The notes under the pieces are model-generated. The model was not told the DNA's origin and did not search any database. It saw only the letters and a program-made list of their open reading frames with translations. A stretch of DNA of 64,000 bases. It comes from Bacteriovoracaceae bacterium. Lineage in GTDB: Bacteria; Bdellovibrionota; Bacteriovoracia; Bacteriovoracales; Bacteriovoracaceae. This document shows, in pieces, positions 1-64,000 of this stretch. Where the stretch lies: NCBI GenBank assembly GCA_029865945.1, contig JARXAH010000014.1, positions 1 to 64,000 of the forward strand, given 5' to 3'. The position numbers and the translations under genes were made by a program. Within the stretch, counting starts at the first letter, position 1, and the number at the start of each line of letters is the position of its first letter.

Positions 1-401
1 CACTAGATCGCACGCTTTCGATTCCCATTTTACAACAGACAAGTATCTATGGAGAATTTTTTGAGCATTGGGTATTCCTAGAGCTTTATAAAAATGCGAA
101 TTACTTAAGACTTGATTGGAAGTTTTCTTATCTTTCTACAAAAGATAACGCAGAGATTGATTTTATTATAGATCGTCCAGGAAAATCGCTATTGCTTGTG
201 GAAATTAAATCCAAAATACAAGTTGAAAAGAAGGATGCCAGACATCTATTTTCCTTAGGTGATGAAATGGAAAAAGTCATGATAAAAGCAAAAAAACCAA
301 GACCTGAGAGATATTTGCTATCACAAGATTCCATCGAGCACGACTGGGGAACAGTGAAGGCGCTACATTGGCTTAAAGCAATGGAACTTTTCTTTAAATA
401 A
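1..401 (+). CDS. DUF4143-type AAA ATPase, C-terminal part (cut by window edge)
   Basis: The reading frame is open from base 3 to the TAA at 399-401, so only about 132 C-terminal residues are in the window. The fragment matches the end of the intact ATPases nearby: a YGEFFEHWVFLEL segment, then FSYLSTKDNAEIDFIID and LLVEIKS. In this family that region is the DUF4143 / PD-(D/E)XK-like C-terminal domain that follows an AAA ATPase module. The acidic and lysine residues of an E-x-D...E-x-K arrangement are visible (AEIDF, VEIKS). The Walker motifs lie upstream of the window and cannot be checked. It is the first of five such genes in 8 kb. The family is well recognised; the substrate is unknown. 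Confidence 0.85.
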   Translation, partial: LDRTLSIPILQQTSIYGEFFEHWVFLELYKNANYLRLDWKFSYLSTKDNAEIDFIIDRPGKSLLLVEIKSKIQVEKKDARHLFSLGDEMEKVMIKAKKPRPERYLLSQDSIEHDWGTVKALHWLKAMELFFK

Positions 402-495
402 ATTTTTCTCTAACTGTAAATTATTTTACTGTTTAAGTTAGTTAGTCGGTTAAGGATTTATCATTATATGGTGATTGATTCCTAGGTTGTTAGCG

Positions 496-538
496 GCCAA
501 TTAAAAAGGGACATCTCCGCCAATTAAAAACGGACAAT
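496..538. repeat. Tandem 19-20 bp repeat resembling an insertion-sequence end
   Basis: Two direct copies of a GCCAATTAAAAA-GGACA unit lie at 496-514 and 519-538, the second with one internal change. Closely spaced AT-rich repeats containing CCAATTAAAAAGGGACA resemble the multiple terminal repeats of IS21-family elements. No istA or istB gene is present, so at most this is a solo end or remnant. The identification is from memory of such ends and is uncertain. Confidence 0.35.
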
Positions 539-550
539 TTCCAAAGGAAG

Positions 551-754
551 TTGTTTATGAATAATTGGATGAACGCTACTGAGTCTGATCGTGATCTTAT
601 GTACGCCGCAAGCCTTATTTTCGATAAGCGCCCGGAACTCTACAAGTTTTTCTTTCACCCCGACAAACCTCAGCTCAAAGAAAGCAAAGAAAGTGCAGAA
701 AGAAAGTGCCAGCACCCCGCTGTTATGAGACTCGCGTCAATTGGGCGGCAGTAA
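551..754 (+). CDS. Small doubtful ORF running into a REP repeat
   Basis: The frame encodes 67 aa with no domain I recognise. The first 40 residues (ATESDRDLMYAASLIFDKRP...) look amino-acid-like rather than random and follow the IS21-like repeats. The last 20 residues are encoded by the inverted repeat at 703-742. It is probably a gene fragment whose original end was replaced by the RAYT element. It may not be expressed. Confidence 0.2.
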   Translation: MFMNNWMNATESDRDLMYAASLIFDKRPELYKFFFHPDKPQLKESKESAERKCQHPAVMRLASIGRQ

Positions 755-1506
755 CAATTTCTTGGGTTTTAAAGTATTTTTATCTAGCGATGGCAAAAAA
801 TGAGTACGCCTTAAGGCCATCTTAACTACTTCATCATCCATATAATTTTCGTTGTTAAAAAATGAGAGCAAGGTTTTGTTATCATGATCCAAATTCATAT
901 TGACCGAAACGAATTTTGATAAAATTACCATTTTTTCTTTGGCCGTACTGTAGGGATAGTTTTCAACTTTTTTTACTAAGCCCGCTCGCACAGGATTACG
1001 GAAAACATATCTCATAACATTGTAATAATAATTCTGATTTTCAATGATGCACCACTTATATCGCCCGCCAAATTTCTGATTAATTGCGCCACTCAGGGAT
1101 TTTAGTTTTTCAGAAAAATTTTTATTGAAATTCATCATAAATGAATCAATATCATTATTGGGAGTCGTTGCGACTAAGTGGTAATGGTTTGCCATGAGTA
1201 CAAAAGCATGAATTGAAATGGGTGCGTTTTTCTGTGCAACCTCTAACGCCATAATACTAATATCCCATACCTCATTTAGGGGAATTGAAAACCAGTCCTT
1301 GTTATGAGATCGACTTGTAATATGGTAGGGGTGCGAGCTTGTTCGAATGAGAAGTCTTCTTGGCATTAAGAAATAATAAATTAATTATCTAAGACTAAAA
1401 TCTTCAGAGTAGATACTCGTCCATAATATTTTAAATTTAAAATAAAAATTTAATTTATAATTTAAAAATTGACGCAAGACTCATAACAGCGGGGTGCTGG
1501 CACTTC
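703..1506. mobile_element. RAYT element bounded by about 40-bp inverted REP-like repeats
   Basis: The left end (703-742) and the right end (1467-1506) are inverted copies of about 40 bp with only about three differences. Each consists of a palindromic head with core GTGCCAGCAC, a short spacer, and a tail reading ATGAGACT-GCGTCAATT from the left end inwards. The single gene inside is a REP-associated tyrosine transposase, which is the known arrangement for RAYT genes. The outer flanks of both ends are rich in pyrimidine on the strand leading away from the element. Related ends occur at 3909-4170 and, more weakly, at 5571-5602. Confidence 0.8.
737..1366 (-). CDS. REP-associated tyrosine transposase (RAYT, Y1_Tnp / IS200-like)
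   Basis: This 209-aa protein belongs to the Y1 transposase superfamily, single-strand DNA nucleases that recognise hairpin-forming repeats. It starts with the typical RAYT opening MPRRLLIRTSSHPYHIT. The metal-binding HUH motif is in FVLMANHYHLVATTP (about residues 56-70). The catalytic tyrosine is probably in the NYYYNVMRYVFRNPVRAGLV segment (about 112-131), whose RNPVRAGLV ending is characteristic of RAYTs. Its stop codon lies inside the left inverted repeat, and the second repeat lies about 100 bp upstream of its start. All key motifs are present, so the enzyme may be active. Known members process REP sequences rather than move as classical IS elements. Confidence 0.9.
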   Translation of the reverse strand: MPRRLLIRTSSHPYHITSRSHNKDWFSIPLNEVWDISIMALEVAQKNAPISIHAFVLMANHYHLVATTPNNDIDSFMMNFNKNFSEKLKSLSGAINQKFGGRYKWCIIENQNYYYNVMRYVFRNPVRAGLVKKVENYPYSTAKEKMVILSKFVSVNMNLDHDNKTLLSFFNNENYMDDEVVKMALRRTHFLPSLDKNTLKPKKLLLPPN

Positions 1507-1717
1507 TTTTCCTTTCTTCTTTTCCTTTTGCTTGCATAATTAATATCGTAGAGGCTTGTTCATTTTGTGCCACAAATGAAGAAAAGTTTATTTTATATAA
1601 CCACACATCTTCCTCGGATTTCGTTTTGACGAGCCGATAATAGCAGCGGTAAGTTGGAAATTCTTTTTTGAAATTCTTAACAAGGGAAAGTATAGTATTT
1701 ACAAAAAGGTAGTTTTA
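1507..1717. other. Gap between RAYT element and HEPN gene
   Basis: A pyrimidine-rich stretch follows the right inverted repeat (1503-1531), then AT-rich DNA without a convincing ORF. It must hold the promoter of the HEPN gene, but I see no clear -35/-10 pair. Together with 1367-1466, which holds only AT-rich sequence upstream of the transposase, it completes a 350-bp non-coding interval. Confidence 0.4.
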
Positions 1718-2107
1718 ATGAGCAATAAAAAACGCGCCAAAGACTGGTTAAATCAGGCGATTAATGATTTGCGTTATGCCAAAGAGGGGATCAAAACTCA
1801 ATTTTATTCACAGGTTTGTTTTATGTCTCAGCAGGCAGCAGTAAAAGCAATTAAGTCCATCGCTTATCACAAAGAGTACGACATCAAAGGACACTCCATC
1901 GCAAAAATCGCTAAGGCCATCGGATTAAACTCTGAAGTTGAAGAAGCGGGAAAAAGATTAGACATCTATTACATTTCTTCAAGATACCCCGATGCACTAC
2001 CAGAGGGTGCGCCGTTTGAATTTTTTTCTTTAGAACAAGCTAAAAATGCCGCAATCGATGCCGAAATCATCATTCAAAAAGCGAAGATGGAGTTGCTTCA
2101 TGAATGA
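1718..2107 (+). CDS. HEPN-domain protein (toxin-type partner of an MNT nucleotidyltransferase)
   Basis: This 129-aa, mostly helical protein matches the HEPN family: an N-terminal A-x-x-DL-x-YA helix (LNQAINDLRYAKEG), a central FMSQQAAVKAIKSIAYHK helix, HS at about residues 58-59, and the LDIYYISSRYPDA segment at about 82-94. HEPN proteins in such pairs are RNases or substrate-binding partners neutralised by an MNT nucleotidyltransferase. The canonical R-x4-6-H RNase motif is not obvious here; SRYPD lacks the histidine, so catalysis is doubtful. The stop codon overlaps the original ATG of the downstream MNT gene (2100-2102), a tight translational coupling. The downstream gene is interrupted by a MITE, which may leave this protein unbalanced or free. 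Confidence 0.8.
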   Translation: MSNKKRAKDWLNQAINDLRYAKEGIKTQFYSQVCFMSQQAAVKAIKSIAYHKEYDIKGHSIAKIAKAIGLNSEVEEAGKRLDIYYISSRYPDALPEGAPFEFFSLEQAKNAAIDAEIIIQKAKMELLHE

Positions 2108-2603
2108 AACAAAAATTATACCAAATCCGTTTAATCTTCATCTACGTTGTCGGCCATCGACTTCTTCGGAATCCAAATCGTTGGATTCCTCAACCTGCGA
2201 CGTGCATTAGCACGTCTCGTCGTTTCAGCCTCGCCCTCCTAGTACCTGAAAATTAAACGGAATTGGTATTACTAAAAAAATTTCTTTCCTTAAGGATAAA
2301 TCTAAAGAAAATTTTATTTTGGATTTACAGGCGCTACTTAAAGGCAAAGTGGAGAGCGCCTATATTTTTGGTAGTTTCAATACTCCGGAATTCAATGCCG
2401 ACAGTGATTTGGATTTAATTTTAGTATGTAACACCGATCGATTATTTGTGGAGCGCCCTTTGGATTTTCCTGAGATTCTTTCCTTGAATTTTGAGGTTGA
2501 TTTATTAGTTTATACTCCAGAAGAATTTGAAAAAATTTCTAAAGAAGAAAATAAAGTAGGATTTTGGAAATCCGCTTTTTCGCAAATGCAAAAAATTATT
2601 TAA
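2100..2603 (+). pseudogene. MNT-type nucleotidyltransferase interrupted near its start by a MITE
   Basis: The ancestral gene can be rebuilt. It starts at ATG 2100, overlapping the HEPN stop, encodes MNETKI, and continues in the same frame after the element at 2119-2268. Removing the element and one copy of the flanking TTA (153 bp in all) gives MNETKITKKISFLKDKSKEN and then the conserved body. The body holds the nucleotidyltransferase signature FGSFNTPEFNADSDLDLILV (GS plus D-x-D) and a third acidic residue in FEVDLLVYTPEEF. The inserted DNA carries an in-frame TAG, so translation from the native start ends early. A shortened protein of 94 aa could start at TTG 2319 and keeps the whole active-site motif, so function may survive. 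Confidence 0.8.
2119..2268. mobile_element. MITE copy 1 (150 bp) inside the MNT gene
   Basis: The ends are imperfect inverted repeats beginning TACCAA-TCCGTTTAAT. The element is flanked on both sides by TTA (2116-2118 and 2269-2271), consistent with a 3-bp target duplication. The centre contains the hairpin GACGTGC-atta-GCACGTC (2199-2216) followed by CTCG-CGTTTCA and a TCCTAG motif. This core is shared with copies at 32062-32186 and 26064-26190. No protein is encoded. A TTA (T-N-A) duplication is typical of the IS1031 branch of the IS5 family, so an IS5-type transposase elsewhere could mobilise it; that is inference. Confidence 0.85.
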
Positions 2604-2623
2604 CGTATGAGAGAGCTTAATCG

Positions 2624-3823
2624 TTAAAGAGAAAAAATTTCTTTCATGCCGTCTAAATAGTTCATTATTTTAATTCCCGAACTCACTCTGGCTATCTTCG
2701 CCCTACACAATAAATATTTCTTTGAAGTAGGAAAATCATCTGAAAAGTTTTTCAATCCACTTAAATGTTCTTCTTGAATATGATCAGCTGACTTAATTTC
2801 CACAAGAATAATTTCTTTCTTACTTTTTTCAATAATCAAATCGATTTCTACTCCTGCCCCAGTTCTGAGGTAAGAAAATTTCCAATTTTTTTCATAGTAG
2901 TGATTCAATCTAAAAATTTCCACAATAACATATTGTTCAAAAAGTTTACCATACTCGTAAGTTTTAGGTGAAAGCTCGATATTTATTTCTTGGGAAATGG
3001 CCCTTGCAATACCACAATCGAAAAAATAAAACTTGGGCGCCTGTTTCTGACGTTGCCTAACGGACTTCGAATATGGTTCCAGGAAAAAACCTAAAAAAGT
3101 ATCACTTAATATAGCGAAATATCTCTCGACACTTTTTGAGGAAATTCCGGCCTCACGAGCAATATTAGTGTAGTTAATTATTTCCGTATTACACTGGCCT
3201 GCAACCTCCAAAAAAGAGCGAAACGGATCGATATTTCTTATTAATTGTTCAACTAATATTTCTTCTTTTATATAAATTTGCAGATAGGAAAGTAAAAATT
3301 TTCGTTTATCAGAATCAGAATGAAACGAAAAAAGGGATGGTAACGATCCGTAGCTTAGTACTTGGTTTAAATTAAAATTTTTTCCTAACTCAACAAAAGT
3401 TAACGGATGTAATTGGTAACTAAAGGCCCTTCCAGCGAGAAGATTGGCAGCATCTCTTTTTAATTTTCTGGCACTAGATCCAGTGAGTGCAAATTTTAAT
3501 TTTTTGCTAAAAATCAACTTATGAACAACGTCGAGTAGTTTGGGAATTTTTTGAATTTCATCGATGATCACCCATTCCAATTGAGAATTTCTGGCTTCAA
3601 CCATTTCTTCAAGTTGATTTGGATGAACTGATAGTACTTGTTCAATGGATGGATCTAATAAATCTAAGTATAACACTTTAGTATTATCTGAAAGGTTGTT
3701 TTTAAGACTTTTTTTTTGAGATTCAAAAAATTGGTTTAAAAGCCAAGTTGATTTTCCTGTGCCACGTGGGCCAAATAGAAAAAAGCTATGAGAGAGAGAT
3801 GGATTAATTAGCCTTGAATACAT
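2624..3823 (-). CDS. DUF4143-type AAA ATPase
   Basis: This intact 399-aa protein has an N-terminal AAA module: Walker A in FLFGPRGTGKSTWLL (about residues 16-30), Walker B in WVIIDEIQKIP (about 84-94), and the family signature TGSSARKLKRDAANLLAGRA (about 115-134) followed by HPLTFVEL. A winged-helix-like middle region (NIAREAGISSKSVERYFAIL) leads to the DUF4143 C-terminal domain with EIDLIIE and ILVEIKSA, which form a PD-(D/E)XK-like site. Substrates of this family are unknown; members are typically accessory and found in multiple copies. The gene ends 18 bp from the MNT gene, facing it. Its upstream region carries the RAYT-type repeat at 3909. Confidence 0.9.
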   Translation of the reverse strand: MYSRLINPSLSHSFFLFGPRGTGKSTWLLNQFFESQKKSLKNNLSDNTKVLYLDLLDPSIEQVLSVHPNQLEEMVEARNSQLEWVIIDEIQKIPKLLDVVHKLIFSKKLKFALTGSSARKLKRDAANLLAGRAFSYQLHPLTFVELGKNFNLNQVLSYGSLPSLFSFHSDSDKRKFLLSYLQIYIKEEILVEQLIRNIDPFRSFLEVAGQCNTEIINYTNIAREAGISSKSVERYFAILSDTFLGFFLEPYSKSVRQRQKQAPKFYFFDCGIARAISQEINIELSPKTYEYGKLFEQYVIVEIFRLNHYYEKNWKFSYLRTGAGVEIDLIIEKSKKEIILVEIKSADHIQEEHLSGLKNFSDDFPTSKKYLLCRAKIARVSSGIKIMNYLDGMKEIFSL

Positions 3824-3908
3824 ATGTCTAAATTGTCGTTCATTTCCGACACAAAAGCAAACAATATAATGGGCACAAAGATAAAAGGAATGAATAAGAA
3901 AGACGGCC

Positions 3909-4170
3909 GGGGTGCTGGCACTTTTTTCATGAGACTTGCGTCAAATTAACTTCTTATTCAAGATCAGTTTTGAAACAAAATTTCTAGTACTAAGTATTCC
4001 AAATGCTTTCATGATATGTACGGTCACGATTAGGACATTGAGGGTTATTAATAACTTGAAGCATAATCTTTTTATGACATCACTTGATAAGCATATCATT
4101 AAAAATCAAGTCACATCTGACTCAACCACCACTTTGACGCGACTCGAATAACAGAGAGGTGCTGGCAGTT
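3909..4170. mobile_element. Non-autonomous or decayed RAYT-type element
   Basis: The left end (3909-3945) reads GGGGTGCTGGCAC and then ATGAGACTTGCGTCAA. The right end (4134-4170) reads TTGACGC-GACTCG-AATAACAG and then AGGTGCTGGCAG. These are degenerate versions of the ends of the RAYT element at 703-1506, in the same tail-inward arrangement, but enclose only about 190 bp of AT-rich DNA. The short frame across it (3936-4151) has no recognisable product and I treat it as chance. The flanking parts of the 474-bp intergenic interval (3824-3908, 4171-4297) show nothing else beyond the presumed promoter of the next ATPase. Confidence 0.6.
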
Positions 4171-4297
4171 CTTCGCTCGTCCTTATTCGCTCTTTCTTCA
4201 TCCCTTTTCAAAGTGGCCACATTTTACCACGCTGCAAATTAGTCTAGACTATTTTGCAGCATGGTGTAAAATTGTCATATTACCAAGGACGCTAAAA

Positions 4298-5410
4298 ATG
4301 AGATATTTAACCACTCACATAAAAAAAGATCTTCTAAAAAAGATGGTTTTTCTTGGTGGGCCTAGGCTAGTTGGCAAAACAACTCTAGCAAAAGAAATCC
4401 TCGATAACAGCAATGGCCATTACTTTAATTGGGATAGATCGACGGATAGGAAAAAAATTTTAAGTGAAAACTGGAATGATTCAGAAGCTTTACTCATTTT
4501 TGATGAAATTCATAAATTTCCAAAGTGGAAAAATTTAGTTAAAGGAATTTATGATACCCAAAAAGAAAAACACCAATTTTTAATCACTGGTAGTGCAAGA
4601 CTTGATATTTTTAGGCGTGGAGGCGATAGCTTACTCGGACGCTACCACTATTGGAGACTCCATCCTTTTTCTTTAGATGAATTACCTAAAAAATTGAGTA
4701 AGTCAGAAGCATTTAAACGCCTCATGAAAGTCGGAGGTTTTCCAGAACCATTTTTAGACAACAATGAACGCGAAGCGAGACGATGGAGGGAAGAAAGATA
4801 CGATCGTATCATTAGAGACGACATTCGCGATCTTGATAATGTTAAAGATATCCAGTCGATGTCACTTCTCCTGCAACTTTTGCGTGAGCGAGTTGGTGGC
4901 ATGATTGTTGTCTCTAATCTTGCCCAAGATTTACAAGTTTCTTCGGCGACTGTTAGTAAATGGATTGAGATTTTTGAAAAAATGTATTTAATATTTACCA
5001 TTAGGACCTACACTAAAAATTTACCGAGATCACTAACTAAACCATTTAAAGTTTATTTTTTTGATAATGGAGACGTCATTGGTGAGGAGGGGGCTGTCTT
5101 TGAAAATTTCGTTGCTTCTCATCTATTAAAAATGTGTCACTTCAAACAAGATTATACCGGAGAAAAATGGGAACTTGCCTATCTTCGAGACAAAGAACAA
5201 CACGAAGTTGATTTTATTATTTTGAGAGATGGAAAAATTGTAGAACTAATTGAGACAAAATTTTCTGATAAAAATATCTCATCTTCACTTATTTATTTTG
5301 GTGAAAAATTAAAGGCACCTAAAATTACGCAAATCGTAGCAAACTTTCATTCCACGCAAACGAGAAATAAATTACAACTAACAAATCCCATTGAGTATTT
5401 TGTTAAATGA
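4298..5410 (+). CDS. DUF4143-type AAA ATPase, short variant
   Basis: This 370-aa protein has Walker A in FLGGPRLVGKTTLAKEIL (about residues 18-35), Walker B in ALLIFDEIHKFPKW (about 64-77), and the TGSARLDIFRRGGDSLLGR signature (about 96-114) followed by HPFSLDEL. The middle has a helix-turn-helix-like stretch, NLAQDLQVSSATVSKWIEIF. The C-terminal nuclease-like domain shows HEVDFIILRDGK and a matching ELIETKFSD strand. It is clearly diverged from the other copies here, so it is not a recent duplicate. Function is unknown beyond ATP binding. The start at 4298 is supported by AAGGA about 9 nt upstream. Confidence 0.9.
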   Translation: MRYLTTHIKKDLLKKMVFLGGPRLVGKTTLAKEILDNSNGHYFNWDRSTDRKKILSENWNDSEALLIFDEIHKFPKWKNLVKGIYDTQKEKHQFLITGSARLDIFRRGGDSLLGRYHYWRLHPFSLDELPKKLSKSEAFKRLMKVGGFPEPFLDNNEREARRWREERYDRIIRDDIRDLDNVKDIQSMSLLLQLLRERVGGMIVVSNLAQDLQVSSATVSKWIEIFEKMYLIFTIRTYTKNLPRSLTKPFKVYFFDNGDVIGEEGAVFENFVASHLLKMCHFKQDYTGEKWELAYLRDKEQHEVDFIILRDGKIVELIETKFSDKNISSSLIYFGEKLKAPKITQIVANFHSTQTRNKLQLTNPIEYFVK

Positions 5411-5570
5411 GGGGCCGCGATTATTAGCGGCTAAATTTTAAGAAGCAAGAAGTGTGAGTAGCCGGGGGGCGGGCGCAAATCAATTTCCGAGACAGTATCA
5501 GTATTGAAACTTTCACTTTGTTTTGTATAGATGGCGAATCAACTACCTTTTTCCTTAGAATACTTATCAC

Positions 5571-5602
5571 CGGGGTGATGGAACTTTTCCTCCTTTTCAT
5601 CT
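5571..5602. repeat. Degenerate REP-like repeat head
   Basis: CGGGGTGATGGAACTTTTCC followed by a pyrimidine-rich stretch resembles the right RAYT end at 1490-1520 (CGGGGTGCTGGCACTTCTTT), with two substitutions in the palindromic core and a 2-bp gap. No tail sequence is recognisable. Similarity this short could be partly chance, although the pyrimidine-rich continuation is shared too. Confidence 0.4.
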
Positions 5603-5650
5603 TACACTACACTCAGAATCTATGAAATTACTCAATAATATCATTGACTT

Positions 5651-5680
5651 GGCAGATATGAACACTTGTTCATATCTGCC
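5651..5680. promoter_or_regulatory. 30-bp perfect palindrome upstream of an ATPase gene
   Basis: GGCAGATATGAACA is followed by CT and then its exact reverse complement TGTTCATATCTGCC, giving 14 bp in each arm. It lies 50 bp before the ATG of the ATPase at 5730. No T-run follows, so it is not a typical terminator. An operator for a dimeric regulator or an mRNA hairpin would both fit the position. Confidence 0.6.
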
Positions 5681-5729
5681 AGACCGTGGGAATTCAGTGA
5701 AAATAGAGTAAGTCACTGGAGTTATTCTG

Positions 5730-6917
5730 ATGAATACTTGGATTACACGAACGCTTGAATCTGTATTAGAAAATAAATCAGGGCCACTAAATTCTTTCCC
5801 TATTATTTTAATCACTGGCCCACGCCAAATTGGAAAAAGCTCAATACTTAAAAAATATGGACCAAATTTTCAATATATTACCTTTGATGATAGAGAAGCA
5901 CGCACTCGAGCAAACCAAGATCCGGCACTTTTTTTGAAAGGGTTAAAGGCACCCTTTATTCTCGATGAAATACAATATGCACCTGAACTCTTAAGTTATC
6001 TTAAAATATTAGTGGATCAAGGACTCCCACCAAAAAGCATTTTTCTAACAGGATCACAATATTTTCAAGTAATGAAAGGTGTTCAAGAATCTCTTGCTGG
6101 TAGAGTTGCGATCATAAACTTATATGGCTTTTCAGATAATGAAAAAAGAATAACTCATCAAAATCCTATTCAATATTTTGAAAATATTTTTGAAACTACT
6201 TTTCCTAAATTATTTGGAAATACCGATGTTGATGAGCGCGCCCTATACCTCAGTAGTTACTTACAAACATATGTAGAACGCGATATTAGTGAACTTCTAG
6301 GATTGCAAAAGCGTAGAGAGTTTGAAATTTTTTTAAAAATTTGCGCTCTAAGAACTGGGCAAATAATTAATTACGATTCAATGGCCAAGGATGCCCACAT
6401 ATCTCCTTCCATTGCAAAAGATTGGTTGAGTGTTCTTCAAGATAGTTTTCTTATAAAAATTGTTCAACCTTTTCATTCAAATAAATCCAAACGGCTTATT
6501 AAATCTCCAAAACTTTATTTTCTAGATACGGGACTTGCTACCTACCTCGCTGGGTGGAAGTCTCCAGAACAGCTTTATCTTGGGCCGCAAAACGGTGCTT
6601 TTTTTGAAAATCATATTTTTACCAACATATTAAAAAAGTATCGACATGCTGGCAGAGAGGTAGATATAACTTTTTGGAGAACGAGAGATCAACAAGAAGT
6701 TGATTTCATTGTTGAAACATCTAAAACTACTTATCCTGTTGAAGTTAAAATGGGTTCAGTTTCACCCCAAGAAATTTGTGATTTTCAAAAAATTGCTGAA
6801 AATGAAAACTGGGATGAAGGGAAAATTATTAGTTTATCGGCAGGAATCACACCTATCTATATTAGGGAAAAATGGAAAATGTATTCTCCTAATCAATTTT
6901 TGAAACTGGATCTTTAA
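5730..6917 (+). CDS. DUF4143-type AAA ATPase
   Basis: This intact 395-aa protein has Walker A in LITGPRQIGKSSILKKY (about residues 27-43), Walker B in FILDEIQYAPELL (about 75-87), and the sensor segment FLTGSQYFQVMKGVQESLAGR (about 104-124). The middle has a helix-turn-helix-like YDSMAKDAHISPSIAKDWL. The C-terminal domain carries FWRTRDQQEVDFIVE and PVEVKMGS, the nuclease-like acidic and lysine residues. GSQ-F--M--V-ESLAGR marks a different subfamily from the copies at 2624 and 7019. A 30-bp palindrome lies just upstream. Role unknown. Confidence 0.9.
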   Translation: MNTWITRTLESVLENKSGPLNSFPIILITGPRQIGKSSILKKYGPNFQYITFDDREARTRANQDPALFLKGLKAPFILDEIQYAPELLSYLKILVDQGLPPKSIFLTGSQYFQVMKGVQESLAGRVAIINLYGFSDNEKRITHQNPIQYFENIFETTFPKLFGNTDVDERALYLSSYLQTYVERDISELLGLQKRREFEIFLKICALRTGQIINYDSMAKDAHISPSIAKDWLSVLQDSFLIKIVQPFHSNKSKRLIKSPKLYFLDTGLATYLAGWKSPEQLYLGPQNGAFFENHIFTNILKKYRHAGREVDITFWRTRDQQEVDFIVETSKTTYPVEVKMGSVSPQEICDFQKIAENENWDEGKIISLSAGITPIYIREKWKMYSPNQFLKLDL

Positions 6918-7018
6918 ATTGAAAAAATTGGAATATTGATTTGGGGTTGGAAAGACGCCGCAATTTTTTTAATTAACTTAATTGCAGAATTACAAATTTC
7001 AAATTTCAATCGGAGAAC

Positions 7019-8170
7019 TCAGAACAACTCTTCATTCCACAACATTATTAAAAATTTATTGACTGGGATTAAAGAAATATTGTCCGAGTTTTTGCGTGAA
7101 CTACTACAAGTGCAGACACATATTTTTTGCAGCTTAGGAAATTCTTCCGCGAGTGCATTTAGGCCTTTATAATCTCTTGCGGAGGGATTGGACTTGGCCT
7201 TTACTTCAATTCCAAATATTTTTGTACCTAGCTCTAAAACAAAGTCGACTTCGAATTTGGATGTGGATCTCCAATAGGAAATTTCAAGCTCTTTTCGTTT
7301 GTAATCCTTAAAAGCACATAACTCTAAAAAAATTAATTGCTCTAAATTTTTTCCATATTCAGGAGTACCTGTTGCAATTTCTTTTCGCTTCAAAATTGCG
7401 TTGCCTATTCCGATATCAAAGAAATAAAATTTTGCTGAACTCATGGCCTTTCTGGTTTTAGTTTTAAGAAAAGCTGGCAAAAGGTGACCAACTAAAGTGT
7501 CTTCTAAAATATGAAAATAATCGATAATTGTTCTCGGAGGAATTTGGGCATCACTTCCGACTTGAGTAAAGTTAACTTGCTCTGATTGACATAAGGAAGC
7601 AACTTGCAAAAATCTGGAAAAATTTTCGATGGATCTTGATAAACCTTCGGTGTGAATTTCTTCTTTTAAATATAATCCCACATAATCAGATAAATCCTCA
7701 TGTGGTTATTCTGATTCCAAGATCGCAGGGAGAGAGCCCACGTTAATGACTCTCTCCCAAGCTACAGCATTTTTACTTGTCGTATACTCAGGAAATGCCA
7801 GAGGATGAAAATAAAAGCGAGACAGTCTTCCACCAAGTAAATTACTACCTGAACGTTTCAATTTTCGAGCGCTTGAACCAGTTAAAATAAATCTTATTTC
7901 TTTGTTGAGTTCAATCTGCCTATGAATCTCATTCATGAGAATAGGAATTGATTGTATTTCGTCGATAATAAAAAGTTTAAAAGATTTTTTTTCAAAAGAA
8001 ATTATTTCTCCAAGGCGCTCTGGATGTGAGGTAAGTTCTTGATAAAGGCTTGGCCTTAGTAAGTCCATGTAATAGGCGTCAGGAAAATTGGACCTCAACT
8101 AAGTGGATTTTCCAGTCTGCCCGGGTACAACATTTCATGAGTTTCCACCACCGATTTTCATCAAAATCGG
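7019..8170 (-). pseudogene. DUF4143-type AAA ATPase pseudogene with two in-frame stops
   Basis: One reading frame carries the whole conserved body but is broken twice. A TAG at 8099-8101 lies directly after a Walker A remnant (PGQTGKST), and a TAA at 7706-7708 lies after LPAILESE. Both flanks of each stop are conserved in the same frame: RSNFPDAYYMDLLRP after the first, PHEDLSDYVGLYLKEEIH after the second. The family signature TGSSARKLKRSGSNLLGGR and the C-terminal FEVDFVLE / GIEVKAKS are intact. Sequence upstream of the Walker A motif has lost the expected N-terminus. It is closest to the 2624-3823 copy by the SSARKLKR signature. Point nonsense mutations without frameshifts suggest fairly recent inactivation. 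Confidence 0.85.
8151..8170. other. Hairpin, 8-bp stem
   Basis: CCGATTTT, loop CATC, AAAATCGG forms a perfect 8-bp stem. It lies where the N-terminus of the ATPase pseudogene would be expected. There is no T-run after it on either strand, so its role is unclear. Confidence 0.4.
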
Positions 8171-8211
8171 CAGATCAATCTCACAAAAAGGTCGTATCTG
8201 GAGACATAGGG

Positions 8212-8331
8212 ACACAAGGAAAAAGAGGAAATTGGAAAGAGGAAATTGGAAAGTGGAAAGTGGAAAGTGGAAAGGAATGGATAGAGGATGAGGAGAGGAT
8301 GAGGAGGGGAGGAGGCGGGGAGGGGGAGCTT
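8212..8331. repeat. Polypurine tract with short tandem repeats
   Basis: About 120 bases of the plus strand are nearly all purine. The first part repeats GGAAATTGGAAAGA and GTGGAAA units; the second part repeats GGATGAGGAGA and then turns G-rich. ORFs across it on either strand are low-complexity artefacts. Such tracts can form triplex (H-DNA) structures and expand by slippage. It separates the ATPase pseudogene from the nucleotidyltransferase pair. Confidence 0.7.
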
Positions 8332-8356
8332 GCATCAATACCAGATTATTTTCATT

Positions 8357-8668
8357 TTAATTTTTTTGATAAATCAGAGATCCGATTCGTTCGATATGGT
8401 CTCTTAAATCAGAATTCTCGATTTGATGATACAAAGATAAATCAATCTTATAAGGTAAATCTAAATCCTCTAAATCATTTTCTAATTTCAATAGATCATC
8501 AATCGAAAGTTCATTTCCATGGACAGTAAGATCTATATCTGACCCTTTTTTAAAATTACCTTTTGCCCTTGAACCATAGATAACTACTTTTTCAATTTTA
8601 ACTTGCTTTGAAAAGATTCTATTTAGCTCGTTTAAAGTCTTTTGAGTTAGTCCAAATTTTATTTCCAA
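8357..8668 (-). CDS. MNT-type nucleotidyltransferase (HI0073-like)
   Basis: This 103-aa protein is a minimal nucleotidyltransferase. The signature VVIYGSRAKGNFKKGSDIDL (about residues 28-47) contains the GS motif and the catalytic D-x-D pair; a third acidic position is in YKIDLSLYH. The length and motif match HI0073-type proteins, which pair with HI0074-type helical substrate-binding proteins. It lies 2 bp downstream of exactly such a gene, so the two form an operon. Pairs of this kind behave as toxin-antitoxin-like modules in some bacteria; the activity of this one is not known. Confidence 0.85.
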   Translation of the reverse strand: MEIKFGLTQKTLNELNRIFSKQVKIEKVVIYGSRAKGNFKKGSDIDLTVHGNELSIDDLLKLENDLEDLDLPYKIDLSLYHQIENSDLRDHIERIGSLIYQKN

Positions 8669-8670
8669 AT

Positions 8671-9102
8671 TTATACCTTAGAAAGTGAAAGCATTTTTGT
8701 CTCAAGTTTTTTAAATTCTGAAAAATAAATGGAAACAATTTTTTGAAAGATATCTTTTGCAACAGATAAATTATATGTATTAGAAGTTAAATTTCTACTT
8801 TTTAACATTTCCATCCAAATTTCACCTTCATCAATGAGTCCTTTTTGAAATCCCTCTCTCGTAGCATCACGAGATCCGGTAAGGGAATGATTACCTTGAT
8901 ATTCAAAATAATCCTTTAAAACATTCCATGCCAACTCATGATTGAATTCGAAAGCTTGAATAATACCCTGTATTTCTAAGTCATTTAACTGACGAGACGC
9001 GGCCAAGTTGACTGCATTTTCTAGTTGCTTTAAAGCAATCGTATAATTTTGTAATCTTTGTTTCCAGCGTATATCAGAATCAGTTTTTGTCATAATGAAC
9101 AC
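8671..9102 (-). CDS. HI0074-type nucleotidyltransferase substrate-binding protein
   Basis: This 143-aa all-helical protein contains the hallmark segment IQAFEFNHELAWNVLKDYFEYQG (about residues 48-70) and the following SRDATREGFQKGLI. These identify the NTase_sub_bind (HI0074) family, structurally related to HEPN domains. It is the upstream gene of the pair with the MNT protein at 8357. The start may be at the fourth codon (MTKTDS), since two ATGs are close together. Confidence 0.85.
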   Translation of the reverse strand: MFIMTKTDSDIRWKQRLQNYTIALKQLENAVNLAASRQLNDLEIQGIIQAFEFNHELAWNVLKDYFEYQGNHSLTGSRDATREGFQKGLIDEGEIWMEMLKSRNLTSNTYNLSVAKDIFQKIVSIYFSEFKKLETKMLSLSKV

Positions 9103-9149
9103 CTTTTATATTTATCATCATACCGATAATCAAAAGAAAATAAAGTACT

Positions 9150-9559
9150 CTACCCCAAGATCTTAGCTGGCCACTCTGGGTGAAGGGGGATTTTAAATAA
9201 AGCGGTTACGCCAAATATCATTCCGATCAAACAAATGCTCGATGCAAAATGAAAGGGCCATTTTTTTGGGTCAGGGCCGTAATACCAAGCATCTCAATGG
9301 CAATGGCAATGGCAATGGAGATAAACGCTTCAGTCATGTCAAATTGATCATCAAAAATATTGAGATCTTCGTATTCTTTTTCAAAGGCATTCGCTTGTCC
9401 CATCGCCTGCACGATGTTCCCATGTTTAATATTACAAATCGCCATGATGGTGGCAGAAATCGCGACCATGATCGCAACCCTGGAATTTATAAAATTTTGG
9501 TTACTCTCTTGGGCATGGGATGTAACTTGTTGAATGGTATCACTGAAATCATTCATCAT
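9150..9559 (-). pseudogene. DUF4337-like membrane protein with a 1-nt frameshift
   Basis: The first 90 residues show a membrane segment (RVAIMVAISATIMAICN), then the AMGQANAF segment and a second membrane helix rich in AIAIAIAI that ends in ALTQK. This layout resembles DUF4337 proteins, although the middle is short. The frame then breaks in a run of seven A (9262-9268 as T on the plus strand). One more A would continue into WPFHFASSICLIGMIFG, a third membrane segment, ending at TAG 9150 with 137 codons in total. The uncorrected frame ends at 9227 with a non-hydrophobic tail. It is either a real frameshift or a homopolymer sequencing error. Confidence 0.6.
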
Positions 9560-9681
9560 TCCGCCTTATTTAATCGAAAAGAGGAAAATTACACACCTAA
9601 CGCTGACTAAAATTTAGACAGCACCCAGTAATTTATACTCATCTGATTCGTGGGCATCTAGAATTTGTTACAATTTCATTT

Positions 9682-11127
9682 ATGAAACCAACATCAATCA
9701 TCACAAATTTATTAAAAATTGTTTTTTTTGTTTTCATTATCAGCCTTGGGCAAGGCTGTAACAAGCGGGCCTCTCAAGCGGAAGTAAAAGATGTTCCGGT
9801 AGTTTATTATGGTAACTCTAGCTCGTTAAGCGCTTCGGACCTGGAGACGCCAGGAAGTCGAATAGCGAAGAAAGAGCCTAACAAAACCAGCGATGCGGCC
9901 TTGGCCACGAAAAATGAAACAGATGAGTTTATCTATGTCGATACGGCGGCCAAAGGAAAATTATACTACAAAAAAGATGTAACGTTGGATGTGGGTGGTA
10001 GCGATGGAAAAGAGTATTTAAAGAGAGATGTTGTTACGACAACGGATTCGCCAAACGGTACAACGCAAAGTCCAAAATTAGATACACCCTCAAGTAAGCG
10101 TGGGGGAGACTTTACTATCCCCGTTCGCAGATTTGTTTTCACCAATCCAAAAGATCAGAGTCAAAAGTCCATCTACTTAGTTGCTTCGGCCATGAAAGGG
10201 GTAAGTGAAGATTTTAAAAGATCGGCGACGCAGTGGTTGGCCGATACAGCGACAAAGATAAAAGAAAAAGGCACTGGAGCAAACAATGGCGAATTAGTGG
10301 TTCGTTATGAAAAGTATCGCATTTGTAACGAAGAGGACAACGGACATGTGTATTTCCCTGCCTTTGATGATTTAAGTTTCACTAACACCGAATCCAAAAA
10401 TCCTATTTTTTTGAGAGATAGAAATAAGGGTAATAAACTTGAAGTAAATCCTAAATTATTTACCAAATATGCTAAGTGTTCTGAAATTAAACCTGTCTAT
10501 GAAACAGATGAGCGAGAACAATCGAATTCCAATTCAGAAACGGAAATAAATGCAGAATATTTTAACTCGATTAAAGAGATCTATCAAAATATAAGTGCCG
10601 TCGCCGATGACCTCACCCAAAATGAATTGACTGAAGATTACAAAGGAAAATTAATTGTTGAAAATGTTTGTTCCAGATTTGCAACGACGCTAGGGCCTCA
10701 CTATTGTCCCTACTATGTGGGAAATAGCTCCCGAGAATTGCAATCACAAGACTTTAAAAACATGGTAAGTGAAATTTTTTGGAACTGGCGAACCGAGTAT
10801 TATATCTATTCATCTTTGAAACAATTGGGATTAAATATAGGCGAGAAACAAAAAGCAGAATTTGAAGCAAAATTTAAGCTCTCCCTGAGCGAGAATTTGA
10901 AACCAACACAAGATATTGTCCTTTTTTTAATGCCAGGTCATTTTGCTTACGCGGCGCAGTTATTAGAGGGTGCAGGTTTAAAGCAAGATTTCGAGTACGA
11001 AGCTAAAAATCAAATTTACTATGGGCGATGCGTAACGGGAAACACAATTGTGATCAATAATGAAACGAGAAGACATCCCTTATACAAAGAGTGGGAGGCC
11101 AAGTGTACCGCGAGTTTGTATAAGTAG
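9682..11127 (+). CDS. Lipoprotein of unknown function
   Basis: This 481-aa protein has a lipoprotein signal: positively charged N-terminus, hydrophobic stretch FFVFIISLGQGC with the lipobox cysteine at about residue 26. The next 120 residues are Ser/Thr/Lys-rich and probably disordered. The C-terminal two thirds look folded and contain several cysteines (RICNEED, AKCSEI, NVCSRF, HYCPYY, GRCVTG, AKCTAS) that could form disulfides in the periplasm or at the cell surface. No family is recognised. It is convergent with priA, with 10 bp between the stops. Confidence 0.75.
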   Translation: MKPTSIITNLLKIVFFVFIISLGQGCNKRASQAEVKDVPVVYYGNSSSLSASDLETPGSRIAKKEPNKTSDAALATKNETDEFIYVDTAAKGKLYYKKDVTLDVGGSDGKEYLKRDVVTTTDSPNGTTQSPKLDTPSSKRGGDFTIPVRRFVFTNPKDQSQKSIYLVASAMKGVSEDFKRSATQWLADTATKIKEKGTGANNGELVVRYEKYRICNEEDNGHVYFPAFDDLSFTNTESKNPIFLRDRNKGNKLEVNPKLFTKYAKCSEIKPVYETDEREQSNSNSETEINAEYFNSIKEIYQNISAVADDLTQNELTEDYKGKLIVENVCSRFATTLGPHYCPYYVGNSSRELQSQDFKNMVSEIFWNWRTEYYIYSSLKQLGLNIGEKQKAEFEAKFKLSLSENLKPTQDIVLFLMPGHFAYAAQLLEGAGLKQDFEYEAKNQIYYGRCVTGNTIVINNETRRHPLYKEWEAKCTASLYK

Positions 11128-11137
11128 GTAGATAACT

Positions 11138-13168
11138 TTAAAGAGGATGTTCGGGATCAATATCCACATAAAACCGTGCGCCGCCCTTAAGCGATATTTT
11201 ATTTTGTAGGTAAGTAATCACTTTTTGCATTTCTCCCCCATTATTTTCCATAGGGGAGAAGAGTTCCATCACTTGTCCAAAATAATTTTGGGATTTTTCC
11301 ACAAAGGTTGGGCGTGGCCCGCGGAAATCCAATTGAATTTTCTTTTGCGATTTTAATTCTTCTAGGATTTTTTTCACCATTAGCATTTGATCTGCCGCCG
11401 CGGAAGAATCTTTGTCGTATATGGCAATTTGCGCTGACAGGGACGAAGGTGGAAATTTTAAACTTTTTCGAAGCATCATTTCCATCTTTAAAAATTGCTC
11501 ATCGAATTCATCGGGAAGTTGATCAATGATCGGCCCAATTTCATTGGACACAACGAGCACCTTACTCGCCTGCCCGCGGCGCCCACCGCGGCCGATAACT
11601 TGCTTGAGCAATTGCCACACGCGCTCCTGTGCACGAAAGTGAGGAAAGTGAAGTAAGTGATCAACGCCCAAAATCACAATTAATTGCACATTGGGAAAAT
11701 TATGTCCCTTGGCCAACATTTGGGTGCCGACCATGATGCGCGATTTTTGAGAATGAAAGTCGTTTAGGGCACCTTCCACTTTGGTCGGTGTGGAGAGCGC
11801 TTCACGATCGAAACGCAAAATATTTTCTTTGGGTAAATTTTCTTTGAGCAGTTCGTGAATTTTTTCAGTGCCAAAACCATGATGATAAATGTCGAGCGAT
11901 CCACAGGAGGGACAAAGCCTGGGAGCAGACATGACAAATTCACATCCATGACATTTTAAAATATTTTTATTTTTAAAGTAGGTGAGTTTAATCGAGCAAG
12001 CGGAACATTCAAAGGCATGCTTACAGTGGGAGCAATAGAGCGAGTGAGCGTGTCCTAGTTTGTTGGCAAAGACCAGCACTTGCCCCCCAGCGGAGAGCGT
12101 TTCATTAATGGAACTAAACACCACCTCGCCCAGCGGCCACAAAGGATCTTTGCGAAGCACTGGCGTCACCATTTTTAATTCAGGAGGTGTGGTTGGTGCA
12201 TACTTGGTTTGCATTCGGTAAACATTCTCTTTCAATTCAGGGCGATCAAAGAGGTAGAGCGATTCGAGCGATGGTGTTGCACTTCCTAGTACTAAGGTTG
12301 ATTTTTCTAACTCGCATCGCTTTAAGGCAACCGTCCTTGTGTGAAAATGACAACGATCATCTTGCTTATATGAGGAGTCGTGCTCTTCATCAAGGATAAC
12401 TAAACCAAATGGGGACGTGGTCGATTGTGGTAGAAAAATTCCGCTCCTTGCTGCAAGCACCACGCATGGAGCATGATCTTTTTGGAGATGTTTCCAGAGA
12501 ATAAATTTTTGTTTGGGAGTCACTTTGCTGTGATAAGTAAAAACGGGAATGTCACTTCCCAGAAGAGAGGAAAAAAAATCTAAAAATTGAGAGGTTAAAT
12601 TAATTTCGGGAAGAAGAAACAGTACAGATTTTTTTTCCGTGCGCAAAACTTGTTTCATTAATTCAACGTAGATAATACTTTTTCCGGACCCGGTAATTCC
12701 GTGAAGCAAAAACTTCTGGTGCCCGAGTTTTAATTTTTCCAACATGGAGGAAAGTAGGGCCTGCTGGACATTATTTAAGGGAAGTAAGGGAGCATTCGAG
12801 CGGCAGACGTAGGATTTAGGTACTTCCACTTTATTATTTTTTTTCTTAGTTTCCAAGATTGAGGGCAAGCAATCAAAAATAAATTTACCCACCGGATAAC
12901 AATAATATTTGGCGATAGAGTCGAATAATTGAAATTCATTTTCCGTAATTTGAAAAAATTCTTCATGAATTCCAATGATGGATTTTAATTTTAAAGAATT
13001 TTCACCTTGTTCACTGGGTTCTGTTTTTTTGCCTAAGACCACGCCGCCCAATTCTTTTTGTTTTCCAAAAGGAATTTTTACAATCGCGCCTGGACGATAA
13101 ATTTCATCGGATAGATAAAGATAAGGCGCTCTAGAAATAGGAGTGTCGACTGAAACCCAATATTCCAC
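11138..13168 (-). CDS. priA: Primosomal protein N' (PriA helicase)
   Basis: PriA restarts stalled replication forks as a 3'-5' DNA helicase and loads the primosome. This 676-aa copy shows the N-terminal 3'-DNA-binding domain (VSVDTPISRAPYLYL), Walker A GITGSGKS (about residues 158-165), a DEEH box in LVILDEEHDSSYK, and motif VI in QVIGRGGRRGQ. The inserted zinc region has eight cysteines in four C-x2-C pairs (CSHC, CSAC, CHGC, CPSC). It is slightly shorter than the usual 730 aa. It ends an operon read from galU, 11 bp after the preceding gene. Confidence 0.95.
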   Translation of the reverse strand: MEYWVSVDTPISRAPYLYLSDEIYRPGAIVKIPFGKQKELGGVVLGKKTEPSEQGENSLKLKSIIGIHEEFFQITENEFQLFDSIAKYYCYPVGKFIFDCLPSILETKKKNNKVEVPKSYVCRSNAPLLPLNNVQQALLSSMLEKLKLGHQKFLLHGITGSGKSIIYVELMKQVLRTEKKSVLFLLPEINLTSQFLDFFSSLLGSDIPVFTYHSKVTPKQKFILWKHLQKDHAPCVVLAARSGIFLPQSTTSPFGLVILDEEHDSSYKQDDRCHFHTRTVALKRCELEKSTLVLGSATPSLESLYLFDRPELKENVYRMQTKYAPTTPPELKMVTPVLRKDPLWPLGEVVFSSINETLSAGGQVLVFANKLGHAHSLYCSHCKHAFECSACSIKLTYFKNKNILKCHGCEFVMSAPRLCPSCGSLDIYHHGFGTEKIHELLKENLPKENILRFDREALSTPTKVEGALNDFHSQKSRIMVGTQMLAKGHNFPNVQLIVILGVDHLLHFPHFRAQERVWQLLKQVIGRGGRRGQASKVLVVSNEIGPIIDQLPDEFDEQFLKMEMMLRKSLKFPPSSLSAQIAIYDKDSSAAADQMLMVKKILEELKSQKKIQLDFRGPRPTFVEKSQNYFGQVMELFSPMENNGGEMQKVITYLQNKISLKGGARFYVDIDPEHPL

Positions 13169-13179
13169 AAATCATCTCA

Positions 13180-14124
13180 CTAGCGCAAAAGAAAGGATGG
13201 AAAATTGTTGGCCACTTGAGGGCGTGCGGATTTCTGAGCATTCTTAATAAAATCTTCGGACCTTTGGATATATTGTTTCTTAGAATCTTTGAAATTTTCG
13301 TATCCTACTAAATCAATTTTAAATTTGCGTGTTCCAGAATCCATTAAGTAAAAAGATTTAGGTAAGAGGTAAGATCCGCCAAAGGTCTGCTTGCCTTCGG
13401 TTTTCATTCCCACTTCGATGTCAGTTAAATTAATTTCACTCATGAAACGTGAACTTTGCTCAAAGATCGCCTCGAGCCCATCGTGTTTAACGGCCCACAC
13501 AAAAATTCCCTCCCTGCGATCAAGCTTGGCCTTCTTAGCTTCAGGCGAATAAAAGCTTTCATAGAGGAGTTGCGAAGTTTTTCCAGGCACAGAGAGGGGA
13601 GATTCTGATTCAGAAATTTTTGGATTGCGCATTTTTTTTCTAGCGAAATTAACGTACGCACCGACCAGTTTTTCTTGTTCTCGGTTAATTTCTCTTGCCG
13701 TTCGCTCCATAGGGATCGATAAACTTTGAAAATAGTCCATCAGCATCTCGGAGCTATTGGCCATGTACATGTCAAGCAAGCAGTAAAATAAAATCGCCAT
13801 TTGATTTTTTGATTTATTAAGCGATTTAAAATTGAAATCAATCGATTTGGTAAAATGAACCACTTCCGTAGACCTAAAATCTCCGGCGTAAAAAATTTGT
13901 TGAAACATTTTTCGATTATCTAAGCGACTGTAGACAAATTTTACTAAGTAAATTTCTTCTGGTGATTTCATATCTTGAATTTTCACCATCATGGAAACAC
14001 CTTCTTTGGTGAGCACTGGATTTCCATTATTTCGAAAGAGGGATTCTTCCAGCGGCCGATAAGCAAAGGAAGAGGATGATGAAAAAATAAAACTTAAAGT
14101 AAAAAAGAAAACTAAATTTTTCAT
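13180..14124 (-). CDS. Secreted protein of unknown function
   Basis: This 314-aa protein has a signal peptide (VFFFTLSFIFSSSSSFA, cleavage near residue 21). The mature part is mixed helical and charged, without cysteine motifs or domains I can name. The start codon overlaps the end of galU by 4 bp and priA follows after 11 bp, so it is co-transcribed with both. Placement between a sugar-nucleotide enzyme and a replication helicase gives no clear clue. Confidence 0.75.
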   Translation of the reverse strand: MKNLVFFFTLSFIFSSSSSFAYRPLEESLFRNNGNPVLTKEGVSMMVKIQDMKSPEEIYLVKFVYSRLDNRKMFQQIFYAGDFRSTEVVHFTKSIDFNFKSLNKSKNQMAILFYCLLDMYMANSSEMLMDYFQSLSIPMERTAREINREQEKLVGAYVNFARKKMRNPKISESESPLSVPGKTSQLLYESFYSPEAKKAKLDRREGIFVWAVKHDGLEAIFEQSSRFMSEINLTDIEVGMKTEGKQTFGGSYLLPKSFYLMDSGTRKFKIDLVGYENFKDSKKQYIQRSEDFIKNAQKSARPQVANNFPSFLLR

Positions 14125-15038
14125 AGCTTATGAATTCCATTAAGTGGCAATCGTTTTTGTAGCACTTTGATAAAATCTTCGCGAAGTTCATGATCCTTGA
14201 GCGCAAAATCCACCACCGCTTCTAGATAACCAACGGGTTGTCCGGTATCAAAACGGTCGCCCTCAAATTGATGAGCATAAAAAGGATGTTGCTGGGCCAT
14301 TTCATTGATGGCATCAGTTAGTTGATACTCACCGCCTGCACCCCTTGGAATTTTTTTTAAGTAATCAAAAATTTTAGAATTGAGAACATAGCGTCCAGGA
14401 GTGGCGAGGCGAGAAGGGGCTTCTTCTTTTTTGGGTTTCTCCACCATCCCAGTAATTTTGTGAGTGCGTGCATCACCGGAAACCGGCGTTCCTTTGATCA
14501 CTCCATATTTGTGAACTTCATCAATGGGTACTTCCATCACTCCAATGACTGATGACCTATCATACTTATCCGAGATATCCATAAGCTGACCAATTCCGGG
14601 CCTATTTTTTCCGATAATTAAATCATCTCCCAAGAGCACACAAAACCGTTCATTTTCTTCGATCAATTCTTCTACCTGAGCAATCGCGTGCCCAAGGCCC
14701 AGTTGTTCTTTTTGTGTGACGGTCATGATGCGCGCGATTTCTGCCGTTGCGCGAATGAGTTCAAGACGATTTTTGTCGCCTTTTTTTTCTAAGAATGTTT
14801 CGAGTTCCAAATGTCGATCAAAAAAATCGGCCACTGCGTTTTTGCCTTTGGAGGTGACAAAAATAATTTGATCAAGTCCTGCTTCCACGGCCTCCATGAC
14901 GACGTAATAAATCATGGGAATATTAATAATCGGAATGACTTCCTTCGGTATCACTTTTGTAGCGGGCAAAAATCTGGTTCCCTTTCCTGCGATGGGAATG
15001 ATGGCCTTACGTATTTTTTTGGTATTTGAAACGGGCAT
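14121..15038 (-). CDS. galU: UTP-glucose-1-phosphate uridylyltransferase
   Basis: GalU makes UDP-glucose for envelope polysaccharides. The 305-aa protein has the nucleotide-binding loop IPIAGKGTRFLPATKVIPKE (about residues 14-33), VMEAVEAGLDQIIFVTSKGK, the LLGDDLI segment that binds sugar and metal, and VGVMEVP, GVIKG and GMVEKP strands. RFDTGQPVGYLEA near the C-terminus is characteristic of GalU. Length matches the family. It heads a leftward operon with the next secreted protein and priA and is divergent from the outer-membrane gene at 15101. Confidence 0.95.
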   Translation of the reverse strand: MPVSNTKKIRKAIIPIAGKGTRFLPATKVIPKEVIPIINIPMIYYVVMEAVEAGLDQIIFVTSKGKNAVADFFDRHLELETFLEKKGDKNRLELIRATAEIARIMTVTQKEQLGLGHAIAQVEELIEENERFCVLLGDDLIIGKNRPGIGQLMDISDKYDRSSVIGVMEVPIDEVHKYGVIKGTPVSGDARTHKITGMVEKPKKEEAPSRLATPGRYVLNSKIFDYLKKIPRGAGGEYQLTDAINEMAQQHPFYAHQFEGDRFDTGQPVGYLEAVVDFALKDHELREDFIKVLQKRLPLNGIHKL

Positions 15039-15100
15039 GTTATCCTTTTAGAAACACAGTACTTACAAATTATATTTATATAATAACTGGGAAAATTAAC

Positions 15101-16015
15101 ATGAAAATTTTTTTAAGCTTACTCCTTCAATGCCTATTAGCTTTCTCTACTTTCGCAGAAAAAAAGCCTATTCGTCCATGGGAAACAACTCAGATGAAAT
15201 CCATGGGAGGTGCAGGACTTGGCAATCTTACTATGATCAATGGCCTCTATAATAATCCGGCGATGCTGAGTTTTTTTACCAATTCACTTGCCTACTTACA
15301 AATTAATTCTTCGAAATTAGAAAATGCAACGACCACCACCCGAAATAGTCTTTACGGTAACGATACACCGCCCAAGGGATTTACTGTGGGAATTACTGAC
15401 TCGAGTAATGAGAACAAAGGTGGAGTGACTTATCAAGATTATAAAGAGTCAGGCATTGATCGAAAAAGGTATGGTTTTTCCATGTCCTCTCTCATTAATC
15501 GAGATATGAGTATCGGTGCACAGTATAATTATACGACTGATAAATTTAAAGACAATTCTACTGCGCCTGCTATTGATGACAAATTTCATCAAGGAAATTT
15601 TTCTTTTACCTATCTCGTTTCTCCTAAACTTAATTTATCACTTTTGTGGTTTGATCCTTTCAAGTCCGCCGGATACGAATCTAAATCTATGATTGCGTCG
15701 CAAGTAACGATTGTGGAAAAAGTACTTTTGTTTGTGGACTTCGGTATGGATATCACAAGCTCCCTGGAAGAAACCTATATCTTAAACTGGGCGACGGAAA
15801 TTAATTTTTTTCGTGGATTTTATTTTCGCTACGGAAGATTTCTTGACCGAATCATTAACCAACAAGGTTATGGAACGGGTTTGGGTTATAATGGGGAAAG
15901 ATTTTCCTTGGAATTTGCTATCAAGAATAGTGAGCGAAAAACCGATCAAGGCCTATTCCTGCTTGAGGGAGAAAAGCTCAAGGAGACGAGCTTCTCACTG
16001 ACTTACTTGTTTTAA
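15101..16015 (+). CDS. Outer-membrane beta-barrel-like protein
   Basis: I place the start at ATG 15101, giving a signal peptide (MKIFLSLLLQCLLAFSTFAE); the frame is open further upstream but would overlap galU. The mature 280 residues are rich in alternating aromatic and polar strands (GFSMSSLINRDMSIGAQYNY, FSFTYLVSPKLNLSLLWF) and the protein ends in SLTYLF, a terminal aromatic strand typical of outer-membrane barrels. The opening TQMKSMGGAGLGNLTMINGLYNNPAML resembles the start of FadL/TraF-like barrels. It is the first gene of a rightward run leading to lptF-type, def, fmt and rpe genes. Confidence 0.75.
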   Translation: MKIFLSLLLQCLLAFSTFAEKKPIRPWETTQMKSMGGAGLGNLTMINGLYNNPAMLSFFTNSLAYLQINSSKLENATTTTRNSLYGNDTPPKGFTVGITDSSNENKGGVTYQDYKESGIDRKRYGFSMSSLINRDMSIGAQYNYTTDKFKDNSTAPAIDDKFHQGNFSFTYLVSPKLNLSLLWFDPFKSAGYESKSMIASQVTIVEKVLLFVDFGMDITSSLEETYILNWATEINFFRGFYFRYGRFLDRIINQQGYGTGLGYNGERFSLEFAIKNSERKTDQGLFLLEGEKLKETSFSLTYLF

Positions 16016-16037
16016 GTTGATTTTTAATTAGGATGAT

Positions 16038-16808
16038 ATGCCCACAGTAAAACCTTCCGCTGCTAAATTCAAGGAACCTTCGAATGAAGACAAGGAGAAG
16101 CTCTTTAAGAGAAGGGCGCTCGAAGTCCGCTATCGTCAAAGGTTTACCATCGCTAAGGAAGGAAAGCGGGCGTTGCAAATGGGCGACCATCGCAATATGG
16201 TTTTAAGGTACACAGAATATTTACGTATCATTACTGAAACGTACGAAGCCCCTTCCATTTATGAAATCAAACCCGAAATGTTTAATTCCAAAACAGATGT
16301 TGCGGAATTATTGCTCATTAGCCAAATTTACTGGGAGCTAGCAAAATTATATGACCAATCAGACCGCGTGATTGATAAGTTGAAATCTTGTTTATCGCAA
16401 TTTGTTCGCTTTACGATTAATCAACAATTTCAATCTCTCAATACGGAAGTTGTCAGAAAAGATTTGCGAAAATGCCGCTTTAAGCATGAAAAAATTTTTA
16501 AATCTTCACTAGAGATCATCTATAAAGATTCTCGCAAATGCTACATGGTTACTTACTACGCGGGGGAATCAGAAATTTTAGAGGATTTTCGGCTCTTTAA
16601 AGATTTCTTATGGATCAAGGTTTACGGAGGTAAATTTTTGGTTCAAACTTACTATCAGATCTCGCCCATTATCATTGAGCGCTGCGAGAGATCCACCCAC
16701 TTTCGCGTGTGCATGTCGTGGGCGATGAGCGCACTATTTTTGGTTCGCAAAACGATAAAAGTTATCAACAAAGTTATCCACCATGTATTCTCTCACACTG
16801 CTCGATAA
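16038..16808 (+). CDS. Cytoplasmic protein with a CFI-box-like C-terminal domain
   Basis: This 256-aa protein lacks a signal peptide and opens with a basic helical region and a TPR-like stretch (MVLRYTEYLRIITETY). Residues about 176-225 read CYMVTYYAGESEILEDFRLF, then KFLVQTYYQISPII. The pattern of Cys, a gap, a Leu-x-x-F-R segment and a Y-Y-x-x-SP-x-I ending resembles the CFI-box C-terminal domain seen in many proteobacterial proteins, with CFIAT replaced by CYMVT. Function of that domain is unknown. The 3' end overlaps the LptF-type permease by 26 bp, which suggests coupled translation. Confidence 0.7.
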   Translation: MPTVKPSAAKFKEPSNEDKEKLFKRRALEVRYRQRFTIAKEGKRALQMGDHRNMVLRYTEYLRIITETYEAPSIYEIKPEMFNSKTDVAELLLISQIYWELAKLYDQSDRVIDKLKSCLSQFVRFTINQQFQSLNTEVVRKDLRKCRFKHEKIFKSSLEIIYKDSRKCYMVTYYAGESEILEDFRLFKDFLWIKVYGGKFLVQTYYQISPIIIERCERSTHFRVCMSWAMSALFLVRKTIKVINKVIHHVFSHTAR

Positions 16809-17877
16809 ATATTTTTTAAAAATTTGGATTCGCTATTTTATTTTTGCATTTATGGCGCTCTATGGACTCGTTTTGCTCGGGGATTTCGTCAACAACATCT
16901 TAAGAAACAAGTATCACTTCCAGCAAATTCTCATGCTTCTTGCTTATAACGCCCCCTTGATGTGGAGTAAAATTATTCCGGTGTGTTGTTGTCTTGCCAC
17001 CTTGTTTACGCTGCAAAATTTAACCCAAAATAGTGAGTTGATTATTTTTTTAGCTAGTGGGTATTCGAGAGTTCGCATGACTTGTCTCCTTGCGCTAATA
17101 GGGGTGGTGATTGGTTTAGGGCAAATTTTTAATTTAGGATTTATTGCTCCCAAAACCCATCCCTTCAATGCGGGAAATTTAGAACGTGCCAATGATAAAA
17201 ATAGCTCAAAGCAATCTTTGGGAAATGATCGCTTTTGGATTAAGAGCTTAAACTATATTGGAAGTTATACTTTTTATGATGCTAAAAATAAAACCATGTA
17301 TAACCCTGAATTTTTTTTTTACGATGAACAATTTAAATTAAACTCTATTTTTCGGTCTAAATATGCTTACTTTTTAGAAAAAAAGGCGAACTTTTCTATT
17401 TGGTCCCTAAGTAAAGTAGAGCAATTTACCGAATTGGAAAAAAAAGATTTTCCTCACCAAAGAGAAATGAACGCCCTTTCTATTCAGCTTAAAGAAGGGC
17501 CAGAAGAGTTAGTCAATTTTCAATCGGATTTATATACACTCTCTCTTTTCCGTTTTTATCGTTTTATTTCCAGCATTAAAGAGACGGGAATCAATCTTAC
17601 CGATTACTATTTTTATTTTTATGATAAATTTGCTCACTCGCTTTTTTGCATTATTTTTGCCCTTTTTCCTTGGCTCATCACTCGCGAATACAACCAACGT
17701 CACAAAGGAACAGGCAAAACGATTTTTTATGGACTGCTTTTTTCTATTGGTGCTTTCACTATTTATATTGGGCAATCCAAAATGCTGCTGGCCGCAGGAG
17801 TTCCTCCCTTTTACGCCTCACTATTAGTCCCCATCCTTTGGCTCGTTTATTCTTTTCACAGATCTATTCGGGATTAA
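16783..17877 (+). CDS. LptF/LptG-family lipopolysaccharide export permease
   Basis: This 364-aa inner-membrane protein shows the LptF/LptG (YjgP/YjgQ) layout: paired N-terminal helices (YFIFAFMALYGLVLLGDFVNN), a third and fourth helix region with ELIIFLASGYSRVRM, a large periplasmic beta-jellyroll domain (about residues 130-250), and two or more C-terminal helices (FYGLLFSIGAFTIYIGQSKML). ELI-LLASG is the family hallmark. It would work with LptB to pull LPS from the inner membrane. F and G subunits cannot be told apart with confidence here; no partner is adjacent. Confidence 0.9.
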   Translation: MYSLTLLDKYFLKIWIRYFIFAFMALYGLVLLGDFVNNILRNKYHFQQILMLLAYNAPLMWSKIIPVCCCLATLFTLQNLTQNSELIIFLASGYSRVRMTCLLALIGVVIGLGQIFNLGFIAPKTHPFNAGNLERANDKNSSKQSLGNDRFWIKSLNYIGSYTFYDAKNKTMYNPEFFFYDEQFKLNSIFRSKYAYFLEKKANFSIWSLSKVEQFTELEKKDFPHQREMNALSIQLKEGPEELVNFQSDLYTLSLFRFYRFISSIKETGINLTDYYFYFYDKFAHSLFCIIFALFPWLITREYNQRHKGTGKTIFYGLLFSIGAFTIYIGQSKMLLAAGVPPFYASLLVPILWLVYSFHRSIRD

Positions 17878-17911
17878 TGATTTAGGTTAGAATTGATAGC
17901 AACACAATTTT

Positions 17912-18577
17912 ATGAAGAGAGATGTTATGACAACGAATAAAAAGTCGGAAAAAAAAATTGTTACAAGCGACGCCCATTACCCAAAGAAGGCCAGTTTATT
18001 AGATATCAAAATTTATCCCGCTGCAGTGCTCAAACGAGTAGCTGCCCCGGTGGTGAATTTTGACAGCGAACTAAAAACGTTATGCCAAGATATGCTTAAG
18101 ACGATGTATCACGCACCAGGCATTGGATTAGCTGCTCCGCAGATTGGGATTTCTAAGCGAATTTTTGTGTTAGATGTGGATTACGAGCGCAAAAGAAAAA
18201 ATCAAAAAAATGATGATGAAGATGATAGAGACAGTGATGATGAAGTCGAGGAGGCCGAAGATCAAATCATTGAGATTCATGGGCTTCGTCCAAAAATTTA
18301 TATTAATCCAGAAATTGTAAGCGTTGAGGGCGATACTTCCTATCAGGAGGGATGCTTAAGCTTGCCAGGAATTTTTGATGATGTGAAACGCCATAAAAAA
18401 ATTCAAATGAAATATCAAGACATCCAAGGAGAAGAGCATTTAGAAAATGCCGATGATTTGCTGTCGATTTGTATGCAACATGAAACGGATCATTTAAATG
18501 GTGTTATGTTTATTGAGAGATTGAGCCAACTTAAGTTTAGTTTTTATCGAAATCAATTTATTAAGAAAAAAAAATAA
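17912..18577 (+). CDS. def: Peptide deformylase with an acidic insertion
   Basis: Def removes the N-terminal formyl group from new proteins. All three active-site motifs are present: GIGLAAPQIG (about residues 68-77), EGCLSLPG with the metal-binding Cys, and QHETDHLNG with the HExxH histidines. At 221 aa it is about 45 aa longer than usual; a highly charged insertion (KRKNQKNDDEDDRDSDDEVE onward, about residues 93-118) separates the first two motifs. A start at the sixth codon (17927) is also possible. It forms a pair with fmt, 7 bp downstream, the usual def-fmt gene order. Confidence 0.95.
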   Translation: MKRDVMTTNKKSEKKIVTSDAHYPKKASLLDIKIYPAAVLKRVAAPVVNFDSELKTLCQDMLKTMYHAPGIGLAAPQIGISKRIFVLDVDYERKRKNQKNDDEDDRDSDDEVEEAEDQIIEIHGLRPKIYINPEIVSVEGDTSYQEGCLSLPGIFDDVKRHKKIQMKYQDIQGEEHLENADDLLSICMQHETDHLNGVMFIERLSQLKFSFYRNQFIKKKK

Positions 18578-18584
18578 TGAAATC

Positions 18585-19532
18585 ATGAAACATAAAGTCG
18601 TTTTTTTTGGTACACCTGAATTTTGTTTACCTGTGCTTCAAATTTTAAAAAATCATCCCTTAATCGAATTATCTCTTGTGGTCTCTATGCCCGATCGGCC
18701 GGCAGGGAGAGGCCAACAGCTGAAGTCGCCGGCCGTCATTGAATTTTGCAAAGAATATAAATTGGATTTTGCGCAAAGTGAAAAAGTAAATCAAGATAGT
18801 GAATTGCTTGCGCGCTTAAAAATTTTGAATGCTGATTTTTTTGTGGTTTTGGCCTTTGCTCAATTTTTAAGTAAAGAAGTTCTTGGAATCCCTAAGAGTG
18901 GTTGTTTCAATATTCACACGTCACTGCTTCCAAGGTGGCGCGGCGCTGCTCCCATTCAGCATGCTCTGTTAGCTGGTGACATTGAGACGGGGGTTTCCAT
19001 TCAGCGCATGGTTTCAAAGATGGACGCTGGTGATGTGGCGATCGAAAAGAAAATAGGGATTAGGGATTATGACAATCAATTATCTTTAACGACTAAGTTA
19101 CATTTTGCTTGCGCAGAGGCGCTGGAAGAATTCATTGATCAATGGGCAAATAAGAAACTTAACTTTAAGTCTCAAGATGAGTCGGCCGTTACACTTGCTC
19201 CAGAAATTAGTAAGGAAGCGGGAAAAATTAATTTTAAGGAACAGAGTGCAGCAGAAATTGATCGACGCTTTAAGGCCTTTGCTATGTGGCCTGGACTGTT
19301 TTCCTTTTCAGGAGGGAAGCGCATTAAGTTGACTAGCGTTTCCATTATGAAACTAACGTGTGAGGCGTCCCATGCGGCCGGAGACGTGTTTGAATTTCAA
19401 GGCCAGCTGATGGTGGCCTGCAAAGAGGGGCATTTGCGTCTCGCTCGACTTCAGTGGGAAGGAAAAACCCCCATTCATGACTACGAATATTTAAGATCCC
19501 ACAAAGCTTCCGATTTAATATTTCAAAACTAG
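18585..19532 (+). CDS. fmt: Methionyl-tRNA formyltransferase
   Basis: Fmt adds the formyl group to initiator Met-tRNA from 10-formyl-tetrahydrofolate. The 315-aa protein starts with VVFFGTPEFCLPVL, contains PDRPAGRGQ and the catalytic FNIHTSLLPRWRGAAPIQHA (about residues 106-125) with its Asn-His pair, followed by the C-terminal domain with FKAFAMWPG. Length matches the family. It is translated just after def and before rpe. Confidence 0.95.
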   Translation: MKHKVVFFGTPEFCLPVLQILKNHPLIELSLVVSMPDRPAGRGQQLKSPAVIEFCKEYKLDFAQSEKVNQDSELLARLKILNADFFVVLAFAQFLSKEVLGIPKSGCFNIHTSLLPRWRGAAPIQHALLAGDIETGVSIQRMVSKMDAGDVAIEKKIGIRDYDNQLSLTTKLHFACAEALEEFIDQWANKKLNFKSQDESAVTLAPEISKEAGKINFKEQSAAEIDRRFKAFAMWPGLFSFSGGKRIKLTSVSIMKLTCEASHAAGDVFEFQGQLMVACKEGHLRLARLQWEGKTPIHDYEYLRSHKASDLIFQN

Positions 19533-19540
19533 GATAACAT

Positions 19541-20212
19541 ATGTCTACAAATTCTAAAAATGTGATTGTTGCCCCGAGCATTTTAGCGGCCAATTTTTTA
19601 AAACTAGAAGAGGAATTGGAGTTATTAAATCAGGAGAAAAATTTGTGGTTGCATCTCGACATTATGGATGGCCACTTTGTTCCCAATTTAACTTTTGGGG
19701 CGCCGGTTGTCTTTGCCATGAAACAAATTTTTAAGGGATTTACTGATGCTCATTTGATGGTGACCAATCCCCAATTTCATCTTGATTGGCTGCAAACCTT
19801 GGGTGTCGACCACGTCACTTTTCACTGGGAAACAGTTCAACATCACGACCGACTGATCGCCGATATCAAGAAGAGATTTGGTTCTGTGGGTGTAGTGCTG
19901 AATCCTTCCACACCACTGGAAGCGATTCCTCTTTATTTACTTGGTAAAATCGATGTGCTGCTCCTCATGACGGTAAACCCCGGTTTTGCAGGACAAAAAT
20001 TTATAGAAGGAGTTCGATCAAAAATACAGCAAGCAAACAAATTAAGAGAAGCTAATCATTTTCAATTTCAAATTCAAATTGATGGGGGAGTGACCACAGA
20101 AAATGCGGGCGATCTCAAGCGTGACGGTGCCGATATTTTGGTGGTGGGCTCCGCGCTTTTTCAAAGCAAGCGTCCTTACAGTCAAGTGATTGAGCAAATT
20201 CAAAACGCCTAA
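19541..20212 (+). CDS. rpe: Ribulose-phosphate 3-epimerase
   Basis: Rpe interconverts ribulose 5-phosphate and xylulose 5-phosphate in the pentose phosphate pathway. The 223-aa TIM barrel has APSILAANF at the N-terminus, the metal-binding LHLDIMDGHFVPNLTFG, HLMVTNP, TVNPGFAGQKF and QIDGGVTTENA, followed by VVGSALF. All family landmarks are intact. It lies 8 bp after fmt and 15 bp before hutH. Confidence 0.95.
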   Translation: MSTNSKNVIVAPSILAANFLKLEEELELLNQEKNLWLHLDIMDGHFVPNLTFGAPVVFAMKQIFKGFTDAHLMVTNPQFHLDWLQTLGVDHVTFHWETVQHHDRLIADIKKRFGSVGVVLNPSTPLEAIPLYLLGKIDVLLLMTVNPGFAGQKFIEGVRSKIQQANKLREANHFQFQIQIDGGVTTENAGDLKRDGADILVVGSALFQSKRPYSQVIEQIQNA

Positions 20213-20227
20213 AAAAATTTTAATGGA

Positions 20228-21751
20228 ATGCTGGAAAAACAAATGAAAACTTTTGAATATAACGGGCAAACTCTTTCTTACCGAGATGTTTACGACCTAA
20301 GCCAGGCCCCCTTTAAAACGATCATTGGAGCTGACGTTTCAAAAAAGATACGCGCTTCAAGAGAGTGGGTCGATCAATTGACCAGCGATGATTCCAAAGT
20401 GGTCTACGGCATTAATACAGGTTTTGGAGTCTTATCCTCTAAACGAATTTCACAGGCCGATTTAAAAACGCTGCAAATTAATTTAATTCGCTCTCACTGT
20501 ACGGGTGTGGGTGAACCCTTTTCTGCGGAGCTTACTCGCATGATGATGCTGCTTAGGGCCACTTGTTTAATGCAAGGACACTCAGGTGTGCAGCAGAGCA
20601 CGCTCGAACTTATTTTTAAGATGATTGAACTAGATCTGCTTCCCATGATTCCTTGCCAAGGTTCGGTTGGTGCTTCTGGAGATTTGGCCCCGCTTGCCCA
20701 CCTCGCTTTAAGTTTAATCGGAGAGGGAAAAGTTTTATTTGAAGGAAAAATTGAGAAGACGAGTGAAGTCTTTTCAAAATTGAAACTTTCTCCTGTTACC
20801 TTGCAGGCCAAGGAAGGGCTTGCGCTCATTAATGGAACGAATGTCATGGCCGCGCTGGGTGCCATGGCGCTGGCAGAGTCAGAAGTGCTACTTGATGCGG
20901 CCGATAAGATTTCTGCCTTGAGTGTGGATACGCTTAAGGGTTCCCGTGCGGCCTTCGATCCCAAAATTCATAAGCTCAAACCCCACCCGGGACAAATTTT
21001 AGTGGCCAATAGTTTGTGGAAGCTACTGGAAAATTCTCCCATCATGAATAGTCACGCAGGGTGCGGCCGCGTGCAAGATGCGTATTCGCTTCGCTGTATT
21101 CCGCAGGTGCATGGGGCGTGCAGACAAACGTTTGATCATGCTAAGGCGGTGATTGAATGTGAAATTAATAGCGTCACTGATAATCCTTTGCTTTTTTTAG
21201 AAGAAAATGAAGTGATCTCTGGCGGAAATTTTCACGGCGAAGCAATTGCCATGGCGATGGATTATTTAGCGATTGGCATGAGTGAGCTTGCAAATTTTTG
21301 TGAGCGGCGAATTGAAAAATTGGTCAATCCGGGGTCTAGCAATTCCGAGTTACCGGTTTTTTTGTGCATGAATGAGAGCGGCCTTGAGAGCGGTTTCATG
21401 ATTGCTCAAGTCACAGCGGCTGCACTTGCGAGTGAAAATAAAACTCTCTGTTTTCCGGCAAGCGTGGATTCGATTCCCACCAATAATGACAAAGAAGATC
21501 ACGTTTCCATGGGCCCGATTGCGGGACGAAAACTTTTAAAAATTATCGAAAATACGAGGCGTGTACTGGCCATTGAATTATTGTGCGCTGGCCAAGCGCT
21601 AGAGTTTTTGCGGCCACTTAAAACAACGGCACCATTAGAAGAGTTGCACAGCAAACTTCGTACTGTGGTGCCGAAAATGAATGGAGACCGAGTGCTCAGT
21701 GATGATATTGAAGCGGCGGCCAATTTAATTTCTCATCTTAACACCCTATAG
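20228..21751 (+). CDS. hutH: Histidine ammonia-lyase
   Basis: HutH deaminates histidine to urocanate. The 507-aa protein has the loop that forms the MIO electrophile in GSVGASGDLAPLAHLALSL (Ala-Ser-Gly at about residues 149-151), the NTGFGVLSS substrate loop, NGTNVMAALGAMALAESE and QDAYSLRCIPQVHGA. Start at 20228 or at the sixth codon (20243, preceded by GGA) cannot be decided. The end overlaps the 3' end of dacB by 6 bp, convergently. hutU and hutI follow after dacB, so the pathway genes are close but not one contiguous operon. Confidence 0.95.
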   Translation: MLEKQMKTFEYNGQTLSYRDVYDLSQAPFKTIIGADVSKKIRASREWVDQLTSDDSKVVYGINTGFGVLSSKRISQADLKTLQINLIRSHCTGVGEPFSAELTRMMMLLRATCLMQGHSGVQQSTLELIFKMIELDLLPMIPCQGSVGASGDLAPLAHLALSLIGEGKVLFEGKIEKTSEVFSKLKLSPVTLQAKEGLALINGTNVMAALGAMALAESEVLLDAADKISALSVDTLKGSRAAFDPKIHKLKPHPGQILVANSLWKLLENSPIMNSHAGCGRVQDAYSLRCIPQVHGACRQTFDHAKAVIECEINSVTDNPLLFLEENEVISGGNFHGEAIAMAMDYLAIGMSELANFCERRIEKLVNPGSSNSELPVFLCMNESGLESGFMIAQVTAAALASENKTLCFPASVDSIPTNNDKEDHVSMGPIAGRKLLKIIENTRRVLAIELLCAGQALEFLRPLKTTAPLEELHSKLRTVVPKMNGDRVLSDDIEAAANLISHLNTL

Positions 21752-23098
21752 CTCTACCGCTTGGTAGATAAATTTATCCATCACTTGATGAATTTCTCTT
21801 AAGGGCGGCGCGAACTGAGTGGCCGAAATCACAAAGACTTTGGCCGATTTTTCTGAGTTATCTTTTATGTCGTATCCACTTAAACAACTAATTCCCGACA
21901 TCGTACCAGTTTTAGCGCGAAGACCTTTTGGCAATTGAGTTCGTTTCTCAAGAGATGTTTTCGCTTCACCTGGCTCTGGAAGTGATGAAACAAATTCTTT
22001 AACTGAATAACCTCTTTTTAAGATTTCATGAAGATGGCGAGGTTTAATGCGGTTGTAGCGAGAAAGACCAGAACCATCTACAAACAAGGAATTTTCTACA
22101 TCAACTTGAAAAAATTCTTTAATCAACGCTTTAATGATGTCATTAGCTTCTGTCCACTTTACAAATCCTTGAGGATTTTTGGTATGAATCATTTTAAGGA
22201 AGAGGGCATCAAAAAATAAATTGTTTGATACTTTAATTTCTTGAGATAGAAGATCGACTAATTTTTCTGATTTGACTGAGGCGACTAATTTTAAATTTTG
22301 GGGGAGTGACACTGGGTCACGAATAAAAATTATGGGCGCTTTAGTTTTGATCTTTAACTTTTTTAGGATAGATTGAATTTTTTTTTCTTGCCATGAGTGG
22401 GAATCTTTTGAAGAAAATTTCCATTCTTTGGAAGCGTCTAAATAATTGATCGTACCAATTGCGATGAGTTTATCTTCTTTTAAAGGAAAGGGTGAAAGGT
22501 TACTGGACCATTGGATTTGATAATTGCTTGGATCTTGTGTGGTCATCATTTGATTATCAATTGAATAAAATTTCTCACCCTCGATGATGGCCAATTCTCC
22601 TATTTTTCCGCCAGAAATTTTGTAAGAAAATGTATTGTGGTCAATGTTGATAGCGCTGGCTTGAGCTCCATATTCGGATCCTAAATCATCCACCACCACA
22701 TTCTGCGAGAGAGGCAGATGGTGAAAAATTGATTCATCAATATAAATTTTATTCCAAGTTTGGTTGGCAAGGGGGGTTAGCAATTTTTCTAAAGACTCAC
22801 TACTTAAGCTTGGGTCACCTGAAAAAGAAATGAGTGCTTCTTTCTTTTTATGCAAAAATAATTTTGTTTCAAATTGATCATCAGGGCCTAGAAGTTTAAG
22901 TGCTAGTAGCGCAGTCACGGATTTCTGACAACTGGCCGGAGTCATGTAGACGTCTGCGTTGGATTCGAGTTCAATTTTATTTTCATGAACATCACCCAAG
23001 ATGTAAGAGTAGCTGGCCGGGTGAGTTTGATAAAGCCAGTTGGTGGAAGTTGTGCATGCTGAAAGACATAATATCCATAAAATCGATTTTAATTTCAT
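21746..23098 (-). CDS. dacB: D-alanyl-D-alanine carboxypeptidase / endopeptidase (PBP4 type)
   Basis: This 450-aa penicillin-binding protein trims peptidoglycan cross-links. The three motifs are: S-x-x-K in MTPASCQKSVTALLALKLLG (about residues 55-74), the second motif in FVDGSGLSRYNRI, and KTG in LRAKTGTMSGIS near the C-terminus. The N-terminus is a lipoprotein signal (ILWILCLSACTTS), so it is probably lipid-anchored, whereas many PBP4 proteins are soluble periplasmic. It sits on the opposite strand between hutH and hutU, its start 59 bp from that of hutU. Confidence 0.9.
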   Translation of the reverse strand: MKLKSILWILCLSACTTSTNWLYQTHPASYSYILGDVHENKIELESNADVYMTPASCQKSVTALLALKLLGPDDQFETKLFLHKKKEALISFSGDPSLSSESLEKLLTPLANQTWNKIYIDESIFHHLPLSQNVVVDDLGSEYGAQASAINIDHNTFSYKISGGKIGELAIIEGEKFYSIDNQMMTTQDPSNYQIQWSSNLSPFPLKEDKLIAIGTINYLDASKEWKFSSKDSHSWQEKKIQSILKKLKIKTKAPIIFIRDPVSLPQNLKLVASVKSEKLVDLLSQEIKVSNNLFFDALFLKMIHTKNPQGFVKWTEANDIIKALIKEFFQVDVENSLFVDGSGLSRYNRIKPRHLHEILKRGYSVKEFVSSLPEPGEAKTSLEKRTQLPKGLRAKTGTMSGISCLSGYDIKDNSEKSAKVFVISATQFAPPLREIHQVMDKFIYQAVEL

Positions 23099-23157
23099 AT
23101 ATAAGAATTATACTTTGCTTAGGATAAATTTGAATTAGGTTTTTTAAGGAGATTTTC

Positions 23158-24837
23158 ATGGAACAAAATAAAACAAAATTTGTTATTCCCCTTCCGCCCA
23201 CAGGTAGCACACTAAACTGCAAGGGTTGGCATCAAGAGGCGGCACTTCGCTGTCTCCTCAATAATTTACATCCAGAGGTCGCCGAAGATCGGGATAATTT
23301 AATCGTCTATGGGGGCAAAGGTAAGGCAGCGCGCGATCTTAAATCCCTGGAAATTTTAATTTCAACTTTGAAACGACTCGGAAATGAGGAAACTTTGCTC
23401 GTTCAATCAGGAAAACCGGTAGCAGTATTTCCCTCGCAAAAGACGTCGCCACGAGTGTTGATTGCGAATTCCAATTTAGTAGGCAACTGGTCCAACTGGG
23501 ATCATTTTCATGAGTTAGAAAAAAAGGGACTCATGATGTACGGCCAAATGACGGCCGGTTCTTGGATTTATATTGGTACCCAAGGAATTATTCAGGGAAC
23601 TTATGAAACATTCATGTCGGCCGCCAAGATTCATTTTAACTCCACTCTCAAAGGACGAATTGTTTTAAGTGCCGGCCTGGGAGGCATGGGCGGGGCACAA
23701 CCTTTGAGTGTAAAAATAGCGGAAGGTGTTTTTGTAGGTTGTGATGTGGATGAAGAGCGAATTAAGAAGCGGCTAAAGAGTAAATACTTGGATCACTTGG
23801 CCAGTAGTTTTGAAGAGGCGTGGTCGATGGCGCTGAAATTTAAAGAAGATAAGGTGGCCACTTCCGTTGGGGTCGTTGGAAATGCGGCGGATTTTTTCGA
23901 GTACGTTTTGAAACAAAAAGTTTTGCCTGATTTGGTCACTGACCAAACGTCGGCCCACGATCCCCTCGATGGGTATGTGCCTAAAAATTTATCTTTAGCG
24001 GCGGCCAAAGAAATGCGCTCACAAGATCCCAAAAAATACATGGAACTTGCTTATCAAACCATGGGTGATCACGTGCAGTCGATGCTGGAATTTCAAAAGC
24101 GCGGATGTTTCGTTTTTGATTACGGAAATAATTTGCGCGCCGGTGCCATGAAGGCGGGAGTGGAAAAGGCGTTTGCGTTTCCTGGTTTTGTGCCGGCCTA
24201 TATACGTCCACTCTTTTGTGAGGGAAGCGGCCCCTTTAGGTGGGTGGCGCTCTCTGGTGATCCTAAGGATATTGAAGTTTCCGAAAATGCGCTTTGTGAA
24301 TTATTTCCCGAAAATAAAAAATTGAAGACCTGGATTGCGGCGGCAAAAAAACATATTCAGTTTCAAGGATTGCCTTCACGAATTTGTTGGCTCAATTATT
24401 TTGAGCGCGCGGCGGCAGGAGAACTTTTTAATCGTTTAGTGCGAGAGAAAAAAATTTCTGCGCCGATGGTCATTGGTCGCGATCATCTTGATTGCGGATC
24501 CGTGGCGTCGCCTTACAGAGAGACAGAATCCATGTTAGATGGAAGTGATGCGGTCGCTGATTGGCCGCTCTTGAATGCGATGATTAATGTGGCGGGCGGG
24601 GCGAGTTGGATTAGTTTGCACAATGGGGGAGGTGTGGGCATTGGCTACTCTCAGCACTCGGGCATGGTGATTTTGTGTGACGGTAGTCTTGAGATGGATC
24701 AACGTTTAGCGCTTGTATTAAATAGTGATTCGGGAATGGGAATTGTGCGGCACGCGGACGCGGGTTATGATTTGGCGGCGCAATCGCTTTCTCGAACTAA
24801 AAATTTTTCCATGCCGTGCATGCCCAAGGAGAACTAA
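23158..24837 (+). CDS. hutU: Urocanate hydratase
   Basis: HutU converts urocanate to imidazolonepropionate using tightly bound NAD+. The 559-aa protein shows VYGGKGKAARDL, FPSQKTSPRVLIANSNLVG, MTAGSWIYIGTQGI, the NAD-binding AGLGGMGGAQPLS, VTDQTSAHDPLDGY and the DHLDCGSVASPYRETE segment. ATG 23158 is preceded by AAGGAG at good spacing. hutI follows after one base, so the two are translated together. Confidence 0.95.
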   Translation: MEQNKTKFVIPLPPTGSTLNCKGWHQEAALRCLLNNLHPEVAEDRDNLIVYGGKGKAARDLKSLEILISTLKRLGNEETLLVQSGKPVAVFPSQKTSPRVLIANSNLVGNWSNWDHFHELEKKGLMMYGQMTAGSWIYIGTQGIIQGTYETFMSAAKIHFNSTLKGRIVLSAGLGGMGGAQPLSVKIAEGVFVGCDVDEERIKKRLKSKYLDHLASSFEEAWSMALKFKEDKVATSVGVVGNAADFFEYVLKQKVLPDLVTDQTSAHDPLDGYVPKNLSLAAAKEMRSQDPKKYMELAYQTMGDHVQSMLEFQKRGCFVFDYGNNLRAGAMKAGVEKAFAFPGFVPAYIRPLFCEGSGPFRWVALSGDPKDIEVSENALCELFPENKKLKTWIAAAKKHIQFQGLPSRICWLNYFERAAAGELFNRLVREKKISAPMVIGRDHLDCGSVASPYRETESMLDGSDAVADWPLLNAMINVAGGASWISLHNGGGVGIGYSQHSGMVILCDGSLEMDQRLALVLNSDSGMGIVRHADAGYDLAAQSLSRTKNFSMPCMPKEN

Positions 24838-24838
24838 A

Positions 24839-26056
24839 ATGGGCCTTACCCTACTTAAAAATATAAAAGAGTGCGTAACGCTTCAAGGTGTTGCGAAAAA
24901 ACAAGGACGCCATTTAATTGCCAGTGATTTATGTATCATGAATGAAACGTCGATTGTTCACGACGGGAATCAAATTTTATGGGTCGGGAAAACTGGGCAG
25001 ATTCCCCATAATTTTGTTTTTGAAATAGAAATAGATTTGACCAATTCAGTAGTGCTTCCCGGAATGATCGATTGTCACACCCACTTAGTATTTGGGGGAG
25101 ATAGGTCCCATGAATACTTTATGCGTCTCAATGGGTCCACCTACGAAGAGATTGCGGCGTCAGGGGGCGGTATTCTGTCTACAGCAAATGCAACGAGGGC
25201 AATGGACGCTTCATCCTTGAAACAGCAGGCAATAGCGAGAGTCGATCGCCTCGCAGAGCGGGGAGTCGTTGCCATTGAAATCAAATCTGGCTACGGCCTG
25301 ACGCGAGATAGTGAACGAAAATTGTCCCAAATTATTGGGGAACTAAAAAGAGATTATGCAAAAAAAGGCATTAAGATTATTAATACCTATATGGCGGCCC
25401 ACGCGATCCCTCCTGAATATGGAAACTCAAGATCCCATGACTACATGTTGGAAGTCGTTATTCCTCTCTTAGATGAGCTCAGTCAAAATTCTCTAACAAG
25501 GCCTGATTTTGTAGATATTTTTTTGGAAGATAACTATTTTAATCAAAGCGATGCAAATATTTTGTTTCAAAAATGTAGCGAATTTAACATTCCCTTTAAG
25601 GCACACGTGGATGAACTCAAAAACAGTGGAAATTTAAAATATGCCGTTGAATCGGGAGCGATAAGCTGTGAGCACATGCTCTATTCAGATGAAGTAAGTA
25701 TAAAGTCCCTTGCACAATCCGACACTGTTGGTGTTCTGCTTCCGGGTACTGCCTTTTTTCTTGGAAAAAAAATGGCACCCGCTCGGGCCATGCTGGACGC
25801 TGGTTGCCGTCTTGCTATTGGCTCAGATTTTAACCCTGGCTCATGTCATTGGGATGATGTTTTTAAAATTGCGATCATGAGTGCGCCGACCTTGAAAATG
25901 AATGTAGCAGAAATATTATCAGCGGTTACTTACAATGCAGCACAGGCCTTAGAGTTACCTAATTATGGATTTATCGAGGTGGGAAGTACGCCAAGATTAT
26001 CCATTTTTAGGGATACTAGTTTGCAGCAATTATTTTATCGCTGGAGCAATACTTAA
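24839..26056 (+). CDS. hutI: Imidazolonepropionase
   Basis: HutI hydrolyses imidazolonepropionate to N-formimino-glutamate. The start at ATG 24839 is supported by AAGGAG 6 nt upstream; the frame is open for another 38 codons upstream, but that part overlaps hutU and is not family-like. The 405-aa amidohydrolase shows metal ligands in GMIDCHTHLVFGGDR (about residues 74-88), AIEIKSGYGLT, YMAAHAIPPEY, FKAHVDELKNSG and AIGSDFNPGSC. The next step enzyme (HutG or HutF) is not in the window. The MITE-like element follows the stop by 7 bp. Confidence 0.95.
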   Translation: MGLTLLKNIKECVTLQGVAKKQGRHLIASDLCIMNETSIVHDGNQILWVGKTGQIPHNFVFEIEIDLTNSVVLPGMIDCHTHLVFGGDRSHEYFMRLNGSTYEEIAASGGGILSTANATRAMDASSLKQQAIARVDRLAERGVVAIEIKSGYGLTRDSERKLSQIIGELKRDYAKKGIKIINTYMAAHAIPPEYGNSRSHDYMLEVVIPLLDELSQNSLTRPDFVDIFLEDNYFNQSDANILFQKCSEFNIPFKAHVDELKNSGNLKYAVESGAISCEHMLYSDEVSIKSLAQSDTVGVLLPGTAFFLGKKMAPARAMLDAGCRLAIGSDFNPGSCHWDDVFKIAIMSAPTLKMNVAEILSAVTYNAAQALELPNYGFIEVGSTPRLSIFRDTSLQQLFYRWSNT

Positions 26057-26063
26057 AAATCAT

Positions 26064-26190
26064 GTAACTAACCTAGGTCCCTCGTAAATTTCGCCACTCT
26101 ACGGACTCCTTTATCTGCGGCTTGCCAGGAGCAAGCCTCGAAACGTCGTCCTAGTCGTGACGAAATTTCCAGAGGGCCTTAGGTAGTTAC
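26064..26190. mobile_element. MITE-class element, diverged copy (127 bp)
   Basis: The ends are inverted repeats of about 28 bp (GTAACTAACCTAGGTCCCTC against its imperfect complement ending GGTAGTTAC). The centre holds GGCTTGC-cagga-GCAAGCC (26119-26137), followed by CTCG and GTCCTAG, as in the copies at 2119 and 32062. The stem bases differ but remain paired. The terminal repeats differ in sequence from the other two, so this is a separate subfamily. It lies between the convergent hutI and thioredoxin genes, where the hairpins may also end transcription. Confidence 0.7.
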
Positions 26191-26220
26191 AAAACCACGT
26201 AGGAAGATACAAAATCATTA

Positions 26221-26808
26221 TTATTTTGCGGGTGAAAGTGCCAAATCTATTTTCGCAAGCAAACTTTTTTCTAGAAAATCGGTGTACTCATAATTCGCGT
26301 AAATGACTTTACCCTTACTAAAAATTATCGTAGTTGGAAGAGCATTAATACCGAATTGATTTTGATAACGATTGGAAGCATCACTGATAGATTCAAATTG
26401 GAGATCAAATTTTTTCTCCATCGCCGCAATTTCTTTGAGAGGATTTTCAGTATCTTGGTTGATACCCACAACAAAGATTTTATCTTTGCCATACTTAGAG
26501 ATGAGTTGGTTTAGGCCTTTAAATTCTTTCAAGCAGGGCGTACACCACGAGGCCCAGAAATTGACTATCACGATAGGGTATTTATCTTTGAGTTCACTCA
26601 AGAGCACTTTTGTTTTCCGAGTCGTTTGATCTGAGAATGTTCCATAAACATCTTCATATAGTTTATGTTGAAGATTAGGGGCAGGTTCTTTCGCCACTAC
26701 TTCTGGTGCCTTAGGGGAGGCGTTTTTATTTTTATTATTCAATGAACGAATGGCAAAAGCACTGCACACTAAAATTACTGACAATAGCCAAGGAAGCATT
26801 TTTTTCAT
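26221..26808 (-). CDS. TlpA/ResA-like membrane-anchored thioredoxin
   Basis: This 195-aa protein has an N-terminal membrane anchor or signal (LLSVILVCSAFAIRSL) and a thioredoxin fold facing the periplasm. The redox motif is WASWCTPCLKEF (about residues 89-100), with the conserved cis-proline region in INALPTTIIFSKGK. Such proteins reduce disulfides, for example in cytochrome c maturation, but no cytochrome gene is adjacent. A divergent pilin gene starts 48 bp from its start. Confidence 0.9.
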   Translation of the reverse strand: MKKMLPWLLSVILVCSAFAIRSLNNKNKNASPKAPEVVAKEPAPNLQHKLYEDVYGTFSDQTTRKTKVLLSELKDKYPIVIVNFWASWCTPCLKEFKGLNQLISKYGKDKIFVVGINQDTENPLKEIAAMEKKFDLQFESISDASNRYQNQFGINALPTTIIFSKGKVIYANYEYTDFLEKSLLAKIDLALSPAK

Positions 26809-26856
26809 GGAAGCGTTTCCTTCGATTCTTTTGAGACATAGTGATAAAATGACATT

Positions 26857-27051
26857 ATGAAGTCAATGCCCAATAAAAAAAAGAGAAAACAAAAGGGACA
26901 AACCATTATAGAATTTATTTTACTACTTGCCACATTGGTAGGTATTTCCTTTTTTTTTTATGCGACCTTTGGGAAACAAATGAGCAGTTTATGGCTTCGC
27001 ATCGCCAATCAAATTTACGATAATCCTAATAAAAAACTAGAAATAGAATAA
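26857..27051 (+). CDS. Class III (Flp/Tad-like) prepilin-type small protein
   Basis: This 64-aa protein has a very basic leader (MKSMPNKKKRKQKG) followed by QTIIEFILLLATLVGISFFF. The Gly before the cut, Glu at position +5 and the hydrophobic helix match prepilin-peptidase substrates of the Flp/Tad or TadE type. The mature part is only about 50 residues. No assembly genes are near, so it is an orphan pilin or pseudopilin. Start could also be the second ATG at 26866. Confidence 0.7.
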   Translation: MKSMPNKKKRKQKGQTIIEFILLLATLVGISFFFYATFGKQMSSLWLRIANQIYDNPNKKLEIE

Positions 27052-27083
27052 TCGATCGTCACATCAATTAATAAGGCCACCTT

Positions 27084-28598
27084 ATGAAATCAACCGCCGT
27101 CATTGCCATCGACCAAGGAACAACAAGTACTCGTGTGATTGCTTTCGAAGTCACCGATTTTCAAGTGATCTGCACTGAGCAATTAGAGTTCACCCAATAT
27201 TTTCCAAAGGCAGGATATGTTGAACATGACTTGGAAGAAATTTGGATGAAAACAAAAAGTTGCTTAGAAAAAGTTTGCCAACAATTAGCGGAGAAAAATT
27301 TTGCGATCGCGGCCATTGGCATTACCAACCAAAGAGAAACGGTGGGATTTTGGGATCGCAGGGATGGCCGGCCGCTAGCGCGGGCCATGGTGTGGCAAGA
27401 TAGACGAACCGCAGAATTTTGCTCGCAGCATAAGACTGAATTTGCTAAAAAGTGGGGCAAAAAATGTGGGCTGCCGCTCGATCCTTATTTTTCGGCCACT
27501 AAAATTTCATGGGCATTAGAGCATGTTTCAGAAGTGAAATCTTATGCCTCCCAACACCCTGAGCGGCTATGCATTGGTACCGTTGATTCCTTTTTACTTT
27601 TTAAACTCACCCAACACCAAGTTTTTGCTACGGACGCGAGCAATGCTTCCCGAACACTGCTCATGGAATTGGAGGGAAAAAGTTGGAGCGAGGGGCTTTG
27701 CCAATTCTTTAACATCGATCAACGGTGGCTTGGAGAAATTAAAGATTCGCTCGGGGAATTTGGCAAGACGGGTAGCGTTTCAAAATTGATACCAAACCAC
27801 ATCCCCATTACGGCCATTATTGGTGATCAACAAGCTGCGCTTTTCGCCCAAGGCTGTATCTCGCTTGGTGAGATGAAATGCACTTATGGCACCGGTGCCT
27901 TCTTGTTAGCTCATACAGGTGAGAGGCCACAACATTCTGAACATGGATTGTTAACTACGGTAGCGCTTCAGTATCATCAGCAGCGATTTTTCGCTCTTGA
28001 AGGGGCCTGCTTTATTGCGGGAGCGGCAGTTCAGTGGTTGCGTGATGGTCTTAAGATGATTGAAAAAAGTTTTGAAATTGAAACGCTTGCTTGCGAAATT
28101 GGCGCCGATAAAAATTCCCACATGATGGAATTATATTTTCTGCCTTTTTTCACAGGAATAGGTGCGCCAAGGTGGGTGAGTGATGCCAAAGGAACTATTT
28201 GGGGCCTAGAGCGCGGGACAACAAGGCAGCATATCGCAAAAGCTTGCTTGGAAGGAATTGCGCTGAGCATTGATGATTTAGTTAATGCCTTAGAGCTTGA
28301 TTTAGGTCACAAAATTTTAGAGATGCGTGTGGATGGAGGCGCGACTTCCAATCAACTACTCATGCGGATGCAATCACTCATTTCCAAGCGCGCCGTGATT
28401 CTTCCCAAAAATTCTGAGTCAACTGCTCTGGGTGCGGCGGCCGGTGCTTGGATCGCCGTCAATCATTGGCCGTTGTCTAAAATTAAAGATTTTAGTAAAG
28501 TGGCGAAGAAAGTAGAATTTGATGAGAGCGATAGTGAAGCCAGCTATTTTCAAACTAAGCGCACTGGTTGGAAAACATTGCTCGACCGACTCTATTGA
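27084..28598 (+). CDS. glpK: Glycerol kinase
   Basis: GlpK phosphorylates glycerol to glycerol 3-phosphate. The 504-aa FGGY-family kinase begins AVIAIDQGTTSTRVIAFE, contains GITNQRETVGFWD, WQDRRTAEFC, the second ATP-binding part CTYGTGAFLLAHTG and the C-terminal MRVDGGATSNQLLMRMQ. Length matches the family. No glpF or glpD is adjacent, and the tRNA-Arg gene follows. Confidence 0.95.
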   Translation: MKSTAVIAIDQGTTSTRVIAFEVTDFQVICTEQLEFTQYFPKAGYVEHDLEEIWMKTKSCLEKVCQQLAEKNFAIAAIGITNQRETVGFWDRRDGRPLARAMVWQDRRTAEFCSQHKTEFAKKWGKKCGLPLDPYFSATKISWALEHVSEVKSYASQHPERLCIGTVDSFLLFKLTQHQVFATDASNASRTLLMELEGKSWSEGLCQFFNIDQRWLGEIKDSLGEFGKTGSVSKLIPNHIPITAIIGDQQAALFAQGCISLGEMKCTYGTGAFLLAHTGERPQHSEHGLLTTVALQYHQQRFFALEGACFIAGAAVQWLRDGLKMIEKSFEIETLACEIGADKNSHMMELYFLPFFTGIGAPRWVSDAKGTIWGLERGTTRQHIAKACLEGIALSIDDLVNALELDLGHKILEMRVDGGATSNQLLMRMQSLISKRAVILPKNSESTALGAAAGAWIAVNHWPLSKIKDFSKVAKKVEFDESDSEASYFQTKRTGWKTLLDRLY

Positions 28599-28635
28599 TT
28601 GAATAACTATTAATGAAAATTTATATTAGTTTTTG

Positions 28636-28710
28636 GGTCCCATAGTTAAATGGATATAACGGGTCTTTCCTAAAGATCTATTAGAAGTTCGATTCTTCTT
28701 GGGACCGCCA
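28636..28710 (+). tRNA. tRNA-Arg (anticodon CCT)
   Basis: A 75-nt cloverleaf including an encoded CCA folds by eye. Acceptor stem is GGTCCCA with TGGGACC, discriminator G. The D stem is GTTA/TAAC, the anticodon stem GGTCT/AGATC with one G-T pair, and the loop TTCCTAA gives anticodon CCT. The T arm is AGAAG, loop TTCGATT, CTTCT. It reads AGG codons. It stands alone 37 bp after glpK. Confidence 0.93.
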
Positions 28711-28736
28711 TTCAATCTACAAGACTATTTTTTTAA

Positions 28737-29207
28737 TCAATGGTTCAAATCGCACTCTAAGGGAACTTTAAACTTTATTTTTTTTCCCTCAACTTTTACT
28801 TTAAATGAAATATTTCCTGTTGCCTTGATATTGTCGATCGTTTTTAGATTGAATTTCAAATTTCTAATATCGCAATCGCTCCAACTGCATAAGTAACCAA
28901 TGCTAGTATCGAAAATACTGTAATAATAAACTGGATACTTACTTTTAGTCGATTTATCAAATTTGATACCTTTATAGTATGTAGCATAACCATCGAAGGA
29001 GTGACCGATGGAATCCACTTTAACTCTTATGTTGGCAGTACTCTCACTGGAACGAGTGTAAAATTCTTCCGTTTTGGGAACATTCACTTCTACATTCATA
29101 CCACGAAATTTTCCATGACAAAAAATTTCAACGGAGGGGGCTTGTGCCAATAAGTTAAAACTCAAGAGGAAAAGACCAAGGTAAGCAAGATTTTTCTTTT
29201 TCATCAT
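28737..29207 (-). CDS. Small secreted protein of unknown function
   Basis: I choose ATG 29207 (MMKKKNLAYLG), because GGAG lies 6 nt upstream; five more codons are open before it. The 156-aa protein has a signal peptide (LGLFLLSFNLLAQA). The mature part is beta-rich with cysteines in EIFCHGKF, YLCSWSDCDIRN and LECDLNH, probably disulfide-bonded. The last strand (GNISFKVKVEGKKIKFKVPL) is repetitive. No family is recognised. Confidence 0.7.
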   Translation of the reverse strand: MMKKKNLAYLGLFLLSFNLLAQAPSVEIFCHGKFRGMNVEVNVPKTEEFYTRSSESTANIRVKVDSIGHSFDGYATYYKGIKFDKSTKSKYPVYYYSIFDTSIGYLCSWSDCDIRNLKFNLKTIDNIKATGNISFKVKVEGKKIKFKVPLECDLNH

Positions 29208-29492
29208 TCTATCTCCGTTCATTTTTCATGGGTTTTGTGAATTTATACTTAGGCGCTTATACAGGAAAAGTGCTAGATCGTAAAACATTTTTTTCTGTTG
29301 TATCTAATTTTCATAGGTCAATGAAAAAAAACCCAGAGTTCTTAGACTTAATTTTTAGATTTCCTACTAGATCGAATGCCGTTTTCTCTTTCTTCTAAAA
29401 TTTCGATTTCCGATTCTGTCTAAATTTTCATTTAGCTGTGTAAAGATTATAGGCCATCTTCTTTGTTGAATCATTCCCATTAAAATTTTGAT

Positions 29493-30890
29493 ATGCATAA
29501 TTTTTCTCTCTTGTACCTTTTCTTATTCTTTTCCTTGCCCCTTCTGGCATATCCCGAAAAAGTACTCATCACAGGATTCTCAAAAACCATCGATGATAAC
29601 CTTGACAATAATTCAGAGGTTGTAGGCTCTTTATTGAGAGATCTTTCAAATGAAAATATAATCTATGTATACTGCGCCAGCTTGCCGGTTAGCGACGAAT
29701 CCATAGGCATTATTGAGCAAAACAAATGTCTCCGCGATAATCAGGATGCTAGATTAATTTTGCATCTAGGGGAAGGGGAGTGCGATATCAAATTTGAAAC
29801 GATCGCACTAAACGAACGAAATAATAATTGTCCCAACATATATATTAGCAAGTACGACGAAACGAGTACCAAAATTTATTCTGATGATCCAGACCAAATA
29901 AACTTTTCCTATGACGCATCAAAAATGTACTGCTTAAGCCAGGAAGTCGAAAATCTTGAATTAAATCCAAGTGCACCCATTAGAACATCGATTAAAACAG
30001 AAATCGGCAATTATATCTGCGATAGAGTTGGCTTTACCCAATATCATTACCTAAAAAAAATTCTAAAAAACAATAGCATTGAGAGTGGCTTTATTCATAT
30101 TCCAAAATCTCGTAGTTTGTGTTATGGCTCTGAGCAATTCAATCCCAATCATCTTTCAAGAGAAGATTTCATAAAAATACAGACTGAAAACACAGCAAAA
30201 ATTCTAAATGATACAATTACAAGGTACCTTAAGTCAGAAAAAGCAAAACCTATAAAGTTAGATTGCCCTATTAATTCGATGAATTTCAAAGATAGCGAAA
30301 TCGATCATAAAAAAATTAAAATGTTTGGAAAAAAAATCAAGGAATTTGACAAGGAGTATACTCAAGAGCTTTGTAGGTTAGATTTTTCAGCTAACGCAGT
30401 TGAAAATATTTTTTACCAAGAAAAAATTAGCATTGAATCATTTCACTACAACAACGTTAACCAAGCTAGAAAGTGCATTAAAGAAATTTACCATAATGAT
30501 TTACCTTTACCTGTTGATCAGTATGATAAAATTATTCTAGTAAATCTGGAAGAGAACCTTTGCATTGAGGGCCTTGATAAAGATTCCTTTGATAACTTCA
30601 TTTTATTTATTAAATATATCTCCAACAACGACGAAATGAGGGAAATAAATAGTCAAACGGTTGATTTTTACAAGCAAGCTATGAATAAAACATACGGCAT
30701 TAATGACAAATCCATTCCCGAACTTGAAATTATGGCTCTTATTGAATTTTCAAAAAATAATCTTGATTTTCATAGTTGCAGAAAAACATTTGAAGATAAT
30801 GTTTTAAAAACAAGCTCACTCATCAAAAAATTTTGTGAAAAAAAAGAAAAAATATTAAATTTGATTCAATCAAGTGATTTAGAAAAATAG
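29493..30890 (+). CDS. Secreted protein with a pyroglutamyl-peptidase-like N-terminal domain
   Basis: This 465-aa protein has a signal peptide (LLYLFLFFSLPLLA). Residues about 21-205 resemble peptidase family C15: KVLITGFSKTIDDN at the start, LILHLGEGECDIKFETIALN with a Glu in the catalytic position, ICDRVGFTQYHYL with the nucleophile-position Cys, and SGFIHIP with the His. C15 enzymes remove N-terminal pyroglutamate and are normally cytoplasmic and about 215 aa, so a secreted form with a 240-aa extension is unusual. The extension is charged, with four or five cysteines, and unrecognised. Confidence 0.65.
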   Translation: MHNFSLLYLFLFFSLPLLAYPEKVLITGFSKTIDDNLDNNSEVVGSLLRDLSNENIIYVYCASLPVSDESIGIIEQNKCLRDNQDARLILHLGEGECDIKFETIALNERNNNCPNIYISKYDETSTKIYSDDPDQINFSYDASKMYCLSQEVENLELNPSAPIRTSIKTEIGNYICDRVGFTQYHYLKKILKNNSIESGFIHIPKSRSLCYGSEQFNPNHLSREDFIKIQTENTAKILNDTITRYLKSEKAKPIKLDCPINSMNFKDSEIDHKKIKMFGKKIKEFDKEYTQELCRLDFSANAVENIFYQEKISIESFHYNNVNQARKCIKEIYHNDLPLPVDQYDKIILVNLEENLCIEGLDKDSFDNFILFIKYISNNDEMREINSQTVDFYKQAMNKTYGINDKSIPELEIMALIEFSKNNLDFHSCRKTFEDNVLKTSSLIKKFCEKKEKILNLIQSSDLEK

Positions 30891-30915
30891 ATTACCTTGG
30901 CCGCTAGAATATTTT

Positions 30916-32034
30916 TTATTTTTCTTTTTTTCTCTTGTTTACCAGTAAAAAGTAGGAAGCCAAGATACATAAGAATAGGAAACCAATCAAGAAGAAATTG
31001 GAATTTTCTGCATTTTGATTTTCTCTATTATGGCCCTCACTAGCAAGTGAACGACTCTCAGGTTGATGCTTTGGTGATGGATCTATTTTTCCTTGGTCGT
31101 TTTTTGCGTCCACCGTTAAAGGTATTTTTTTTATATTCATCGTATTGCTATCACCGTGATCATCATGATGATCGCCCTTATCTGCGCTCAACTTTAAATA
31201 AGTACTATTTTGATACTGATTTTTTCGATGAAACGAAACTTTTGTTAAATGAATCTTCAATTCTTTAACGATAGGTAGAAAGTCGGAATTATTCTTACCT
31301 ATTTTTCGTTCAAATACCTCTAAGTTTTTTTTATATTTCTTAACTAATTTCTGCCAATCTTCGGAACTGCCGCGTTCCATTAATGGAACATCGAGATTGG
31401 GACGATAGGCATTTCCCCCATAAGAAAAATAATCCGTCTTTGTGCCTTGACCTTGATCCGCTTGATTGGAGAGGATGTGCCAATCGGGAAGCAGAATTGC
31501 CTGGATAAATCGCAAATTGGCCAGCCGAAGGGATTCATTATTTTCATTAATGACTTCAAAATGCTGGATCAACTCATTAGCGGCGAAAAGTGTTCCCGTG
31601 TTTTGTAGGCCCTCTTGCCAAGACTGAAAGGTAGATTCTGTGTGAGGTGTATTATTTTGATTTAAGCGATTTTTTATTTTCTCAAATACTTCCTGATCTT
31701 CAGAAAAGATTTTACCCTCTTGGTCACGTTGGACAAAATGACCAAAACTAATGATCGCATTCTCTCTGAGCTCTTGATAAATATAGGACGAAGTCACTTT
31801 TAAATTATTTTTTTCGCAGTATAATTTTGAGTCCTCTATAATTTCTCTTAGACTTTCTTTAATTTCAGAAAAATTTTTTTCACCGCTAGCAGATTTTTTC
31901 CAGTCGGCACCATGGACAGACATCAATGTATCAAAAATTAATTGAGGCGCAACCTGTGCCACAATATTATTTATTTTTCCAAGAAAAATGACGGCTAATA
32001 AATAAGCTAACCTTACGGAGAAATAATTTCTCAC
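30916..32034 (-). CDS. Exported protein with a C-terminal membrane anchor
   Basis: This 372-aa protein has an N-terminal signal (YLLAVIFLGKINNIVA) and one helix near the end (FFLIGFLFLCILASYFLL), followed by NKRKKEK. That layout resembles proteins held in the membrane or processed by a sorting enzyme. A His/Asp-rich patch (DKGDHHDDHGDSN) and a Lys/Pro/Gln-rich stretch precede the anchor. The N-terminal 280 residues are helical and unrecognised. It starts at GTG with AAGGA upstream; MITE copy 2 lies immediately upstream, so its promoter may be partly MITE-derived. Confidence 0.65.
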   Translation of the reverse strand: MRNYFSVRLAYLLAVIFLGKINNIVAQVAPQLIFDTLMSVHGADWKKSASGEKNFSEIKESLREIIEDSKLYCEKNNLKVTSSYIYQELRENAIISFGHFVQRDQEGKIFSEDQEVFEKIKNRLNQNNTPHTESTFQSWQEGLQNTGTLFAANELIQHFEVINENNESLRLANLRFIQAILLPDWHILSNQADQGQGTKTDYFSYGGNAYRPNLDVPLMERGSSEDWQKLVKKYKKNLEVFERKIGKNNSDFLPIVKELKIHLTKVSFHRKNQYQNSTYLKLSADKGDHHDDHGDSNTMNIKKIPLTVDAKNDQGKIDPSPKHQPESRSLASEGHNRENQNAENSNFFLIGFLFLCILASYFLLVNKRKKEK

Positions 32035-32061
32035 CTTGATATTCCTTTATCGATAAAGTTA

Positions 32062-32186
32062 TACCAAACCTATTAAATAACCTTCATCGTCGTCAGGCAT
32101 CGGCATCACCGCCTGCGACGTGCAGGAGCACGTCTCGGCGTTTCAACCTTGCCTTCCTAGATGAAGATTATTTTCTAGGCTTGGTA
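32062..32186. mobile_element. MITE copy 2 (125 bp)
   Basis: The ends are about 25-bp inverted repeats (TACCAAACCTATTAAATAAC and its imperfect complement ending GGCTTGGTA). TTA flanks both sides (32059-32061 and 32187-32189), matching copy 1. The central hairpin GACGTGC-agga-GCACGTC (32117-32134) and the following CTCG-CGTTTCA and TTCCTAG are shared with copy 1. It is about 25 bp shorter because an internal segment of copy 1 is absent. Confidence 0.85.
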
Positions 32187-32207
32187 TTATCAGTGACTTG
32201 AAATCGT

Positions 32208-33149
32208 TTATAAATCACCTTGGGCGTATTCATTCCAGCACTCAAATATACTTTTCGTATCAACATTGTAACCCGCAGTGAAAAATCCGTTATCCGACTG
32301 ACCTCCATAGCTGGGATATAGAGAATTAAGAAAAGAATCATAGATAATTCCATCTGCTGTAGCGTTAGTACTACCTGGCCCCGTATGGATATAGTACATA
32401 AGGGAACTTTGACATCTTCGACTACTTATCGAGGTGAGATCTAGGTACTCATTATGTGGCCTTCTCCCTGTCCCTGGTACTGAGCCTGGGTAGATATTGG
32501 CCGTATGATTTACCCCAAAGGAATGGGCAAATTCGTGCACCATAGCCGTTTCATTATTGTTATCAAAGTAGGGAGCATACTCACACATGGTGATGGCATA
32601 TTTGGGAGTAATTTTAAAATAGGAATTAACGTAGGATACGCCGGCACAACCACCTGCCAAATCATTTACAAAAATCATTTTTTGCGATTGGTCATCTCCA
32701 TATTTTTGTCCAACACTCCCCAGTAGATTGCAATTTGTCCTAAAATAAACTGCATCTAAGATTTCTTTTGCTTCGTAGAGATAAAATTTTACCGTTTGCA
32801 CTCCATTGACTAAAAATTTTTCATTAAATTTTGCAATGGCACTTTCAGCATCGGCCTGAACGTTGGAAGTTAATTGTTCAGTATTCGTTTTAAGAAATAT
32901 AAGGGTGATGGGAATTTCACCTGGCTGTCCATTGCCACCAGGGTTACCATTTCCCGAAGATGTTGGAGTGGGCGTTGGCCCAGTGGGTGTGCTTGTGGGT
33001 GTGGGAGTGACTGAGTTGGGATCTTCAATACTTGCTCCAAATCCTGCGACCGTTCTATCGATTTCAATACTAGCTTTATTTCCGATGGAGGGCGGGGCAC
33101 AACCAACTAACACAAAAAGAGTACAGATAATGATCCAACATTTTATCAT
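32208..33149 (-). CDS. Lipoprotein with metzincin-type zinc protease motif
   Basis: I prefer the start at 33149 (MIKCWIIIC), which leaves a proper lipoprotein signal (IIICTLFVLVGC); a longer frame to 33215 exists. After the lipobox comes a Thr/Pro linker (TPTPTSTPTGPTPTPTSSG) and a glycine patch. The catalytic region is MVHEFAHSFGVNHTANIYPG, a full HExxHxxGxxH metzincin zinc site, and SSLMYYIH supplies the Met-turn. The predicted product is about 313 aa. The linker would hold the protease away from the outer membrane. Substrate unknown. Confidence 0.85.
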   Translation of the reverse strand: MIKCWIIICTLFVLVGCAPPSIGNKASIEIDRTVAGFGASIEDPNSVTPTPTSTPTGPTPTPTSSGNGNPGGNGQPGEIPITLIFLKTNTEQLTSNVQADAESAIAKFNEKFLVNGVQTVKFYLYEAKEILDAVYFRTNCNLLGSVGQKYGDDQSQKMIFVNDLAGGCAGVSYVNSYFKITPKYAITMCEYAPYFDNNNETAMVHEFAHSFGVNHTANIYPGSVPGTGRRPHNEYLDLTSISSRRCQSSLMYYIHTGPGSTNATADGIIYDSFLNSLYPSYGGQSDNGFFTAGYNVDTKSIFECWNEYAQGDL

Positions 33150-33497
33150 CTTTAATTCGTTCAATGAGTCATTCATTGAAGATAGCGAGTCTAAAATAAA
33201 TTCATACAATTTCATGGCACTAACTTCCCCTAAGTCATTATCTCTTGGCGGGGTATTTCTAAGCGAATATTTAAAAATTCTTCGCTATTTTGAGGAGTTA
33301 CGTAGAGGACGAATCTTTATGAATAGCGTTTACTGCCAATGATTAATGGCAACAATGAGAGGCCGCAGAAAAGGGCACATATGCATTAGAAATTTCATTG
33401 AGCAATGTTTCAACAGTGAAATGTAATTTTTCCCTACTCTCAGATCTTAAAAATTCCACATGTTAAAATTAACTAATTTTTAGATATGGGGTAGAAA
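33150..33497. other. Divergent intergenic region
   Basis: About 350 bp separate the metzincin lipoprotein and the next lipoprotein, which are transcribed away from each other. The part next to the metzincin start (33150-33215) may be untranslated leader. ORFs here are shadows. No repeat or clear operator is visible; it must carry both promoters. Confidence 0.4.
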
Positions 33498-35252
33498 ATG
33501 AATAATTATTGGGTTTTGCTAATTATGGCCACGATCCTATCCATCACCGGATGCTCTGACGGAAGAAAAACTTACACCGTCAAGCGATCCGTTCCTGTCA
33601 TTCCTATTAATGCCATTTCAAATACGACTAACGGAGTAAAGGAAGAAAATCCTGAAAAGATAAGGCGAGTTTTTTATAAATATTATGATTCCAAGGCGGA
33701 GGTTTTAGATAACTATGCCTCGAAGTTCACCCACGTTCTCTCAAATGATTCTCAGAAAGTAGTTTGCCGATATGACTACCTACTTTATTTATCGCTCAAT
33801 AGTGAAATAAAAAACTATATCAACGCGCTTAGAAAAAAATACTACACCCAAGATTGGCGATCAAACTACTTAGTCGCAAGTAAAATTTCATCTCCCGAAA
33901 ACGCTACTAATGCTCAAACGTTAGAAAACGTGATTGATAAAATTAACAACAATATAAAGTTGAATACTGACTGTCCCGAAATCCAACCTGGCAGTAATTC
34001 AAGCCTGACGATATCGGTCATCACCTCGGTTATCGACAACTCTGACACCCTGTTTGAAGGATTCAGAATAGAACAAGATAATAAAATTTTTTGCTTTCCT
34101 TGTAAGTCTAGCGTGAATAATGAATTTTACTATGGAGTCGTTTCAACCTTGAAATCGGACCTCTCCAACCCAACGAACGAAAAGACACAAGAAAAATTAA
34201 TCGATGTGTCCTATGCCCAGATCAATACGGGAAGTGCCGGTGCAGAGATTGAAGAAAAATGTAAATTGAGCGAAGCTGATTTTTTTGAAATACAGAAACG
34301 AACCCAAGAGTGGGCCGCAAGAGAAACGGGAATTGATTCCAGTAACTATTCTGAGCTTGGACTAAAAATTACGGATCTTATGAATAACAAATATAAATCC
34401 AGAGATGCGGATGTGGATGCAAAGTATCGTTTAATAGAGGCGGTGAATTCTTACTTTATAGAAAACAAAGATAAACTTAAATGCCCTCTCATTTACAATC
34501 CAAAAGACAACAATGTCTTTGTTAAAATAGTAGACATTTATGCTAGAGACGATCAACGAGTAAATTTCTTAGGACTTAAATTTATTGCTAATGATTTAGA
34601 AACCATCTACTGCTTACCTTGTCAGTCAGATGATAAAACGCCAAATTTATTTTACTATGGGGTTTTTGCACCTAAAAAAAATGTGCCTAATCCCGATATT
34701 TCTAAAAAACCAGTCGACAAAAATCCATTACCATCCTATTTCCCAAGTAATCAAATACAAATCCTTGCTCCTAACGATGGTGAAAGTCCGGAGTTTGCAT
34801 CTTCGCGTTGCTACAAGCAAGCAGATGATTCCAAGTTTTTATTGGGCGGTAGTAAATTTGAAATTCAAGAAATTTGTTTTCAAAAAAAATCTGCTGATCT
34901 AAGCAAGAAAGATGATTATGTTATCGCCATTAATTTTGTTGACGAGACAGCATTGCCTATTCTTATTTCTTCAGTGCCTTCAGATGCATCAACGGATTAT
35001 TTATCTGAATGCACAAAATCTGATAAAGACCTTCCGGAGTATACAACTTGGCTAGCAGACTTAGAGCACAGCTCTGGCGCCACAAGAGAGGCAATGAGTC
35101 TAAGTTTTGGGAAGGCCTTTGTGAAAAATTTCACCTTAAAGCTAGGCAACTTAAGAGCTACGACTGACCTAGTTATTTTACAAGGCACAAAAGAGATGCT
35201 TAAGAAGAAAGTTGAAATCAATTCGTGGAGTAGGCCGGCATGTAGTCCCTAA
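33498..35252 (+). CDS. Lipoprotein with internal duplication
   Basis: This 584-aa protein has a lipoprotein signal (LIMATILSITGC). It contains two related segments: FRIEQDNKIFCFPCKSSVNN with FYYGVVS (about residues 193-220) and LKFIANDLETIYCLPCQSDD with FYYGVFA (about 360-390). Each is preceded by about 130 residues with similar helix patterns and a CP pair (NTDCPEI, KLKCPLI). The C-F/L-PC motif may bind metal or form a disulfide. The C-terminal 180 residues are unique. No known family; an internal gene duplication is the simplest reading. Confidence 0.7.
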   Translation: MNNYWVLLIMATILSITGCSDGRKTYTVKRSVPVIPINAISNTTNGVKEENPEKIRRVFYKYYDSKAEVLDNYASKFTHVLSNDSQKVVCRYDYLLYLSLNSEIKNYINALRKKYYTQDWRSNYLVASKISSPENATNAQTLENVIDKINNNIKLNTDCPEIQPGSNSSLTISVITSVIDNSDTLFEGFRIEQDNKIFCFPCKSSVNNEFYYGVVSTLKSDLSNPTNEKTQEKLIDVSYAQINTGSAGAEIEEKCKLSEADFFEIQKRTQEWAARETGIDSSNYSELGLKITDLMNNKYKSRDADVDAKYRLIEAVNSYFIENKDKLKCPLIYNPKDNNVFVKIVDIYARDDQRVNFLGLKFIANDLETIYCLPCQSDDKTPNLFYYGVFAPKKNVPNPDISKKPVDKNPLPSYFPSNQIQILAPNDGESPEFASSRCYKQADDSKFLLGGSKFEIQEICFQKKSADLSKKDDYVIAINFVDETALPILISSVPSDASTDYLSECTKSDKDLPEYTTWLADLEHSSGATREAMSLSFGKAFVKNFTLKLGNLRATTDLVILQGTKEMLKKKVEINSWSRPACSP

Positions 35253-35370
35253 GCTTTGAAAGCCTGTACTTCTTTATTTCAGGCATCGCTTGATTATCAT
35301 TCAAAAATAACAATGCAAGCGTGTTTTTTTTTGCTATTTTTATAAAAGTTTTTTGTGAAAACCTGTCAAA

Positions 35371-38300
35371 ATGAGGCGCGTTATGGAAATTGGAATGAAC
35401 TCACCCTGCTACTGCGGAAGTAATCATAAATACAAAAATTGCTGCGGGAATTTAAGTAAACAAAATGATTTTCCCTACAAAGCAATTCCTTCGCAAGATA
35501 TCGGCGAATTTTTAACGACTAAACATATCTCAAGAGACGAACTCTCTCCTTTATTTTTTAACTTTTTCGTTTCTCTTAACCGAAATTATGCATCTAATGA
35601 TTACTTTAAACTTGCAGAAGAATTAATTTCAAGACTAAGTGAAGTGACTTTTTATTTCTCAAGAGACAAAAATTTTTCTTTTATTAATTTTTATTTTATG
35701 AATGATTTTTTTAGTTTACGTACAGATCTTGAAGGAAAAATTCTCTTAAGTAAAATCGAGGAAGATAATTTAGAAAAATTTTTTAGGACGACTATTCTTT
35801 ATTGGCTACTTCTCAGACATAAAGAAAAATTTTTTAATTACGAAAGTCATAAGTTTATTTTTTCGGTTAAGCATGAGTTTACTAATGCTGTATTTCCCAT
35901 TGAAACTACCATGGATAGAAACGATTATGATGTTAGCTTTCAATCCCTTCTTTTCCATTGTCCCACTAATTCAGAAGGCAAAGAATTGTTAAATCTGAAT
36001 AGTCCGGCCACTTTATCTCATGGATTGCGCGTTGAAATTCCTCTTCCTTTTCCAGTAGTGGATTCCTATCGATTAAAAATAAGTGAAAAAAAATTTAAAT
36101 ATCCGTTGGTTGCGGCAGAAGCTGGAATTGAAGCACATGAATTCATTTCAAAAAGTTCCGTTAAAATCAAAAATCAAGGCCCTAAGCTTTATTTTCTCTT
36201 TAAAGAGCAGGGAAGAGAGGTCTGTCTTGAACTCCGTGATTTGTTATATCACCCATTTTTTAACTATCTACCTGACTCTTTGAGAGAAGAATGTTTTCAT
36301 TTTTTTGACTTTAAGCTCACTAGAATAAGAGAAATCAGAGATGACTACTGGAAAAGTTATCGATTCACGAAACTCCAATATTCATCCTCTGGTGGCTTCG
36401 AAGCAACGGAAGATGAAAGCTTATATCACGTTGGTTTTGTGAATTTTGTTTTAAATATGTACCCAGAAATTGAAATTAAAAAAATAAAAAATCGTTTTTA
36501 CTTTGATTTCATGGGGCACGTACTCACCCAATTTTTAAGAAATTCAAGCGTAGAAAATCTCACTGAAACACCAATTCCTTCCTATTTTTCTATTGATGGC
36601 AAAATCAAATTTCCTCTCTCCGCTATAGATGTTGAAGATAGGGACGCATTAATAAAACCCAAACTATCTTTTTTGTATGATGAAAAAAATATTTCTTATA
36701 TATATAACCTATCTACTCCCTCTCAATTTTCAGAGGAATTCATTTATTCCAGTGATCCTAAATCTGGGTTGCGCGTCCTCTATTCCAATAAAAATTTTAT
36801 TTTAACGCTAAGTAACGAATGTGATATCGATTCCTTAAAATATGAAATTAAAAGTTTTTTAAATCGGCATGATAAAAGAATTCCATGCGAAGAACAACCT
36901 TTTGATAGTGGCCATAAGTTTGTTTTTTTTCCTAACAACTATCATCATTTGATTAATATCGAAAATAGCTTTAATCATTTTGCTAATTTCAAAAGAAAGC
37001 TTCACTATCATTTCATAATTGATTCCTCAATTGCCAACCGAACGGCACCAAAAAATTTAAAATCTCAAATTCATATAGATCGTTTTGATAGCAATGAGAT
37101 GATTTTTAAAATTTGTTTAAATGATCCTGAAAATTCTAAATATAATCTTAACTTTAACTATTTTTGGATAAAAGTTTTCTTAGAAGGATTCAATAAAGGA
37201 ATCAATGGTGCCTGCTATGGGGAGTTAAAGGAATACGCCTCAAAAGAGGACGAAATGAGTAGACATTTTGATTTACTCTACTGCAGGCATGCAGGAATTT
37301 TTCGATATCTCTCCATGAAAATTTTTGATTATCTAGATTATCATTTCATCAAAAACCCGATTAATTTTTTGATGCAAAGAGATGAGAAATTTTTAAATGA
37401 CTGTATCGATGAAACCTGCAAAATTTTGGCCGAGGGTAGAGATGATCAAAAAATTTCAGCAACCCTTGCAAGCTATATAAAAGTTTTTATCAAAAATACT
37501 ATTTTTGAGCTCACGGCCCCCCAACTTAACCTTTCCTATCTTCAGGGCCCTATTGTCGTCTCGAGGTACGAGGCCTTTAGTGAAAATATAAAATTCTTGC
37601 TCATGCTCTACACTACCGCCTTCCCATCATCTTCACCAATATCTGGTTTTATTAAATCTAAAAGTTCAGACGTAAAGTTTACTCTTAATCCAAATGAGCA
37701 ATTTAATTTCAAAAATCCTTTTGATAGCAAGATTATTCCACTTCTTAATTTCTGTTCCTACGAAATGAAAATTGAACTAAAAAAACTTCCGGCCAACTAT
37801 ATGGATTTACTTCTCAGCAATCCTGCTATCGAAATTTATTTAGGAGGAAAAAAAATTCAGGAATTGAATGAATCGGATTTTCAATCACAACTATCCATGA
37901 AGGAATCTAAGGGGGAAATTGATTGGTTTTCTTTAAATCCAGAGATTTTTTTCCAAGGAAAAAAAATTGATATTCAAAAAGCGTTTGATAATCCCCAAGG
38001 GCCCATTATTGAACATGAAGGAAATTTTTATTTGATCAACAAAAGAAAACTACCTTCCATAAAATGGCTAGAATTTTTTTGGAATCAAATGAAGCAAAGG
38101 AATACCAAAAAAAAATCAGCGATTCTTGGACATGAAAATTATGTGCAACAAGAACGATCGTGGGCACTAGAAATGCTGGCTTTACACCAATCAGGAGTAA
38201 AGGTCGTAGGAGGTGATAAGTGGGAAGAATTAAAATCTAAATATGAAGGGTTAGGAAAAAATCTTAGTTACCCTCCCACTAAGGCCAATCAATCGATTCC

Positions 38301-39774
38301 ACTACTACCTTATCAAAGAGAAGGAATTAGTTGGCTAGTCGATCTTTATGAATTGGGTTTGGGTGGAATCTTGGCCGATGATATGGGTCTAGGTAAAACC
38401 ATTCAAGCGCTCAGTTTTATAGATCACTTGCGGGAAAAAAATACTTTGGGTGCGGTCCTTATTGTTGTCCCATCTTCACTCGTTTTTAATTGGATACATG
38501 AGTCTAATAAATTTACACCTTTGCTTAAGTTAAAAAGCTATAGCGAAATTATCAAAGAAAATAGAAACGATGATTCCTTTAGTGAGTTGCCCACTCAAAT
38601 TATCATCGCAACCTATGGACAACTCCTCCATAATGAATCTTGGTTTTTAAAGTATAGATGGAATTTGGTTTTATTTGATGAAGCTCAAAATTTAAAAAAT
38701 ATTGTGGCATCAAGAACGGCGAGTGCAAGAAAACTAAAGGCGAATATGAAAGTTGCCTTAAGTGGAACGCCGATGGAAAATCATTATGGAGAATTTTATT
38801 CGCTGGTGGATTTAGTTGTACCTGGTGCCTTGGGTGAATATGATAAATTTAAAAAAGATTTTCAATTAAATTCGAAAATTTCAGATCGAGATTATTTCGA
38901 TCCAAGAAATGTGGAATTTTTGAAACTTAAAACGAAGCCGATTGTTTTAAGAAGAAAGAAAAGTGAAATTTTAAGTCATCTTCCAGAAAAAATTGAGAGT
39001 GAGATACTGCTATCATTCGATAAGAAACAAGAAAAAATTTATCGAGACATAGCCATTGCCTGCAATAATAATGTCCAAATTGCTATTCAAAATAAGGGCG
39101 AGTTAAATACCCAAATTGAAATGCTTGCCGCTTTATTAAAACTGAGACAAGTTTGTAGCTCGCCCAAATTAATTAAAAACTTAGATAAGAAGTTAGAATA
39201 TAAAGACGATTCTCCCAAGATTGAACGGCTCGGTGAAATGATTGAAGAAATTTATAGCACAGCGGAATCGGTTCTTGTTTTCACAACTTTCCTTACTACG
39301 ATTGATTTGATTAGTGAAAAATTAAAGGAAAAAAATATTGATCATAAGATCATTAGTGGGCAAACATCGCTTGCGGACAGAAAAAATATTTTGGCGGAAT
39401 TTACCCATTCGACAGCGCCCATGGTTCTGATTATGACACTCAAGACGGGAGGTGTGGGCCTAAATCTAACGAAAGCAAGATATGTGATCCACTTTGAGCC
39501 TTGGTGGAATCCGGCGGTAGAAAATCAGGCCACTGATCGCAGCCACCGGATGGGACAAAATAAAAATGTTCACGTCTATCGCTTGCTCATGAATCATTCG
39601 GTGGAAGAAAAAATCGGTCAGCTGAAAAGTAGAAAAGGTAAATTATTTGATGCCCTATTTGAGGATAAAGATTTTAATCCAGACGAAGTTGGGGGTTCAA
39701 TCGATATTGACGCAAATAAGGTAAAAACAAATTCTCGTTTATCTAAAGACGATTTTACATATCTGCTATCTTGA
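35371..39774 (+). CDS. SNF2-family helicase with N-terminal SEC-C motif
   Basis: This 1467-aa protein starts with a SEC-C zinc motif (NSPCYCGSNHKYKNCCG, about residues 9-25), then about 950 residues with no named domain. The SNF2 ATPase fills the C-terminal 480 residues: Walker A ILADDMGLGKTIQALSF (about 1003), DEAQ box LFDEAQNLKN, SGTPMENHYGEF, and the C-lobe with KTGGVGLNLTKARYVIHFEP and QATDRSHRMGQ. The long middle may be a DNA or protein recognition region. Such large bacterial SNF2 proteins resemble HepA/RapA relatives, and some are found in defence islands, but no partner gene lies next to it; radA is convergent, overlapping by 9 bp. Confidence 0.9.
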   Translation: MRRVMEIGMNSPCYCGSNHKYKNCCGNLSKQNDFPYKAIPSQDIGEFLTTKHISRDELSPLFFNFFVSLNRNYASNDYFKLAEELISRLSEVTFYFSRDKNFSFINFYFMNDFFSLRTDLEGKILLSKIEEDNLEKFFRTTILYWLLLRHKEKFFNYESHKFIFSVKHEFTNAVFPIETTMDRNDYDVSFQSLLFHCPTNSEGKELLNLNSPATLSHGLRVEIPLPFPVVDSYRLKISEKKFKYPLVAAEAGIEAHEFISKSSVKIKNQGPKLYFLFKEQGREVCLELRDLLYHPFFNYLPDSLREECFHFFDFKLTRIREIRDDYWKSYRFTKLQYSSSGGFEATEDESLYHVGFVNFVLNMYPEIEIKKIKNRFYFDFMGHVLTQFLRNSSVENLTETPIPSYFSIDGKIKFPLSAIDVEDRDALIKPKLSFLYDEKNISYIYNLSTPSQFSEEFIYSSDPKSGLRVLYSNKNFILTLSNECDIDSLKYEIKSFLNRHDKRIPCEEQPFDSGHKFVFFPNNYHHLINIENSFNHFANFKRKLHYHFIIDSSIANRTAPKNLKSQIHIDRFDSNEMIFKICLNDPENSKYNLNFNYFWIKVFLEGFNKGINGACYGELKEYASKEDEMSRHFDLLYCRHAGIFRYLSMKIFDYLDYHFIKNPINFLMQRDEKFLNDCIDETCKILAEGRDDQKISATLASYIKVFIKNTIFELTAPQLNLSYLQGPIVVSRYEAFSENIKFLLMLYTTAFPSSSPISGFIKSKSSDVKFTLNPNEQFNFKNPFDSKIIPLLNFCSYEMKIELKKLPANYMDLLLSNPAIEIYLGGKKIQELNESDFQSQLSMKESKGEIDWFSLNPEIFFQGKKIDIQKAFDNPQGPIIEHEGNFYLINKRKLPSIKWLEFFWNQMKQRNTKKKSAILGHENYVQQERSWALEMLALHQSGVKVVGGDKWEELKSKYEGLGKNLSYPPTKANQSIPLLPYQREGISWLVDLYELGLGGILADDMGLGKTIQALSFIDHLREKNTLGAVLIVVPSSLVFNWIHESNKFTPLLKLKSYSEIIKENRNDDSFSELPTQIIIATYGQLLHNESWFLKYRWNLVLFDEAQNLKNIVASRTASARKLKANMKVALSGTPMENHYGEFYSLVDLVVPGALGEYDKFKKDFQLNSKISDRDYFDPRNVEFLKLKTKPIVLRRKKSEILSHLPEKIESEILLSFDKKQEKIYRDIAIACNNNVQIAIQNKGELNTQIEMLAALLKLRQVCSSPKLIKNLDKKLEYKDDSPKIERLGEMIEEIYSTAESVLVFTTFLTTIDLISEKLKEKNIDHKIISGQTSLADRKNILAEFTHSTAPMVLIMTLKTGGVGLNLTKARYVIHFEPWWNPAVENQATDRSHRMGQNKNVHVYRLLMNHSVEEKIGQLKSRKGKLFDALFEDKDFNPDEVGGSIDIDANKVKTNSRLSKDDFTYLLS

Positions 39775-41190
39775 TAATTTTGAGACATAGGGCCCAAGCT
39801 CAGTAATTTTTGTTAGCGGTATCAAAAATGAAGCACTCTTATCATCGCTCTCTTTTTGATACTTTTCTAACAGCTCTTGATTTGACCTTGAGCTTAAAAA
39901 TACTTTTTCGTGCCCAAATTTTTCTAATTCTTTTATTCGCTGCTCTTGTTGAGGGACAGGCCTAATTTCTCCTGTAAGGCCGACTTCGCCAATGAAAACC
40001 CATTTCTCTGATAGGCCATGCTTAAAGTAAGAACTAAGAATGGAAGCAATGATACTTAAGTCTGCGTCTCGTGAAGTCACCTTCATGCCGCCCACTAAAT
40101 TCACAAAAATATCAAAAAACGAAAGTTGAATATCAAAATATTTTTCAATGATCGCCACCAGCATGGAGAGGCGATTTTGATCAATGCCTTGAGTGGTGCG
40201 ACGACCATTGCCCATGCGATTCTCCACAACCAGCGCTTGGATTTCTAGAAAGAGGGGGCGACTTCCTTCCATAATGCACGTCACTGAGCGGCCGAAGGAG
40301 CCTTCAAAACCTTTATCTAAAAAATAAAGCGACGGGTTTTCCACAGGAATGAGGCCGCGACTTCCCATTTCAAAGAGGCCAACTTCATCACAATTTCCAA
40401 AACGATTTTTTACCGCTCGCACAATTCGGTAAAAATGATTTTGATCACCTTCGAAATAAAGCACGGTATCCACCATGTGCTCGAGCACTTTGGGGCCAGC
40501 GATATTTCCTTCTTTAGTCACGTGGCCAATCACGAAAGTGGTGATACCTTGCGCCTTAGCGAGATTGACGAGCTCATAGGTGACTTCGCGAATTTGACTG
40601 ACCGTTCCGCCAGCGGAGGATAAATTTTCGCTCACGGTAGTTTGAATGGAATCGAGCACCAAAAATTTAGGTTTGATTTTTCTTAAGGATTCGACAATTT
40701 GCTCCCACCTAGTTTCGTGTTGCAAATAAATGTTTTTAGATTTTATTCCCAGACGATGGGCGCGACCCGATACTTGCGACTCACTTTCTTCGCCGCTCAC
40801 ATAGAGAACTTTTTCTTCTGAAAATAATAATCCTAAATTTCCACAAAGCTCTAAGAGTAGAGTGGATTTTCCAATCCCGGGTTCGCCCCCCACCAACACC
40901 ACAGAGCATAGGGTTAGGCCGTTTCCTAGTACCCGGTCTAATTCTGAAATTCCTGTTTTAATTTTATCTGATTCGGTGAGCGAAACTTCACACATGAGGA
41001 TTGGGCCTTTGGGTGCGTGCCCCATGACGCCTGGTAAATTTCCCGCGGCCAAATTGCTTTTCGTTTTATTCACAATTTCTTCTACGAAGGAATTCCACTG
41101 TCCACACTCGGGACATTTTCCGAGCCACTTGGCACTCTTATATCCACATTCTTGACATTCAAATTGGGTTTTTGTTTTTGCTGCCGCCAC
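39766..41190 (-). CDS. radA: DNA repair protein RadA
   Basis: RadA helps branch migration in recombination repair. The 474-aa protein has the N-terminal zinc finger CQECGYKSAKWLGKCPECG (about residues 11-29), Walker A GGEPGIGKSTLLLELCG, the RadA-specific KNRFG motif in VKNRFGNCDEVG, and the Lon-like C-terminal domain with VGGMKVTSRDADLSIIA. Its start touches the end of ligA, so the two are an operon. The 3' end overlaps the SNF2 gene by 9 bp on the other strand. Confidence 0.95.
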   Translation of the reverse strand: MAAAKTKTQFECQECGYKSAKWLGKCPECGQWNSFVEEIVNKTKSNLAAGNLPGVMGHAPKGPILMCEVSLTESDKIKTGISELDRVLGNGLTLCSVVLVGGEPGIGKSTLLLELCGNLGLLFSEEKVLYVSGEESESQVSGRAHRLGIKSKNIYLQHETRWEQIVESLRKIKPKFLVLDSIQTTVSENLSSAGGTVSQIREVTYELVNLAKAQGITTFVIGHVTKEGNIAGPKVLEHMVDTVLYFEGDQNHFYRIVRAVKNRFGNCDEVGLFEMGSRGLIPVENPSLYFLDKGFEGSFGRSVTCIMEGSRPLFLEIQALVVENRMGNGRRTTQGIDQNRLSMLVAIIEKYFDIQLSFFDIFVNLVGGMKVTSRDADLSIIASILSSYFKHGLSEKWVFIGEVGLTGEIRPVPQQEQRIKELEKFGHEKVFLSSRSNQELLEKYQKESDDKSASFLIPLTKITELGPYVSKLSR

Positions 41191-43127
41191 TAGGTCATCC
41201 TTTTGAAAAATTCTTCTTCACTGAGAATAGGAATTTGAAATTTTTTGGCATTAAGAAATTTTGAAGAAGTTGAATCCGTTTCATTGGTGATTAAATAATT
41301 TGTTTGCTTATTCACAGAGGAAACAACAAGTCCGCCATGGGCCTTAATTTCATCCTCGATGTCCGATCGCTTACGAGAAAGCGCACCCGTGATGCAAATT
41401 TTTTGTCCTTGAAGGGAACTGCCCTTCACTTCTCTTAAGTTAGTTTCCTCTTTAAATTCAAACCCCACGTTCATGAGTTCAGAAATTAATTTATTTTTTT
41501 GTTTTAAACTTAAAATGAGTTCACTGGCAGATTTCTCTGCAAAACCATCAATTGCTATGATCTCTTCTTGAGTGAGATTTAAAAATTTAGGCAGCGTATT
41601 AAAACCACGATCGATTAATTTTTCAATTTTATTTTTGGAGACGCCACTTAAACCCAAAGCACCCAAAAAAGTGGTGAGCGTCGCCTTCTCTTTGGCGGTT
41701 TTGATATTTTGAATAATTTTGGCGGCCATTTTTTCTTTCACCTTATCAAGCGAGAGCAGTTTGGCCTCATTTAGATGAAACAAATCACTCACACTTTTAA
41801 TCAGACCTACCTTAACCATTTCCTCGATTCGCTTTTCACTTAAATCATCAATCCCTATTTGCGATGCAAAATAGATCATTTCCTGCAGTAACTTTTGGGG
41901 GCACGTTTCATTTATGCAACGAATCCACATATCATATTCCACCAACAATTCACTCAGGCAGCTAGGACAATTTGTAGGAACGACAAAGGGAGCTTCGGCC
42001 GATTTTATCACCCGCAAAAATTTAGGGATAACTTCTCCAGACCTAATGATTTCAATTTTATCACCGGCCTTTAACTGAAAGGATTTCACTTGTCCGTAGT
42101 TGTGCAGCGTCACTCTTCCAATTGTTGCCCCACTTAAGGTAACCGGGTCAATATGGGCGACCGGAGTACAAATTCCATTTCGCGACACACCCCACTCAAT
42201 AGTTTGAATCGTAGTGATGTCCGTGGCGCCTGGAAACTTGAAGGCCATCTTGTAGCGCGGGTGATGATTGGTGAGGCCTAGGGAATTTTGCACACCTATG
42301 TCATTGATCGTAAATACTAGGCCGTCGATGAGCATTTCCCCATCCCCCATAAATTCCCTAGCGTTTTCAATAAAAGATTCCAGATCCTTGGGAGTGCTAC
42401 AAAGTTCATGCACGGGAATTTGAAATTTCATTTCACCTAAAAAATTTAATTTTCCCGCTTCATTTTTGAAACTTCGTTTACCCAAATAATCAAACGACAC
42501 AAAATCTAAATACTGGGCCAAGTAGGTGTGCTCTTTGCGACCCAAAATGCCGGCCACAATGTTTCGCTGAGAGGTGGGGGGAGTGAGCCCTTCACTCGAC
42601 ATTCGCTCAATGAGTTTTTTAAAATTCATTTCCTTGCAAAAAATTTCGCCGCGTACTTCCCACTCACCAGCATCGCTCTCATGTTCAACTATTTTGGGAA
42701 TGCTGGGAATAGAAAGTGCTTTAAGGGTGATATTTTCTCCCACCTCTCCGTCACCCCGAGTTTTCGCAAGAAATAGTTTGCCGTCTCTATAAACTAAAGA
42801 GCAGGAACTTCCATCGTACTTATACATTCCTACGACATCGTGTCCTTCGGCCCACTTTGTTAATTCACTTATTTCATACACTTTATCGAGAGAGAGCATT
42901 TTAGTTTGGTGAGCAACCTTCGTACCATCTTGTTTTTGAATGGCTCCGACTTGAGTGAGAACAAAATTTTCTGGATCTAACTTTTTAAGTTTACGTTCTA
43001 GCTCATCGTACTCTTCATCGCTGATGGCGGCATCGCCGCGGTAGTATAAATCTTTATGATAGAGAATTTGTTCGGTTAAGTTTTTAATGACATCTTCAAG
43101 GGCATTTACGGATTTTTTGGAATTCAT
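41190..43127 (-). CDS. ligA: NAD-dependent DNA ligase
   Basis: LigA seals nicks using NAD+. I start it at ATG 43127 (MNSKKSVNALED); the frame extends eight codons further. The adenylation motif is GMYKYDGSS (KxDG, about residues 107-110), with VRGEIFC and the oligonucleotide-binding fold (GRVTLHN) after it. Four zinc cysteines are in CPSC and CINETC, then helix-hairpin-helix repeats (GALGLSGVSKNKIEKL) and a C-terminal BRCT domain (GQKICITGALSRKR). All domains are in order; 645 aa is close to the usual length. Confidence 0.95.
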   Translation of the reverse strand: MNSKKSVNALEDVIKNLTEQILYHKDLYYRGDAAISDEEYDELERKLKKLDPENFVLTQVGAIQKQDGTKVAHQTKMLSLDKVYEISELTKWAEGHDVVGMYKYDGSSCSLVYRDGKLFLAKTRGDGEVGENITLKALSIPSIPKIVEHESDAGEWEVRGEIFCKEMNFKKLIERMSSEGLTPPTSQRNIVAGILGRKEHTYLAQYLDFVSFDYLGKRSFKNEAGKLNFLGEMKFQIPVHELCSTPKDLESFIENAREFMGDGEMLIDGLVFTINDIGVQNSLGLTNHHPRYKMAFKFPGATDITTIQTIEWGVSRNGICTPVAHIDPVTLSGATIGRVTLHNYGQVKSFQLKAGDKIEIIRSGEVIPKFLRVIKSAEAPFVVPTNCPSCLSELLVEYDMWIRCINETCPQKLLQEMIYFASQIGIDDLSEKRIEEMVKVGLIKSVSDLFHLNEAKLLSLDKVKEKMAAKIIQNIKTAKEKATLTTFLGALGLSGVSKNKIEKLIDRGFNTLPKFLNLTQEEIIAIDGFAEKSASELILSLKQKNKLISELMNVGFEFKEETNLREVKGSSLQGQKICITGALSRKRSDIEDEIKAHGGLVVSSVNKQTNYLITNETDSTSSKFLNAKKFQIPILSEEEFFKRMT

Positions 43128-43174
43128 AGTTGGTAGTTTAAAAAAAACCACTACCCCTTTGCAAGCTTCATCTT

Positions 43175-44650
43175 TTAGAACTGAAAGGTTAGGCCGGCCT
43201 TGAGTCCTGTATACTGATACTGCACTTCTCTATAGGTGGCGTTATCAAATTTAGCACGATTACTCACCACCTCTAGGCCACCATAAACGCCCATCGCCGG
43301 TGTCCATTGATAACTGCTACCTAAAAAGAAATAAATGTTGGAGTTCGATCTTTCATTTCCGTACACAGTGTCTTGTTCATTGTAATCAGCAAACGGAATC
43401 ATCTCAGTTCGCAGCATGAGCCTAATGTCTTTGACAATGGGAACATCTACTTTTAGTCCTAGTAAAATTCCACCAAAAGAGTTGTCACCGATTCCATCAC
43501 TTTGAACTAAATCAACGGAGTGACTATAGCGAACAATTCCTCCATAGATATCAAGCTGTGGCCCATAAAAAAATCCTAGCGGTAAATATTTGTATCCAAC
43601 CGCAGCTTTATAAACGGTAGAGGTGAGTGAAATTTTGGAATTCGTGTTGTTGACGGTATCACTACTTAGATCGCCAATCGATCGCCCGTAACTCAGGTAA
43701 GCAAAATAATTTCTTGTTAACCATATTTCTCCAGCGACGGTTGCACCCACCATAAAGCCGCCATATTTTTTTTCCGTTGTCGTAGAAGATTTAATATCTT
43801 GATTGATTCCATCGAGCGCAAAAGTGAATACGCCAATTTTTCCAAATTTCATTTGATCTTTTTCTTGATCGCCAATGGTGGTGTCTAATCCGTAGGGAAT
43901 AGGTTGAATGAGTACCCAATCTCCCTTCTTAAGGGGAACTTCGGAAAGATAGACTCTGTTAACTCCGATCATTTGCCCGTCTGATAAGTTTGTGATTTTT
44001 CCTTTCGCTAAATCTTGGGTGTTCCATTCCACAACCTTGCTAAACACCGGATGAATTTTTTTGTTTATCATCCGCTTGACCATATAATCTTGGCCGACCT
44101 TAAAGCGATTGTGTCCCGGGCCAATGTCTACCGTCACTTGATCGCCGAGCACACCAACCACTGTTCCGTCGTAGGGAATAATTTTAGAATACTCAATGAG
44201 CCAAGTTTTTAATTGCTGGATAATACTTTCTAATTTGTCGTCGGCCATGAAGGCCTGCTCATCAAAATAAACATAAGTCCCGTCTTCACTATAAACAATG
44301 AGGCGCGCTGCAATTCCCCCCACGCGGCTCTCTAGTCCGATGCGAATGATAGATCCCACTTTTAATTTTTCACCTACCACTTTGATAATTTCTGGTTTGT
44401 CGACCACTTGATCTACTTTGTCGCGATAATTACTAAAGACGGAGAGCAGCCCAGTGTTTGATCGATAAGAGCACCACGAGCTAACCTTTAACTCGCGATC
44501 AATTTGTTCGAAAACGCGAAACGCAAGTGAGCTTTGTACGTTGTCAGAAACGGGAAGTAGGGTACAATTCTTTAGACTATTTAATTGCGCATGCAATGAA
44601 ATTAAAATGAAATTTGAAATCCAAAAAATAGATAAAAATTTAAGTAACAT
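43175..44650 (-). CDS. Exported protein with C-terminal beta-barrel-like domain
   Basis: This 491-aa protein has a signal peptide (IFWISNFILISLHA). The first half includes SLAFRVFEQIDRELKVSSWC and a VVGVLGDQVTVDIGPGHNRF segment that looks like a small beta domain. The second half has alternating aromatic strands (YLSYGRSIGDLSS, YKYLPLGFFYGPQLDIYGG) and ends GLKAGLTFQF, a terminal Phe typical of outer-membrane barrels. It is divergent from the patatin gene, 29 bp apart. The rightward gene at 45884 has a similar plan. Confidence 0.65.
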   Translation of the reverse strand: MLLKFLSIFWISNFILISLHAQLNSLKNCTLLPVSDNVQSSLAFRVFEQIDRELKVSSWCSYRSNTGLLSVFSNYRDKVDQVVDKPEIIKVVGEKLKVGSIIRIGLESRVGGIAARLIVYSEDGTYVYFDEQAFMADDKLESIIQQLKTWLIEYSKIIPYDGTVVGVLGDQVTVDIGPGHNRFKVGQDYMVKRMINKKIHPVFSKVVEWNTQDLAKGKITNLSDGQMIGVNRVYLSEVPLKKGDWVLIQPIPYGLDTTIGDQEKDQMKFGKIGVFTFALDGINQDIKSSTTTEKKYGGFMVGATVAGEIWLTRNYFAYLSYGRSIGDLSSDTVNNTNSKISLTSTVYKAAVGYKYLPLGFFYGPQLDIYGGIVRYSHSVDLVQSDGIGDNSFGGILLGLKVDVPIVKDIRLMLRTEMIPFADYNEQDTVYGNERSNSNIYFFLGSSYQWTPAMGVYGGLEVVSNRAKFDNATYREVQYQYTGLKAGLTFQF

Positions 44651-44679
44651 ATCGTTATTATAACTTATAATAAAAAAGC

Positions 44680-45861
44680 ATGAATAAAATAAAAGTAGAA
44701 ACCCTTAAAGGAAAAAAAATTGGACTAGTTTTGTCGGGTGGAGTGGTGCGGGCTGCCGCTTGGCATTTGGGTGTCGCACTTGCGCTAGAAGATTTGGGAT
44801 TTCGCTTGGGCGATCAAGAAAATATGACGACAAAGTATGATTCTGATTTGTGGATCAATACGTTTGTAGGAAGTAGTGCCGGCTCGCTTATCAGCACTTA
44901 CCTCGCCAATGGTTATTCGCCTCACGATATTATTGCCTCCATCATGGGGCACAATAATAAAATTAAAAAACTATCTTACTCAGATATGTTAAGCTTAAAA
45001 AAATTTCACTTAAAAACTTCACCTCAATATAAACTGCACCCGGAGGCGGGGCTACCTACCATTTTAAAAAGCTTGATCGCACCGCTCTACAAAGTTTCCG
45101 GATTTTTCACAACCGAAGGCCTTAAAGCTTATTTGCTCGACTATGTGATTAAGAGTGATGATTTTGCTTCTCTTAAGAGTGATCTTTTTATTGTGGCCAC
45201 CCAACTTGATCACTCGAGGAAAGTTATTTTTAGTCGCTACAATTATCCCAACACCAGACACGATTCCACGGCGCAGTACTACACGGGCGCTCGCATCTCT
45301 GATGCGGCAGCGGCGAGCATGACGGTGCCGCCTTTTTATCGGCCTTATCCCATTTACAATAATCATACTCATCAAGTGGATTATTATATTGATGGGGAAA
45401 TTAGGGAAACATTATCTACCCACGCGGCCATCGATAATGGATGCGATGTAGTCATTAATTCTTGGACTCATACGCCTTATCACTATCACGATGAAATTGG
45501 CTCTCTTGTTCACCAAGGGATTCCGGCGATTTTAGTGCAGTCAATATTTCTCATGATTCAAAAGAAAATTATTAATGAGCGCTCCCAGCGCAGCACCGCC
45601 AAAGATTTAGTGGAAACGCTCCACGAGTATTTAACGCGGGAAAAATTTAGCGCCCATCACCGAAATGAAATCTTATCAATTGTGGAACGAAAATTAGATT
45701 ACCGTCCAGAATTACAAATTATCGACATTTATCCAGATCACGATGATCATGAAATGTTTTTCACCGGCATGTTTTCACTCAACCAAAAAGAATTATCGAA
45801 TGTAGTTCGCAAGGGTTACAAGAAAACCATGCAGACGTTTGATGGCATTTCAGGTTTATAA
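44680..45861 (+). CDS. Patatin-like phospholipase
   Basis: This 393-aa protein shows the patatin fold: the oxyanion loop KIGLVLSGGVVRAAAWHLGV (about residues 12-31), the nucleophile G-x-S-x-G in TFVGSSAGSLIST (Ser at about residue 67) and the second catalytic residue in VDYYIDGEIRE (Asp). It would release fatty acids from phospholipids. No signal peptide is visible. It lies between two genes for barrel-type envelope proteins, divergent from the first and 22 bp before the second. Confidence 0.88.
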   Translation: MNKIKVETLKGKKIGLVLSGGVVRAAAWHLGVALALEDLGFRLGDQENMTTKYDSDLWINTFVGSSAGSLISTYLANGYSPHDIIASIMGHNNKIKKLSYSDMLSLKKFHLKTSPQYKLHPEAGLPTILKSLIAPLYKVSGFFTTEGLKAYLLDYVIKSDDFASLKSDLFIVATQLDHSRKVIFSRYNYPNTRHDSTAQYYTGARISDAAAASMTVPPFYRPYPIYNNHTHQVDYYIDGEIRETLSTHAAIDNGCDVVINSWTHTPYHYHDEIGSLVHQGIPAILVQSIFLMIQKKIINERSQRSTAKDLVETLHEYLTREKFSAHHRNEILSIVERKLDYRPELQIIDIYPDHDDHEMFFTGMFSLNQKELSNVVRKGYKKTMQTFDGISGL

Positions 45862-45883
45862 ATTTTAAGGGGAGATTTTATTT

Positions 45884-47224
45884 GTGAAAATGATATTTTT
45901 ATTTTTCTCCATTTTCCAATTTGCCTCCGTCAATTCACAAACAGTTTTAAAAGTAAAAGCGGATTATATTTTGATTAAATCCGGGGAGGAAGTTTTAAAG
46001 AGTGGCCAGTTAATCAAAATTGTTTCGCCTGAAAATCTGCAAAAAACTAAAGGAATTTTTCGCATCACAAAGGCGTCCAAGAAAGGAAACTATTTTGCAA
46101 AAAAAATGCGAGGCACGGCCAATGTGAATGACAAATATTTAAGCTTTGCTAGTGCTCCTCCTCCGATGGAGCCGGCAGATGCCAATGCCAATGCTAATGC
46201 AAGTGCAAAAGCAAATGATAGGCCAAATAAAGAAAGTAAAAGTGATGAGAGTAGTAGCGACAGAAATGAACAATCTGAATCCTCAAGCACTAGGCCTAAG
46301 AAAAACGTTTCAAAAAATGATAAAGAAGCTCAATTGAATTCGCCTTCATCTTCATCCGTCGTAGCACCGTCCCAATCAACAACATTGCCTTCATCCATTG
46401 CATCAAAAGACCTCATCGTTAGCGAAGTGAATGGAGATCAACAAAAAATTCAGCTCAACGGAAATAAAATCGATTCCAGGTATTTCTATAGCGTTTTTAA
46501 TCCAGATGATAATAATTTGAATGGCAAAATCAAAATTCAAAAAATTCATTCGAAGCAAATGGCGCAAGGTGTGGTCGTTGAAGGTACCCCAAAGGTTGGG
46601 GATATAGTGATGATCACCAACGAACTTGTAGAAAATTATCAGGCCGAAAAATCGAATTTCAACAATCAAGAGATGAAGGGACTTTTATTGGGCGCTGGCT
46701 ACTACTGGCGATCGGATATGGCCACAAAATCTGGTGATTTTGCGGTGTCGCCGGGCCTAGAATATAGTTTGGGGATAGGAAAGGCGAACAAAACAAGAAT
46801 GTGGGACATCTCACTTACTTACATTGATTCTCCTGCCAATTTTAAATCTGAAACCTTTGTGGAGTTATCTAACCTAAATTTTAAATACTATCGACTTAAT
46901 TTAAGTTATTCCGCTCTCTTATTTAACACCAAATTTGGTTTCCTTTTGGGCACAGGTCTTTCAAGGAGCACGATCAGCGGAACAGTGGTCAACTATGGGC
47001 CATATGAACTCAAGAGCAATGGTTTCAATATTGATGCGAAATTGGCTTACCACTTCGGCAGCACTATCCATTCTCCAAAGATACTTGTGGGATTAAACGA
47101 AAGTTACTTTTTTCAGTCGAAGGCGTCAGGCCCAAATACACCTTATGGGGTTATCACCCTAGAGCCCAAAAAAATCTATTTTACGAGTTATGATATTTCT
47201 TTTGTGTGGCCTATTTTTTTCTAA
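45884..47224 (+). CDS. Exported beta-barrel-like protein with Ser/Asn-rich linker
   Basis: The start is GTG 45884 with AGGGGAG upstream, or ATG two codons later. The 446-aa protein has a signal peptide (IFLFFSIFQFASVNS). A low-complexity linker follows about residue 85 (ANANANASAKAN, then Ser/Lys/Glu-rich, then PSSSSVVAPSQSTTLPSS). A domain with VNGDQQKIQLNGNKIDSRYF sits before the C-terminal barrel-like region (GYYWRSDMATKSGDFAVSPG, KIYFTSYDISFVWPIFF). It is probably co-transcribed with the patatin gene. No named family. Confidence 0.65.
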   Translation: MKMIFLFFSIFQFASVNSQTVLKVKADYILIKSGEEVLKSGQLIKIVSPENLQKTKGIFRITKASKKGNYFAKKMRGTANVNDKYLSFASAPPPMEPADANANANASAKANDRPNKESKSDESSSDRNEQSESSSTRPKKNVSKNDKEAQLNSPSSSSVVAPSQSTTLPSSIASKDLIVSEVNGDQQKIQLNGNKIDSRYFYSVFNPDDNNLNGKIKIQKIHSKQMAQGVVVEGTPKVGDIVMITNELVENYQAEKSNFNNQEMKGLLLGAGYYWRSDMATKSGDFAVSPGLEYSLGIGKANKTRMWDISLTYIDSPANFKSETFVELSNLNFKYYRLNLSYSALLFNTKFGFLLGTGLSRSTISGTVVNYGPYELKSNGFNIDAKLAYHFGSTIHSPKILVGLNESYFFQSKASGPNTPYGVITLEPKKIYFTSYDISFVWPIFF

Positions 47225-47387
47225 TACCACTGTTTCACTTTCTAGCGCCAATTGTGTATTTTAATGGGCACTTTTCTTTCATTCAAATCTCTCAACTCCT
47301 TAAAAAACCTATTAAGTAAATGACCAATCTTAACTAGATTTAAAATAAATTAAGTTTAATTTGATTTTCTCAAGGAAGGGATTAATT

Positions 47388-49436
47388 ATGAATTTTTTTA
47401 TCCTTAACAACTTATTATTGATCGCTTTCATTTTCCTGGCCAATCAGTCTTGCAAGAAGGAAACCGAGGGAGAGCTCTTTGGCAGAAATTCCTTGGCCAC
47501 TCCAAGTCTTTTCAATAGTGATACGAACAATTCTCAATCCCAATTTATTGATTCATTGCTGGTTAATTTTAGGCCCTCCGTCAACTTGCCAGCTACTCTG
47601 CGTTCACAATGTTTACCCTCAAATAATTCCGAATATTTTTTAGTTCCTCATGGTCTAAAATGCAACACCACATTACCTTCAAATCATATTCAAGACATTG
47701 CCGTAATTAATAATAATATCTTCCTGGCCACTGACCGAGGTTTGGCCATATCCCAGGATGTTTTTGTCGGACGAGCCTATAAGGTAATGACTACCGCAGA
47801 CGGACTTTTAAGTAATTATATTTTTGACATTGCAGTAAATGAACAAAACATTATTTTACTAGGAACAACACTTGGAATGTCTTTTTCTTCTGACGGAGGA
47901 CAAACTTTTAAATCTATTGAATTTGGTTTCAATATTTTAAACATAGCAACTTATGGTAGTAACATCATTTATGCCGTTTCAAAGTCTGGATTATTTGTTT
48001 CTCAGGATTTTGGTCAAAGTGGTGGATATAATTTTTATAAGATTTCTCAGAATATTTTGCCTGCAGGGTTTCTTTCAAGTGTTGCCGTTGACACTAATGG
48101 TGGTTTATACGTTGGATCACAAACGGGAATTTTTTATTCCGCAGATGGTGGAGGTAGCTTTTCACAAATTCTTTCCAGCCAAAGAATTACCAATGTTTAT
48201 ATTAATAAACAAAATGTAGTATTTGCTTCAAGTGAAGATAATGGAATATTTTATTCAGCAAAAGTAGGCAATTCTTTTACTTTCAAGAATTATGGACCTA
48301 ACTATGCCCTGGGTTACTCACCAAAGATCTCATTCGATAGTTCTGGAAAAATATATTTATCCACAAAAAATGGTGTATTAGTTAGTACAGATCAAGCAGC
48401 AAGCTTTAATCCTATTGCTAATTCAACAAACACGGAAGCTGTTACCAATCTATTAGCGTCTTATTCAAGTTATCTCTTTTTTTCTACAGAGAGTGGTCTA
48501 TTTATCTCAACCAATGTGGGAGTTACAGGTTTTGCTCAAAGTGCACCTGTTAAGTATTATCCAGGTGGTGCTTATTACAGCAATGACCTTTATGTAAAAA
48601 ATAACGTTATTTATGTTGTTGGAGATAAAGGCTTAATTGTGTCTACCAATGGAGGAGAAACTTTTGCCCCACTTGGTAATTTCGATGTAAAAAATTTGCT
48701 CTCCGTTCGGGTGACAAAAAATAACAAAATTGTTGTACAAAGTATTGGACACACGTTTTATGTTTTAGATTTACTAGGAAATATTTTAGTAAGCAAAACT
48801 ATACCTAGCCCGGCCGGAAATTTATCATCTATCCCAAACATTGCTGAAGATAATCAAAACAGAATTTACATTGTTATCAAAAATGAGATTTGGGTCTCAG
48901 ACATATCTGGAATTAATTATGTAAAACTAGCTAAGTTCGATGAAGGTATTAGTGGTCTCAAAATTGATGAAAATAATAACATGTATGTAACAGCTGATAG
49001 TTTATATACTTCAGACAACCTTGGACAAACCTTTAGCAAAAAAAATAATATCACTGGATTTGATTATGGTTATTATCTCCTTGGCGCTTCCAAAGGATTG
49101 GTCGCGGTTGGCGGTAGAGAAGGGCGAATTGCAATTTCTGAAGATAAAGGTCAAACTTTTAAAACCTATTCTATCCCACTTACTCAAAGAGAATTACAAT
49201 CTTCAGATTCAAGTTTAGGCTTCATACAGTCATTTGCCATCAATAGCAATGGAGATATGTACGTTTTAAAAAACAAAGTTTTGACCATAAGTCGCGACAA
49301 GGGAGCTTCGTTTACAGTCAAAGACAGCTCCGTAGGTCTTACTGATTTTATCGGCGAGATGTATAATGTATTTGTTGATGAAAATAATGCTGTCTACGTT
49401 CTATCCTTGTTTGGAATGTCTATTGCCAGGAAATAA
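47388..49436 (+). CDS. Lipoprotein with beta-propeller (BNR/sortilin-like) repeats
   Basis: I choose ATG 47388, since GGAAGGG precedes it; nine more codons are open upstream. The 682-aa protein has a lipoprotein signal (LLLIAFIFLANQSC). The rest is about ten repeats of a unit ending in S-x-D-G-G-x-x-F, for example GLAISQD, GMSFSSDGGQTFKS, GIFYSADGGGSFSQ, GLIVSTNGGETFAP, GRIAISEDKGQTFKT. Such Asp-box blades form a beta-propeller used for binding or glycan cleavage. The ligand is unknown. The stop is 5 bp from that of the convergent aminotransferase gene. Confidence 0.85.
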   Translation: MNFFILNNLLLIAFIFLANQSCKKETEGELFGRNSLATPSLFNSDTNNSQSQFIDSLLVNFRPSVNLPATLRSQCLPSNNSEYFLVPHGLKCNTTLPSNHIQDIAVINNNIFLATDRGLAISQDVFVGRAYKVMTTADGLLSNYIFDIAVNEQNIILLGTTLGMSFSSDGGQTFKSIEFGFNILNIATYGSNIIYAVSKSGLFVSQDFGQSGGYNFYKISQNILPAGFLSSVAVDTNGGLYVGSQTGIFYSADGGGSFSQILSSQRITNVYINKQNVVFASSEDNGIFYSAKVGNSFTFKNYGPNYALGYSPKISFDSSGKIYLSTKNGVLVSTDQAASFNPIANSTNTEAVTNLLASYSSYLFFSTESGLFISTNVGVTGFAQSAPVKYYPGGAYYSNDLYVKNNVIYVVGDKGLIVSTNGGETFAPLGNFDVKNLLSVRVTKNNKIVVQSIGHTFYVLDLLGNILVSKTIPSPAGNLSSIPNIAEDNQNRIYIVIKNEIWVSDISGINYVKLAKFDEGISGLKIDENNNMYVTADSLYTSDNLGQTFSKKNNITGFDYGYYLLGASKGLVAVGGREGRIAISEDKGQTFKTYSIPLTQRELQSSDSSLGFIQSFAINSNGDMYVLKNKVLTISRDKGASFTVKDSSVGLTDFIGEMYNVFVDENNAVYVLSLFGMSIARK

Positions 49437-49441
49437 ATCCA

Positions 49442-51295
49442 CTATTCATTCCACTTACTTTCGATAAAATCACGAGATAAACTTCCTTTTCCGTCCCCCG
49501 TAAGGGCAAAAATGATATCCTCTTTTGTTGCATCCAAGGGCGGCATTACTCTACCTATCGCCGTTCTCGCTGAAGTATTATCAATATTGCCCTTAGATGG
49601 ATACCACTGGAGATAACCTAGTCCGCGAGGAAAATTTGAGAAATTACCTTTGTATGTATTATTAGAATTCCTAAAAATTCCAAGAAGAACTTGATTAAGT
49701 TTTATGCCATTCTCTTTCACTCTCTCCATTAAATTTTGATCTTTTATTGCCTCCATAACTGCAATGCCTCTTTTTATTAGCTGCTCCATGTAGGCAACCG
49801 TAAGGTAGAATTCAGGTTCAAAATGGTCTTTAAAGGTACTAATTTTAGAATCAATGTTACCTAGAAGCATCGGCTGCTGAAGGCCTTTACCAATGGAGAT
49901 AAGGTCAGGAGTAAAACCTTCATAATGTTGGAAGGCAAAAAATTTACCAGTTCTTCCTCCTCCGGTAAGAATTTCATCGGCAATAATGACAATTTCATGT
50001 TGTTCAGCAATTTTTTGAATTTCTAACAAAAATTCTCTTCGGTAAAAAAGAACTCCATTAATCCCTTGAATGGGCTCTATGAAAATAGCAGCTACTTTTG
50101 GCGAAATACTATTCTCATCATCACCAACCTTAATTTTATTTTTTAAATCCTCAATAACTTTTTCTTCAGTTATTTTAACAGCTTTTAATTGCTCTACTAA
50201 AAAATTCAAGTATTCTTTTTTCATCGGGGTAGTCATGGAGTGATAAGGATGATTATCACTATATAGCAATGCCTTAATTTCTGATTCTGATTTTGCGTTA
50301 ATTAAAATGGGATCAGTAACGAGAGGACTTCCTAGCATATTAGGGCCAACGGTATCTGGGTCGTACTGCGGTGTTGGCCTTAAACTTCTATCACTGCCAA
50401 TTAAATCTAAGAATGCATATTTTTTAATTTCTCCTCTTCCGCCTCCAAAGATGCCTTCAAAGAATAATGTTTTGCCTTTTAACTTCAATCCATTTAAAAG
50501 ACTTTTCTCTTTAAGGAACATTTTGCTCACTAATTCAAGGGCATAATTGTTTGCATCACTTCCTGCTTGAAATGCATTTAAAAATTTTAAATTTAAACCA
50601 GAAAACTCATCAAGCAATCGGACAAATCCATTTCTCAAGGGTGTAAAATATACTCCCGTCGATGTAGTCGAGGCGGAGCCTCCCACTGGAAGGAAAGCAC
50701 CATTTTGCTCTATCTTGAATTTCTCAAAAACTGGATTTTGTGGACTTAACAACTGGTATCCGTATCCACTAATAAATTCAGTTTTAATTTCTTTTAATAA
50801 CTCATTTGCAGTCTTGTTTACAGGTAATACTTCACCTTCAGCATCATATTGACCATAAGTACTGAAACGAATGGGAGAAACTAATGTCGCCATAAAATTT
50901 AAGACATCTTTCGTTATCATAGCAACTTGTCCCACTGTTACTTTTTCAAAAAAAAATCTTATTAATAAACTTTTAATTAAATTTTTGTTTTCTCGCCAAA
51001 ATTTATCAATTTCCCCTGGTGGCAGGTTTGCTCCAAGTAGCGCCTCTGGAACTTCTAGGCCATAGCCATAAAGTCTACCAAATAGCTCATTTAAACTATG
51101 ACCGTTGTTTGAATATAGCGCTTTTATGGGTTATGGAAATGAGGGATTGTCCACGAGAGACACGAGGGTTACGAATGTTTTAATGTCTGAAGCCATCAAG
51201 TGACATAAAATTTGTTTTGATTCAGGCTCAGCTTGAATATCAAAGCATAAAATTAAAAAGTAGCAAATAATAAATCGCAATATTCTCAACATCAT
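49442..51295 (-). pseudogene. Secreted class III aminotransferase-like protein with an in-frame TAA
   Basis: The frame from ATG 51295 to the stop at 49442 is exactly 618 codons, with one interior TAA at 51131-51133 (codon 55). The first 54 codons encode a signal peptide (RFIICYFLILCFDIQA) and IKTFVTLVSLVDNPSFP. After the TAA the frame continues as PIKALYSNNGHSLNELFG. The body is a PLP class III aminotransferase: ALELVSKM after QAGSDANNY, IIADEILTGGGRTGKFFAFQ and the PLP lysine in LISIGKGLQQP. Translation could restart at GTG 50935, which gives 497 aa without the signal. A signal peptide on this enzyme fold is unusual. Confidence 0.75.
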
Positions 51296-51502
51296 TAGTT
51301 AATTTATTCTATTTGAAGCCGCTAATTATTCAAGATAGGAAAATTTTGCGAAAATGAGATCGATTAAAAGGTTGCACCTGACTCATATTTTATCATCACT
51401 TTTTTGAAATTTGGGGATGAATCCAAAATCATTAGATAAGGGAAAATAATTCCCCATTGGCATAAATAAAAATGCCGCTACATTTTTGATACACTAATTC
51501 TA

Positions 51503-53257
51503 GTGAGATCCAATTTTTTATTAATCATTATTGCTCTATTCACGCACCACTGTTTAGCGGCGCCTGTCGCTCTTTTTTACTACACGAGTGACACCCACGG
51601 ACGATACGATCCCGATCGATTACAAAAAGAAATTATCTATCTAGAAACCCTAAAACAAGAGGCAAAGAGCAAGAATATACCGCTTATTATTTTACATAAC
51701 GGTGATTTTTATACTGGTAGTTCAGACCTTAACGGCCACTACGATGCCCTGATTTATAAAATTTACGGATTAAATGTTGCCACTGTGGGTAATCATGAAT
51801 TTGATTGTAAAAAATGTTTTAAAAATATGATGGACATCCTCGGAAAAGAAACCTTTATCTCAAGTAATATAAATTGGATATCAAGACCCGGCCCCGATGA
51901 TCACACCTTTGAGTTTAGGCCATTTCGCTATATTGAAATAAATGAGGACACCAAAATTGCCATCGTGGGAGTTACCGATCGCAATACTCAAGTGACAAGC
52001 GGATCATCATTTTCAAAAGAATTCACGTTCAGCGATCCCTTTGAATCCGTTTCAAACGTGATACACAACCTACGCGTACGGGATGATTTTCAAGGCACCA
52101 TTATTCTTCAATCCCACCAGGGATATTATGAAGATATCGCCCTCTATGAAAAACTTGAAAATTTCTTTATTAAGCAAAACATAAAAGGCATTGATGTTAT
52201 TTTAGGTGGACACACCCACATGAAAAAACATGAAACGATTGGAACAACGCTTAAAATTCCCATCATCCAGCCAGGTGCTTATCGAGACAGTTTATCTAGA
52301 TTTGAACTGGATTTAACTGACGGAAGGCTTGGCCTTAAAAATTTTTCGCGCACACCTCACTCCGCTGTTTCTAAAATACCTCCCTCTTATTTTTTTAATT
52401 TTGCTAGCTATGTCGAGGCAACTAATATAATTGGACAGTGGGGAGAGAAACATAAGGAAAAAATTATTTCTTTGTCCAAGAAATATGGATTTGGGAACGA
52501 AACTTTTCTCTCCGTACCAACTTCGGAATTTGAATTAATTCCTAGGGCCTACGCTCCTGACTTACGAGATGATGACTTCTTCAAGACACAACTCTCACTT
52601 GATGAATTTATTGCAGAGGCATTTCTTCAATATGGAATTTCAAAATTTGCTGACTCTAAGGAATTTATAAATCTTGGCCTCAGCATGCGTGGGGCCATTA
52701 GAAATATTTTGCGTCCCGTAGGAGTCGATAATTATTTTCATATCGATATTGAAGACATAGATGAAATCTTACCCTTTCATGAAAAAATGACCATGGTCAC
52801 TTTTTCATTTTCACAATTCTTAGATTATGTCGAAAAGCTACTAGCAATTAATAAAACTGCGCCTGCCAAGGGTAGCGCGTTTTCGCCAACATCAGGCATC
52901 GACTTAGAGGTTTTATCAAGAAGCTCGGTTGACCTTAAATCATTTTTTGAAAAAAAATTTTCCTCCCTATCAAATTTTCCAACTGATCAATTAAAGATCC
53001 GAGTTTTTATGCCTAAATATTTTGCGGATGGGGGAGATCACTATCCGAATCTTAAAGATAACTTAAGCTCTCGTTTAAGCTACCAATTTTCAAACTCAGA
53101 TACTGACACTGATCTTTCGGTAGTGAGTCAATTCATTCGTCAAATTGGAAGCAACATTGGATCAGATCGATCTTCTATGATGAGGACGTTAGAGTTAAAT
53201 AGGATCAAGAACTCGTACCGTCTTCCATGTGCCTATTTTGCTATGCCATTAATTTAA
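51503..53257 (+). CDS. Secreted 5'-nucleotidase / metallophosphoesterase
   Basis: The start is GTG 51503. The 584-aa protein has a signal peptide (LLIIIALFTHHCLA). The two-metal phosphoesterase domain shows FYYTSDTHGRYDP, ILHNGDFYTGS, VATVGNHEFDCKKC and VILGGHTHMKKHE in order. The C-terminal 5'-nucleotidase domain follows (FINLGLSMRGAIRNILRP with substrate-binding residues, FMPKYFADGGDHYPNL near the end). It would hydrolyse nucleotides in the periplasm or outside. The 77-bp repeat that precedes the next gene begins at its stop codon. Confidence 0.9.
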   Translation: MRSNFLLIIIALFTHHCLAAPVALFYYTSDTHGRYDPDRLQKEIIYLETLKQEAKSKNIPLIILHNGDFYTGSSDLNGHYDALIYKIYGLNVATVGNHEFDCKKCFKNMMDILGKETFISSNINWISRPGPDDHTFEFRPFRYIEINEDTKIAIVGVTDRNTQVTSGSSFSKEFTFSDPFESVSNVIHNLRVRDDFQGTIILQSHQGYYEDIALYEKLENFFIKQNIKGIDVILGGHTHMKKHETIGTTLKIPIIQPGAYRDSLSRFELDLTDGRLGLKNFSRTPHSAVSKIPPSYFFNFASYVEATNIIGQWGEKHKEKIISLSKKYGFGNETFLSVPTSEFELIPRAYAPDLRDDDFFKTQLSLDEFIAEAFLQYGISKFADSKEFINLGLSMRGAIRNILRPVGVDNYFHIDIEDIDEILPFHEKMTMVTFSFSQFLDYVEKLLAINKTAPAKGSAFSPTSGIDLEVLSRSSVDLKSFFEKKFSSLSNFPTDQLKIRVFMPKYFADGGDHYPNLKDNLSSRLSYQFSNSDTDTDLSVVSQFIRQIGSNIGSDRSSMMRTLELNRIKNSYRLPCAYFAMPLI

Positions 53258-53332
53258 AGTAATACATTTTTGCCCGGTTTAAACATTTAGACTTCGGTGT
53301 CAAAATCATAAAGCAGGAGCAAATGAACAATG
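53256..53332 (+). repeat. Upstream duplicate A (leader of tandem paralogue A)
   Basis: These 77 bp match 54846-54922 at about 70 positions without gaps and end at the start codon of each paralogue. The block includes AGGAG at 53315, 10 nt before the real ATG (53330). It also contains an earlier ATG (53323) that opens a 4-codon frame ending TAA inside the gene start, present in both copies. The block probably contains the promoter and was copied with the gene. Confidence 0.75.
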
Positions 53333-54664
53333 TTTAAAATTTATTTCTTATTCATATTTTTTTTTCTTTTAGCCTTTCACACATTTGCAGATCCCATTGA
53401 TTTTTCATCTATACAAAAGCTTGATATTATAAAGAAGTACCCTGAATTATTAATTTTGCTGAAAAAACACCTAGAATACTTAGAGAAGAAGAATTCTAGA
53501 CTAAGGGAAGAGGTTGCTGGTGAAATTAATTTTAGCGAATACTTCGAAACTAACAACGTTGGAAAAAATTTAATTAAAGAATTAGAGAAAATAATTTTTT
53601 TTTATAAAGCTCGCTGCGATTTCACGAATTCACAATTTCCAGAAGGATCTATTGAATTTTTCAATAACGTAAACCAACAGAACACCGACCAAATAAAAAA
53701 TATAATAAGCAGAATTAGACAGAAAACTAGCACCTATAAAGATTATTTTTTAGCCAAGGAGTATTTATTAAGCTACTACGACGTCTTGACTCTAAAAGAA
53801 GCTGAATTGCGTTTTACGGATAAAATTACAAACGAGGTAGCAATAGAAAATGCTAAAAATGATTTAGTACTAAATGATATTAGTCAAAACATTCAAGTGA
53901 GGCAGGATTTTGGAAATTTCATTTTTGAATATCATCCTACAGGAGTAATAAGCAGCTCAAGCGGAGGAGTCAACACAGGAAGAGACGCGGGTTCTAATAC
54001 TGTCTATAACAGGAATTTTTCTACCCTACATAGTACAATTCTGGAATTTAAAGATAAAGATATTGCTTCCTTTGATTGCGCACTTTGAAACACCTCTGCA
54101 CCCTTGAATTTAAAAGACATTGCTGAACTTTTTCTAGCTGGAATCAATCCATCAGCACTAACTAAAATTTTACTAAATGCTGATGGTTATCTAAACTTTA
54201 TCGCAAGTATTTTTAATGATCATGACTTATGGGCACATGGCAGTATAATGTACTCGCCATTAATTCCGAGTCAAATTTATTATCCCCTTCAAAGATTTTT
54301 AGCTCTCCAGGGAAATCTTGAAAAATTGAGAAATATTTATTTAACAGAAATGGATAAAGCAAATAAAACGAAAATTTTTGCTGATTTTTTTAAACCTATT
54401 TTATATTTTTTTTCCAAAGGCCATGAAAGAGGTTCCCAATTCCAGACATTACTCACACAAATCGATATAAACCGTATCTTAGATTATTTAAACGACCCTA
54501 ACTTTTACGGAGGTACAGAACCGTGGAAGTCAATGAACTTAAGTGCAGAAGTACCTGATACTTTTGATATTAGTTTAATGGAAGGTTTCTCTATTTTTGA
54601 AAAGGCAATCCACAACTTGGTTAACTGCAGCACAGGAAATTGTGACTATTGCACGGTCAAGTAG
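53330..54664 (+). pseudogene. Tandem paralogue A, secreted protein with in-frame TGA
   Basis: The whole 445-codon frame is open except for TGA at 54086-54088. The N-terminal part has a signal peptide (YFLFIFFFLLAFHTFA) and DPIDFSSIQKLDIIKKYPEL; the C-terminal part has LNLKDIAELFLAGINPS, KGHERGS, NFYGG and ends in a C-x5-C-x2-C motif (NCSTGNCDYC). Homology to paralogue B runs straight across the stop: FDCAL-stop-NTSA aligns with FDGPIWNSAA, so the TGA sits exactly at a Trp (TGG) in B. TGA is used as an ordinary stop elsewhere, so a nonsense mutation is the default reading. The family is unrecognised. Confidence 0.75.
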
Positions 54665-54845
54665 GGTCTTCCAAAATTTGCTATTAAAAAATCAAGAAGG
54701 CTAATTAGCGAAATTTATAATTGAGAAAATGAATACCCCCCCTGAGTATTTTTAAGATTTCTTTCAACGACAACCACTTATTTAACAAGGTTTAGTCCAC
54801 ATCAGACAAATTATAAGAGCAGATTTTTTTAGTCGTTACCAATTA

Positions 54846-54922
54846 AAAGTAATACATTTTTGCCCTGTTTAAACATATGGACTTCGATGTCATAATCATC
54901 AAGCAGGAGCAGATGAACAATG
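54846..54922 (+). repeat. Upstream duplicate B (leader of tandem paralogue B)
   Basis: Second copy of the 77-bp block at 53256-53332, about 90 percent identical, ending at ATG 54920. AGGAG, the short out-of-frame ATG and the TAA are all retained. The 180 bp before it (54665-54845) shows no gene. Confidence 0.75.
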
Positions 54923-56253
54923 ATTAAACTTAATTTCTTGTTATTTTTATTTTTTATAACTCAACTTAATTCTTTTGCAAAACCTTTAGATTTGGCGACT
55001 ATAACAAAACTAGAAGTTGTCAAAAATCATCCAGAACTAATACGTCTTCTGGAGGCTCATCAAAAATTTATACAATTATTTGACTCCGGCGGCACCAGCG
55101 CGGATGTTGATTTTTCTGCTTATTTCAATACTGGCACAGTCGGAAGAGACGTCATAAATGAATTGGAAAAGGTTATTAATTTTTACGATGTTGAAATCGA
55201 TGCTACAGGTAATTTCAATGGGGAATCATTGGCTTTTTTTAAAAATGTAAACGAATTAAATAATAATCAAATTAAAGAAATTATTAATAGAATTATGAAT
55301 AGTACAGTTACCTACCAAGATTATTTTTTAATTCACAAGCACTTACTAACCTACTACGACATTATAACTTTTTACGAAGCCCAGCTTCGCTTTGTTAAGA
55401 ATTTAACGGATGTAGATATAATTGAAGATCTTAAGAATAAATTAACACTTAAGGATATAATCCCAGAAATTAAAGTAGGAGGTGGTGGTGAGCGTTATTA
55501 TTATACTTATTTGCCAGAGGGTGTACTCAGTAACGCCCATAATGAGAAAAATCCCAAAAAAATATACAGCCAAGATGGATGCCTTTTAAACAATCAAATT
55601 GTAAACACGTTGATGCTATACTGAGTGTTTTCGATGGACCAATATGGAATTCTGCTGCTGAATTAAATTTGAAAAGTATTGTTGAACTATATTTGGCGGG
55701 AATATATCCATCAGGATTAACCAAGAAGCTTTTAAGTGCTGATGGATTTCTAAATTTTACGGCCGCTATCTTTAATATGCATGATTGGTCTGGACATGGA
55801 GAGGCAAGAATGTATATCAATTTGCTTTTTAGTCTTACTAAAGAAAGTTCGTTGCAAGAAAGATTCAACCTTCTTCAATCAATACTAGAAAAATTCAGAG
55901 ATTTATATCTTCGAGAAATAAATTTTGCAAAAATTTCAAAGAATTTTTCCGATTTTTTTAATATTATTTCATTTTTTTTTAAAAATGGACACGAGAGAGG
56001 TTCTGTCTTCGATGTCTTGATCCTAAATGATTCCGACGTAAGCAGGACAAAACTTGAACTTGATTATAAAGTTTTCAATGATCTAAATTTTTACGGAGGA
56101 ATTGCACAATGGAAATCAATGGGCATAGATGTAGATAATTGGCCTAAAGAAATTACAATGAATTTAATTATTGGAGCTCATAAATATTTTAATGATTTAG
56201 CTGTGCCAATTTCATGTTTGGTTGGGGATTGCAATAAGTGCATAACAAAATAA
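54920..56253 (+). pseudogene. Tandem paralogue B, secreted protein with 1-nt frameshift
   Basis: Two overlapping frames carry the halves: 54920-55624 with a signal peptide (FLLFLFFITQLNSFA) and KPLDLATITKLEVVKNHPEL, and a frame closing at 56253 with LNLKSIVELYLAGIYPS, NGHERGS, NFYGG and the C-terminal SCLVGDCNKC. A 1-nt deletion is implied, most likely in the run of seven A at 55556-55562. With one more base the gene has 445 codons, exactly the length of paralogue A. Both halves are conserved relative to A. It may be a real mutation or a homopolymer sequencing error. Confidence 0.75.
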
Positions 56254-56337
56254 AAACAGTAAAAGCCATTTCTTATTGAGAAATTTAAGAAAAACCATCA
56301 GTCTTCTGAACTAACATTGAATTTTTTTTTGTTGCAA

Positions 56338-57474
56338 CTAAGGATAACGAAGTCTAGCAGAAGAATTACTTTTAGATAATATAAGAAAATCAAGAATATC
56401 TTTTGAAGCTAATCTTAATTCTGGAAAATAAGCAAAAGTCTTGGCGTCATTATTATTCGTAAGTTTGCCAATGTCTTCATAAAAATGATTATACAATTCT
56501 TTGACTTCAAAAACATCGAGCTCTCTTTCTCCAGCAGAAGCTTCGAATAAATATCTACTTGTTCCATCTAAGGATCGATATTCAATAACCGCAATTTTAA
56601 TTTTATTTTTTACAAAACTAAAACTACGTACACCTTCTTCGTCAACCAACAGTTTAAATCCTTCATCAAGTAATTCACTTCGTTTTGAATTTTTTATATA
56701 AACAAGTGGCCAATTTCTTTGAATTGAGAGAGTTTTCATAAAGTCATGAATGAAAGCAGGAATCAAAGGTACTCCCTTTGAATTCGTTTCAACGAATATC
56801 CCAGCAATATGAATTGTGCTATTTTCATCAGGCACAAATAACACTTCATTATAATCAGTGTACGCTTGATTACTGTTTAATTGACGAAATTTTTCATCGA
56901 GAAATAATTTTGGAGAATTGAACTTCGGGTCTACGTTAAAACGAGAATTATTACTTAGGGATTCTCTAAGCGCATCTTGACTATTGATTGAGTTTATCCC
57001 CGAAAATGATCCCAAAACTGAATTAGGTGTATATCCATCATCTAAGAATAAACCAAAAATTTCTTTTGACTTCCATCCCTCTAAAATGAATCCAACTTGA
57101 CCAAACATTCCAATGACATCTTTCTTGATTCCAATTAGACTTGCCGATATAGTTCTGGCATTTTCTCCTTGAATTCCATGATAAATTTCATCGATGTAAC
57201 CACTTAGTTCTTTTATATAGTCATCTTTTGAAACAAACTTATCTGCTCCCCAAAAACTAACACCTGAGACCATAAAAATATTATGCTCATTAGTTGATAT
57301 ATTTGTAGGATTACTTAATTTTCCTGCGTCCCAAAAACTTATGTTTAGTTCTTCCAATAATCTCATTTTTTCAACTAAAGGGTCACAAGGGAACTTCGGC
57401 CCTGCCCTTACATTTTCAACAAAAAAGTATTGTGGCATCAAGAAAAAAGCAAATTTCAAAATAAAATTAATCAT
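56338..57474 (-). CDS. Secreted protein of unknown function
   Basis: This 378-aa protein has a signal peptide (FILKFAFFLMPQYFFVENVRA). The mature protein contains repeats of a W-G/DA segment (ISFWDAGKL, VSFWGADKF) near the N-terminus and mixed alpha/beta sequence after that (GQVGFILEGWKSKEIFGLFL, STIHIAGIFVETNSKG, IKIAVIEYRSLDG). The last features resemble a GNAT-like or similar fold only loosely, and I would not assign a function. It is convergent with paralogue B, 84 bp apart. Confidence 0.7.
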   Translation of the reverse strand: MINFILKFAFFLMPQYFFVENVRAGPKFPCDPLVEKMRLLEELNISFWDAGKLSNPTNISTNEHNIFMVSGVSFWGADKFVSKDDYIKELSGYIDEIYHGIQGENARTISASLIGIKKDVIGMFGQVGFILEGWKSKEIFGLFLDDGYTPNSVLGSFSGINSINSQDALRESLSNNSRFNVDPKFNSPKLFLDEKFRQLNSNQAYTDYNEVLFVPDENSTIHIAGIFVETNSKGVPLIPAFIHDFMKTLSIQRNWPLVYIKNSKRSELLDEGFKLLVDEEGVRSFSFVKNKIKIAVIEYRSLDGTSRYLFEASAGERELDVFEVKELYNHFYEDIGKLTNNNDAKTFAYFPELRLASKDILDFLILSKSNSSARLRYP

Positions 57475-57691
57475 TGTAAACTTCGCTCAGCATTTAATAC
57501 GAATGAACCAATAAAATAAAGAATAAATCATACCCTCTAATAATAAACGATAATCAATAATGTTTCATCTCGGCAAAATTTGACAATTTTGTAATTTATG
57601 TAATCAAATATTTTTTTAATTTTTATCAAACTAGTAGTCGTCAATATTCGGTCTTAATATTGAGCTGGGGAACAATCCGATGCAAGGCAAA

Positions 57692-59707
57692 TTAAAGTGA
57701 AATAGTCTTTACTACGTATGTCCCTGGCGCGCACGGAGCATTTATCATTTTTGTAACGCCGCTTCGAAGCGATAACCTAAGCAATATTTCCCCGGTGCCT
57801 TCGGAGTAAGTAAAGATTTTGCGAGGGGAAACCCACTCATCTTTCATATACACACCAGACTCATCTAGAACGATCGTTTCAAGTTCTTCTAGCGAAGTAT
57901 CGGCAGATTGGCCCTTAATTTCTTTTGTTATAATGCTTGAACTAAGTTGATCTATATTAATTTTTTCATCACTAAAATTTAATTGAAGCACACAATGTCG
58001 ATTTTTCTCAAGCCCTAAATCTTTGTAAATTTTCTCAACATATTCAGCTGAGGGAACTTCAACCGTCTTGCTATTTCGATCGATGGCAATCGTAATCATG
58101 GTCTCATCTTGCTTGAGCGCTAAATACTGGGAATCATCTTTCCATACAAGAGGTGAAGATATTTCAATTGTGTTGTAATTAATCTTTCTAAATTGAAAAT
58201 TTTGAAACTCGCCGCCCAAAGAATCTAGATTTAAATTAAATTCTTGAGAAATTTTCCCCATCAAATGCTCGATATGAAAGGTGACCACTTGAGAAAAATT
58301 ATTTTGGGTAATCCTATCAACGTAATAAACTTCCGATGGAAGCAAGTGAACAACCTTCATCGCCGTATTTTTATTTTCATCTTCTTGCCCAACAAAAACA
58401 TTTCCAGCGGGCAACCGGTAGATCAATACATAGGTCGCAGAATTTCCTTCCACGACATTTCCGTTATTATCAAGATAGAGCAGATTTCCAATCTGAGTTT
58501 TTCCGTCTAAAGAAACAAAAGGGATGTTTGTCTCTGGGACCTGATCAATGCGAATGAGCGCCGCCGAAGTCTCACCTTTAACAAATGAAGGATCGAGGGA
58601 TTGAAAAAGATCAAGTGACAAAAGTGGTACTTCTTTTATATCGTCGTTTTGATTGACGCTAAACCTTGTGGAGGCAAAATACTTATCAACAATGGCAGCA
58701 AAATAAGGCGACTCTTGGGATGTCGACGAACTCAAAGATGCACTACTTGCACTTTCCCAAAGAGCTTCAAAATGAAACTGATCATTACTGTGAATTCTAG
58801 TATCAGCGTTTCCTAGTGCCACCACATCTAACTTAAAGCGCAACTTATCTAAGGATTTACTTGGCAACTGCTGCAAAGGAAAGAAATTTATTTCCGTAGA
58901 GGAATCTGCCTCTGATATTTTATCCATATAGGAGGAGGCCTCATCAGGAGTAGAGGATTTTGCTAAGGCCGAGGACTTGAATTTATTAAATTCTATATTT
59001 TCTTTCTTTTCTTTATTTTTATCATCACTCGATGCCACCAAGGGCAAAGAGGATTGATTCATTTGGTTGGAGACGCTTGTGGGTTTCACTATTGAAACCT
59101 TTCCAATTGGCGTTTGATTCGCAGTCTGCGGAACTATGCTTACACTAAGGCTTTCACTATTTGGACTACTGTTGATAAATTTTTGATTTATTTCTTCTAT
59201 TGCCTTATCCGCTTCTGCAAGCGAAAGTCCTTTCTTTGGCGCAGTTGAAACTTCTTGAGTAACGAGCAGGGAAGGTGCCGCATGTGAAGTTGTAGCAACC
59301 TCGTCAAATATGAATTCAACAGGTTCATCGTTATTATTTTGATTCTGTTTATTTTCTTCGTCATTATTTTCTCTATAGGTAGGAAAGAGGGCCACATCTA
59401 TTTTTTTCTCAAGCTTATATTTCTCAAGCATTACGATGCTTTCCATATGCTCAAAAGACGGGGTTTCTTCTTGAATAAGATTTATCTTTTCAACTGCGAT
59501 TTCATTATTGAAACTATTTTCCCGAGCACTTTCCGGCACGCTCTTATCTGCACTCTTATCAAAAAGCGCCGGCGACTGATAGTAAGTAGTACGTTCAGAA
59601 TCGTTTTTGTTGTATTTCGTCGTTCCATTAAAAACCACGGCCCCGACGAACGTAAGGTAGATGGCAATACTAGCTGTTTTTAAAATCATGGATACAGTTG
59701 TGAACAT
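57692..59707 (-). CDS. Membrane-anchored protein of unknown function
   Basis: This 671-aa protein has an N-terminal membrane anchor or uncleaved signal (ILKTASIAIYLTFVGAVVFNG). The next 240 residues are Ser/Asn/Glu/Lys-rich and probably disordered. The C-terminal 400 residues are beta-rich (RFKLDVVALGNADTRIHSND, FVSLDGKTQIGNLLYLDNNG, GEILLRLSLRSGVTKMINAP) and resemble stacked Ig-like or carboxypeptidase-regulatory modules. There are only two cysteines, one in NRHCVLQLNF and one near the C-terminus. It is not recognisably related to the atp genes next to it. Confidence 0.7.
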   Translation of the reverse strand: MFTTVSMILKTASIAIYLTFVGAVVFNGTTKYNKNDSERTTYYQSPALFDKSADKSVPESARENSFNNEIAVEKINLIQEETPSFEHMESIVMLEKYKLEKKIDVALFPTYRENNDEENKQNQNNNDEPVEFIFDEVATTSHAAPSLLVTQEVSTAPKKGLSLAEADKAIEEINQKFINSSPNSESLSVSIVPQTANQTPIGKVSIVKPTSVSNQMNQSSLPLVASSDDKNKEKKENIEFNKFKSSALAKSSTPDEASSYMDKISEADSSTEINFFPLQQLPSKSLDKLRFKLDVVALGNADTRIHSNDQFHFEALWESASSASLSSSTSQESPYFAAIVDKYFASTRFSVNQNDDIKEVPLLSLDLFQSLDPSFVKGETSAALIRIDQVPETNIPFVSLDGKTQIGNLLYLDNNGNVVEGNSATYVLIYRLPAGNVFVGQEDENKNTAMKVVHLLPSEVYYVDRITQNNFSQVVTFHIEHLMGKISQEFNLNLDSLGGEFQNFQFRKINYNTIEISSPLVWKDDSQYLALKQDETMITIAIDRNSKTVEVPSAEYVEKIYKDLGLEKNRHCVLQLNFSDEKINIDQLSSSIITKEIKGQSADTSLEELETIVLDESGVYMKDEWVSPRKIFTYSEGTGEILLRLSLRSGVTKMINAPCAPGTYVVKTISL

Positions 59708-59789
59708 ATATTCTCTATTGTACCAGGTTTATGAGAGAGACAACAAAATTGAGATGGGGAATTTTTTTCCTCTGGAGCTAAATAGTCAA

Positions 59790-59807
59790 GTGGTCCTTTA
59801 GGACCAC
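59790..59807 (-). terminator. Possible hairpin terminator after atpC
   Basis: GTGGTCC, loop TTTA, GGACCAC forms a 7-bp perfect stem, 68 bp beyond the atpC stop. There is no clear U-run directly after it on the minus strand, so intrinsic termination would be weak. Position makes an operon-end role plausible. Confidence 0.4.
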
Positions 59808-59874
59808 CTGATAAATTCACTTAAAATTTGCTTAGATTATTTTCAGAGTAATTAAATCTTTTCTTTAGTTTTCT

Positions 59875-60291
59875 TTAGAGGTCTTTCGTTTTTCCATGGG
59901 CCAAGAGAATTCTTCCTCGCGCGCGCGCTTGTTTGCGAGTCTGCTTGGTCAGATCATCTTGAGATAGTTGATCAATTTTGACGAGCTTTTGATCTGCATT
60001 TTTAAGCGCTTTTTGCGCCCTTTCCATATTAACTTGCGATTCTGTTTCTGCGGTCGTGGCAAGAACAGTAACGTGGTCTTTGACTACTTTACAAATGCCG
60101 TGGGATACAAAAAATCTTTGTATCCCGTACTCGCCCTTGCAAACTAATACACCACTATCAAGCTGCGATAATAGATGTTCGTGGCCTGTAAAAATTCCAA
60201 TTTGCCCCATCACTGTCGGAATAGACAATTCTGTACAAGAAATTTTTTTTGCCAGCGCCCCATTAGGAGTAAATAAGTCAAACGTTAACAC
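59875..60291 (-). CDS. atpC: ATP synthase epsilon subunit
   Basis: This 138-aa protein is the epsilon subunit of the F1 central stalk. It has the N-terminal beta-sandwich (LTFDLFTPNGALAKKISC, PTVMGQIGIFTGHEHLLSQL) and the C-terminal helical hairpin (ERAQKALKNADQKLVKIDQL). It is the last gene of the leftward operon, 15 bp after atpD. The C-terminal helices are the part that inhibits ATP hydrolysis in bacteria. Confidence 0.95.
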   Translation of the reverse strand: MLTFDLFTPNGALAKKISCTELSIPTVMGQIGIFTGHEHLLSQLDSGVLVCKGEYGIQRFFVSHGICKVVKDHVTVLATTAETESQVNMERAQKALKNADQKLVKIDQLSQDDLTKQTRKQARARGRILLAHGKTKDL

Positions 60292-60306
60292 AACTCACCT
60301 TATCCC

Positions 60307-61737
<1,431 letters not shown>

Positions 61738-61762
61738 CTAGCTAATGTATAAAATATATTTT

Positions 61763-62635
61763 TTAACCTTTTAAAGATTCCGCACCGGACACAACTTCAA
61801 TTAACTCTGTTGTAATCGCCGCTTGACGCAATTTATTCATCTTGATCGTCAAACGCTTAATAACGGAACTACAATTTTTTGTCGCACTTTCCATTGCCAC
61901 CATTCGCGCTCCATGTTCAGAAGCAACAGCATCAAACAAAGCTGTTTGAATGGAGTTATTATAAACCTCTGGAATAAGCAAATCTAAAATTTCCGCTGCA
62001 CCAGGTTCACACTTAAATTCTGTAATTTTTCCTTCCATCATCTTCAATTCTTCTTTAGAAAGAGAGAAGGGGAGGAGCTGTTTAATGGTCGGAGTATAAG
62101 TCATCGCCGAATAAAATTTATTGTAGGCAACAAAAATTTTTCCTACTTTATTGTTTAAATAAAGTTGAGACAATTCCGAACCCACTTGGCGCAATTCCTC
62201 AATCGTCGGATCAGCTTTTACAAATTTAAATTGTTTTTCTAATTTAAATTCTGTTGATAAAAAATCTTTTGCTTTTTTACCAATATGATAAATGGTCCAA
62301 TTTTTGCTGTTAGCATCACTTCTTAAAAAGAGACGAATTTTTTTCACTAAACCAGAATTATATCCGCCGCAAAGGCCCTTATCTGAAGAAATCACAAACA
62401 AAATATTTGGAAGCTTGTCGTCTTTTTGCTCAATCATCGGGTGTTGATAATTTTGCGCAACAGCCGCCGCCATTTTCACCGTGCTTTGAAGTTCATCAGA
62501 ATAATTTCGCTGTGAAAGAATGCGCTGTTGAGCTTTGGAAAGCTTCGCAGCTGAAACCAACTTCATGGCCTTCGTTATTTTTAACGTACCCTTGGTGGTT
62601 TTAATTCTTTTTTTGAGGCCTTTAATATTTGCCAT
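61763..62635 (-). CDS. atpG: ATP synthase gamma subunit
   Basis: The rotating central shaft of F1, 290 aa. The N-terminal helix reads KKRIKTTKGTLKITKAMKLV, and the FVISSDKGLCGGYNSGLVKK segment (about residues 78-97) and the C-terminal helix EHGARMVAMESATKNCSSVI with RQAAITTELIEVVSGAESL are diagnostic. It follows atpA by 5 bp and precedes atpD by 37 bp. Confidence 0.95.
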   Translation of the reverse strand: MANIKGLKKRIKTTKGTLKITKAMKLVSAAKLSKAQQRILSQRNYSDELQSTVKMAAAVAQNYQHPMIEQKDDKLPNILFVISSDKGLCGGYNSGLVKKIRLFLRSDANSKNWTIYHIGKKAKDFLSTEFKLEKQFKFVKADPTIEELRQVGSELSQLYLNNKVGKIFVAYNKFYSAMTYTPTIKQLLPFSLSKEELKMMEGKITEFKCEPGAAEILDLLIPEVYNNSIQTALFDAVASEHGARMVAMESATKNCSSVIKRLTIKMNKLRQAAITTELIEVVSGAESLKG

Positions 62636-62640
62636 AAAAT

Positions 62641-64000
62641 TTAGACCTTGCTGTTATCAATAAAATCTTTACAAGCTTTTCCTAGCTTATCTTCAAGGTC
62701 GCCACCGAATGCCAGAGTTTGCTTCAAATCTGAAACGATAGAAGGATAACGATTTCTCAAGAACTCCAACAATTCTTTTTCTGCCGTTCTAATTTTGCTT
62801 ACCGGAATCTTATCGAAGTAACCTTTTGTGGCCGCAAAAATACTGATGACTTGGTCGATAACATCCAAAGGTGAATATTGATTTTGTTTCAATAATTCAA
62901 CGAGACGCTCACCGCGATTTAATTGTCGTTGAGTTGCTTCATCAAGGTCTGATCCGAACTGAGCAAAGGCCGCCAATTCACGGTACTGAGCTAAATCTAA
63001 TCTCAAAGTTCCTGCCACTTTCTTCATGGCCTTCACTTGAGCAGAACCACCTACCCGAGATACTGATAAACCTACGTTAACCGCCGGACGAATACCAGAG
63101 TTGAACAAGTCCCCCTCAAGATAAATTTGTCCATCGGTAATGGAAATGACGTTGGTAGGAATGTAGGCCGCCACATCACCTTCTTGAGTTTCAATAATCG
63201 GTAGTGCCGTCATTGATCCCGCACCAAGGGCGTCACTCATCTTCGCCGCACGTTCAAGTAAGCGCGAGTGAATATAGAACACGTCTCCTGGAAACGCTTC
63301 TCGACCTGGTGGACGTCTTAGTAACAAGGAAAGTTGTCGGTACGCTTGTGATTGCTTTGTTAAATCATCATAAACAATGAGCGCATGCTTGCCGTTGTCA
63401 CGATAGTATTCACCCATTGTACATCCTGTATAAGGAGCAATGTATTGAAGCGGTGCCGTATGAGAAGCCGTTGCAGATACGATAATGGTATAATCGAGAG
63501 CCCCAGCATCTTTTAATTTTTGATAAACTTGTCTAACGGTTGATTGTTTTTGACCAATGGCCACATAAATACAAACAACGTCCTTACCTTTCTGATTGAT
63601 AATCGTATCAATGGCAACCGCAGTCTTTCCTGTTTTTCTATCACCAATAATTAATTCCCTCTGACCACGACCAATCGGAATCATGGCATCGATGGCTTTG
63701 ATACCTGTTTGAAGTGGTTCATGGACCGACTTACGAGCTAAAATACCAGGCGCCTTCAATTCTACTTGCCTGAATTCGTGAGTTTTTATTTCGCCATTAC
63801 CATCAATGGGCTCTCCAATCGCATTTACTACGCGACCCAAAAGCGCATCCCCCACAGGTACTTGTACAATTTTTTGTGTTCGCTTAACCGTCGATCCTTC
63901 GCTGATACCGATGTCTGATCCAAGAATCGCGATACCTACGTTATTACTTTCAAGATTTAAAACCATTCCACGCACGCCACTTTCAAACTCTACTAGTTCT
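62641..64000 (-). CDS. atpA: ATP synthase alpha subunit, N-terminus beyond the window
   Basis: The non-catalytic nucleotide-binding alpha subunit. The frame is open to the window edge ([20 protein letters not shown]), so about 50 N-terminal residues are missing. Visible are the Walker A region [55 protein letters not shown] and [15 protein letters not shown], and the arginine-finger region [16 protein letters not shown]. The gene order atpA-atpG-atpD-atpC is standard; atpH and the F0 genes should lie beyond 64000. Confidence 0.97.

Follow-up and report, generated by a model that had tools for sequence, protein, structure and literature searches.

Of 378 pseudogenes of Salmonella, 346 were found to bear only one inactivating mutation (Kuo and Ochman 2010, PMC2916853). 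A study of in-frame stop codons argued that, in bacteria, many of them are maintained under purifying selection and may be subject to readthrough; genes presumed to undergo readthrough were recognised by the presence of the same stop in the orthologues of at least two species (Belinky et al. 2021, PMC7918605). Genes with programmed frameshifts have been grouped by a conserved frame transition together with a sequence motif (GeneTack, PMC3711429), and a tRNA-Trp with an anticodon stem of 4 bp has been described as a route to the reading of UGA (PMC13092985).

The locus considered here is a pair of tandem paralogues, A and B, in a contig of a Bacteriovoracaceae bacterium, from which a stretch of 64,000 nucleotides (the window) was analysed (Table 1). 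Each gene is broken once, and both breaks probably reflect an independent and recent pseudogenisation. According to this explanation, A and B would have arisen long ago, when the gene of a two-domain exported protein was duplicated in tandem, and both would have remained full-length under purifying selection until recently. A would then have suffered a nonsense mutation from TGG to TGA, presumably by one G-to-A change, and B a small insertion or deletion around 55600-55612, so that both would now be young pseudogenes making at most a truncated N-terminal part. The lesions in the sequence, the age of the divergence, comparable past constraint on both halves and the absence of detectable suppressor machinery are shown by the analysis; we infer that the cell really carries the lesions and that the truncated products are without function.

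The alignment of A with B agreed with the sequence-only reading, which had placed the TGA of A at 54086 opposite a TGG of B between homologous flanks. The residues match on both sides (FDCAL*NTSAPLNLK / FDGPIWNSAAELNLK) and, as judged from the aligned sequences, it is beyond doubt that neither this correspondence nor the homology of the two genes can be attributed to chance. The same reading had given both genes 445 codons once repaired, a length that B indeed reaches with one extra base, and had located the interruptions between an N-terminal and a C-terminal domain. Structure prediction confirmed this split. Modelled in full, the protein gave a poor structure (pLDDT 49), with no confident structure in the linker; the mature N domain alone gave a confident model (pLDDT 87) that is helical with a terminal beta hairpin. 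A search of PDB and BFVD with this N-domain model returned no fold match. Beyond the breaks, neither the C part of A nor that of B contains a further lesion, and each is otherwise intact over about 190-210 codons. Chance decay had already been proposed from the letters of the DNA, and the finding of a single independent lesion per gene in otherwise intact frames favours it.

Table 1. Positions of the features discussed, numbered from the first letter of the window
Feature	Position	Strand	Remarks
Leader of A	53250..53332	+	predicted hairpin over the ribosome-binding site
Paralogue A, whole gene	53330-54664	+	ATG start, in-frame TGA, TAG end
Paralogue A, N-terminal part (252 aa)	53330..54085	+	open frame ending in TGA; predicted signal peptide and helical domain
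In-frame TGA of paralogue A	54086..54088	+	opposite TGG (Trp) of B
Paralogue A, C-terminal part	54089..54664	+	same frame as N part; TAG at 54662-54664
Leader of B	54840..54922	+	same element; stronger predicted hairpin
Paralogue B, whole gene	54920-56253	+	ATG start, frame change, TAA end
Paralogue B, frame 0 (234 aa)	54920..55624	+	TGA at 55622-55624
A7 run, lesion site in the sequence-only reading	55556..55562	+	disfavoured; lower BLOSUM62 score
Likeliest site of the B frame change	55600..55612	+	frame-aware alignment to A
Paralogue B, C-terminal part	55613..56253	+	other frame; TAA at 56251-56253
AAA_14/DUF4143 ATPase, decayed	8098-7019	-	in-frame TAA at 7708-7706

The frame that encodes the C-terminal part of B is open over 55546-56253, and the frame change is permitted anywhere in 55546-55624, where both frames are open. 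Frame-aware alignment of the A protein to the B DNA placed the shift at about 55607 at every frameshift penalty tried. When all permitted junctions were scored against A, those at 55600-55612 were the best (BLOSUM62 805-807), and a junction at the A7 run reached 784, which is 22-23 units (half-bits) lower. The claim that B needs one extra base was therefore upheld as to the base but not as to its position near the A7 run, where a lesion appears unlikely in a comparison that uses one homologue and falls in a variable linker. The better placement of the lesion 40-50 nt downstream weakens the idea that the A7 run had been misread during sequencing. The same displacement counts against phase variation, in which slippage in the A7 run would toggle the C part of B. 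The run does lie inside the region where both frames are open, but the plus strand of the window contains 48 runs of A7 or longer and slippage in B would leave A unexplained, so that this mechanism is scarcely credible.

A more general form of the error explanation, in which the genes are intact and one or both lesions are absent from the cell, draws on the facts that the genome is a draft assembly of 103 contigs and that each lesion amounts to one base. It would require, however, one substitution and one indel within 2.7 kb, the second of them better placed outside the A7 run. None of the 49 matches to ABC_tran in the genome contained an internal stop, and the 43 genes counted in the window were all open. 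The assembly thus looks clean, which makes sequencing error a minor alternative, and an unlikely one. Among the matches to DUF4143, 1 of 24 had an internal stop. The window itself holds a decayed AAA_14/DUF4143 ATPase, in which the first 31 positions of the AAA_14 model are missing and which lies beside intact relatives at 2624-3823, 4298-5410 and 5730-6917. The occurrence of pseudogenes in the genome, together with the absence of internal stops from the ABC_tran matches, makes gross sequencing error unlikely, although a one-base error may still have occurred at either site. As a separate observation, the 24 matches to DUF4143, the companion domain of these ATPases, are found in a genome of 3.1 Mb (positions 1-8100 of the window included) and many of them are clustered on contigs C15, C72 and C84, which looks like an expansion.

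Recoding would offer a different account of the two breaks. UGA readthrough in A and -1 frameshifting in B would yield an N-terminal protein together with some full-length fusion, and the position of both breaks in the same linker and the lesion-free C parts are as expected from it. Near-cognate readthrough of UGA is never zero. The decoding machinery of the genome, however, gave no indication of a special reading of UGA. The tRNA search returned 31 matches, with 150 of 181 first-look candidates scored in an assembly that is 96% complete, and no UCA anticodon was present among the tRNAs read by ARAGORN. The suppressor tRNA-Trp that had been proposed as a check did not appear: one tRNA-Trp was found (ARAGORN), with anticodon CCA and a fully paired anticodon stem of 5 bp (ACTGA/TCAGT). 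Where the classical UGA suppressor has A, it carries G. Selenocysteine insertion at the UGA was rejected, as all matches to tRNA-Sec fell under the cut-off and included ordinary serine, leucine, threonine, tyrosine and aspartate tRNAs. Genome-wide reassignment of UGA was rejected as well, given that RF2 is present above the cut-off and that TGA is the stop of 7 of the 43 window genes. These include a GalU-like and a glycerol-kinase-like gene (named by eye), in which the next stop follows 2 and 4 codons on. From the presence of RF2, the TGA-ending genes, the normal tRNA-Trp and the absence of a tRNA-Sec above the cut-off, it follows that TGA works as an ordinary stop in this bacterium.

In paralogue B, an in-frame T TTA AAC heptamer was found at 55585-55591. 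It precedes the best junction by 9-21 nt, and a shift there would score only 8 units below the best site, but heptamers of the X XXY YYZ type occur in frame at 1.6% of the codons of intact window genes, so that 0.41 would be expected by chance in the overlap of B. At the best-scoring shift position itself, no slippery site is present. Folding of the RNA 3′ of the heptamer was no better than that of shuffled sequences (z = 0.03, -0.04 and -0.08), and no stimulatory structure was detected there. The frame change is absent from paralogue A, the only homologue available for comparing the frame transition of B. Recoding would also require two unrelated mechanisms for two paralogues and, with no clear orthologue found, conservation in other genomes does not speak for it. 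The recoding suggested in the sequence-only reading thus finds no support in the decoding machinery or in a stimulatory element of B, and we regard it as very unlikely. Its evolutionary version, in which A and B convergently gained different recoding signals at the same domain boundary and make mainly the exported N protein with little full-length fusion, is highly improbable.

The duplication that gave rise to the pair is old, as indicated by third codon positions, of which only 40-43% agree between A and B (about 57-60% differ). Amino-acid identity is 40% in the N part and 46% in the C part (p = 0.17). The values of dN are about 0.45-0.56 and similar in both parts; dS is saturated, which makes these values rough. 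Both parts thus appear, from this comparison, to have been under purifying selection for most of the time since the duplication. If the C parts had decayed neutrally to a divergence of 3-5%, about three further lesions would be expected (at an indel/substitution ratio of 0.1-0.2). Their freedom from lesions means either that the breaks are young or that the C parts are still translated. The C part of A lacks an upstream ATG; no Shine-Dalgarno sequence can be seen before its first TTG (54104), and the part contains no signal peptide.

These values also bear on the idea, raised earlier, that selection favours the N-terminal part by itself as the product and that the loss of the C part was adaptive in both copies. 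Both lesions spare the confident N domain, and truncation occurred independently at almost the same place. The C part, however, shows at least as much conservation as the N part over the time since the duplication, so that nothing favours selection for the N part alone, and the idea was not sustained; selection for such a product is very improbable. The proximity of the breaks, which are separated by about 13 aligned codons when the B lesion is placed at its likeliest site, and fall within the same linker, is an observation that counts against decay by chance. Two random lesions in 445 codons would fall within 13 codons of each other with a probability of 0.06 and within 33 codons with a probability of 0.14, figures that have to be read with a distance criterion picked after the fact. 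Closeness of this order is not remarkable, and the two lesions are taken as independent since they differ in kind and in position.

The leaders of A and B, 83 bp including the start codon, are identical at 74 of 83 positions (89%), far above the identity of the third codon positions of the two genes (p = 2e-18); the genes behind them are about 55-57% identical at the DNA level. No further copy of the leader was found elsewhere in the genome, and the leaders matched no Rfam family. In both, the predicted hairpin pairs the Shine-Dalgarno region, with folding z of -1.3 for A and -2.9 for B. The similarity could come from selection on a shared control element or from gene conversion, and so strongly conserved a leader suggests that A and B were co-regulated until recently. 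In both genes a four-codon open reading frame (ATG AAC AAT GNT TAA) runs across the start codon in another frame (53323-53337 and 54913-54927); it is possibly incidental.

The family to which A and B belong is an orphan. Searches of 129 family-level and 369 phylum-level genomes, of GTDB contigs and IMG/VR, and of plasmids and phages yielded no clear orthologue. Weak matches in two of the genomes were not accepted as orthologues: they cover about 80 residues with one-genome E values of 4e-4 to 6e-3, and up to 369 genomes were searched. Sequence searches of Pfam, NCBIfam, PHROGs and PDB gave nothing significant. A match of the N part of A to Pfam Ndd (E = 7e-4) lies under the curated cut-off and was set aside; the N part of B had no Pfam match at all. 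A signal peptide is predicted at the start of the N part of A, judged by eye from the sequence, and it is only from this signal-like N terminus that the product would be considered an exported protein. The family is lineage-specific and without a recognised fold, and is found in only one sequenced bacterium.

Taken as independent pseudogenes, A and B represent an ordinary event, in which a lineage-specific family of exported proteins recently lost both of its copies in parallel; recoding, if true, would make the locus a rare example of convergence on recoding at a single domain boundary. The comparison with the described systems can be drawn along the same lines. Like the genes grouped by GeneTack (PMC3711429), B consists of two overlapping open frames that jointly match one protein; unlike them, it lacks a conserved frame transition, a slippery site at its best-scoring junction and a stimulatory structure. 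The system with the 4-bp stem (PMC13092985) resembles this locus in that UGA takes the place of a Trp codon of the paralogue and in that only a tRNA-Trp(CCA) was found. Here, in contrast, the stem is 5 bp long and fully paired, which closes that route, the genome has an RF2 and ordinary genes terminate in UGA. The published argument for readthrough of in-frame stops (PMC7918605) counts against simple decay. A shares with the presumed readthrough genes of that study one in-frame stop within a frame that is otherwise preserved, but those genes carry the same stop in their orthologues and none were found for A. The Salmonella pseudogenes (PMC2916853) differ from the present pair in that here two neighbouring paralogues were hit, with no intact orthologue as a reference. 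Like the young pseudogenes among them, A and B contain one lesion each, a point mutation or a short indel, and have kept the rest of the reading frame.
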